Below the pieces are notes generated by a model. It worked only from the letters and a program-made list of their open reading frames with translations. It made no database searches and was not told the DNA's origin. This document shows, piece after piece, positions 1 through 28,111 of a DNA stretch of 28,111 nucleotides. Source of the stretch: a virus. Position 1 is the stretch's first letter, and the number at the start of each line of letters is the position of its first letter. A program made the position numbers and the translations under genes. The stretch covers positions 1 through 28,111 of the IMG/VR virus record IMGVR_UViG_3300033993_001227; one strand, given 5' to 3'.

Positions 1-2
1 TA

Positions 3-752
3 TCAACGACGACCACAACAGAACCACCAGCAGTTCCAACACCTGTTACACAGCCTCAAATATCCGAGCCAGAACCCGTTGATACTTCCGTTCCTGTAGA
101 GCCTGAACCAAACGAGACAGACACCACAGAGCCACCAGTAGAGGAAGCCATCCCAGAAACGACGCTTCCCGAAGAAACAACCACAACAGATGAAACGTAT
201 CCTGAGCCATCCCCTGACACTACAGACGAACCAGTTGAGGACACAACTCTCCCTGAAGTGGACACAACCCTGCCAGAAACCCCTGAAACACCCCTAGAAG
301 CCCCTCTAAGCGACGAAGAAGTGGATTCGCTAATAGCAGAGGCAGAAACCACAGAAGCCCTCGTAGAAGCCCTAGCCGAACTCAGCCCAGAACAGGTTGA
401 ACAGGTCATTGAATCCCTGCTCGCTGAGGAACCAACCCAAGAACAGGCAACAGCCCTCGCGTCCAGCCCCGAAGTCCTAGCCGTCATCAGCACCGAACAA
501 GCGCAAGAAATCTTTGAAGCGTTAGACGTAGCCGAACTGTCTGACACACAAACCGAAGAACTCATCGCAGCAATCGAATCCGCCTCCACCGAAATCCGTG
601 AAGAATTTGAAGACACCATTGACATCTTCGGCGAAGGCTTAGACGACTACACCCCTACTGGCTCAAACATTCCTGTAGGAGAACGCCGAACCCTGATCGC
701 TGCCACCGTAGGGTTAACCCTCGCCGCAGCAGGTACTAGAATTAGACGCTAA
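3..752 (+). CDS. Pro/Thr/Glu-rich stalk protein with C-terminal membrane anchor (5' partial)
   Basis: The reading frame is open from the left edge, so the true start lies outside the window; an internal GTG at 258 is not needed as a start. The visible 249 residues begin with about 85 residues rich in Thr, Pro, Glu and Asp (runs such as STTTTTEPP and EETTTTDE), typical of an extended cell-surface or fibre stalk. An acidic helical region follows, with repeated E-L-S-x-x-Q/E-x-x-E patterns. The tail is a hydrophobic segment (LIAATVGLTLAAAG) followed by RIRR, which looks like a C-terminal membrane anchor or sorting tail without an LPxTG motif. The stop TAA overlaps the next ATG by one base. Its place just before the lysis genes suggests the end of the late operon. 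The function is not recognised; it could be a tail-associated or host-surface protein. Confidence 0.8.
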   Translation, partial: STTTTTEPPAVPTPVTQPQISEPEPVDTSVPVEPEPNETDTTEPPVEEAIPETTLPEETTTTDETYPEPSPDTTDEPVEDTTLPEVDTTLPETPETPLEAPLSDEEVDSLIAEAETTEALVEALAELSPEQVEQVIESLLAEEPTQEQATALASSPEVLAVISTEQAQEIFEALDVAELSDTQTEELIAAIESASTEIREEFEDTIDIFGEGLDDYTPTGSNIPVGERRTLIAATVGLTLAAAGTRIRR

Positions 753-913
753 TGAGAAAACTCTTGGACTACCTAGCAGACAACGCATGGACATGGGCTG
801 GCACAGGCATGGTCCTCATCACCCTCTCAGGCCCGACACTACGACAGGCAACCCTCATAACCGGAATAGTCGTTTTGGTACACTCGTCACTAACCCTCTC
901 CAAGAAAGACTAG
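752..913 (+). CDS. Small membrane protein, holin-like candidate (53 aa)
   Basis: This short frame begins at an ATG that shares one base with the upstream stop and ends at TAG, two bases before the next ATG. The product starts MRKLLDYLAD and is mostly hydrophobic: one or two short membrane segments (about residues 15-27 and 33-46) around a TLRQ turn, with a basic SLTLSKKD tail. Its size, hydrophobicity and position directly before a second membrane protein and the endolysin fit a holin or antiholin. I infer this from context, since holins share little sequence. Confidence 0.6.
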   Translation: MRKLLDYLADNAWTWAGTGMVLITLSGPTLRQATLITGIVVLVHSSLTLSKKD

Positions 914-915
914 AC

Positions 916-1164
916 ATGGCAAAGCTTCAAAACATCATCTTCCGCATCTTCGCACTATTCGGATCATCCGCATTGGCTGCTGTAGCCGGTGGTGCTTTGA
1001 TTGGCGTAGACCTATGGAAGTCGGCAGCACTTGCTGGCATCATGGCTTGCGCCCAAGTGGTCGAGAAGTTGTTGCGTTTCAGCGTTGACGGTTCACTCAC
1101 CAAAGAAGAAATCGAACTCGCGTTTACTGGCGCGGTGAAGGCGAAGCCTGAAGTAGCCGAATAA
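916..1164 (+). CDS. Putative holin, two membrane segments (82 aa)
   Basis: The frame is open from 787, but the ATG at 916 is the sensible start because it follows the preceding gene's stop by two bases. The product begins MAKLQNIIFRIFAL. It has two hydrophobic segments (about residues 8-32 and 37-52) joined by a short GVDLWK turn, then a charged C-terminal tail with SLTKEEIE. Two membrane helices plus a charged tail are usual for small phage holins. The gene overlaps the M15 endolysin by one base (TAATG), so holin and endolysin are probably made from one message. The family cannot be fixed by eye; another small membrane protein is possible. Confidence 0.7.
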   Translation: MAKLQNIIFRIFALFGSSALAAVAGGALIGVDLWKSAALAGIMACAQVVEKLLRFSVDGSLTKEEIELAFTGAVKAKPEVAE

Positions 1165-1724
1165 TGGCTATGAAGAAAAAGGTTTCGGTCAATGATCTAC
1201 CGATCATCCCTGTTGTCCTTTGCTCATGTCTAAAGAACGCCAAACCTGGTGAACTCCCTGAGAAACTTCTTCGCAAGATTGAAGGCAAAGGCAAGTTGCA
1301 CCATTGTGCAGCAGATGCGTACGAGGCGATGGATGCGGCAGCAAACGCTGAAGGAATTGACCTTAGCCCAACAAGTCCAGCGGACACATATCGCACACTT
1401 GCGGTACAAGAGTACGGATTCTTCCAGCGATACACCACCAACGTAATTGCAGGTCAGAAGCCTCGCATCTATCAGGGCAAAGCGTGGTATTTGAAGAAAG
1501 GTATGGCGATGCTCGCTGTGCCTGGTACGTCGAAGCATAACCTCGGTATCGCCATTGATATTGCGAACGCTAACGGCCCACGTTTGGAATGGTTGAAGAA
1601 GAACGCTGTGTCGTTCGGCTTCTCATGGGAAGTAATACCAAGCGAACCGTGGCATTTGCGTTATGTCACCGGCGACAAGAAACCTCAGCGAGTCCTTGAC
1701 TGGCTTGCGAGTAAAGCAGTCTGA
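1164..1724 (+). CDS. Endolysin, M15/VanY-type D-Ala-D-Ala (or L,D) peptidase
   Basis: This 186-residue protein carries the zinc-peptidase signature of the M15 (LAS) family: S-K-H-N-L-G-I-A-I-D around H125 and D132, then E-P-W-H with H164, with E161 as the likely general base. A DTYRTLAVQ stretch near residue 75 matches the conserved substrate-side Y-R motif. M15 phage enzymes cut peptide cross-links of peptidoglycan. There is no signal peptide, so release through a holin is expected, and holin-like genes flank it. I see no separate cell-wall-binding domain; the N-terminal ~70 residues could contribute binding. The start is the ATG overlapping the previous stop. Confidence 0.9.
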   Translation: MAMKKKVSVNDLPIIPVVLCSCLKNAKPGELPEKLLRKIEGKGKLHHCAADAYEAMDAAANAEGIDLSPTSPADTYRTLAVQEYGFFQRYTTNVIAGQKPRIYQGKAWYLKKGMAMLAVPGTSKHNLGIAIDIANANGPRLEWLKKNAVSFGFSWEVIPSEPWHLRYVTGDKKPQRVLDWLASKAV

Positions 1725-1725
1725 T

Positions 1726-1938
1726 GTGGATGCTGGGATCGCTCTCGTTCTTGCTGCTGCTGTTACTGGTGCTTTTGGTCTGCTGACCGTAGTAATCCAA
1801 CGTTTCAAAGCTGAGAACCGTAAAGACCATGACACCGTTATGGCTATGTTGCGTCTAATGCGTAGGGCGCAAGACCGCACCGAAGACAAAGTGGACAAGG
1901 TTTCTGAACGTTTGACGGAACACATCACCAAGCACTAG
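1726..1938 (+). CDS. Membrane protein with coiled-coil tail, lysis-cassette member (70 aa)
   Basis: A longer frame opens at 1663 inside the endolysin gene, but a GTG at 1726, two bases past the endolysin stop at 1724, gives a sensible protein beginning MDAGIALVLAAAVTG. It has one N-terminal membrane helix (about residues 3-25) followed by a highly charged helical region (RRAQDRTEDKVDKVSERL) likely to form a coiled coil. This layout is common in small actinophage proteins next to endolysins (DUF2746-like), which are discussed as holin or spanin-like candidates. That assignment rests on architecture and location only. Confidence 0.65.
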   Translation: MDAGIALVLAAAVTGAFGLLTVVIQRFKAENRKDHDTVMAMLRLMRRAQDRTEDKVDKVSERLTEHITKH

Positions 1939-1968
1939 GGTAAGTCACCCAAAGAAAGGTGCTTGCAA

Positions 1969-2139
1969 ATGGCAAAAGGATTAACTACCGTTGAGTTAAC
2001 TTTGGTGCGTGACTGTCTCTTGAAATCTAATCCTGGGAGGGATCAAGCTGACGCACTATGGGAAGTTATCGAGAAGATAAACAAACTCATAGAGGGAGCA
2101 AGAGTTGAACAAGCCCGTAAAGCAAAGTCTGTTAAGTGA
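1969..2139 (+). CDS. Small hypothetical helical protein (56 aa)
   Basis: ATG at 1969 is preceded by AGAAAGG about nine bases upstream. The product begins MAKGLTTVEL and is predominantly helical and charged, with a short Cys-containing segment (RDCLLKSNPG). It has no recognised domain. Its 3' end overlaps the following HTH gene by 35 bases in another frame, as is common in this compact block. It could be a small regulatory or accessory protein. Confidence 0.55.
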   Translation: MAKGLTTVELTLVRDCLLKSNPGRDQADALWEVIEKINKLIEGARVEQARKAKSVK

Positions 2140-2365
2140 AATACGATCTGAAAAGGTTGTACCGTCAGGCCGCATCCCAAGAATCCAGCGTGTACTTGAA
2201 GGAATGGATGAGACAGATCGCAAAGAACTTGTCGAAGCGTTAGACGATCATCTCATTCCCGCTCCCGCAATTAGCAGGGTGTTAGAGCGACGAGGAATAG
2301 ACTTAGACGCATCTTCAATCAACAAGTACCGTCGAGGGGAATTCGCTCATGTCACTAAAGGATGA
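2105..2365 (+). CDS. Small helix-turn-helix DNA-binding protein
   Basis: The start is a TTG at 2105 supported by GAGGGAG six bases upstream; the first in-frame ATG falls around residue 34, after what looks like conserved sequence. The 86-residue product has a C-terminal helix-turn-helix-like unit: IPAPAISRVLERRGIDLDAS, then SINKYRRGEF, resembling small actinophage HTH proteins in which an I-x-x-x-x-I-A/S-R core precedes a V/I-x-R/K-x-R-R-G recognition helix. It overlaps the start of the phosphoesterase gene by 17 bases. In other actinophages, similar HTH proteins sit directly before a phosphoesterase. It may be a regulator or an architectural DNA-binding protein; the target is unknown. Confidence 0.7.
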   Translation: MNKPVKQSLLSEIRSEKVVPSGRIPRIQRVLEGMDETDRKELVEALDDHLIPAPAISRVLERRGIDLDASSINKYRRGEFAHVTKG

Positions 2366-3536
2366 ATTAGAGGAGCAATCCCAACCGCCTGAGAACCAAC
2401 GTGCATGGGCTGAAGTAACACCCGATGGTGGTGAGATTTCTACTGGTGTTCTACCTACACCAATCACATCAGACTGGACAGCAATACTTGTCGGGTTCGG
2501 TTTAGACCCAACCGTATTTGAAGTTGTTGATGACACAGTACGAATGTCTAAGTGGCAAACCTCTAAGCGTTTAGAGAACGGTGACAGAGATGTTGCATGG
2601 CTGTACTCGTATCGTGCCAGGTTCCGTCGAAAAGCAAACAGGGTTTTACCTGATGAAGATATTGAGGCGTTACGACAGAAGGTTTCCAAATGGAAGCAAC
2701 CTAAACGCCCCGCAAACAAACCATCGGATGAGCCACCATCCACGTTCGTAATCAACTGGGCTGACCTACAACTAGGTAAGTCTGCTGGCGGTGGTGTCGA
2801 AGCAACCGTCGAACGGGTGCTGGAATCATTGGAGAAAACAGTTCAACAACTCCATGACCTTCGCCGTAAAGGCAGGAACATTGAGGGTGCGGCATTAGTG
2901 AACATGGGTGATCCGTTTGAGGGTTGCGATGGGAACTATGCGAGCCAGCTCTTTACCGTTGAACTCACTCAACGTGAACAGTTACTACTCGGTGCAGACC
3001 TGTTCTCTAAAGGCATCAGCACTATCGCATCACTTGTTGATGTGTTGGATGTTGTTGGTGTGTTGTGTAACCACGGGGAGTGGACACGCCGAAATGGGAA
3101 AGCCGTAACATCAGACTCAGACAACGCTGGTGGATTCCTCATGGATGTTCTGTACCGAATCCTTGACACACAGATACCGAACCTTGAATGGACTATCCCA
3201 CACGATGAGATGGTCACAACCAAAGTGTTTTCCGATGTGAAACTTGCGTTCGCTCACGGCCATAAGATCACCGGCAAAGAAGTTGAATGGTTGAACTCAC
3301 AGTCAATAATGATTCTGCGTGAACAAGGACGCGAACCTGACCTGTGGATCACAGCACACAAACATCACTTGCAAGTCACCGATCATGGTGCATACACCCG
3401 TATCCAATGCCCGTCAATGGACGGTGGATCAAAGTGGTTTGCTGACTCTAAAGGTATTTGGTCTACCCCAGGTACGCTCACGCTGCTGGTGGGTCGCCAT
3501 GACAAACGGAACTGGTCTGATTTGGAAGTCCTATGA
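2349..3536 (+). CDS. Calcineurin-like metallophosphoesterase (Mre11/SbcD-like fold)
   Basis: The 395-residue protein contains the ordered metal-binding motifs of the metallophosphatase superfamily: WADLQLG (~residue 137, the D-x-H position with Q in place of H), GDPFEG (~188), CNHGEW (~241, the GNH-D/E motif), AHGHK (~303) and TAHKHH (~336, the G-H-x-H motif). The ~130 residues before the catalytic domain are not recognised and contain a WLYSYRARFRRK basic stretch that could contact DNA. Relatives in actinophages are usually labelled Mre11-like nuclease, but no partner SbcC/Rad50 gene is visible and the substrate could differ. It precedes a recombination cassette, consistent with DNA processing. 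Confidence 0.85.
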   Translation: MSLKDELEEQSQPPENQRAWAEVTPDGGEISTGVLPTPITSDWTAILVGFGLDPTVFEVVDDTVRMSKWQTSKRLENGDRDVAWLYSYRARFRRKANRVLPDEDIEALRQKVSKWKQPKRPANKPSDEPPSTFVINWADLQLGKSAGGGVEATVERVLESLEKTVQQLHDLRRKGRNIEGAALVNMGDPFEGCDGNYASQLFTVELTQREQLLLGADLFSKGISTIASLVDVLDVVGVLCNHGEWTRRNGKAVTSDSDNAGGFLMDVLYRILDTQIPNLEWTIPHDEMVTTKVFSDVKLAFAHGHKITGKEVEWLNSQSIMILREQGREPDLWITAHKHHLQVTDHGAYTRIQCPSMDGGSKWFADSKGIWSTPGTLTLLVGRHDKRNWSDLEVL

Positions 3537-3625
3537 CAGACGCACGTTTATGCCTATGCGTATATCGTGGGGTGATCCCTCGATCCCCTGACTGTGGAGA
3601 AAAGCCCGATGACTTTGATGAATAG
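3533..3625 (+). CDS. Possible 30-residue leader-type protein
   Basis: The ATG overlaps the phosphoesterase stop as ATGA, the coupling arrangement used repeatedly in this genome, and the frame runs to TAG at 3623-3625. The product begins MTDARLCLCVYRG. It overlaps the start of the next gene, and nothing else supports it. It could equally be a chance frame, so confidence is low. Confidence 0.25.
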   Translation: MTDARLCLCVYRGVIPRSPDCGEKPDDFDE

Positions 3626-3890
3626 AACCGTCGTTTACATCCAGTGGGCTGACACCCATCTGTCTGAAGGTGGCTGGCTGAACATGGACGAATATGAGGA
3701 CGACGGGGAATGTCTCGTAGACACCGTAGGGTTCCTAGTACCAGTCGGTGAACCAGGTTCCAAAGATAACCATGTGACCGTATGGCAAACCATTTGCAAA
3801 GAAGAAGGCATCCACGCTATACATATCCCTGTAGCGATGGTGCGCGACATGAAAGCGATTGACTTGACAGTAACCGTGTCACACCCCTAG
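3609..3890 (+). CDS. Small conserved-type phage protein, unknown function (93 aa)
   Basis: The frame opens with GTG at 3594, but ATG at 3609 has GGAG about nine bases upstream and gives MTLMNRTVVYIQW. The product is acidic (MDEYEDDGECLVDT) with a compact beta-rich pattern: VVYIQWADTH, then GFLVPVGEPGSKDNHVTVWQT, ending IPVAMVRDMKAI. Short proteins of this shape (W-x-D-x-H near the start, I-P-V-x-M-V near the end) are frequent in actinophages, where their role is not known. A probable promoter for the recombination genes lies within its last 30 bases. Confidence 0.7.
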   Translation: MTLMNRTVVYIQWADTHLSEGGWLNMDEYEDDGECLVDTVGFLVPVGEPGSKDNHVTVWQTICKEEGIHAIHIPVAMVRDMKAIDLTVTVSHP

Positions 3891-3893
3891 ATT
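3864..3893 (+). promoter_or_regulatory. Candidate sigma-70-type promoter before the recombination genes
   Basis: TTGACA at 3864-3869 is a perfect -35 match. TAGATT at 3888-3893 follows after an 18-base spacer. Transcription would start near 3900, giving a short leader that contains the strong AGGAGG ribosome site at about 3915-3920. It overlaps the end of the preceding gene. Confidence 0.5.
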
Positions 3894-3924
3894 AAAAATA
3901 CCTGCACAAACCATAGGAGGAACA

Positions 3925-4872
3925 ATGCAGAATCTATCAACTATCCCCAAGCCAACACACGGCAGCCAAGACTGGCTTAACCTACGTTGGGCAAACGAAA
4001 AAGGTGAGAAACGAATCACCGCATCAGTAGCCGCAGCAATTCATGGTGAACACAAATACACCACACCAGCTGACCTAGCGGTAGAACTATTGGCAGACAC
4101 ACCCCCTGTGCCAACAGAACAAAACGATGCGATGCGTCGAGGCACAATCCTTGAAGCCCCACTCATGGGTTGGGCAGGAGAAATCCTCAACGAAACCATC
4201 ACCGAACCATCAGAGATGTACTGCTACGAAGAAAACGGTGTACGCCTCATGTCCACAATGGATGGTCGTTCACTCACCGGCAAGTTTTATGAACTCAAAA
4301 CCTATAACAAGCGTTGGACGGGACAACTTTCCCGAACCTGGTACTGGCAAGGAGTTCAACAAGCGATATGTACTGGTAGTCACGAAATCTATTGGATCAT
4401 ATTTGACAGCGACCTGCAACTTCAGTTCCATACACAGACCGTGACCAGTGACGAGAAACAACTCCACATTGAGGCAGCCCGCAAATTCTTGGGGTTCATC
4501 GACATGGGCATGATGCCTGACATAGCTGATCCCACCTATGACAACGCCAGTACGCTCTACCCCGAAGGTTATGGAAACACAGTCGTACTCGGCCATGAGG
4601 TGTACGCGAGTTTAGAACGTTTAGCGCAGGCACGTGAGCAGAAGAAGCAGGCTGAAGCAGTCGAGGAACTTATCAAGGGTGAGTTGGCGATGCTGTTGCA
4701 GGACGCTGAGTATGGTGCGATTGACGGAACCCAGGTCGTATCGTGGAAGAACAGCAAACGCACATCGTTTGACACCAAGAAGTTTGAGGCAGAACATCCT
4801 GCGTTGGCAGAGAAGTTTAAGAAAACATCAACCTTCCGCACTATGCGGATCATCGCTAAGGAGGCGAAGTAA
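3925..4872 (+). CDS. YqaJ/lambda-exonuclease-family recombination nuclease
   Basis: The 315-residue protein has the PD-(D/E)XK core of YqaJ-type viral recombinases: GSQDWLNLRW...ITASVAAAIHG at residues 13-41, RRGTILEAPLMGWA with E77, STMDGR with D113, YELKTYNK with E123 and K125, and WQGVQQAICTG at 141-151. Family members digest one strand of double-stranded DNA ends 5' to 3' to expose single strands for annealing. The C-terminal part (~225-265) is charged and helical. An AGGAGG lies six bases before the ATG. The immediately following gene encodes an annealing-protein candidate, the usual two-component phage recombination pair. Confidence 0.88.
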   Translation: MQNLSTIPKPTHGSQDWLNLRWANEKGEKRITASVAAAIHGEHKYTTPADLAVELLADTPPVPTEQNDAMRRGTILEAPLMGWAGEILNETITEPSEMYCYEENGVRLMSTMDGRSLTGKFYELKTYNKRWTGQLSRTWYWQGVQQAICTGSHEIYWIIFDSDLQLQFHTQTVTSDEKQLHIEAARKFLGFIDMGMMPDIADPTYDNASTLYPEGYGNTVVLGHEVYASLERLAQAREQKKQAEAVEELIKGELAMLLQDAEYGAIDGTQVVSWKNSKRTSFDTKKFEAEHPALAEKFKKTSTFRTMRIIAKEAK

Positions 4873-5834
4873 TGAAACTAGAAGAAATCATCAGCAAGTA
4901 CGGCGTACCTGATCCGAAGATCGTAGGCAAACTACCTAAAGGTGGGATGCAACTTGACTTCGTAGGTCACGCTGACGTAACCAAAATGCTTATCGAGATT
5001 GACCCTGAATGGACATGGGAGCCAACCGCATTTGATGCGAACGGTCTACCGGCTTACCGTGTAGAGAACGGCATGGCACACATGGCAGGCTGGCTCACCA
5101 TCCTCGGTGTACGTCGCCTGGGTGTTGGCTCAGTCATGCACAACAAACCTGACCTACTCAAAGAGTTGATCTCAGACTTTATTCGTAATGCTGCTATGCG
5201 TTTCGGTGTATGTCTCGCGTTGTGGACTAAGCAGGAATGGGAAGATGTATCACACACCCCGTCAACTCCCGTTGCTAAGCCTGCCCCAGTAGCAAAGGTT
5301 GAACCAGCAAAGCCAAGCGATCCGCTGGTGTCGATGGACAACATCAAGCGTTTCGTGGACGCTTGCAAGGCTGCAGGACTTCACCACGAAAAGATCGCAA
5401 AGTCAGCAAAGATTGACCTCGCTGATTTGAAGGAATCACAGATGCCTGCGTTGCGTGAAGCGTTCGCTAAAGCAAAAGAGTTGGCCGCATCATTCACCGA
5501 AGAAGAACCTGAAGTGATGGATGACTTCAACCCTGCGTTCAAGACCACCGAAGAAGCAGTAGCAGCAGTTATCAACATCTTCTCTGCTGAAGAAGTGATC
5601 GCAGAATCCAAAGCCAATCATCCTGCTAACGGCTCACCACAAATCAAAGAACCTGGCGCACCGGCAACAACGAAACAGATCGGTATGTTCAGGGCTTTGG
5701 CATCAGGCAAAGGCATCGCAACTAAAGCAGAACAACTATCTATGGCATCAGACTCAACAGGTCGTGTCATCGAATCGTTGGAAGCCCTCACCAAGTCAGA
5801 GATTTCTGAACTCATCACCATCCTGAAGGCGTAA
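4872..5834 (+). CDS. Rad52/ERF-like single-strand annealing protein
   Basis: The N-terminal ~125 residues resemble the annealing proteins of many actinophages: LDFVGHADVTKMLIEIDPEWTWEP (residues 28-51), then LTILGVRRLGVGS (75-87), and SDFIRNAAMRFGVCLALW (101-118), the last being the most conserved element of this Rad52/ERF-like group. Such proteins coat single-stranded DNA and pair complementary strands. A Pro/Ala/Lys-rich linker (~125-150) and two charged helical modules follow, the last (~265-320) beginning TTKQIGMFRALASG. The gene overlaps the exonuclease stop by one base. The choice between Rad52, ERF and another SSAP clade cannot be settled by eye. Confidence 0.75.
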   Translation: MKLEEIISKYGVPDPKIVGKLPKGGMQLDFVGHADVTKMLIEIDPEWTWEPTAFDANGLPAYRVENGMAHMAGWLTILGVRRLGVGSVMHNKPDLLKELISDFIRNAAMRFGVCLALWTKQEWEDVSHTPSTPVAKPAPVAKVEPAKPSDPLVSMDNIKRFVDACKAAGLHHEKIAKSAKIDLADLKESQMPALREAFAKAKELAASFTEEEPEVMDDFNPAFKTTEEAVAAVINIFSAEEVIAESKANHPANGSPQIKEPGAPATTKQIGMFRALASGKGIATKAEQLSMASDSTGRVIESLEALTKSEISELITILKA

Positions 5835-6295
5835 TGCCAGTAGAACAAAACAGGAAGGATTACTGTGAGGGAAACAGAGACAAATGTACGGTTGATGGAT
5901 GCCCCAAGTTCGGAACTTTGGGACGTGAAGCTCGTGACGGTAAGCGACGGGTCAAAGGATGTAACGATCCTGTTGCTCGCGGAAAGCGGTCACGAACTAA
6001 AGGTGATAGCAAAGCTCGACGTGCTAGGAAGAAGTTGGGTCTTAGTGCGACAGGTAATGCAGGCACTCGCCATGAAGAACATTGGGGTGGCTTCTTTCGT
6101 GTCGAAGTCAAAGCGGGCGCGCAGGTGGGTCCAATCGCTACTCGTTTCAACCAGGCTCGTTTACAATCTGAAGCATCAAAGTCGTTGGGTGACATACGAC
6201 CTTTCGCGATGATTGCTATGCCTGATGGCAGTAGTGACGGTATCGTGTTAATGACATTGGATGAGTTTGCGGAACTGGTTTCCCTTATCTCATAA
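5834..6295 (+). CDS. Putative PD-(D/E)XK-like nuclease or Holliday junction resolvase
   Basis: The start ATG overlaps the previous stop by one base. The 153-residue product has an N-terminal cysteine cluster (C11, C18, C23, C43) that could bind zinc, a strongly basic segment (ARGKRSRTKGDSKARRARKK, 48-67), and a C-terminal half with GTRHEEHWGGFFRVEVKAG (E82, then E91-V-K93) and QSE at 111-113. The E...ExK...Q order is that of restriction-like nuclease folds, including some phage junction resolvases. This is a motif-level inference. Its place third in the recombination operon agrees with a DNA-joint-processing role. Confidence 0.55.
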   Translation: MPVEQNRKDYCEGNRDKCTVDGCPKFGTLGREARDGKRRVKGCNDPVARGKRSRTKGDSKARRARKKLGLSATGNAGTRHEEHWGGFFRVEVKAGAQVGPIATRFNQARLQSEASKSLGDIRPFAMIAMPDGSSDGIVLMTLDEFAELVSLIS

Positions 6296-6329
6296 GCATT
6301 ACCTAAAATTTGCTAGTCTTGGAGGACCG

Positions 6330-6824
6330 ATGAGATCACTTGTACGGCTATTTGCCGTTGCTCTAGTAGGGACGATTACCTTCGGCAGTATGGTTCATGC
6401 TGCTGAAGCCCCTGCCAACCCTGCGAACCCGTCAGTATCGTCTCTCTCAGAGGCTTACAGAGCGTCTGACAAGGTTCTGGTACTGCCTGTCGAGGTGGTT
6501 CCGGAGGGTGTTCCGGCAGACAAAACGAAGCGTTGCCCCCAATGGGAAGATGAGTTCGCAGAGTTCGGGCTACCCGTCCAAACGTTCTCATACATCGCAT
6601 ACAGGGAAAGCCGATGCAACCCGCTGGCTCACAACAAAACCCTGAACCGTAACGGCTCACAAGATAGGGGCTTGGTCCAGATAAATAGTGGGTGGGTCAC
6701 GGTCACGGCTAAAGAATGTGCTTCACAAAGAGGCGATCTGTCGGTACTGTTTAACGTACGGTGCAACCTTGCGGTAGCCCGATACTTATACAGGAACGGC
6801 GGGCTAAGGCATTGGAATCTATAG
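6330..6824 (+). CDS. Secreted lysozyme/soluble lytic transglycosylase-like protein
   Basis: The frame is open further upstream, but the ATG at 6330 has GGAGG four bases before it and starts a clear signal peptide: MRSLVRLFAVALVGTITFGS with a likely cleavage after VHA (~residue 24). The mature part carries a lysozyme-like core: YIAYRESRCNPLAHN with E93 as the likely catalytic Glu, DRGLVQINSGW (112-122) and NLAVARYLYRNGG (146-158). Four cysteines (69, 96, 130, 145) could form two disulfides, fitting export. It lies away from the M15 endolysin, within replication genes. It may act from outside the membrane, or it may be a virion-associated wall hydrolase; its expression timing is unknown. Confidence 0.8.
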   Translation: MRSLVRLFAVALVGTITFGSMVHAAEAPANPANPSVSSLSEAYRASDKVLVLPVEVVPEGVPADKTKRCPQWEDEFAEFGLPVQTFSYIAYRESRCNPLAHNKTLNRNGSQDRGLVQINSGWVTVTAKECASQRGDLSVLFNVRCNLAVARYLYRNGGLRHWNL

Positions 6825-6856
6825 ACGAATATCAAGACGACAACGAGGGAGAAGAA

Positions 6857-7147
6857 ATGTCGGCAGCCGAAGATTATTACAGCCTGGTAAACAACCAATT
6901 CGGTTTCACCGAGCAAGCAGCGTGTCGAGGAGCAGGCCCAGACCTGTTCTTTCTGAACGAGGAAGAAAAAGCAATCAACATTATGAAGCTTGCTGAGGCA
7001 CGAACTGTTTGTTTCACTTGCAAGGTACAAAAAGAATGTCTTGACTTTGCTGTGGAGAACAATATAAAGTCAGGTATCTGGGCAGGAACAACACCACTAC
7101 AGAGGAAGGCGTTACGACGTGAGCATAGAAACACCAATAGAGTTTGA
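6857..7147 (+). CDS. WhiB-family iron-sulfur transcriptional regulator
   Basis: ATG at 6857 is preceded by GAGGGAGAAGAA; the open frame extends upstream to 6761, but that extension overlaps the lysozyme-like gene. The 96-residue product has the four WhiB cysteines C23, C52, C55 and C61 (pattern C...C-x2-C-x5-C) that hold a 4Fe-4S cluster, followed by the family's GIWAGT turn (73-78) and a basic tail (RKALRREHRNTNR) for DNA contact. WhiB proteins bind the primary sigma factor and redirect transcription; phage copies are known to interfere with host WhiB regulation. The presence of this family is the best host indicator in the window. Confidence 0.92.
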   Translation: MSAAEDYYSLVNNQFGFTEQAACRGAGPDLFFLNEEEKAINIMKLAEARTVCFTCKVQKECLDFAVENNIKSGIWAGTTPLQRKALRREHRNTNRV

Positions 7148-7340
7148 GTTAGAGCAATACAAGGATCGCGTTGATGCGATGCAGATGGCAAACGAACTAT
7201 TGCGCGAGGAACGTGACCGTTACAAGGATGCTGCTGATTCATTGAACGCAGAACTAGATGCCTGTCGAGCAACACTAAAGCAAGCAGAGTCGGTTATCTC
7301 CAGGTTGCGTACTCATATTGCGCAAGGTGTGGAGTTGTGA
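7119..7340 (+). CDS. Small coiled-coil protein (73 aa)
   Basis: A GTG at 7119 with AGAGGAAGG about ten bases upstream starts a 73-residue, highly charged helical protein. Heptad-like spacing in LEQYKDRVDAMQMANELL and in LNAELDACRATLKQAESVIS suggests a continuous coiled coil. It overlaps the end of whiB by 29 bases and the next start by four (GTGA). No specific function is recognised; oligomerising accessory proteins of this size are common in phage early regions. Confidence 0.65.
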   Translation: MSIETPIEFELEQYKDRVDAMQMANELLREERDRYKDAADSLNAELDACRATLKQAESVISRLRTHIAQGVEL

Positions 7341-7681
7341 CACCAGCGTTAATTGAATTGCTGGTTGACCGTCTGTGCGGAATGTACCCAACCACAAATA
7401 TCGCCCGTAACACGGTGAAGAACGCTTGGGTCAAAGACGAACTACTGCTGGACGCATCCGAAGAAGATGCCAAAGCGGTACTCAAAATGGCTGAATCATT
7501 GGGGCATTACCCGAACCAATTTGAAATCAAATCAATGTTCAACAAAGTTATGGGTGTTCGTCATGCTGAGGTTGGTTGCGATAAATGTGACAGCACCGGC
7601 TTCATCTATACCGACCCAAACTTTGAGAACGATTCAATAAAAACAAGATATGTCAAGTCATGTGAATGTAGGAGTTTCTGA
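7337..7681 (+). CDS. Possible helicase-loader-like protein with C-terminal zinc motif
   Basis: The start is a GTG overlapping the previous stop (GTGA). The 114-residue protein has two parts. The N-terminal ~75 residues (LIELLVDRLCGMYPTTN, then KNAWVKDELLLDAS, and GHYPNQFEI) resemble in pattern the short helical domain of phage helicase loader/inhibitor proteins (G39P type), in which Y-P, W and a final P-x-x-x-E/D-I are typical. The C-terminal part holds CDKCDSTGFIY and SCEC, a likely zinc site. The domain match is an inference from residue pattern only. No replicative helicase or polymerase lies in the window, so its partner may be elsewhere or in the host. Confidence 0.5.
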   Translation: MTPALIELLVDRLCGMYPTTNIARNTVKNAWVKDELLLDASEEDAKAVLKMAESLGHYPNQFEIKSMFNKVMGVRHAEVGCDKCDSTGFIYTDPNFENDSIKTRYVKSCECRSF

Positions 7682-9189
7682 TGACGTTAACTTTTGGAAG
7701 TTTGTTTGCTGGTGTCGGCGGGTTCGACATGGGTTTCGAACAGGCAGGATTTCAGTGTAAGTTTCAGGTCGAATGGGACAAGAACTGTCGCTCGGTGCTG
7801 GATCGTCACTGGCCCGATGTAGAGAAATGGGGCGATATCAGTAATGTCAACGGTCGTTTCCTGCCACCAGTTGACTGCATTATTTTCGGCAGCCCATGCC
7901 AAGACCTATCCGTTGCCGGTAAACGAGCAGGGCTAGAAGGCGAACGATCAGGTTTATTTCACGAAGCAGTACGAATCATAAAGGAGATGAGAGATGCAAC
8001 CAATGGAACTTTTCCCCGATGGACAGTCTGGGAGAACGTCGCAGGAGCTTTGTCCTCAAACAACGGACGAGATTTTGGGACAGTCGTCAATGAAATGGCT
8101 GAAGCAGGGGCGGTTGTCCAAGAATACGCTGTGTTGGACGCGCAATACTTTTCTGTACCCCAGCGACGGGTCCGCGTGTTCCTCGTCTCTTGCTTTGATC
8201 CTGCAACAGCCGAAAGATGTCCCGACCCGCTACTACCTGTCACCGAAAGCGTGCGAGGGGATACTAAGAAGGGCAAACAAAAGAGGCAAAGTGCTGCCAG
8301 AACGCTTACAGAAGGCACTGGAGGCGATGGTGGGATCGTCAACGCCATCGGAGCCAGCATCTACCACAAATCAACCGTCGTAAATCAGGACGTGAACTGC
8401 GGTCATCTTGTAACCGAAGGTGCAATACTCGGTTCCGATGTTGTTGGATCGCTCAACACTTCCGACGCAAAAATGATTAGTAACCAGTATGTGAACGAAA
8501 ACAAATGTGTTGTCGAACCATACGTGAAATCTCGTCGCGCTCAATCTGCTGATGATGACGAAACCTGGATCGAAGGCAAAGTAAACCCGACACTCAACTC
8601 ATTTGATGTTGGTGATACACGCACAACAACAGCAGTATTAGAGCCGGTGCTATTCGAGAACTCGTACCGTGATGGGGCAAGGATTGCCCACGATGGCGTG
8701 ACACAGACCCTCACCTCAAAAATGGGGACAGGCGGCGGGAACACACCCATGATTGCTATGCCAATACAAGATGGACGGGAAATCGAGAAACATCAAAACG
8801 GTTTCGGTGTTGCTTCCGATGGAGAACCTTCATACACGTTGGATCAGACCGGCGCACAAGCCGTAGCGTATTCGGTGCGTGAGGACGCTAAAGCAAACAC
8901 GTTTAGTGCCACCGAATTGGATCATGCGAACGCGTTGTCAGCGTTGCGTCCATCACCACAGTCTCATCACGCCCAAATGTTTATTGCTCAACCAATGGCG
9001 GTTAGGCGGCTCACCCCTATCGAGTGTGAAAAATTACAAGGCTGGCCGGTGGATCACACACGTTGGAAAGCTGACGGAACAGAGATGGCTGACACTCACC
9101 GCTATCGTATGATAGGCAACGGTGTCGCTTCCCCAGTAGCGAAATGGGTAGCCGAACAAATAGCAAAGGTCGAATATGCCGAAGGGTGA
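7681..9189 (+). CDS. C5-cytosine DNA methyltransferase with long repetitive recognition region
   Basis: All core C5-methyltransferase motifs are present in order: SLFAGVGGFDMGF (I, residues 7-19), FGSPCQDLSV with catalytic C73 (IV), WENV with E118 (VI), QRRVRVFLV (VIII, 161-169), RRLTPIECEKLQGWP (IX, ~441-455) and MIGNGVASPVAKWV (X, ~476-489). The enzyme methylates cytosine at carbon 5 in a specific sequence. The recognition region (~180-440) is unusually long and made of degenerate repeats of the type T-L-x(4-6)-G-x-G-G. No cognate restriction nuclease is adjacent, so it is probably an orphan modifying phage DNA against host defence. Start ATG overlaps the previous stop by one base. Confidence 0.93.
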   Translation: MTLTFGSLFAGVGGFDMGFEQAGFQCKFQVEWDKNCRSVLDRHWPDVEKWGDISNVNGRFLPPVDCIIFGSPCQDLSVAGKRAGLEGERSGLFHEAVRIIKEMRDATNGTFPRWTVWENVAGALSSNNGRDFGTVVNEMAEAGAVVQEYAVLDAQYFSVPQRRVRVFLVSCFDPATAERCPDPLLPVTESVRGDTKKGKQKRQSAARTLTEGTGGDGGIVNAIGASIYHKSTVVNQDVNCGHLVTEGAILGSDVVGSLNTSDAKMISNQYVNENKCVVEPYVKSRRAQSADDDETWIEGKVNPTLNSFDVGDTRTTTAVLEPVLFENSYRDGARIAHDGVTQTLTSKMGTGGGNTPMIAMPIQDGREIEKHQNGFGVASDGEPSYTLDQTGAQAVAYSVREDAKANTFSATELDHANALSALRPSPQSHHAQMFIAQPMAVRRLTPIECEKLQGWPVDHTRWKADGTEMADTHRYRMIGNGVASPVAKWVAEQIAKVEYAEG

Positions 9190-9301
9190 ACATTGGTCTT
9201 GTCCGCGCTGCCAACAGCGAATGATTACTCACCTTCCGATAGTGGAACCGCCAACGTGTAGTAACAAACATAAACCGATCCCGATGGTGCAAATAAAATA
9301 A
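9176..9301 (+). CDS. Zinc-ribbon miniprotein (41 aa)
   Basis: This frame begins at an ATG inside the last 14 bases of the methyltransferase gene and ends at TAA 9299-9301. The product, beginning MPKGEHWSCPRC, has CPRC near its start, then a Cys (residue 28) and a His (32) that could complete a zinc site. It is the last plus-strand gene before the convergent junction. No family is recognised. Small CxxC proteins are a recurring theme in this window, which raises its credibility. Confidence 0.55.
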   Translation: MPKGEHWSCPRCQQRMITHLPIVEPPTCSNKHKPIPMVQIK

Positions 9302-9302
9302 A

Positions 9303-9345
9303 GGGACCGCCTCAACCCGTCGGGGTAGAGCGGGGAGGCGATCCC
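9303..9345 (-). terminator. Rho-independent terminator of the minus-strand operon
   Basis: GGGACCGCCTC (9303-9313) pairs with GAGGCGATCCC (9335-9345), eleven positions with one mismatch. A small inner ACCC/GGGT hairpin lies at 9315-9326. On the minus strand the stem is followed by TTTATTTTATTT (complement of 9291-9302), as in intrinsic terminators. No T tract follows on the plus strand, so it should act mainly on leftward transcripts. Confidence 0.75.
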
Positions 9346-9351
9346 AATGGC

Positions 9352-9398
9352 GGCAACACGGTCACGGGTAGGTAACCCGCAAGCGTTTTAATGTTGCC
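9352..9398 (-). other. Structured 3' untranslated segment of the minus-strand operon
   Basis: Between the last minus-strand stop (9409) and the terminator, GGCAACA (9352-9358) can pair with TGTTGCC (9392-9398), enclosing a second perfect hairpin CGGGT-AGGTA-ACCCG (9365-9379). It could stabilise the transcript's 3' end or be a processing site. No coding frame is convincing here. Confidence 0.4.
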
Positions 9399-9408
9399 TT
9401 ACCGCTGT

Positions 9409-9645
9409 TTAGACTATCTGTAAAACACTCACCCCAACGAACCCGCTCCCGATAATGGCAGCGTTCGCGCTCTCGACGTTGGCAAAGAGATACCAGAACC
9501 GTTCCGATGTCGTGAATGTCTGCCCATTCCAACGGTGAGGCCCGGCCCACGTTTTGCCGTCTCGGTCACGAACCAACACCCAACGACTAGCCGACGGTCG
9601 AGTCTGGCGCGACGTGTAACGTCGCCATAGAATACCTAACCTCAC
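9409..9645 (-). CDS. Small hypothetical protein, last gene of minus-strand operon (78 aa)
   Basis: The GTG start at 9645 overlaps the stop of the preceding gene as GTGA, supporting translational coupling. The product has a basic N-terminus (beginning MRLGILWRRY) and a compact middle, WVLVRDRDGKTWAGPHRWNG, then TSERFWYLFANVESANAA and a short hydrophobic end. The W-V-L-V-R-D-R-D-G pattern and C-terminal helix look like a small alpha/beta fold. No family is recognised. Confidence 0.6.
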   Translation of the reverse strand: MRLGILWRRYTSRQTRPSASRWVLVRDRDGKTWAGPHRWNGQTFTTSERFWYLFANVESANAAIIGSGFVGVSVLQIV

Positions 9646-9998
9646 GCGATAGTCGCCAGTACTTGTATTCCCTCAGCCGTGATATGGCACACTTGCTGCT
9701 CGACACCGGCACTAGAGATACGTGTCTTGCCGTTCGGCTTGATATAACCCGCCTGGCGTAGCTCACTGCACCGCTTCCAATAGCAACACTTCGGGAGCAA
9801 CGCGAGGCCACTTGCGCGACCCGCCTCCTCGTCCGTGAGGTACTGCTCACTAAAGTAGGTGGCTAAGAGTTTGGCGCGTTGTGATCCGGCCCTGACCGTC
9901 ATAGCTTTAGCACCCCCCGTCGAGGTTGCCCCGTCGTTGCGGCGTACACCCAACCAACCGTTAGCGTGACCGATAGCGGCCCACTCGTCGTAGTTCAT
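9642..9998 (-). CDS. Winged-helix DNA-binding protein
   Basis: The ATG at 9998 overlaps the preceding gene's stop (ATGA). The 118-residue protein has an N-terminal ~30-residue extension with WAAIGHANGWLGVRR, then a winged-helix-like region: GSQRAKLLATYF, LTDEEAGRASGL, YWKRCSELRQAGYI (probable recognition helix) and KTRISSAGVEQQVCHITAEG as the wing. This pattern (L-T-D-x-E-A, K-R-x-S-E-L-R-x-x-G-x-I, T-R-x-S-x-x-G) recurs in phage HTH proteins linked to replication or regulation. It is the clearest DNA-binding candidate in the minus-strand block. Confidence 0.75.
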   Translation of the reverse strand: MNYDEWAAIGHANGWLGVRRNDGATSTGGAKAMTVRAGSQRAKLLATYFSEQYLTDEEAGRASGLALLPKCCYWKRCSELRQAGYIKPNGKTRISSAGVEQQVCHITAEGIQVLATIA

Positions 9999-10129
9999 TG
10001 ACTACCCCCTAACAAGTACGTGGCAACACTCCTACCCTTGTCATACCAGACAATAAACGGCTCGGCATAGTGCGCCGTAATGTCTAGCCGATATTCGATA
10101 ACCCCATGAATAAATGCGCGTAATCTCAT
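9995..10129 (-). CDS. Hypothetical 44-residue protein
   Basis: ATG at 10129 overlaps the upstream stop by four bases (ATGA), has GGAGG five bases upstream, and its own stop overlaps the next ATG in the same way. This double coupling strongly supports a real gene despite the size. The product begins MRLRAFIHGVIEY and includes AEPFIVWYDKGRSV, suggesting a small beta-rich fold. No function is recognised. Confidence 0.65.
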   Translation of the reverse strand: MRLRAFIHGVIEYRLDITAHYAEPFIVWYDKGRSVATYLLGGSQ

Positions 10130-10308
10130 TGTGCCTCCTCACATTCCACCTCAACGTCAATAAACATTTCGGTATCGTCCATACCTAGTTGCTCCGCTAT
10201 TTGCTGCAAGCCCATACGTTCGGCCTGCTCCTCATTCTCGGCGTACACGTGTGTCGTGACTACGCATAGATCGGATACCGCCGTAATGCGGTGCATTAGA
10301 TCACTCAT
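10126..10308 (-). CDS. Hypothetical acidic protein (60 aa)
   Basis: The ATG at 10308 overlaps the preceding stop (ATGA). The product starts MSDLMHRITAVSDLCVVTTH, then VYAENEEQAERMGLQQIAEQ and an acidic end with FIDVEVECEEAQ. The beta-hairpin, helix, beta order with A-x-N-E-E-Q-A is a common layout of small phage proteins of unknown role. It could be a host-protein inhibitor or DNA mimic given its acidity, but that is only a guess. Confidence 0.65.
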   Translation of the reverse strand: MSDLMHRITAVSDLCVVTTHVYAENEEQAERMGLQQIAEQLGMDDTEMFIDVEVECEEAQ

Positions 10309-10652
10309 GCCGTCACCTCCGGCGTGAACGTCAATTCAGTGACACCTAACTCCGATATCACGTCAAGCGGCCTGCAAGCGTCAGTCGGGTAATCACCCCA
10401 CGACATACCGCCCGATATGACATAATCCTTGCCCTCAATTCTAAGCAAGGTCGTCTCCCGTGAGTCGCCATACACCCATGACAAGTCCTCGATAGCTTGC
10501 GCCAGATAATCTGCCTGGTCGTCGTCGTCGATCTCGTCACCGTAGTTGTAGGCCGCACCGATCACGGCGTTGCTAAGTGTCTTTAGTCGTGCCTCCGCAA
10601 CGTGATAATCCACGTGCCTCGCGCATATTCCAATAGTCATATCTGCACCCAT
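10305..10652 (-). CDS. Hypothetical acidic protein (115 aa)
   Basis: The ATG at 10652 lies seven bases after GGGAGGGG, so it is preferred over the internal ATG at 10640. The product is acidic, with EIDDDDQADYLAQAIEDLSWVY, RIEGKDYVISGGMSWGDYPTD and a C-terminal TELTFTPEV strand. The GGMSWGDYPTDA segment is a turn-rich motif seen in small actinophage proteins of unknown function. The gene is preceded by a 96-base structured leader, and its stop overlaps the next ATG. Confidence 0.75.
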   Translation of the reverse strand: MGADMTIGICARHVDYHVAEARLKTLSNAVIGAAYNYGDEIDDDDQADYLAQAIEDLSWVYGDSRETTLLRIEGKDYVISGGMSWGDYPTDACRPLDVISELGVTELTFTPEVTA

Positions 10653-10748
10653 AAATAGACCCCTCCCAGAGTCGTTGTTACCTCACGTTGAGGTAGTCCC
10701 CGTTGCGGATCGAACCGCCACGCCCAACGGCGACGGGGGAATAGCTAT
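10653..10748 (-). promoter_or_regulatory. Structured leader RNA A (three-way junction plus hairpin plus RBS block)
   Basis: Nothing codes between the stop at 10749 and the ATG at 10652. In minus-strand order the gap holds a three-way junction (10740-10697: outer TCCCC(C)GT/ACGGGGA, arms CGCC-GTTG-GGCG and GCGG-TTCGAT-CCGC), a perfect hairpin TACCTCA-ACG-TGAGGTA (10695-10679), then CTCTGGGAGGGG (10671-10660) and the start codon. The same order occurs at 11548-11450. A riboswitch-like or protein-bound leader is possible. The folds are by eye. Confidence 0.55.
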
Positions 10749-11129
10749 TCAGTCGTTATGGCAAGCCTCACAAATAAGCAACGTGCCGCTATTGGTTATC
10801 ACCTCATACTCCGCGTCGTTGCCGGTGTCACAATTCTCACACTGCTTGACTACTTGACTAGGGGTAGGTAACTTGCCGGGATAACGGCCATATTTTTCAG
10901 ATACCAAAATACCGTACAGATTACGTTCGCTATCACTCCAGTCGTCGAACGTGTCGTGATCCTCCGCGCTCCAGTCGGTAGTGTCAATAAGCACCAACGT
11001 TCGAGCGTCGCCGAACGTACCGCTATCAGTATCGAGCCATAACACGGCAGGACGATAGTCGTTCATTGGGTCATGGAATTGTGGCAGCACCCTGATCCAC
11101 TCATTGAGTATGTTCGCGTCGGTACTCAT
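10749..11129 (-). CDS. Hypothetical zinc-binding protein (126 aa)
   Basis: The frame extends to 11141, but the ATG at 11129 overlaps the preceding TAA (TAATG) and has GGAGG just upstream. The acidic N-terminal ~95 residues begin MSTDANILNEWIRVLPQF and include AVLWLDTDSGTFGDARTLVL and a NLYGILVSEKYGRYPG stretch. The C-terminus has CENC and CEAC (about residues 96-123), a four-cysteine zinc ribbon. No family is recognised. Confidence 0.75.
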   Translation of the reverse strand: MSTDANILNEWIRVLPQFHDPMNDYRPAVLWLDTDSGTFGDARTLVLIDTTDWSAEDHDTFDDWSDSERNLYGILVSEKYGRYPGKLPTPSQVVKQCENCDTGNDAEYEVITNSGTLLICEACHND

Positions 11130-11449
11130 TACGCCCTCCAACGTGGATAGTCACGGATCACGGCAGGGCCGTTTATGACTACTACCCTCGACGATAAGCC
11201 CGCACGTTCACTATCAGTAATCTCGAACGTATCGAAAAATATCGCCGCGTCACAGTCACCCTCCAAAAATACGCGGGTATTTAGCACGTATGAAAACACG
11301 CTAATCCCGTCGCCGCCATGTTCCTTGTCTGCCTGATCCGCTTGACGGGCCGCCCATAGTGGCACTTGTAGCCACTCATGCCCACTATCAGTGAACCAAC
11401 GGCACTCCGCCAACCACTCCGCCCTATCTGCCTGAATAATTGTATTCAT
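11129..11449 (-). CDS. Hypothetical protein (106 aa)
   Basis: ATG at 11449 follows the ribosome site GGGAGGGG by eight bases. The product begins MNTIIQADRAEWLAECRW, then WLQVPLWAARQADQADKE, and ends in a strand-rich segment VVVINGPAVIRDYPRW. It is acidic with many Trp residues. No domain is recognised. The gene is preceded by leader RNA B and coupled to the next gene by TAATG. Confidence 0.7.
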   Translation of the reverse strand: MNTIIQADRAEWLAECRWFTDSGHEWLQVPLWAARQADQADKEHGGDGISVFSYVLNTRVFLEGDCDAAIFFDTFEITDSERAGLSSRVVVINGPAVIRDYPRWRA

Positions 11450-11548
11450 AATGTCGTCCCCTCCCAGAGACGTAACCTCGACACCTTGCCGAGATAGCTC
11501 CCGCGCCCGTCATGATCGGGCCGCCCCCTACGGGGTACGGGATACTTA
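11450..11548 (-). promoter_or_regulatory. Structured leader RNA B, equivalent of leader A
   Basis: This 99-base gap between two minus-strand genes contains, in transcript order, a three-way junction at 11542-11499 (outer TCCCG/CGGGA, arms CCCC-GTA-GGGG and GCCCG-ATCATGA-CGGGC), a hairpin ATCTCG/CGAGGT (11495-11475, one G-U pair), and CTCTGGGAGGGG (11469-11458) before the ATG at 11449. The last block is identical to that of leader A; the stems differ in sequence but keep pairing. Confidence 0.55.
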
Positions 11549-11725
11549 CTACCAACCGCGCTTGTTTATTTGCTCCCGTCGTCGCTCCACTATCTCGCGG
11601 GTATGTCTGGCACGTTCAGCCGGGGTTGGCCTGCGGTCAAGCCAACGAACTAGCACCCACGTCCCCCACAATGGGGAGCAAAGTAGCAACGCCCCTGCAC
11701 CAATGGCTAACAATTCTCTAATCAC
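11549..11725 (-). CDS. Small membrane protein with basic cytoplasmic tail (58 aa)
   Basis: A GTG at 11725 overlaps the preceding stop (GTGA), with GGAGGG directly upstream. The product begins MIRELLAIGAGALLLCSPLW: a hydrophobic helix of about 20 residues continuing through GTWVLVRW, followed by a strongly basic tail (DRRPTPAERARHTREIVERR). This is a single-pass protein, probably with the basic tail inside the cell. The cysteine after LLL is not a good lipobox. The role is unknown; small early membrane proteins often alter host envelope or exclude other phages. Confidence 0.65.
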   Translation of the reverse strand: MIRELLAIGAGALLLCSPLWGTWVLVRWLDRRPTPAERARHTREIVERRREQINKRGW

Positions 11726-11964
11726 CCCTCCACCCCCTCAAGAATTGCCGTGTTCATTCCTAACGAGCTAACACGCGGATCAAAATAGTCAATGATCCGC
11801 TCCACCGTCCACGCCTCACCCATATCAGGATCGAACGCGCCCGCCTGATCGAGATAACGTTTAGCACGTTCGGCTGCCACACGGATCGCCTCCGCCTCAC
11901 TATCCCCCAACCCAATGACCGCATAATACGTGTCAATTTGGGCGACATAATAAACCTGGCTCAT
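11722..11964 (-). CDS. Hypothetical protein (80 aa)
   Basis: ATG at 11964 overlaps the upstream stop (ATGA). The product starts MSQVYYVAQIDTYYAVIGLG and continues with a helix AEAIRVAAERAKRYLDQAG, then EAWTVERIIDYFDPRVS. The strand-helix-strand pattern with G-D-S-E-A-E-A-I resembles other short proteins of this operon (for example that at 13519-13734), hinting at shared ancestry. No function is recognised. Confidence 0.7.
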   Translation of the reverse strand: MSQVYYVAQIDTYYAVIGLGDSEAEAIRVAAERAKRYLDQAGAFDPDMGEAWTVERIIDYFDPRVSSLGMNTAILEGVEG

Positions 11965-12254
11965 GATCTAGCCTCCGCGAACCGTTTAGCGTCGATAGCC
12001 TCCAACGCCATGAGGTGATCGCGCCACGCGTTACCGCTAACCGCTATCGGAGCGGGAGTGTGATCCACCTCCAACGGCAACGGATCACGGGTTAGCACGT
12101 CGAACGCCTCACGCCTGCACCTCCCCGCATATGCCTGCCACACCTCGCCCATAGGATCAGGGCCGCAAGCCTTAGAATTACGCTCCGCCCGCTTAGCCTC
12201 CGCCTCATGCGCCTTAGCCCATGCCGTGAGGTTCACTTGCTTACGTCGCGCCAT
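11961..12254 (-). CDS. Hypothetical basic/helical protein (97 aa)
   Basis: ATG at 12254 overlaps the preceding TAA. The N-terminal half is basic and helical (beginning MARRKQVNLTAWAKAHEAEA, then KRAERNSK) and the rest contains GEVWQAYAGRCRREAFDVLT and an EVDHTPAPIAVSG segment. It could bind nucleic acid, but no motif is decisive. Its position inside a tightly coupled run of genes supports it as real. Confidence 0.65.
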   Translation of the reverse strand: MARRKQVNLTAWAKAHEAEAKRAERNSKACGPDPMGEVWQAYAGRCRREAFDVLTRDPLPLEVDHTPAPIAVSGNAWRDHLMALEAIDAKRFAEARS

Positions 12255-12409
12255 TATCTACCTCCGAACGCGTCGAGAATATCCCGCAACATGTCGGCGG
12301 GAGTGTCGTTCTCATGTTTAGCCGCATGACACGGGAGGCAGATATTGCCGGGAAACATATCCAACGGGGCAACGTCCACCCCGCAAGCCGTACAGGTGAG
12401 GCTATCCAT
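12254..12409 (-). CDS. Zinc-ribbon miniprotein (51 aa)
   Basis: The frame extends upstream to 12559, but that part overlaps the well-supported neighbour; the ATG at 12409 shares a base with that gene's TAA (TAATG), so it is taken as the start. The product has CTAC and CLPC spaced 20 residues apart (C6, C9, C25, C28), with a further His near the second pair, a classic four-Cys zinc ribbon with HNH-like spacing. A helical acidic tail follows (ADMLRDILDAFGG). It is probably an adaptor or DNA/protein-binding module. Confidence 0.65.
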   Translation of the reverse strand: MDSLTCTACGVDVAPLDMFPGNICLPCHAAKHENDTPADMLRDILDAFGGR

Positions 12410-12705
12410 TACGCACCAACCTTTACCGCGTCCACACACACACCAACCGCCCCGCCGTCGATCATGCTTGACACCCAATGCCCGCCCCAACCCGCACGAC
12501 GAACATACTCCGCAATAGCTACCGCGTAATTCTCGCCGATACTCAATGAATAATCCCATGACACGGTAACTACGTGAGGGTCACGCCCGTATATGTTCGC
12601 CTCATAACGGCTTACCTTGATACGGCTGCCCCTGTGATTAGTCACGGGCAGATACTTAGCGCGTAACGTAACGCGGTAAGTTTCCGATACTGATAACAAT
12701 TCCAT
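12409..12705 (-). CDS. Hypothetical protein, first gene of the distal minus-strand unit (98 aa)
   Basis: The frame opens at 12735, but the ATG at 12705 carries the ribosome block AAGGGGTAATC immediately upstream, identical to that before the gene at 13734. The product begins MELLSVSETYRVTLRAKYLP and has a strand-rich core (RIKVSRYEANIYG, VVTVSWDYSLSIG) and a helix (YAVAIAEYVRRAG) before a Gly-rich end. No family is recognised. It is the first gene after a strong promoter, so it is likely highly expressed early. Confidence 0.7.
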   Translation of the reverse strand: MELLSVSETYRVTLRAKYLPVTNHRGSRIKVSRYEANIYGRDPHVVTVSWDYSLSIGENYAVAIAEYVRRAGWGGHWVSSMIDGGAVGVCVDAVKVGA

Positions 12706-12756
12706 GATTACCCCTTTATATTGTGAACGGGTCACGCCTCCGCGCCCGTAATAGTG

Positions 12757-12785
12757 AGATTATCCCAACTATCGCCCCGTGTCAA
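12757..12785 (-). promoter_or_regulatory. Sigma-70-type promoter for the distal minus-strand unit
   Basis: On the minus strand TTGACA (complement of 12780-12785) and TAATCT (complement of 12757-12762) are separated by exactly 17 bases. The start of transcription near 12750 gives a ~45-base leader with an ACGGG/CCCGT hairpin before the ATG at 12705. The segment GCTTGACACGGGG is identical to that in the promoter at 13801-13829. Confidence 0.75.
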
Positions 12786-12820
12786 GCCATGAACCTGATC
12801 GCCCCCTACGGGGTCACGGG
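12776..12820 (-). repeat. Third three-way-junction element (C), overlapping the promoter
   Basis: In minus-strand order: outer stem CCCGTG (12820-12815) with CACGGG (12781-12776); arm CCCC-GTA-GGGG (12813-12803); arm TCAGG-TTCATGG-CTTGA (12798-12782, one G-U). It shares the 14 bases ACCCCGTAGGGGGC exactly with element B. Its 3' side contains the -35 box, so it could act as DNA, or as RNA in read-through transcripts from 13801. Confidence 0.45.
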
Positions 12821-12837
12821 TAACCGCTAACTATTTT

Positions 12838-13005
12838 TTATGCGCTCCAAGTGTCGCCAATTTCGAGGGGGTTATCACACTCCCCGCAATACTCCCCGCA
12901 CTCACAGTCCCGCGCCGGGCCGCCACAGTAAGGGCATGACCCGCCAACGACAACGGGCAACAATACCCGAACCTCATTACACGTATTACAGTACGCCTCG
13001 ATCAT
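12838..13005 (-). CDS. Multi-cysteine zinc-binding miniprotein (55 aa)
   Basis: ATG at 13005 overlaps the stop of the upstream gene (ATGA) and the frame ends at TAA 12838-12840. The product carries nine cysteines in CNTC, CPYC, CEC and CGEC arrangements over residues 6-43, enough for two zinc sites. It begins MIEAYCNTCNEVRVLLPVVV and ends DNPLEIGDTWSA. The doubled ribbon suggests a protein- or nucleic-acid-binding module. It is too short for routine calling but well supported by overlap and cysteine spacing. Confidence 0.65.
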   Translation of the reverse strand: MIEAYCNTCNEVRVLLPVVVGGSCPYCGGPARDCECGEYCGECDNPLEIGDTWSA

Positions 13006-13151
13006 GCCCGCCCCCTCCGCATAATCTCCAACTCATGCGCGTCGTCGAGACACTCATTACACTCACCCTCACGGTTCATGCGTGACGCGTCCCAATGGAT
13101 CGGGCAAATAGGAACTAGATCACCGTCGTAGTTCATAACGTCTACCCTCAT
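13002..13151 (-). CDS. Small zinc-binding protein (49 or 44 aa)
   Basis: Two in-frame ATGs compete. The one at 13151 overlaps the previous stop (ATGA), as elsewhere in this operon; the one at 13136 has GAGGG eight bases upstream. The shared product has CPIH and CNEC (about residues 16-34 from the longer start), a likely CCHC zinc site, in an acidic context (REGECNECLDDAHELEIM). Its stop overlaps the next gene's ATG. No function is recognised. Confidence 0.6.
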   Translation of the reverse strand: MRVDVMNYDGDLVPICPIHWDASRMNREGECNECLDDAHELEIMRRGRA

Positions 13152-13516
13152 GAGATCGCCCCACACTCACACTTGGAAACGTCCTCAACAACATAGCCAC
13201 AATACGGGCAAGCCTGATCTATTTCGTCCCATACCCAACCCCACGAACCGATCGGGAACACCTCAACACCGTTCACCATATGACCCGCCAACGCTTGCCA
13301 ACCCGTCCCGTCCTCAAATTGGATAACACCGTCTAACACACGGTAACCGATCTCCATTTCGTCCTGATCCTTAGCCATATGCTCCAACATGCGGAGACAC
13401 TCACCCAACGGAAACGACGGGCAAGCCCAACCGTTCCACCTCGACGACGGAATATGAACACCCGCATACGACGTTTCACCGTCGTCGTAACTGAACCTTG
13501 TAGCAACGTAATCCAT
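13148..13516 (-). CDS. Hypothetical protein with C-terminal zinc ribbon (122 aa)
   Basis: The product begins MDYVATRFSYDDGETSYAG and continues VHIPSSRWNGWACPSFPLG, a strand-rich, Trp-rich domain, then a helix LRMLEHMAKDQ and a region IQFEDGTGWQALAGHMVNGV. The C-terminus holds CPYCGYVVEDVSKCECG, a zinc ribbon. The overall layout (small globular domain plus Cys tail) recurs in actinophage accessory proteins of unknown function. The ATG at 13516 follows a G-rich ribosome site, two bases after the upstream stop. Confidence 0.75.
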   Translation of the reverse strand: MDYVATRFSYDDGETSYAGVHIPSSRWNGWACPSFPLGECLRMLEHMAKDQDEMEIGYRVLDGVIQFEDGTGWQALAGHMVNGVEVFPIGSWGWVWDEIDQACPYCGYVVEDVSKCECGAIS

Positions 13517-13518
13517 GA

Positions 13519-13734
13519 TTATTTTCCCCCCGTCAAAATACCCAATTCATGACCCTCACGAACAACAACAAAATACGACTTCCATTCATTGTTGCCTAAA
13601 TAATTTTCCCACGTATTCACCGCCATATCGTTCGCCTCCGCCTCACAACTAAACGAACCGATTACCTCAACACCCCAACAATTAGCGGGCGTGTCGAAGT
13701 CACCGAACCCCTCGATAACAATATATTTCTCCAT
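13519..13734 (-). CDS. Hypothetical protein, first gene of the minus-strand block (71 aa)
   Basis: ATG at 13734 is preceded by AAGGGGTAATC, the same block as before 12705. The product begins MEKYIVIEGFGDFDTPANCW, then GVEVIGSFSCEAEANDMAVN, and ends SYFVVVREGHELGILTGG. The strand-helix-strand order and the S-x-E-A-E-A helix resemble the protein at 11722-11964. It follows a near-consensus promoter directly and is probably an immediate-early product. No function is recognised. Confidence 0.75.
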   Translation of the reverse strand: MEKYIVIEGFGDFDTPANCWGVEVIGSFSCEAEANDMAVNTWENYLGNNEWKSYFVVVREGHELGILTGGK

Positions 13735-13794
13735 GATTACCCCTTATTTAGTAGCCCGTACCGCTACGGGATCGCCCTAACCAATTAGCGCGAC
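13735..13794 (-). promoter_or_regulatory. Structured 5' leader of the proximal minus-strand unit
   Basis: The expected ~60-base leader contains a perfect hairpin CCCGTA-GCGG-TACGGG (13771-13756 in minus order) and a small CTAA-TTGG-TTAG hairpin just upstream, then AAGGGGTAATC before the ATG. It matches the leader at 12706-12750 only in the final block. Confidence 0.45.
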
Positions 13795-13800
13795 ACACAC

Positions 13801-13829
13801 AATATACAGACACAATGCCCCCGTGTCAA
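13801..13829 (-). promoter_or_regulatory. Strong sigma-70-type promoter for the minus-strand block
   Basis: On the minus strand, TTGACA (complement of 13824-13829) and TATATT (complement of 13801-13806) are 17 bases apart, close to the ideal. It drives leftward transcription starting near 13794 into the gene at 13734. Confidence 0.8.
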
Positions 13830-13848
13830 GCAACAAAATACCGCCCTA

Positions 13849-13908
13849 CAGATCGGCAGCCACTATCACTAAACGAGATCGGCAACTATCACTAAACGAG
13901 ATAGGCGG
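13849..13908. repeat. Iteron-like direct repeats
   Basis: ACTATCACTAAACGAGAT occurs at 13862-13879 and again exactly at 13885-13902, a 23-base period. Each copy is followed by CGGC or AGGC, and a partial third copy (GATCGGC) precedes the first. The repeats lie directly upstream of the minus-strand promoter, so they could be operator sites or replication iterons. Confidence 0.65.
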
Positions 13909-13929
13909 ATCACCTAGCTTGTTACTCAT

Positions 13930-13951
13930 GGGTAAGTTACCCGGCGGTAAC
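13930..13951. repeat. Overlapping palindromes with three GGTAA half-sites
   Basis: GGGTAA-G-TTACCC (13930-13942) and GTTACC-CGGC-GGTAAC (13936-13951) share their middle arm, so only one hairpin or one protein dimer could use it at a time. This is typical of a regulatory operator. GGTAAC-like sites also occur at 9371-9377 and 12819-12824. Confidence 0.5.
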
Positions 13952-14334
13952 ATAGCTCACGGTGGGTGGGGGTGGGGTCACGGTGAGTGAGAACGCGGTA
14001 AGTAGTCGATCGGTCACGTACCGCAACCCGGCGAACACACGTTCGGCAGCCACACGGCAGGCGGGGGTATGCCGAGACGCGTGGGGGTATAGATATATAT
14101 ATGGGTGTGTCTCTGTGTGTGGTTTTGTGACCACTCTGAGTGGTGGGGTGTGTGGTTGTGCGGCTCCACCTTGGGAGGTGGGTTTGGGGTTGTTGGTGGT
14201 CGAGTTGATATTCACATACGTGTGTGTATCTTTCTACCAGTGGGTTAGGGATGTGTGTTGCTCCCCCCACGGTTCGCTCTCTGTGAGCAGGTCGCCGTAG
14301 CTAGTTTCTTTTAGCCGACACCTTGTTTGGTGAG
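13952..14334 (+). other. Non-coding G/T-rich control region
   Basis: The plus strand is strikingly rich in G and T (for example around 13960-13980 and 14101-14200) and no frame gives a credible protein. It contains two near-identical GGGGGTAT blocks (14063-14070, 14083-14090), an AT run at 14088-14102, and two perfect hairpins: ACCACTC-T-GAGTGGT (14130-14144) and CCACCT-TGGG-AGGTGG (14166-14181). It may hold an origin, a packaging site or a late-operon control region. Confidence 0.5.
14205..14232 (+). promoter_or_regulatory. Candidate plus-strand promoter
   Basis: TTGATA (14205-14210) and TATCTT (14227-14232) are 16 bases apart and would start transcription near 14239, toward the methyltransferase-terminase operon. 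The match is fair but not strong. Confidence 0.35.
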
Positions 14335-14469
14335 ATGACGTTCACCGCGCTGCTTGAACCAGTAAATAGTTCATCGACCCAGGTTCCCCTGTTTATGCCC
14401 CGCCACCTGCAAACGTGGTACAGCCATGAAGATTGCTTCGTGTGCCGTCATCCCGACGGGTGTGCGTAG
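14335..14469 (+). CDS. Possible small Cys/His protein (44 aa)
   Basis: An ATG at 14335 opens a 44-codon frame ending at TAG 14467-14469. The product begins MTFTALLEPV and ends with CFVCRHPDGCA preceded by H31, a compact Cys/His cluster that could bind zinc. The amino-acid make-up looks protein-like, unlike the flanking G/T-rich sequence. The ribosome site is weak (TTGGTGAG) and there is no coupling to a neighbour, so it may be spurious. Confidence 0.4.
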   Translation: MTFTALLEPVNSSSTQVPLFMPRHLQTWYSHEDCFVCRHPDGCA

Positions 14470-14568
14470 AGTGTAGCAGATGAAATCAGTGTTGGTGGAT
14501 GTGAGGAGGACCGGAGCCATCCAGTTCATTTAAGTGCTGTTGCTCTACGGCACACCCACCAACGTGTG

Positions 14569-14574
14569 TATAGT
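14569..14574 (+). promoter_or_regulatory. Possible -10 box for a leaderless methyltransferase transcript
   Basis: TATAGT lies seven bases before the ATG at 14582, so transcription would begin at or next to the start codon. There is no Shine-Dalgarno sequence before that ATG. No good -35 box is seen at the normal distance. Confidence 0.35.
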
Positions 14575-14581
14575 AGCAGTT

Positions 14582-15856
14582 ATGAGGGATGTAAATTTGT
14601 TGCTTGGTGATTGTCGTGACCGGCTCAAAGAACTACCAGACAACTCGATTGACAGCATTGTGACTGACCCACCGTATGAGCTTGGGTTTATGGGTAAGAG
14701 TTGGGATGCGTCGGGTGTGGCTTATGACGTGAGGGTGTGGCAGGAATGTTTGCGCGTGTTGAAACCTGGTGGACACATGCTCGCTTTTTCAGGTTCACGC
14801 ACATATCACCGCATGGCTTGCGCTATCGAGGATGCAGGGTTTCAGATTCGTGACCAGATTATGTGGGTGTATGGCTCAGGGTTTCCAAAGTCGTTGAATA
14901 TCAGTAAAGCGATTGACAAGGCTGCTGGTGCAGAGCGTGAGGTTGTTGGTAGTTATGAAACACACGACATTCGTAACGCAGGTCTGATGGATCGCAAAGG
15001 TTCAATGATGGTTGATGTGACTGCCCCTGCTACGGCTGAGGCTAAAGAGTGGGATGGTTGGGGTACAGCGTTGAAGCCTGCGCATGAGCCGATTGTGTTG
15101 GCTCGCAAGCCGTTGGTGGGGACTGTCGCTAACAATGTTTTGACGTATGGTGTTGGCGGGTTGAACATTGACGGATGCAGAGTCGCCCACCAATCAGAAG
15201 AAGATAGAGCGAGTGCAACACCTCAAGGAAAAGTAACTAGCAACAAAATGGCTGGTTCAGCACCTGATGTTTACGATGCAGGAAGAGTGGACGTTGACAG
15301 ACCTGACACAGCACTTGGTCGTTTCCCTGCGAACTTCATTCATGACGGATCGGACGAAGTATTAGAACTATTCCCTGACACTAAGGGTGGAACATGGAAC
15401 ACCACTAAAGGCGCACGACATTTCAACAATGATGGTGAGCCAACAGGGTATGCAACTTCTAAATCTGATAGTTCAACGGGTTCTGCTTCACGGTTCTTTT
15501 ATTGTGCTAAAGCCAGCAAGAAGGATCGCAACGAAGGCTTAGATGGATTTTCCGAGGTTCGTTCTGGCGGTATGTCTGCAACGATTGAGGGTTCAATGCT
15601 TACTGGTAGTGGAAACCAACGAACAACAACCAATAAAAACCATCACCCAACGGTTAAACCAACAGACCTCATGCGCTACCTGTGCAGACTGATAACCCCA
15701 CCAAACGGCACAGTCCTTGACCCATTTACAGGTTCCGGTTCAACAGGTAAAGCAGCTGTGCTGGAAGGATTTAGTTTCATTGGTGTTGAACAGTCAGAAG
15801 AATATATTGCGATTGCAGAAGCTCGTATAAAGTCTGTGTATGACAGCGGGGCGTAG
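14582..15856 (+). CDS. Beta-class DNA methyltransferase (adenine-N6 or cytosine-N4)
   Basis: The frame opens at 14534, but the ATG at 14582 gives MRDVNLLLGDCRDRLKELPD, the normal start of this family. TDPPYELGFMGKSW (D29-P-P-Y32) is the catalytic motif. LKPGGHMLAFSGSRTYHRM follows, and DPFTGSGSTGKAA (~379-391), the AdoMet-binding motif, comes last: motif IV before motif I is the beta-class order. Between them, after EPIVLARKPL, lies a long recognition insert including GRFPANFIHDGS and FFYCAKASKKDRNEG, typical of phage enzymes of this type. The base modified cannot be read from the sequence. No restriction partner is nearby. The 3' end overlaps terminase by 17 bases. Confidence 0.9.
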   Translation: MRDVNLLLGDCRDRLKELPDNSIDSIVTDPPYELGFMGKSWDASGVAYDVRVWQECLRVLKPGGHMLAFSGSRTYHRMACAIEDAGFQIRDQIMWVYGSGFPKSLNISKAIDKAAGAEREVVGSYETHDIRNAGLMDRKGSMMVDVTAPATAEAKEWDGWGTALKPAHEPIVLARKPLVGTVANNVLTYGVGGLNIDGCRVAHQSEEDRASATPQGKVTSNKMAGSAPDVYDAGRVDVDRPDTALGRFPANFIHDGSDEVLELFPDTKGGTWNTTKGARHFNNDGEPTGYATSKSDSSTGSASRFFYCAKASKKDRNEGLDGFSEVRSGGMSATIEGSMLTGSGNQRTTTNKNHHPTVKPTDLMRYLCRLITPPNGTVLDPFTGSGSTGKAAVLEGFSFIGVEQSEEYIAIAEARIKSVYDSGA

Positions 15857-17819
15857 CGGGCGACGACAAGTTCCACCACAGGATGTGGCACGTTTTTGGC
15901 AGGCGCGTGCGTCAGGTATGTCGATCAAGGATGCTGCGAAGATTGCTGGTGTTCATTACAACACTGCACAAAAGTGGGATGCAAAAAAGAAGATTGCTAA
16001 AGCTGAAATAGAGGTTGGGAAGTTGGAGCAGGGCACTGCCCGTAAGAAGGTGGGTGGTGTTCAGGCTGATGCTTGGGCGAAGGTGATGGATGTTTCTGAT
16101 CTTCCACCTGTTATCCCGTATGACCGTTTGAGTGAGGAAGCGCAACGCGGGCTTGTGGATTTCGACTATTTTAGGCGCAGGTATTTGGGCCGTATTCCTA
16201 GTCCGTGGCAGGTGGATGCCGCATACAAGATCGAAGATTATTTGTTGTCTAACGATAAACAGTTTGTGGTGTTGAACTGTCCCCCAGGTGCAGGTAAGTC
16301 CACCTTGTTTCACGATATTGCTGTGTGGCAGATTGTGAAGAACCGCAAGATTCGTGTGATGATCGGCTCGGTTTCGCAGTCTCTAGCCAAGATGTATTCG
16401 CGTCGTATCCGTGAAACCCTTGAACGCCAGTTCCCGTTGGACCCTGACCCTGTGCTGATTGACAAAGGGCTGGCAATAAAGGCGGAAGCGTGTTTGGCGA
16501 TTGACTACGGTAGGTTTAAGCCTTCAACTTCAGGGTCGTTGTGGCGAGCTGAAGAATTCATTGTTGAACAGGAGGACATGGGTGGGTTGGATAACAAGGA
16601 ACCAACTGTTTCTGCTTACGGTATTGAGTCTGAATTCATTGGTCATCGTGCCGATCTGTGTTTGTTTGATGACGTTGCATCACCGGAGAACGCTAAAGAA
16701 TCTGCGGCAAGAGACAAACTCATTGAGAGATGGGATTCAATGGCTGAAGCGCGAGTCGATCCAGGCGGTTTGCTCGCCGTCGTCGGACAAAGACTTGGAC
16801 CTTTGGACCTCTACGCTCATTGTCTCAGCAAAGTCACCTACGAAGATTTCGAGGATGATTATGACGGATCAGATACAACGGACATTTCACAAGACACAGA
16901 GCCGTTAAAGAAACAAAAATATCATCACCTGATTTATAAAGCGTATTATGAGGATTTGGACACTGGACTTGCGTCTAAACGGAATTCGTCCCCTGCATGG
17001 CCTAACGGACCACTCCTAGACCCTCATCGGTTGTCTTGGAAAGACTTGTCGTACATAAAACATTCCAACCCATCCAAGTTTGCGGTGGTATATCAGCAGG
17101 AAGATCAGGCTGAAGGGAATTATCTGATTGAACGTGTGTGGGCTACGGGTGGGATTGGCCCTGATGGGGTGCTGTATCCAGGCTGTGTGGACAATGAGCG
17201 TCGTCCAGGTCATGTACCCCACAACTTGCAACCCCCGCTGATCTCGATTGCCAGCGTTGACCCGTCACCAACCATGTTTTGGGCTATCCAATGGTGGATA
17301 TATCAGCCTGAAACGAACCTAAGGTTCCTGATTGACGTGGAAAGAGTCAAACTTACAGCCGAACAGCTCCTCGGCTTTGATACTACGACCCGTGACTATT
17401 CGGGAATCATGGAAGATTGGCAGAACAGGGCTATGGACATGGGCTACCCCATCTCACATTGGGTAGTTGAGGTCAACGCAGCCCAACGATTCTTGTTGGC
17501 ACACGACTTTGTTCGCAAATGGCAGTCCCGACACAACGTAAACGTGATCGCACACACCACTAGCCGTAACAAAATTGACGAAAACCTCGGTGTGGAAGCG
17601 TTGCTTCCACAGTTGTTCCGTTCCGGTGCAATCCGAACCCCATCTATGCGGGAAAACTGGAAAACACTAGCCTTCATCGAAGAACACTCATCATGGACTA
17701 GGGATAAAAAGAACGGTACTGACCTTGTGATGGCGTGTTGGATGGCGATGTTGCATTTACCTAACTTGTCACCGATTAGTCGGCCACAAAAGAAATGGCG
17801 ACCATCTTGGCTGGTGTGA
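15840..17819 (+). CDS. terL: Large terminase subunit with N-terminal helix-turn-helix
   Basis: The 659-residue protein drives ATP-dependent DNA packaging and cuts the concatemer. Walker A is NCPPGAGKST (146-155), Walker B is DLCLFDD (272-278), and the nuclease domain shows ASVDPSPTMFW (~473), WVVEVNAAQRF (~542) and NGTDLVMACW (~625), supplying the acidic metal ligands. The first ~70 residues (ARFWQARASGMSIKDAAKIA, then GVHYNTAQKWDAKKK) form an HTH unit like that of small terminase subunits, suggesting a built-in DNA-recognition module. No separate small subunit is visible upstream, where a methyltransferase overlaps its start. Confidence 0.92.
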   Translation: MTAGRSGRRQVPPQDVARFWQARASGMSIKDAAKIAGVHYNTAQKWDAKKKIAKAEIEVGKLEQGTARKKVGGVQADAWAKVMDVSDLPPVIPYDRLSEEAQRGLVDFDYFRRRYLGRIPSPWQVDAAYKIEDYLLSNDKQFVVLNCPPGAGKSTLFHDIAVWQIVKNRKIRVMIGSVSQSLAKMYSRRIRETLERQFPLDPDPVLIDKGLAIKAEACLAIDYGRFKPSTSGSLWRAEEFIVEQEDMGGLDNKEPTVSAYGIESEFIGHRADLCLFDDVASPENAKESAARDKLIERWDSMAEARVDPGGLLAVVGQRLGPLDLYAHCLSKVTYEDFEDDYDGSDTTDISQDTEPLKKQKYHHLIYKAYYEDLDTGLASKRNSSPAWPNGPLLDPHRLSWKDLSYIKHSNPSKFAVVYQQEDQAEGNYLIERVWATGGIGPDGVLYPGCVDNERRPGHVPHNLQPPLISIASVDPSPTMFWAIQWWIYQPETNLRFLIDVERVKLTAEQLLGFDTTTRDYSGIMEDWQNRAMDMGYPISHWVVEVNAAQRFLLAHDFVRKWQSRHNVNVIAHTTSRNKIDENLGVEALLPQLFRSGAIRTPSMRENWKTLAFIEEHSSWTRDKKNGTDLVMACWMAMLHLPNLSPISRPQKKWRPSWLV

Positions 17820-17852
17820 TACCTTTATAGGACTTACGCGAACAGAGGTTTT

Positions 17853-18212
17853 ATGGCTACAGCAAAGAAAAAAGCACCAGCAAAAAAGGCAGCACCAGCA
17901 AAAAAAGCTGCATCTGCAAATAAACCTAAGCCAAAAGAACCACCTAAGCCACCAGATAGGCAACGTCCTTCAACAGTTCCTCCGCTTCCTGGCAAGGGCG
18001 CAAGTCCTCGTAATCCTCGCGCTATGACAACAGCACAACTTGATGCTCGTTTAGCACAAATGCAGCGAGATGCAAAAAACAGTCGTCTTGACAGTTACAC
18101 ACCTCGTTCTACTGGTCGTGGTCTTGGAGGCATTTCTGGTGGTCGTGGTAACTCAGGTCGTGGTGGCGGTATGCGTGGTGGTGGTGGAGCCATGTTGGGT
18201 CGCGGCAAATAA
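17853..18212 (+). CDS. Histone-H1-like basic protein with RGG tail
   Basis: ATG at 17853 follows AGAGG by four bases. The 119-residue product begins with Lys/Ala/Pro repeats (KKKAPAKKAAPAKKAASANK), like histone H1 tails and actinobacterial HupB-type C-termini. A Pro-rich link, a short helix (TTAQLDARLAQMQRDAKN) and a Gly/Arg end (GGRGNSGRGGGMRGGGG) follow. It is strongly basic and probably disordered, suited to nucleic-acid binding. It sits between terminase and portal, where a scaffold or packaging cofactor might be expected. It could be a virion DNA-binding protein; function is inferred from composition only. Confidence 0.75.
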   Translation: MATAKKKAPAKKAAPAKKAASANKPKPKEPPKPPDRQRPSTVPPLPGKGASPRNPRAMTTAQLDARLAQMQRDAKNSRLDSYTPRSTGRGLGGISGGRGNSGRGGGMRGGGGAMLGRGK

Positions 18213-18218
18213 AAACAA

Positions 18219-19982
18219 ATGCTCACTACTGAGGAAATAGTCCAACTCTACGAGCAACGCCGTAGAAATCAAGGTCCTGTTCAGGAGCAGATGCGTCGTG
18301 TACGCGATCTAGCCAACGGTGACGTAATCGTTCCATTGAACGAACTTGATAAGAACGCTAAATCTTCGGTAGCAAACCTGTTAGTACAGGGCTTGGATCA
18401 GATGTCTATGCGTGTGACATCAACAATGCCATCCCCATATTTCCCGCCAATCAAAGAAGGCTCTGAACGCTCTAAGTCATCTGCCCGTATGCGCAAGCGT
18501 GCGATGTTGTCCATCTGGGATCACAACCGTATGCAGATGAAGATGCGCCGTCGCGCACGACACTTACTTGGCTACTCACAATCTGCTGTTGTTATCAAAC
18601 CTGACTTCAAAACTTTGATGCCTGTGTGGTCTGTACGCAACCCATTGGACACTTTCGCTGCACCAGTAGATGATCCTGATAACCCGATCCCAGATGACTG
18701 CATTTTCACGTATCGTGCCAGCGCAAGCTTCCTGCTAGAAAACTATGGCGAACTTGTATTAGGGAAACTGCGTTTAGGCAAAATTGCTGCCGACACCAAA
18801 TACACGATGCTCGAATATGTTTGCTCAGATTCCATCCAACTGATCGTTCTAGGTGCGGAAGATTCCCCGAACCTGACAGTTGGTGAACGTGCAGGCATTG
18901 AAGCGATGATGCTTGAATACATCCCGAACCGTACAGGTATGCCACTAGCAATCGTTGCTAACCGCATCACCCTAGACAAGCCACGTGGACAGTTTGATGG
19001 TGTGATGGGAATGTATTACACCCGCGCACGACTACAAGCCTTAACCGAGATTGCTATTGAGCGAGGTATCTTCCCTGAAGAATATCTGATCGCTCGACCA
19101 GGTGAGAACCCAGAGATTTTGCAGGTCGCTGATGGTAAAGCCGGACAACTTGGTGTTGTTAAGGGTGGCGACATTCAACAGTTGCAACTCAACCCAGGCT
19201 ATAAGACTGACACAGCACTTGATCGTTTGGAACGACAAGAGCGTTTGGAAGGTGCGATCCCTGCCGAGTTCGGTGGAGAATCAGCCAGCAACATTCGTAC
19301 TGGTCGCCGTGGAGAATCCGTCCTGTCGGCAACCGTGGACTTCCGTGTACAAGAAGCACAAGCAACCTTTGAACAATCCATACTTGAAGAAGATAAAGTT
19401 GCTATCGCTATCGAGAAAGCGTATTGGGGAAACCAAGAAAAGTCTTTCTTCTTCGGACGCAAATCATCTGCTGGTGAAGAAACCTATACACCAAACAAAC
19501 TTTGGCAAACAGATTTCCACTATGTCGCATACTCTGCGGCAGGCTCCGATGTGAACTCGCTGATAGTCGGCCTCGGTCAACGACTCGGAACAGGACTTAT
19601 GTCTAAAGAATCCGCTCGCGAAGCCGACCCGCTTATCAGCGACCCAGACCTAGAACATGACCGCATCATCTCGGAAGGAGTTGAATCTGCTTTACTTACA
19701 AGTATTCAGCAACAGGCTGCGGACCCTAATGGTCCGTATCAGCCAGAAGATTTGGCATATCTAACGAAACTCGTTGTCGAGCAAGACGTGCCGTTGTTTG
19801 AGGCTGTTCGTCGCACCGATCAACGCGCTAAGGATCGTCAGGCAACACCTGCACCAGCAGGCGCACCTGAAACAATGCCAGGTCTAGGTATGCCAGGTAT
19901 GGGCATGGAACAACCAGCAGGTCCACCAGCACAAGCAGGCCCACCACCTATCGGTGATCTACTCGCACAACTAGGAGGGTAA
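18219..19982 (+). CDS. Portal protein
   Basis: The 587-residue protein follows terminase with one small gene between, the normal place for a portal, the ring through which DNA enters and leaves the capsid. It starts MLTTEEIVQLYEQRRRNQGP, has a basic, membrane-free N-terminal part (SSARMRKRAM, then RRRARHLLGYSQSAVVI), an ARLQALTEIAIERGIFPEEY wing/stem helix region, and GAIPAEFGGESASNIRTGRRG near residue 345, all consistent with the SPP1/gp6-like portal superfamily. The last ~50 residues are Pro/Gly/Met-rich and probably disordered. Assignment rests on position, size and pattern. The ribosome site before its ATG is weak. Confidence 0.8.
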   Translation: MLTTEEIVQLYEQRRRNQGPVQEQMRRVRDLANGDVIVPLNELDKNAKSSVANLLVQGLDQMSMRVTSTMPSPYFPPIKEGSERSKSSARMRKRAMLSIWDHNRMQMKMRRRARHLLGYSQSAVVIKPDFKTLMPVWSVRNPLDTFAAPVDDPDNPIPDDCIFTYRASASFLLENYGELVLGKLRLGKIAADTKYTMLEYVCSDSIQLIVLGAEDSPNLTVGERAGIEAMMLEYIPNRTGMPLAIVANRITLDKPRGQFDGVMGMYYTRARLQALTEIAIERGIFPEEYLIARPGENPEILQVADGKAGQLGVVKGGDIQQLQLNPGYKTDTALDRLERQERLEGAIPAEFGGESASNIRTGRRGESVLSATVDFRVQEAQATFEQSILEEDKVAIAIEKAYWGNQEKSFFFGRKSSAGEETYTPNKLWQTDFHYVAYSAAGSDVNSLIVGLGQRLGTGLMSKESAREADPLISDPDLEHDRIISEGVESALLTSIQQQAADPNGPYQPEDLAYLTKLVVEQDVPLFEAVRRTDQRAKDRQATPAPAGAPETMPGLGMPGMGMEQPAGPPAQAGPPPIGDLLAQLGG

Positions 19983-20348
19983 GTGAGCGACATTCAAGCA
20001 GGAACAAACCGTGTAGCAATCCAAGCTGCAACAGGTCAAACCTACGGTAAAGCAACAGAGCAAATGAACGCTCAACGCGCTGTACCAATGGGAACACCAC
20101 CAACAGAAGCACCACAAGTACAACGCCCTGTGCCTGGCACTTTGGGTTCTTTGACTCGACCAACGGAACGACCAATGGAACCTATTACTGCTGGCGCACC
20201 ATTCGGTGCAGGTCCAGGTCCAGTTGGTGCAGGAATCCCACAACCTACGGGTGATAGTGCGTTAGAGGAATTGAAAGCGATCTATCAGGCGTATCCGAAT
20301 GATGATCTTGCAGATTTGATTGATTCTTACAGCCGTGATGGTTTGTAA
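19983..20348 (+). CDS. Pro/Gly-rich virion-region protein (121 aa)
   Basis: A GTG at 19983 immediately follows the portal stop and is supported by GGAGGG. The product is low-complexity, with PTEAPQVQRPVPGTLG and PFGAGPGPVGAGIPQP, then a short helical end (ALEELKAIYQAYPNDDLADL). It overlaps the next gene by one base. It could be a portal-associated or scaffold-like protein. Nothing more specific can be seen. Confidence 0.7.
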   Translation: MSDIQAGTNRVAIQAATGQTYGKATEQMNAQRAVPMGTPPTEAPQVQRPVPGTLGSLTRPTERPMEPITAGAPFGAGPGPVGAGIPQPTGDSALEELKAIYQAYPNDDLADLIDSYSRDGL

Positions 20349-23300
20349 TGACACAAGGCTGGTTTGATGCTCTAAGTGAGCAAAAGTTTTTTGACCAATA
20401 TCAGGCTAACGAAGCAGCCAATGCTCGATACAAGGCAAGTGCAACACCTGAGATTGCTTCGCGTGTAGGACAGATTTACAGTCAGTCTCCGTGGATGACC
20501 CCAGGACAAGTGTTGTCTTTGGCTAAAGGTAATGCTTCACCACAAACTGTTGACGCTGCTTCACAAGCACAAGCCAAACGTGTACCTGCGTTGCTTGATC
20601 CGAACAAACCTGATGATAAGGGTTTCTTTGAGCGAAATGTTTTTGACAAGATCAAGGAAACAACCCGTTGGTCTTTTGCAGCGTTAGACACCGTTAAGGA
20701 TTTGTCACAGAACGTGGCATCACAAGTATTCAACCCGAATGACCCTGCTGGTTTTGATGGCTGGTTCCAGTCAACCTCATTGGGAACAATGCTGTCTGAC
20801 TCTGAGCAAGCCGGTGAAGGTTTCTTTCTTGGTGGCAAAGCAGCCGAGAAGCAGGCTGAACGTGCGCGTCGTGTCCGTGGAACGATCAATGGTTCGGCGT
20901 GGACTGTTGGGCGTGGTGCTGCAAGTTTGGTGTTCACCCCAGGCTCTAAGGCTTACGGTATTGCGTCAGGTTTGCTAGATGCTGTTGTCGCTGTTGGTTC
21001 TGACCCAACGTTTCTCGGCGGAAAGTTGTATGCAGGCTCTAAAGGTTTTAGTTCGTTATCAGAACTGAAGTCTGCACAAGCAGCGATTCAAGGTGTTCGT
21101 TCGGCGGAAGAATTGTCGGCGGTACAGAAAGCTCTAAAGGCGACTACTCGCGCTGATGCAGGTCTGACCGATGCCGAACAGTTGGTAGTTGACAGTTCCA
21201 AGTTCCTGAAGTTTTGGCAGACTGATGCTCGCGCTCGACGACTTGTGTCCAATCTTGGTGATCCAGCGAACAACGATGCGTTCAGTATTTTCCGTGACAC
21301 TTTTGGCGGAAAAATAGATATTCCTACGGCAAAGCGTTTGGCTGCCGCTAAAAACGAGAACGAAGTATTGAGCGTTATCGCTGATGTTACGAACCGTTTG
21401 GACGACGCTAACCCGAACTTGTTGCCAACAGATATCCGTCAGCTGCCTGGTGCAAAATTTGGTGCTTTCCAAAAGCAACGTTCAGGTTTGTATAACTCAT
21501 TCAGGCACAACAAGTTATTTACGACGATGCCTGAACAAGTTGTTATTGCTGGTACTGATCTTGACAACGCAAAAGCAGTTCTGAACTATGGCCGTTTCTT
21601 GGACACCATTGGCACAGGTAAGGCTGGTGTTGCTTTCAGTCAGACAACCGAAGGTCGAACCCTGCTCAACAAGATCATGGATGCCTACGAGTCTGGTGCA
21701 GCGGCAGACATCAAGCAGGTTGATGAAGTTTTTGATGAAACCGTCAAAGTTTTGTTGAAGCAAGAGGGCGCGACAGAAGAACAGATTAAGAATTTGTTTA
21801 AGAATGTGAAGCAGGCTGGGGAAGAAACCAGAGCATATTTTGTTAATGCTGCTGGACGACCTGAAGATGGTGGCTTTGTTGCCGCATTACTTGATTCTGG
21901 TCAGGCAGATTTGACTGATTTCGCTGACCTTGATCCTGCTTATCTGCGGTCGATGAAACTTAATGGACCTGGATCAGTTCTTGAATTGATGGATAGAACA
22001 AGAATCTTGCCTGATGTTCGTGAGGTTCGCCGTATTTCTGGCAACAGGATGATGAAACGTGCTTTGACTCGACGAGGTGGGGATCAACGTGCCGCTGTTG
22101 CTTATTCAGAATATCTACAGAACAAAGTTTGGAAACCTTTGACGCTGGCTACTGGCGGTTACATAATGCGTAACATGGTTGACGCACAGGTTCGTATTGC
22201 CACTATCGGTAAGGAAGGTTTCTTTAACCACCCAATCCGTTATATGCAGTGGGTTATGGCTCGCAAAGCCCCTGAAACTATCACCGGCAGAAACTTTGAT
22301 GAAATCATGAAGGCCGCTGTTGACGACATTTCACGCGACGAAACCCTTGATCCATTTGTTGAAGTGATGACAGATGGTTTGAAGCGGAACTTGGAAGACC
22401 CATTAGCCATTCACGCTCATGCTGTGAAGAACGGTGCATACGAACTAGTCACAAAACAAGGGAACCGTGATCGTTGGTTTCTTGGTTTAGGTGAGGAATA
22501 CGCTCAGATCGCTAAAGACGGTGTGATGAACGCTTGGGCTAAGGGTGTTCCGATCAACGAAATGATTGATTATCTGCGTGGCACTCCTAAGGGCAAGGAA
22601 TATCTACGACAGTTTGAACGGTATCTAAAGACTGGTGTAACCATTGTTGACAACAACGGAAACCAACGTGTCTTAAAAGTCAAAGAAGTTAACGACAATG
22701 TTCTGAAAGCTTGGATTGAAAAACTTGCTGGTAGCCGTGTTGAACTAAAAACTGGTGGCGACCCTGACCTCAAACTTGCTATCGGTCATCGCCGTGTTCC
22801 GTTCGGGCCAACACAGTCTGTTGATTCAAACAGTATTGCTTTGACCGACATTGTTGATGGACCTAGAGAACTTGGTCGTGGGACTGTGTTCCGCGCAGGT
22901 GTAGACGCTGACGGCAACGAGATTTTCTATCTTGTTACTGACGCAAAAAATGCTACTGTCACAAAATCTTCGGTTATCCCTGAGTTTGATGAAGCCGACA
23001 GGTTGGACCTGACTATTCGCCGTGTGTCCAACAACGACATCATTGATACCCCTGAGGGTCGAGCAGAGTTTGCAGAGTTTGTGAAGTCCCGTAATACCGT
23101 TATCGAGGGTGACAAAACTTTGCGTCAGTTGCCTGGAACAGTGAAGATCGCTCAACGTGGTATCGGTGTCAGGGAACCTAATGCAGCCGAAAAAGCGTTG
23201 GATCGTTTCACGGACTGGTTCTTTGTTGGTGTGTACGGCAAAGCATCACAGACTTTTGAGAAGTCGCCTGTGTTCAGACAGTTCTACTATGAGCAGGTTT

Positions 23301-24985
23301 CCAAGAATGTTGATTTGCTGTCAAAAGATGAAGCAGTAAAACTGTTGAAGTACATTGATGACTCTGCCACGCGCAACGGTATTTCTGTAGAGAATTATGT
23401 GGGCGGTAAAAAGACTCTTGCCCGTATCAATAAGCTTGCTGAAACCGCATCAGGTGAAGGCACAATCAAGGAACTGGATGACTTCGCACAACTAGTTGCT
23501 TTGAACAGCACCAAAGAAGCCCTCTATAACGCTTCAAGCCGTAACAACCTTGAAGACATTATGCGTATCCTTATTCCGTTCGGTGTTGCCTACCGTGAAG
23601 TCACAGGAACATACCTACGTCTGCTTGCTGAGGACCCAACCCGTATCCGTAAAGCACAACTTATTTACTCAGGTGCAGAAAACTTTGACCCTGATAACGA
23701 CGGTCAAGGGTTCTTCTACAAAGACCCGACAACGGGTGAGAACGTGTTTAACTTCCCGTTCTCAGGCGAACTGACCAAACTGCTAACAGGTGTTGAAGCC
23801 CCTCTACAGGGCGGTGTAAAGCGTCTGTCGCTGGGTCTACAGGTCGTTCCGTCGCTTGGTCCAGTAGGTCAGATCGCAGCGTCAGAACTGATCCCTGACT
23901 CACCGAAGTTTGATGACGTGGTTGGTGTCTTGTTGCCGTATGGTCGAGGATCGTTTAACGCGATGCCTTCGTGGGCTGGCAAGATTCGCTCAGCTTTGCG
24001 CGATGACCCAACAAAACTGGAGTCAATCTACGCCAACACCTATGTGGACACCCTGCGAGCATTGTCTACTTCGGGTGACTACGACCTAGATGATGAGCAA
24101 TCAAAAGCAAACCTGATGGCTGACGCTAAATCCAAAGCGAAGATATTGACGGCGTTGCGTGGATTCGCACAGTTCGTCGGCCCTACCGCACCATCACTTG
24201 AATATGTGGTGAAAACCAAATCAGGTGACGTGTATGCGTCTGCGATGGTCCAAGAGTTTTATCGTTTGCAGAACGAAAACTATGACACCGCTGTCCCAAG
24301 GTTTATTGAACTATTCGGTGATGACGCGCTGCTGTATCTGTCGTCTAAGAGCAAGTCTGTTGCCGGTGGGCTAGAGGCAAGTGAGCAGTTCGGTGATTGG
24401 GAGCGGGATAACGAAAACCTGTTGGAGCAGTTCCCTGCCACAGCAGGCTATTTTGCCCCAGGTGGCGATGACTTCTCGTTTGAGGTGTGGGATCGACAAC
24501 TCCGCAAGGGTCGCCGTGAACGGCTATCTGATACAGAGATCATCAAACAGGCCCAATATCGCATGGGCGCATCCATTTACCGTTCGTATCGCACACAAGT
24601 TGGGGCATATCCAACGGCAGAGCAACGCGCATGGTTGGGTAACATCCGCAAGGAAATCAACAAACGATATGCAGGTTTCCCTGTGACCCCTGTGTTTACG
24701 GTTGGTGAGTTTGAGTCCAAGTTGGCTGAAATGCGTACTTTGATTGAATCACCACAGTTAGAAAACAACGGTGTCGCTAAATCTATTGCAACCTATTTGG
24801 ATTACCGTGACAAGGCGGTCCAACAGTATGTGGCAAGTGGTGGCAAAGAGGGTGGTTTTGATACTGCGAAGAAAGCAGAACCTCTCCGTGACTACCTTGT
24901 TAGTATTGGTCAAGCACTAATCCAACAGAACCCTGATTTCGCAAGAATTTGGGATCGCGAACTTTCATCTGAGGTTGACAAATGA
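20348..24985 (+). CDS. Very large virion protein of unknown function (1545 aa)
   Basis: This is the largest gene in the window, starting at an ATG overlapping the previous stop. The N-terminus (MTQGWFDALSEQKFFDQYQA) precedes a hydrophobic, Gly/Ala-rich segment near 190-225 (GAASLVFTPGSKAYGIASGL) that could cross or enter a membrane. The middle is charged and helical. A better-ordered C-terminal third begins around IMRILIPFGVAYREVTGTYL, with FNFPFSGELTKLL and DKAVQQYVASGGK further on. The size and location just after the portal fit an ejected internal virion protein of podovirus type, or a large assembly protein. No enzymatic motif is recognised. Confidence 0.8.
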   Translation: MTQGWFDALSEQKFFDQYQANEAANARYKASATPEIASRVGQIYSQSPWMTPGQVLSLAKGNASPQTVDAASQAQAKRVPALLDPNKPDDKGFFERNVFDKIKETTRWSFAALDTVKDLSQNVASQVFNPNDPAGFDGWFQSTSLGTMLSDSEQAGEGFFLGGKAAEKQAERARRVRGTINGSAWTVGRGAASLVFTPGSKAYGIASGLLDAVVAVGSDPTFLGGKLYAGSKGFSSLSELKSAQAAIQGVRSAEELSAVQKALKATTRADAGLTDAEQLVVDSSKFLKFWQTDARARRLVSNLGDPANNDAFSIFRDTFGGKIDIPTAKRLAAAKNENEVLSVIADVTNRLDDANPNLLPTDIRQLPGAKFGAFQKQRSGLYNSFRHNKLFTTMPEQVVIAGTDLDNAKAVLNYGRFLDTIGTGKAGVAFSQTTEGRTLLNKIMDAYESGAAADIKQVDEVFDETVKVLLKQEGATEEQIKNLFKNVKQAGEETRAYFVNAAGRPEDGGFVAALLDSGQADLTDFADLDPAYLRSMKLNGPGSVLELMDRTRILPDVREVRRISGNRMMKRALTRRGGDQRAAVAYSEYLQNKVWKPLTLATGGYIMRNMVDAQVRIATIGKEGFFNHPIRYMQWVMARKAPETITGRNFDEIMKAAVDDISRDETLDPFVEVMTDGLKRNLEDPLAIHAHAVKNGAYELVTKQGNRDRWFLGLGEEYAQIAKDGVMNAWAKGVPINEMIDYLRGTPKGKEYLRQFERYLKTGVTIVDNNGNQRVLKVKEVNDNVLKAWIEKLAGSRVELKTGGDPDLKLAIGHRRVPFGPTQSVDSNSIALTDIVDGPRELGRGTVFRAGVDADGNEIFYLVTDAKNATVTKSSVIPEFDEADRLDLTIRRVSNNDIIDTPEGRAEFAEFVKSRNTVIEGDKTLRQLPGTVKIAQRGIGVREPNAAEKALDRFTDWFFVGVYGKASQTFEKSPVFRQFYYEQVSKNVDLLSKDEAVKLLKYIDDSATRNGISVENYVGGKKTLARINKLAETASGEGTIKELDDFAQLVALNSTKEALYNASSRNNLEDIMRILIPFGVAYREVTGTYLRLLAEDPTRIRKAQLIYSGAENFDPDNDGQGFFYKDPTTGENVFNFPFSGELTKLLTGVEAPLQGGVKRLSLGLQVVPSLGPVGQIAASELIPDSPKFDDVVGVLLPYGRGSFNAMPSWAGKIRSALRDDPTKLESIYANTYVDTLRALSTSGDYDLDDEQSKANLMADAKSKAKILTALRGFAQFVGPTAPSLEYVVKTKSGDVYASAMVQEFYRLQNENYDTAVPRFIELFGDDALLYLSSKSKSVAGGLEASEQFGDWERDNENLLEQFPATAGYFAPGGDDFSFEVWDRQLRKGRRERLSDTEIIKQAQYRMGASIYRSYRTQVGAYPTAEQRAWLGNIRKEINKRYAGFPVTPVFTVGEFESKLAEMRTLIESPQLENNGVAKSIATYLDYRDKAVQQYVASGGKEGGFDTAKKAEPLRDYLVSIGQALIQQNPDFARIWDRELSSEVDK

Positions 24986-25779
24986 GTGAAGACCCAATTA
25001 AGCAGGGAATAGACGCTGCTGTTGGCGCACAACCTGGTGTCGCTAGTGCTACTGTCCGTCCACGCGAAATCATGACCCCACCATCGGAACAGTTCGGCGC
25101 ATACCGTCAAGCTGAACCTGGTGCTTTCCAGTACATCCAAGAAGGTGTTGGTGCGGTCGGCATGGGTGTCCGTTCCCGTACTGGCGGTGGCGCGCCGTCC
25201 CAGTCAGGGGCGATGTCCAAATTGTTGTATTACGGGCAGAACCTTGTAAACGAACAAGGTCAGATCGAACGCAAACCTTACGATGCCCCGAAAGAAGCGT
25301 ATGCGGAGTTAGCGAAACTGAACCCAACGGATCGTGCTGCTTTGCAAGCAGAGTTGTACCAACGCGACTTTTACCGTGGCAAGGCTCGACCATCAACCAC
25401 AGGTTTTAATCCTGCCGATATTGATGCGATGAAAGAACTGTTGCTGACTAGTAACGAGTACGGGTATAACTGGAAAACTTCTTTGAACTTTGTGCGTCAA
25501 GATTATCCTGGTTCTGGTGGTGGTCGTAAAGCCCCATCAAAGATGGATACCCGCAAGTCTTTGGATGAGAAAGCGGTTGAGGCTTTGGGTCGCAAGTTTA
25601 CCGATGCTGAGATTGAGTCTTTGATCCAACAGGTTCAACAGAAATCTGTTGCCGGTGAATCGGGTTCGTTGGCAACGATTAGTGAGAATGTGGTTGCTGG
25701 TGCTGCGACTGGTGAACAGCAGGCTTACCGTTTTGCTCAGGTTGCTGATTTGTTTAACGAGATGTTAAGGACTGGATAA
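24982..25779 (+). CDS. Virion-region protein (265 aa)
   Basis: ATG overlaps the stop of the 1545-residue gene (ATGA) and the end overlaps the next ATG by one base, so it belongs to the same operon. The first ~75 residues are loosely structured and Gly-rich (SRTGGGAPSQSGAM). The middle is helical (PKEAYAELAKLNPTDRAALQ), with TGFNPADIDAMKELLL at ~140-155, and the C-terminus is helical with LIQQVQQKSVAGES. It shares no obvious domain with known capsid or tail proteins; a minor structural role is likely. Confidence 0.7.
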   Translation: MSEDPIKQGIDAAVGAQPGVASATVRPREIMTPPSEQFGAYRQAEPGAFQYIQEGVGAVGMGVRSRTGGGAPSQSGAMSKLLYYGQNLVNEQGQIERKPYDAPKEAYAELAKLNPTDRAALQAELYQRDFYRGKARPSTTGFNPADIDAMKELLLTSNEYGYNWKTSLNFVRQDYPGSGGGRKAPSKMDTRKSLDEKAVEALGRKFTDAEIESLIQQVQQKSVAGESGSLATISENVVAGAATGEQQAYRFAQVADLFNEMLRTG

Positions 25780-27230
25780 TGGCTGAACAAGATTATTCCA
25801 AATTAGATTTGATTGCCTTAGATAAGGCTATCTCTGATTTGACAGAGAGAAAAAATGAGATCAATAAAGACCTTGAACGTGGCTACGCCTTTATGTACGT
25901 CAAGGGAACTCGCAAAAGAGTAGAACTGTCACAGTTCTCCCCTGAGTACGAATCTTTTATTAGTCAAACAAAGCAGTTGGATCAGGAAATCAATACTGCC
26001 CTCACTTTTGCTAGGAACGCAGCATCCTCTTACACTCCACCTGTTGGTCCATCCAATAAAACTTCTCGCAAAGAACAGTCTTTAGCAAACAAGTACGTAA
26101 ATGCAAAGGTATCTGTTGGGCCTGCTGCACCTACTAATCGTCCTGCGAAACCAGCAACAGTTGAAGAAGTAATAACTTCAGCAACGACTGGATCAACGGC
26201 AACTACTGGCACAGGAACGACTGCCCCTGTTGTCACGACAGTCAAACCGACAACAACCCCTACTGGCACGACGGTCACAACAAACAAAGGCAAGACAACC
26301 CCTAAGACGCCAGTAGCAACCCAACAGAACTGGATTGATGCGCTACAGCAATTCTTCCCGTCCTACTCTGACGACTGGTTGGCTGCTAACGCTGAAACAT
26401 ATTTTGGTAAAGACCTGCTTGATTTGATGATTAAAGTTTCTGACCCTAAAGGAACTTATGATCTTTCGTCAACTGCTGGTCGAGACAGGATCAAGCAGGA
26501 ACTTCGTGGCACAAAGTATTGGCAGACCACGATCTCTGCAACGAAAGAATTTGACCAGCTTGTAGACGCAGACAAAGAGAACCTGATCTCGTTAACTAAG
26601 TCTCGTATTGCTAATACTTACGGTGACATTGGTCTGACTGATGCAACTTTGACCGAGGTTGCCACAGCTGTTGCGCGTAACGGTCTTACTGGTTTAGGCG
26701 AGAAGCAGGCTGTATTCAATGCCACGTTCAAGTCACCTATTACTTCAGGTCAGCAAGGTCGAGCATTGTCGGGAGCGGACGCTGACCGTATTCGCAAGAT
26801 TGGTCGCGCATACAACTTCAAGGTATCTGATGACCAGGTTCAGTCGATCCTTACTGGCGTACCGGAAGCAGGCACAGGTCAGGTTTTGACTGAGGAAGGT
26901 TTGCGTCAACGTTTGCAACGCGCTGCTAAGGGTGCGATGCCACAGTTGGCTGACCAGATTGATGCAGGTCTGTCATTGGAGGATATTAGCGGTAACTATC
27001 GTCGTTATGCGGCTGACCTGTTGGAGCGTTCTGAGGATGAGATTGATATGTTCTCAGGGCCATACTTAAAGGCGTTTGGAAGCAAAGACGGTGGACAGTT
27101 GTCGTTGTCTGAGTGGGTCACAACGGTCAAGAGTGACCCTACTTTTGGTTGGCAGTACACGAAGCAAGCTAATCAGCAGGCTACGGATATTGCTTTAAGT
27201 TTGGCTAGAGCCTTCGGAAAGGTCGGATGA
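25779..27230 (+). CDS. Virion-region protein with Thr-rich linker (483 aa)
   Basis: The product starts MAEQDYSKLDLIALDKAISD with a helical coiled-coil-like region to about residue 85. A Thr/Pro/Val-rich flexible linker follows (about 130-180, with runs such as TTGTGTTAPVV and KPTTTPTGTTV). The C-terminal ~300 residues form a helical domain (WIDALQQFFPSYSDDWLAAN, then LSGADADRIRKIGRAYN and SLEDISGNYRRYAADLLERS). This domain resembles in style the visible part of the next protein, suggesting duplicated helical modules. Probably a structural or ejected protein; no motif is decisive. Confidence 0.7.
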   Translation: MAEQDYSKLDLIALDKAISDLTERKNEINKDLERGYAFMYVKGTRKRVELSQFSPEYESFISQTKQLDQEINTALTFARNAASSYTPPVGPSNKTSRKEQSLANKYVNAKVSVGPAAPTNRPAKPATVEEVITSATTGSTATTGTGTTAPVVTTVKPTTTPTGTTVTTNKGKTTPKTPVATQQNWIDALQQFFPSYSDDWLAANAETYFGKDLLDLMIKVSDPKGTYDLSSTAGRDRIKQELRGTKYWQTTISATKEFDQLVDADKENLISLTKSRIANTYGDIGLTDATLTEVATAVARNGLTGLGEKQAVFNATFKSPITSGQQGRALSGADADRIRKIGRAYNFKVSDDQVQSILTGVPEAGTGQVLTEEGLRQRLQRAAKGAMPQLADQIDAGLSLEDISGNYRRYAADLLERSEDEIDMFSGPYLKAFGSKDGGQLSLSEWVTTVKSDPTFGWQYTKQANQQATDIALSLARAFGKVG

Positions 27231-28111
27231 TGAGTGATACAGGTTTAGGTGGTGTTGATTTTTCTCTTGGTTTAGAGGAGATGGGTGCTGAACTGTTGGC
27301 GTATTTTCAAACTGCCGAAGGTCAGGCAGCCCTCGCTGAGTCTGGTTTTGAAACACCAGTCATCCCCGACGAGGCCATCCCAGATGCAACACCCCCAGAT
27401 GCAACACCCCCAGCTGGCGGTGGGCCAACCCCTCCAGGTGATGATGATGAAACCGATGAAGAAGATAACGCTCTGGCTGTAGCGATGCAACAGGAACTAG
27501 AGTTCCAGCAAGCTCAACTAGAAGCAGCAACGAAACGTCGCAAAGAGGACGCTCGCGTAACGATGGCTAATGTCCTCAACACCTACGGTTTGGGAGAACT
27601 GTCCGACTACATTTATAACGAAATCATCGTCAAGGAAACCGTCAACCTCAACAATCCTGACGCAATCATTTTCGCTATCCGTGAACAGCCTGCCTACAAA
27701 AAACGATTTGCTGGTAACGCTGCACGTTTGAAGAAAGGTTTGGCTGAACTTGACCCTGGCTCATATATCGGATTGGAAAACCAGTACCGCGAAACCTTGC
27801 GAGCCAACGGTTTACCAGCCAACTTCTATGACCAGTCCGAGGACTTCCAATCTTTGATTGAAGGCGATGTTTCTAACTCAGAGCTGAACGAGCGTGTCCA
27901 GCAGGGCTATCGTGCTGTCGCTGACGCTGATCCAGCCGTCAAGGAACAGATGAAGAACTTGTATGGCATTGGCGAAGGCGAACTAGCCGCATACTTCCTT
28001 GACCCACAGCGCACAGCCCCACTACTTACCCGTCAGGCACAGGCCGCCAACATCGCAGCACGTGGACTAGAGCAAGGTGGTATCCAGTTGACTGGTGTGT
28101 TTGCTGAGGAT
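27227..28111 (+). CDS. Large virion-region protein (3' partial, at least 295 aa)
   Basis: The frame begins at an ATG overlapping the previous stop (ATGA, followed by a second ATG in frame) and stays open to the right edge. It begins MMSDTGLGGVDFSLGLEEMG; an acidic, Pro-rich linker (~42-75) contains a duplicated PDATP unit and the run DDDETDEEDN. A helical domain follows with QAQLEAATKRRKEDARVTMA, then NNPDAIIFAIREQPAYKKRF and GEGELAAYFLDPQRTAPLLT. The domain pattern recurs in large virion proteins of environmental phages, as far as I recall, without an assigned role. Confidence 0.75.
   Translation, partial: MMSDTGLGGVDFSLGLEEMGAELLAYFQTAEGQAALAESGFETPVIPDEAIPDATPPDATPPAGGGPTPPGDDDETDEEDNALAVAMQQELEFQQAQLEAATKRRKEDARVTMANVLNTYGLGELSDYIYNEIIVKETVNLNNPDAIIFAIREQPAYKKRFAGNAARLKKGLAELDPGSYIGLENQYRETLRANGLPANFYDQSEDFQSLIEGDVSNSELNERVQQGYRAVADADPAVKEQMKNLYGIGEGELAAYFLDPQRTAPLLTRQAQAANIAARGLEQGGIQLTGVFAED
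27381..27410 (+). repeat. Tandem 15-base repeat within a coding linker
   Basis: CAGATGCAACACCCC occurs twice in direct succession, coding for a duplicated PDATP unit in the acidic Pro-rich linker of the final gene. It is in frame, so copy-number change would lengthen or shorten the linker without a frameshift. Confidence 0.8.

Follow-up and report, generated by a model that had tools for sequence, protein, structure and literature searches.

Judged by comparison among related phages, the three-armed element that recurs in the small-gene operon of this virus is a real, conserved RNA structure without a name. The DNA analyzed (the window, 28,111 nt in full) is a viral metagenome contig bearing a minus-strand operon of tiny genes at ~9.4–13.7 kb. 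By gene call, adjacent genes in this operon overlap or abut everywhere but in three places, where they lie 96, 99, and 132 nt apart. These are its only internal gaps of at least 60 nt, and each holds one junction element, termed E1, E2, and E3 (Table 1). A sequence-only reading had placed the three segments in non-coding gaps of one operon and had drawn in each a pair of hairpins enclosed by an outer stem; both statements were borne out at the coordinates given, the latter on the minus strand. Its account of the layout captured the three-way junction (3WJ) but not what follows it: the junction is the 5′ domain of a longer structure, a leader that fills the entire gap. This leader runs from the upstream stop codon through ~6 nt, the 3WJ, the P4 hairpin, and a Shine-Dalgarno (SD) hairpin to the start codon in E1 and E2; in the E3 variant, the 3WJ and P4 are followed by a P5 hairpin, a plain SD, and the start codon.

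Table 1. Features of the three leaders, in window coordinates.
Feature	Position	Strand	Basis and remarks
E1 three-way junction, subtype III	10697..10740	minus	Fold, −22.9 kcal/mol; P1 CCCCGU/ACGGGG, P2 CGCC/GGCG, P3 GCGG/CCGC with loop UUCGAU
E1 leader, P4 hairpin, UACCUCAACGUGAGGUA	10679..10695	minus	Fold; near-identical hairpin after E2-type junction in L019
E1 leader, SD hairpin, GACUC-UGGGAG-GGGUC	10658..10673	minus	Ribosome site in loop; ATG at 10652
E2 three-way junction, subtype I	11499..11542	minus	Fold, −24.0 kcal/mol; model R1, 68.8 bits (E2 sequence itself in training set)
E2 leader, P4 hairpin	11475..11495	minus	Fold; helix 4 covariation in alignment A7
E2 leader, SD hairpin, CGUCUC-UGGGAG-GGGACG	11455..11472	minus	Fold; ATG at 11449
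E3 three-way junction, subtype II	12776..12820	minus	Fold, −20.0 kcal/mol; models R1, R2
E3 leader, P4 hairpin, subtype II, GGGAUAAUCUC core	12751..12772	minus	Subtype II comparison, R2, sequence
E3 leader, P5 hairpin, GGAG in loop	12727..12749	minus	Subtype II comparison, R2, sequence
E3 leader, unstructured SD, AAAGGGG	12711..12717	minus	Sequence; ATG at 12705
Promoter-like site, TTGACA-17-TAATCT	12757..12785	minus	Overlaps P3/P1 and P4 of E3 leader

Folding energy by itself is too weak a proof of these elements. The earlier expectation that the segments would fold better than shuffled controls holds modestly: against dinucleotide shuffles, the z-scores are −1.55 (E1), −1.27 (E2), and −1.95 (E3), but 5–10% of shuffles are equally stable. 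At such scores (−1.3 to −1.95), energy could not settle the matter, and comparison with relatives was needed. A loose descriptor of the junction finds four further matches in the window. Whole-gap z-scores are −1.99, −2.84, and −2.68 for E1, E2, and E3, respectively. The E1 and E3 junctions were kept in the MFE structure in every genomic context tested and that of E2 in three out of four; on the plus strand, the E3 junction does not form. Folding the whole E3 gap alone brings out a competing pairing. Two other candidates were discarded: loop–loop pairing between P2 and P3 shows no consistent complementarity by eye, and tRNA mimicry was rejected because ARAGORN finds no tRNA or tmRNA in the window.

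Relatives were collected by scans with the operon proteins and the terminase, which gave ~90 loci, and element copies were sought with nhmmer and then with a covariance model, R1, built from 14 E2-like sequences (alignment A2, in which one terminal base of the L029 element is incorrect). Together, these located copies in more than 30 related viral contigs, including phages whose terminase is only ~85–87% identical in protein sequence. The three copies in the window are indeed related, as the sequence-only reading had it, yet each represents a subtype of its own, and the family they form is not uniform. E3 is intermediate in sequence between subtypes I and II and is matched by R1 with E = 3.9e-6. 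With filters off, the top three R1 matches in the operon are E2 (6.8e-14), E3 (1.7e-8), and E1 (0.019); E1, a divergent subtype, is reached only under this setting. A second model, R2, built from subtype II with E3 excluded, matches E3 at 12723–12821 (E = 3.6e-11) and several subtype I leaders weakly. Among the 65 same-strand gaps of 60–200 nt in element-bearing relatives, 39 are occupied according to an automatic list, and about 12 more by eye, these being unlisted duplicate contigs or divergent junctions (L032, L039, L051, L078). Most of the remaining gaps in this size range resemble either first-gene promoter leaders or gaps that were miscalled.

How far the family extends was gauged with patterns. 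A 20-nt degenerate pattern matched 110 viral contigs, many by chance, and only good R1 scorers were used; among the matches listed on genome contigs, the same pattern gave chance-looking ones. When 2.9 million viral contigs were scanned with more specific patterns, subtypes II and III were each recovered in nine contigs. Because most of these contigs were already in hand, the RNA family seems restricted to the present phage lineage, so far as exact patterns can show. INPHARED phages matched neither the operon nor the E3 gap at the DNA level and gave only remote protein matches; the lineage carrying the elements is known here from metagenome contigs alone.

The strongest evidence for a selected RNA structure comes from base-pair changes among these relatives, which for subtype I were counted in alignments A5 and A7 from sequences taken directly from the loci. 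In this subtype, 23 distinct junctions were compared: standard pairs fill 99.1% of pair cells, both sides have changed at 10 of 15 pairs, and the covariation score is 0.470, compared to 0.142 in shuffled alignments and at most 0.100 when pairing partners are slid. When P4 is included (26 sequences, A7), pairing holds in 97.8% of cells; double-change cells total 103, compared to 38.6 for shuffles and no more than 13 for slid controls. In subtype II (12 sequences, A9), 96.7% are paired, and double-change cells number 22 versus 4.5 in shuffles. The seven relatives of E1 (subtype III) retain pairing in 97.9% of homologous pair cells with little variation. Covariation is strong in two of the three subtypes and thin in the third. 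The compensating stem differences noticed among the three copies, and the selection on structure read from them, are therefore much strengthened by the covariation of subtypes I and II: among relatives, the fold is kept while the letters change. Loss of both covariation and gap conservation, which had been named as the outcome that would count against the elements, is clearly not what the relatives display; both are present.

The kind of non-Watson-Crick pair tolerated also bears on which nucleic acid is under selection. In homologous pairs read on the operon strand, G-U exceeds A-C by 54:12 and 30:1, counts in which many cells share ancestry, and this excess favors transcribed operon-strand RNA over a DNA cruciform. 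Together with the fixed stop and start spacing, it makes it very unlikely that the elements act at the DNA level as cruciforms, operators, or recombination joints that enable small genes to be shuffled, even though near-identical islands lie between unrelated genes (96–98% around E1 in L004 and L007) and subtype II has a promoter-like geometry. A recombination joint, moreover, needs no covarying stems.

The distance from the stop codon to P1 has a median of 6 nt (range 5–17) in subtypes I and II. P1 ends 41–51 nt before the start codon in most leaders of subtype I and 67–72 nt before it in those of subtype II. The SD hairpins present a GGGAG core in the loop on stems that vary (CGUCUC/GGGACG, GACUC/GGGUC, UGAUCC/GGGUCA, AACAUC/GGUGUU). 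Such a hairpin occurs in 24 of 30 leaders, whereas its frequency is 114 of 554 at other SD-bearing starts and 20% in shuffles; it is absent from subtype II leaders and some subtype I leaders. Further SD-in-loop hairpins on varied stems, such as ACACU-UGGG-AGAGUGU, AUAGA-UGGGAG-UCUAU, and CUGAA-UGGGAG-UUCAG, were seen in upstream gaps of L016, L038, L049, L051, L053, L065, and L070, several of them in junction-free leaders. The gaps of the more distant relatives L013, L014, and L015 hold a different recurrent structured leader that starts with a CTTAAGACAGG motif. At the other end of the E1 leader, a small inverted repeat at ~10738–10752 runs across the upstream stop codon or abuts it; L004, L007, and L093 have one in the same place before their E1-type junctions (AGCGAUUACUGAUCGCU or GAAUAGCUAUUC); this is possibly an extra hairpin, P0.

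Some unpaired bases are conserved across relatives as well, namely UCAY in the P3 loop and those beside P2; they suggest a tertiary contact or a recognizing factor. Since these invariant bases go beyond what pairing needs, and since the elements recur before different genes, one might picture a single regulon of binding sites for a phage or host protein acting as translational operators, or a ligand switch. This we consider unlikely: there is no candidate protein or ligand, and the long-range helix that sequesters the SD in the E3 gap fold, the alternative state found there, was rejected as not conserved in relatives by inspection.

The subtype II leaders have one further property. In all 14, a TTGACA-like hexamer precedes TANNNT by 17–18 nt and overlaps P3/P1 and P4. 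The consensus scan does not call the site in E3 because its −10 element is weak; from its sequence, it is a possible internal promoter within the leader. The same scan calls the operon promoter, TTGACA-17-TATATT, at 13829–13801. There, at 13735–13830, the promoter is followed by a first-gene leader with the hairpin CCCGUA-GCGG-UACGGG, whose GNGG loop is like that of subtype II P5; the first-gene leaders of L004 and L019 are similar, and L086 and L089 show a P5-like hairpin with GGAGG in its loop. Adjoining the operon promoter, GCCACTATCACTAAACGAGATCG is present as two tandem 23-bp copies, 91% identical (13859–13904), a possible operator. A non-coding stretch at 14488–14564, which precedes a methyltransferase gene and the terminase, is 97–100% identical in L004 and L009–L011 and has long inverted ends, GTTGGTGG..CCACCAAC (z = −3.0 on the plus strand, −3.5 on the minus strand); it may be a site for packaging or regulation, or an origin.

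The leaders are assembled from exchangeable parts. Junction types, P4/P5 modules, and neighboring genes have been reshuffled among phages: L019 and L087 carry an E1-type junction in front of a subtype II P4/P5, and L019 also has an E2-type junction followed by an E1-type P4. In L004 and L007, the island of ~83 nt around E1 is 96–98% identical while one or both flanks do not align. Of 68 element pairs that link different phages at 90% identity or more, 49 differ in at least one neighboring gene family and 18 in both; only 19 share both.

This portability, the position of the junction ~6 nt behind the upstream stop in all subtypes, and its compact, almost loop-free fold would also suit an element of mRNA processing or stability, which would protect the upstream 3′ end or be cut to separate gene blocks. 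In phage T7, RNase III sites between early genes form several structured intercistronic elements in one operon, a likeness to the present leaders, although the folds differ. The helices here are short for RNase III (P1 plus P2 is ~10–14 bp), and such a role would not explain why an SD hairpin accompanies the junction or why the start codon lies at a fixed distance; we regard it as doubtful. The put RNAs of phage HK022, two hairpins near early promoters that suppress downstream transcription termination in cis, provide a second precedent: they too are compact cis-acting RNA structures of a phage, found in early transcripts, whereas the leaders combine a junction and SD modules between genes. 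That structured RNAs recur in an early-type phage operon is in keeping with attenuators or antiterminators of this sort, yet no U-tract follows the junctions, and none of the five terminator-like sites in 10400–14000 (2.7 expected) is a junction, one of them being the E1 SD hairpin. We think this explanation highly improbable.

In line with the sequence-only reading, which could name no RNA family of this layout, none was matched in two Rfam scans. Rfam 15 on window positions 9000–14600, at E up to 5, returned only a chance MS2 hairpin elsewhere (E = 2.8), and on six relatives, at E up to 2, no match. In the parts of the literature drawn on here, the nearest known features are the SAS and ESAS of actinobacteriophages, described from cluster K mycobacteriophages (PMC3203893) and cluster EF Microbacterium phages (PMC7302621). 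There, copies of SAS mark the starts of some of the non-structural genes, drawn from different families, its function is given as unknown, and the ribosome-binding site lies inside the conserved element, often with an inverted repeat just upstream (PMC3203893; PMC7302621). ESAS of cluster K is a 17-bp imperfect inverted repeat with a 4–13 bp spacer, upstream of SAS (PMC3203893). The GGG and CCC of SAS can, on our own reading, close a hairpin around the SD. Like SAS as described in those parts, the leaders are repeated, associated with starts, and placed before a subset of non-structural genes. However, where ESAS has its inverted repeat, the leaders have the 3WJ and P4, which covary, vary in sequence, and begin near the upstream stop, and the SAS and ESAS descriptions in those parts contain no junction. 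The 13-bp SAS consensuses GGGATAGGAGCCC and GGGAAAGGACCCC had 0 and 4 matches with up to three mismatches, not above chance and none at the leaders.

Given position, SD hairpin, and portability, a cis-acting leader for de novo translation initiation is the best-supported reading. The leader RNA probably controls translation of each following gene. That the elements are modular intercistronic leaders from which each gene block starts translation independently has, in our estimate, about an even chance, its mechanism being inferred. Where translational coupling of overlapping genes ends, the leader would fold in the read-through mRNA, seal the untranslated gap directly behind the terminating ribosome, and display the following ribosome-binding site in the loop of a defined hairpin. 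Wherever it moved, each gene block would thereby take along a controlled translation start of its own; in subtype II, as in E3, the embedded weak promoter may supply an additional transcription start. The genes downstream of the elements gave no common function, and no binding factor was identified. More tentatively, the elements might be portable intercistronic RNAs of a new regulatory class, in which a shared phage or host factor reads the junction and coordinates the shuffled small genes post-transcriptionally as a single regulon.

The alignments suffice to build a new RNA family absent from Rfam. Natural module swaps, strong covariation, and a clear multi-domain structure make its function directly testable by reporters. 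For the phages themselves, the leaders suggest how shuffled small genes may be kept expressed: by giving each block a structured leader of its own.

Follow-up and report, generated by a model that had tools for sequence, protein, structure and literature searches.

The leftward operon encoded in the viral DNA analysed here (IMG/VR record IMGVR_UViG_3300033993_001227, positions 1 to 28,111; this whole 28,111-nt stretch is referred to as the window) keeps a few long non-coding gaps among its overlapping genes, which raises the question of what these gaps hold. A preliminary description of the window had reported two of them, 96 nt (10653-10748) and 99 nt (11450-11548) long and both on the minus strand, and these lengths proved exact. 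The architecture ascribed to both, a three-way junction followed by a hairpin, was recovered when each leader was folded alone, with a further hairpin around the ribosome site. Twelve identical bases, CTCTGGGAGGGG, are indeed common to both leaders and occur exactly twice in the window, in these two gaps (0 expected, 100 shuffles), but they are not a free ribosome site: they make up the arms and loop of the last hairpin, H5 (CUCU-GGGA-GGGG). Large gaps are likewise few in the operon, as had been noted, although a third one, 12706-12837, had been missed. The elements in the three gaps and the neighbouring genes are listed here, with scores from the covariance models R1 and R2 described below:

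10653..10748, minus strand: element A (type A), R2 67.5 bits
10738-10733/10703-10698, 10732-10729/10724-10721 and 10718-10715/10708-10705, minus strand: stems P1, P2 and P3 of the element A junction
10694-10689/10685-10680 and 10674-10668/10663-10657, minus strand: hairpins H4 and H5 of element A, with the H5 loop GGGA at 10667-10664
11450..11548, minus strand: element B (type B), R2 99.2 bits
11542-11537/11504-11499, 11535-11532/11527-11524 and 11521-11517/11509-11505, minus strand: stems P1, P2 and P3 of the element B junction
11495-11487/11483-11475 and 11472-11466/11461-11455, minus strand: hairpins H4 and H5 of element B, with the H5 loop GGGA at 11465-11462
12722..12823, minus strand: third element (diverged, class P, upstream-most), R1 32.4 bits, R2 65.8 bits, E 9.6e-12
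10305..10652, minus strand: gene behind element A, 115 aa
11129..11449, minus strand: gene behind element B, 106 aa
12409..12705, minus strand: gene behind the third element, 98 aa, PHROG 3199
11549..11725, minus strand: gene before element B, 58 aa

The third element has GGAG in the loop of an H5-like hairpin, and its Shine-Dalgarno sequence AAAGGGG lies downstream of that hairpin. For the two leaders described earlier, the minimum free energy z-scores were only -1.9 and -2.7, with energies moderately better than those of shuffles, so that folding energy alone is unconvincing and the case rests on comparison between copies. Patterns taken from parts of the leaders, scanned against IMG/VR, yielded further copies in other contigs, and model R1, searched against contigs encoding a relative of the window's terminase, gave many diverged ones. 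Model R2, built from 41 diverged copies, enlarged the set, to which a final pattern scan added a few more contigs. About 58 distinct copies were found with the covariance models in relatives of this actinophage, discounting near-duplicate contigs, of which there were several; the E-values of the models are rough because calibration was short.

These copies covary extensively. Among 11 hand-aligned copies, 98.4% of the cells were paired and 11 of the 31 pairs had changed on both sides, whereas sliding the 3' partners by 1-3 columns as a control reduced pairing to at most 55% and both-side changes to at most 2 pairs. With 41 copies, in an alignment fitted to the model, both-side changes appeared in 28 of 31 pairs, and 97.1% of the cells were paired compared to 70% after shuffling. 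Independently, 14 diverse copies were aligned with MAFFT and folded by RNAalifold; the junction and H4 emerged again, and both-side changes were seen in 18 of 24 pairs. Moreover, stems P1-P3 contained 41 G-U cells against 3 A-C cells, which points to an RNA of the operon strand and not to DNA or the opposite strand, and all matches in the terminase-anchored loci (49/49) lay on the operon strand. As judged by these comparisons, the gaps hold a structured sense-strand RNA of about 100 nt, present in multiple copies per operon before unrelated genes. The earlier proposal of a conserved cis-acting leader is strongly supported by this covariation, by the sense-strand G-U bias, by the placement from stop to start codon and by conservation in related phages.

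The core of the element is formed by the three-way junction (P1/P2/P3) and hairpin H4, usually followed by a second hairpin, H5, that presents the Shine-Dalgarno sequence. P1 carries an invariant CC...GG, the P2 tetraloop is, for example, GUAG or GUUG, and the P3 loop contains UC; P1 is followed by R-C-K-A, with C and A invariant, and then by H4, whose sequence is very variable. A-type and B-type copies of one phage have this structure in common at an identity of only 60-67%. Comparison across related phages revealed conservation outside the ribosome site too, the absence of which had been named as an argument against a leader, and the best-kept part was the three-way junction. The dispensable part is instead the ribosome-site hairpin: H5 is absent and the Shine-Dalgarno sequence free in L220:6539, L146:10080 and L313:901, the first two being examples of type E copies, which carry a free AAGGGG, and the core thus does not need H5.

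A three-way junction with a ribosome-site hairpin after it could also be read as a metabolite riboswitch, in which the junction would bind a small molecule and switch access to the ribosome site. This reading appears highly improbable, since the junction strands are only 0-2 nt long and leave little conserved room for a ligand pocket, and the targets are unrelated uncharacterised proteins with no common metabolic targets. Nor did Rfam provide a match: no family reached the gathering threshold in window positions 9000-14500, where the only two matches at E<=10 were weak and outside the elements, and none matched in 7 related loci.

Where H5 is present, its outer pairs are compensated between copies (G-C to A-U, C-G to U-A and A-U to U-A in the hand alignment), which argues that the stem around the Shine-Dalgarno sequence is selected. 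The loop reads GGGA, AGGA or AUGGA in those types with H5 that were inspected, and the GG(GG) that comes next lies in the 3' arm; in predicted ensembles the GGA is unpaired and the following GG is paired. Such an arrangement would make the ribosome site tunable or blockable, and on the basis of this hairpin it is plausible that the element acts on translation. The same loop is what sites of the CsrA/RsmA type would offer, with CsrA binding the GGA of a hairpin over the Shine-Dalgarno sequence. We disfavour this explanation and give it next to no weight, as the loop GGA follows from the Shine-Dalgarno sequence itself, and CsrA (PF02599) was not found in 12 phage records by a search in which three control genomes were positive.

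The position of the element within the operon is as regular as its fold. In most copies the element starts 3-14 nt past the stop codon of the gene upstream, and its 3' end coincides with the next start codon or lies within about 20 nt of it. The gaps after the first gene of the window operon, obtained with a simple home-made gene caller, are 2, -4, -4, 132, -1, -1, -4, -4, 99, -1, 96, -4, -4, -4 and -4 nt; those of 132, 99 and 96 nt hold the three elements and are the only large ones, the other genes overlapping by 1-4 nt. Each element therefore appears to open a block of translationally coupled genes. Gaps of 85 nt seen in four relatives look by eye like missed short genes and not like elements.

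The proteins encoded behind the copies fall into 28 unrelated families, and certain of these families are also found without the element, which ties it to a place in the operon more than to a gene. A duplicated gene-plus-leader cassette had been considered in the preliminary description, together with the remark that the two downstream proteins show no clear similarity. The remark was borne out by profile alignment (hhalign probability 0.15%), and these unrelated profiles, along with the 28 families, lead us to reject duplication of gene plus leader. On the upstream side, homologues of the 58-aa gene (11549..11725) in other phages often have an element after them.

Between phages, the element is on average 87-89% identical. 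Its two flanks, by comparison, often score close to the roughly 50% obtained with shuffled sequences, and downstream genes are exchanged at the element. This pattern would suit a DNA-level recombination linker, that is, a boundary sequence kept for the swapping of blocks by homologous recombination. However, a pure linker needs sequence identity and not compensatory changes, A- and B-type copies within one phage have diverged widely despite their common structure, and G-U pairs lie far above A-C pairs; an RNA role could itself give rise to the exchange as a side effect. A linker is thus very unlikely. Less so, yet still unlikely, is a function in mRNA processing or stability, in which the structure would be cut by a double-strand RNase or would protect the downstream message from exonucleases, setting block-specific expression levels. 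A compact and stable structure that lies exactly between gene blocks, is repeated and does not depend on gene identity would serve well in this way, but such a function by itself leaves unexplained both the conserved loop bases (the UC of P3, and the C and A that come after P1) and the compensated Shine-Dalgarno stem.

Separate promoters, with transcripts starting downstream of the structures, had been put forward as a finding that would contradict the leader. The only copies to which this could apply are the upstream-most ones, which often contain within the element a promoter-like sequence of actinobacterial type (TTGAC, 17 to about 19 nt, TA(A/G)TCT). The promoter-like sequences of the window are these:

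12757..12785, minus strand: promoter-like sequence inside the third element, TTGACA (12785-12780), 17 nt, TAATCT (12762-12757)
13801..13829, minus strand: predicted main promoter of the leftward operon, TTGACA-17-TATATT, 11/12 consensus positions, from a scan that overall was not above chance

A strict promoter pattern (17-18 nt), which misses longer spacing or CTCGAC, matched 7 of 73 rows, all of them upstream-most copies, and no shuffled sequence; a looser pattern matched 11 copies. Interior copies were discarded as promoters, the strict motif being confined to the upstream-most ones. In the promoter-bearing copies the junction is still paired and the G-U bias kept, supporting that upstream-most junctions are probably transcribed from farther upstream too. 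Just upstream of the predicted main operon promoter, a 23-nt repeat, GCCACTATCACTAAACGAGATCG, is present in two head-to-tail copies (91%) at 13859-13904 and has an operator- or iteron-like appearance.

The most likely role of this uncatalogued structured RNA family in the leftward operon, to which we assign about an even chance, is the cis control of translation starts of coupled gene blocks. Each copy would reset and control translation initiation of the first gene in a coupled block, and the remaining genes of the block, overlapping by 1-4 nt, would follow by translational coupling. The three-way junction, with its invariant unpaired bases, would probably be what a common trans-acting factor recognises. 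This role is at odds with those copies that lack H5 and have a free Shine-Dalgarno sequence, and transcripts from the promoter-like sequence in the upstream-most copies would be without the junction. The best candidate for the trans-acting factor would be the first of two proteins encoded in the same operon:

9409..9645, minus strand: sp78, small arginine-rich orphan protein of 78 aa, candidate RNA-binding partner
9642..9998, minus strand: winged helix-turn-helix protein of 118 aa, PHROG 18663, MarR/PadR-like fold

Both genes are adjacent and lie downstream of the elements. When the gene content of 9 element-bearing full records was compared with that of 10 lacking ones, they were the only operon genes present in all of the former and none of the latter (9/9, 0/10), the remaining top-ranked rows being overlaps of these two genes or antisense frames. 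By HMM, sp78 was found in 10/10 element-bearing records (one diverged) and in 0/10 lacking records (Fisher p 1.1e-5, uncorrected for phylogeny). Among element-bearing loci it was present in 23 of 26, including 5 diverged ones that lack the winged-helix gene, and the three loci without it were short contigs (4-5 kb); a weak partial junction directly precedes the sp78 gene itself in L277 and L316. The sp78 proteins of these phages are 78-94 aa long with an arginine-rich N-terminus, from which RNA binding can be guessed; searches of PHROG, Pfam, PDB and isolated phages gave no match of note, and the structure model was poor (pLDDT 55). On that strand, phages lacking the element show nothing like this compact leftward operon, so the co-occurrence may stem from a tie of sp78 to the operon and not to the RNA. 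More tentatively, element and protein could make up a two-part phage system, in which a dedicated sp78 would read all copies of the junction RNA and coordinate translation or elongation across the operon, with blocks being swapped at the RNA.

Processive antitermination, of the HK022 put or lambda N/nut kind, has several of the same components in its favour. The nascent junction RNA, with or without sp78, would modify RNA polymerase so that it reads through terminators and Rho sites along the operon, and proximity to start codons would reflect genome compaction only. The operon is of early type, with small genes and structured elements on the nascent RNA, its upstream copies contain promoter-like sequence, and the co-occurring arginine-rich protein recalls proteins of the N type. 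HK022 put, which lies near early promoters and has two stem-loops in about 70 nt (PMC9378689), and the element are alike in being phage cis RNAs of about 70-100 nt with several stem-loops, in early operons and in more than one copy per genome, but the element, of about 100 nt, combines a three-way junction with one or two hairpins and always adjoins start codons. Clear copies of the element number up to 4 in about 4 kb, and each of them adjoins a start codon, which sits poorly with a mechanism in which put reaches terminators at least 10 kb away (PMC9378689); moreover, the Shine-Dalgarno hairpin covaries on its own, and Rfam matched no described RNA. We consider antitermination rather unlikely.

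The element was detected in 12 of 25 related full records (E<=0.1), with 1-4 copies per contig and about six weak ones each in the diverged contigs L277 and L316. Relatives with and without it occur inside each terminase identity group (about 100%, 97-98%, 86-87% and 77%), which argues for repeated joint gain or loss, and from this distribution the early region seems to be exchanged between phages as a whole. Contigs L254, L255, L276, L281, L284 and others, with terminases 77-100% identical, are without the element and sp78 and, as judged with a crude gene caller, without a compact leftward operon. Near the 3' end of the leftward operon, L270:6085-6239 and L273:4711-4865 contain long, strong hairpins with T-rich stretches after them; these are probably terminators. 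A WhiB gene in the window (Pfam), together with the promoter type, suggests an actinobacterial host; the contig encodes this WhiB protein and two DNA methyltransferases (C5 and N6/N4) at 6761-7147, 7681-9189 and 14534-15856. Against isolated phages, blastn queries with the three window elements and one type-D copy returned noise-level fragments or nothing. No match was found in 396 Actinomycetota genomes, a set without a positive control genome and hence uninformative, and 23 linear-pattern matches in genome contigs look like chance, none showing the junction by eye. A tRNA or tRNA remnant was also discarded (ARAGORN, 0 genes), although the type-A P3 loop reads GUUCGAUC.

Hairpins over ribosome sites are bound by proteins in translational operators such as that of the MS2 coat protein. 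The element has in common with these operators a ribosome site in a hairpin and a possible phage-encoded binder; it differs in its many sites before unrelated genes and in that the binder is only a candidate, and the Rfam MS2 model did not match it.

The closest analogue appears to be the Start-Associated Sequences and their extended form (SAS/ESAS) of cluster K mycobacteriophages and Microbacterium cluster EF phages (PMC3203893, PMC7302621). SAS are 13 bp long, GGGATAGGAGCCC or GGGAAAGGACCCC (PMC3203893, PMC7302621), and ESAS are imperfect inverted repeats of 17 bp, in which the authors of the cluster K study saw little support for mRNA hairpins (PMC3203893). In both cases a conserved ribosome-site block stands before genes of different families (28 for the element) in actinophages, often with a further conserved element immediately upstream of the block; however, SAS/ESAS consist of 13-bp blocks and 17-bp inverted repeats, and the element of a covarying three-way-junction RNA. 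The cluster K consensus GGGATAGGAGCCC had no match in the window with up to 3 mismatches allowed, and the best score of model R2 on TM4 (cluster K, 34000-52700) was at noise level (12.9 bits, E 0.23), so that membership in SAS/ESAS was discarded on sequence features.

We file the element as a new RNA family within a known kind, that of repeated start-associated elements and structured phage leaders acting in cis. Start-associated sequences that recur within actinophage genomes have been on record since 2011, with no mechanism attached to them, and the present family adds what SAS-type sequences are without, namely strong covariation establishing an RNA structure and a co-occurring candidate protein. 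With natural variants that lack the Shine-Dalgarno hairpin or contain promoter-like sequence, it becomes directly testable why actinophages carry repeated elements where genes start. The element looks like a reusable control element, an RNA part seemingly workable before almost any gene. As a minor observation on the published SAS consensuses GGGATAGGAGCCC and GGGAAAGGACCCC (PMC3203893, PMC7302621), their GGG can itself pair with CCC around the ribosome site.
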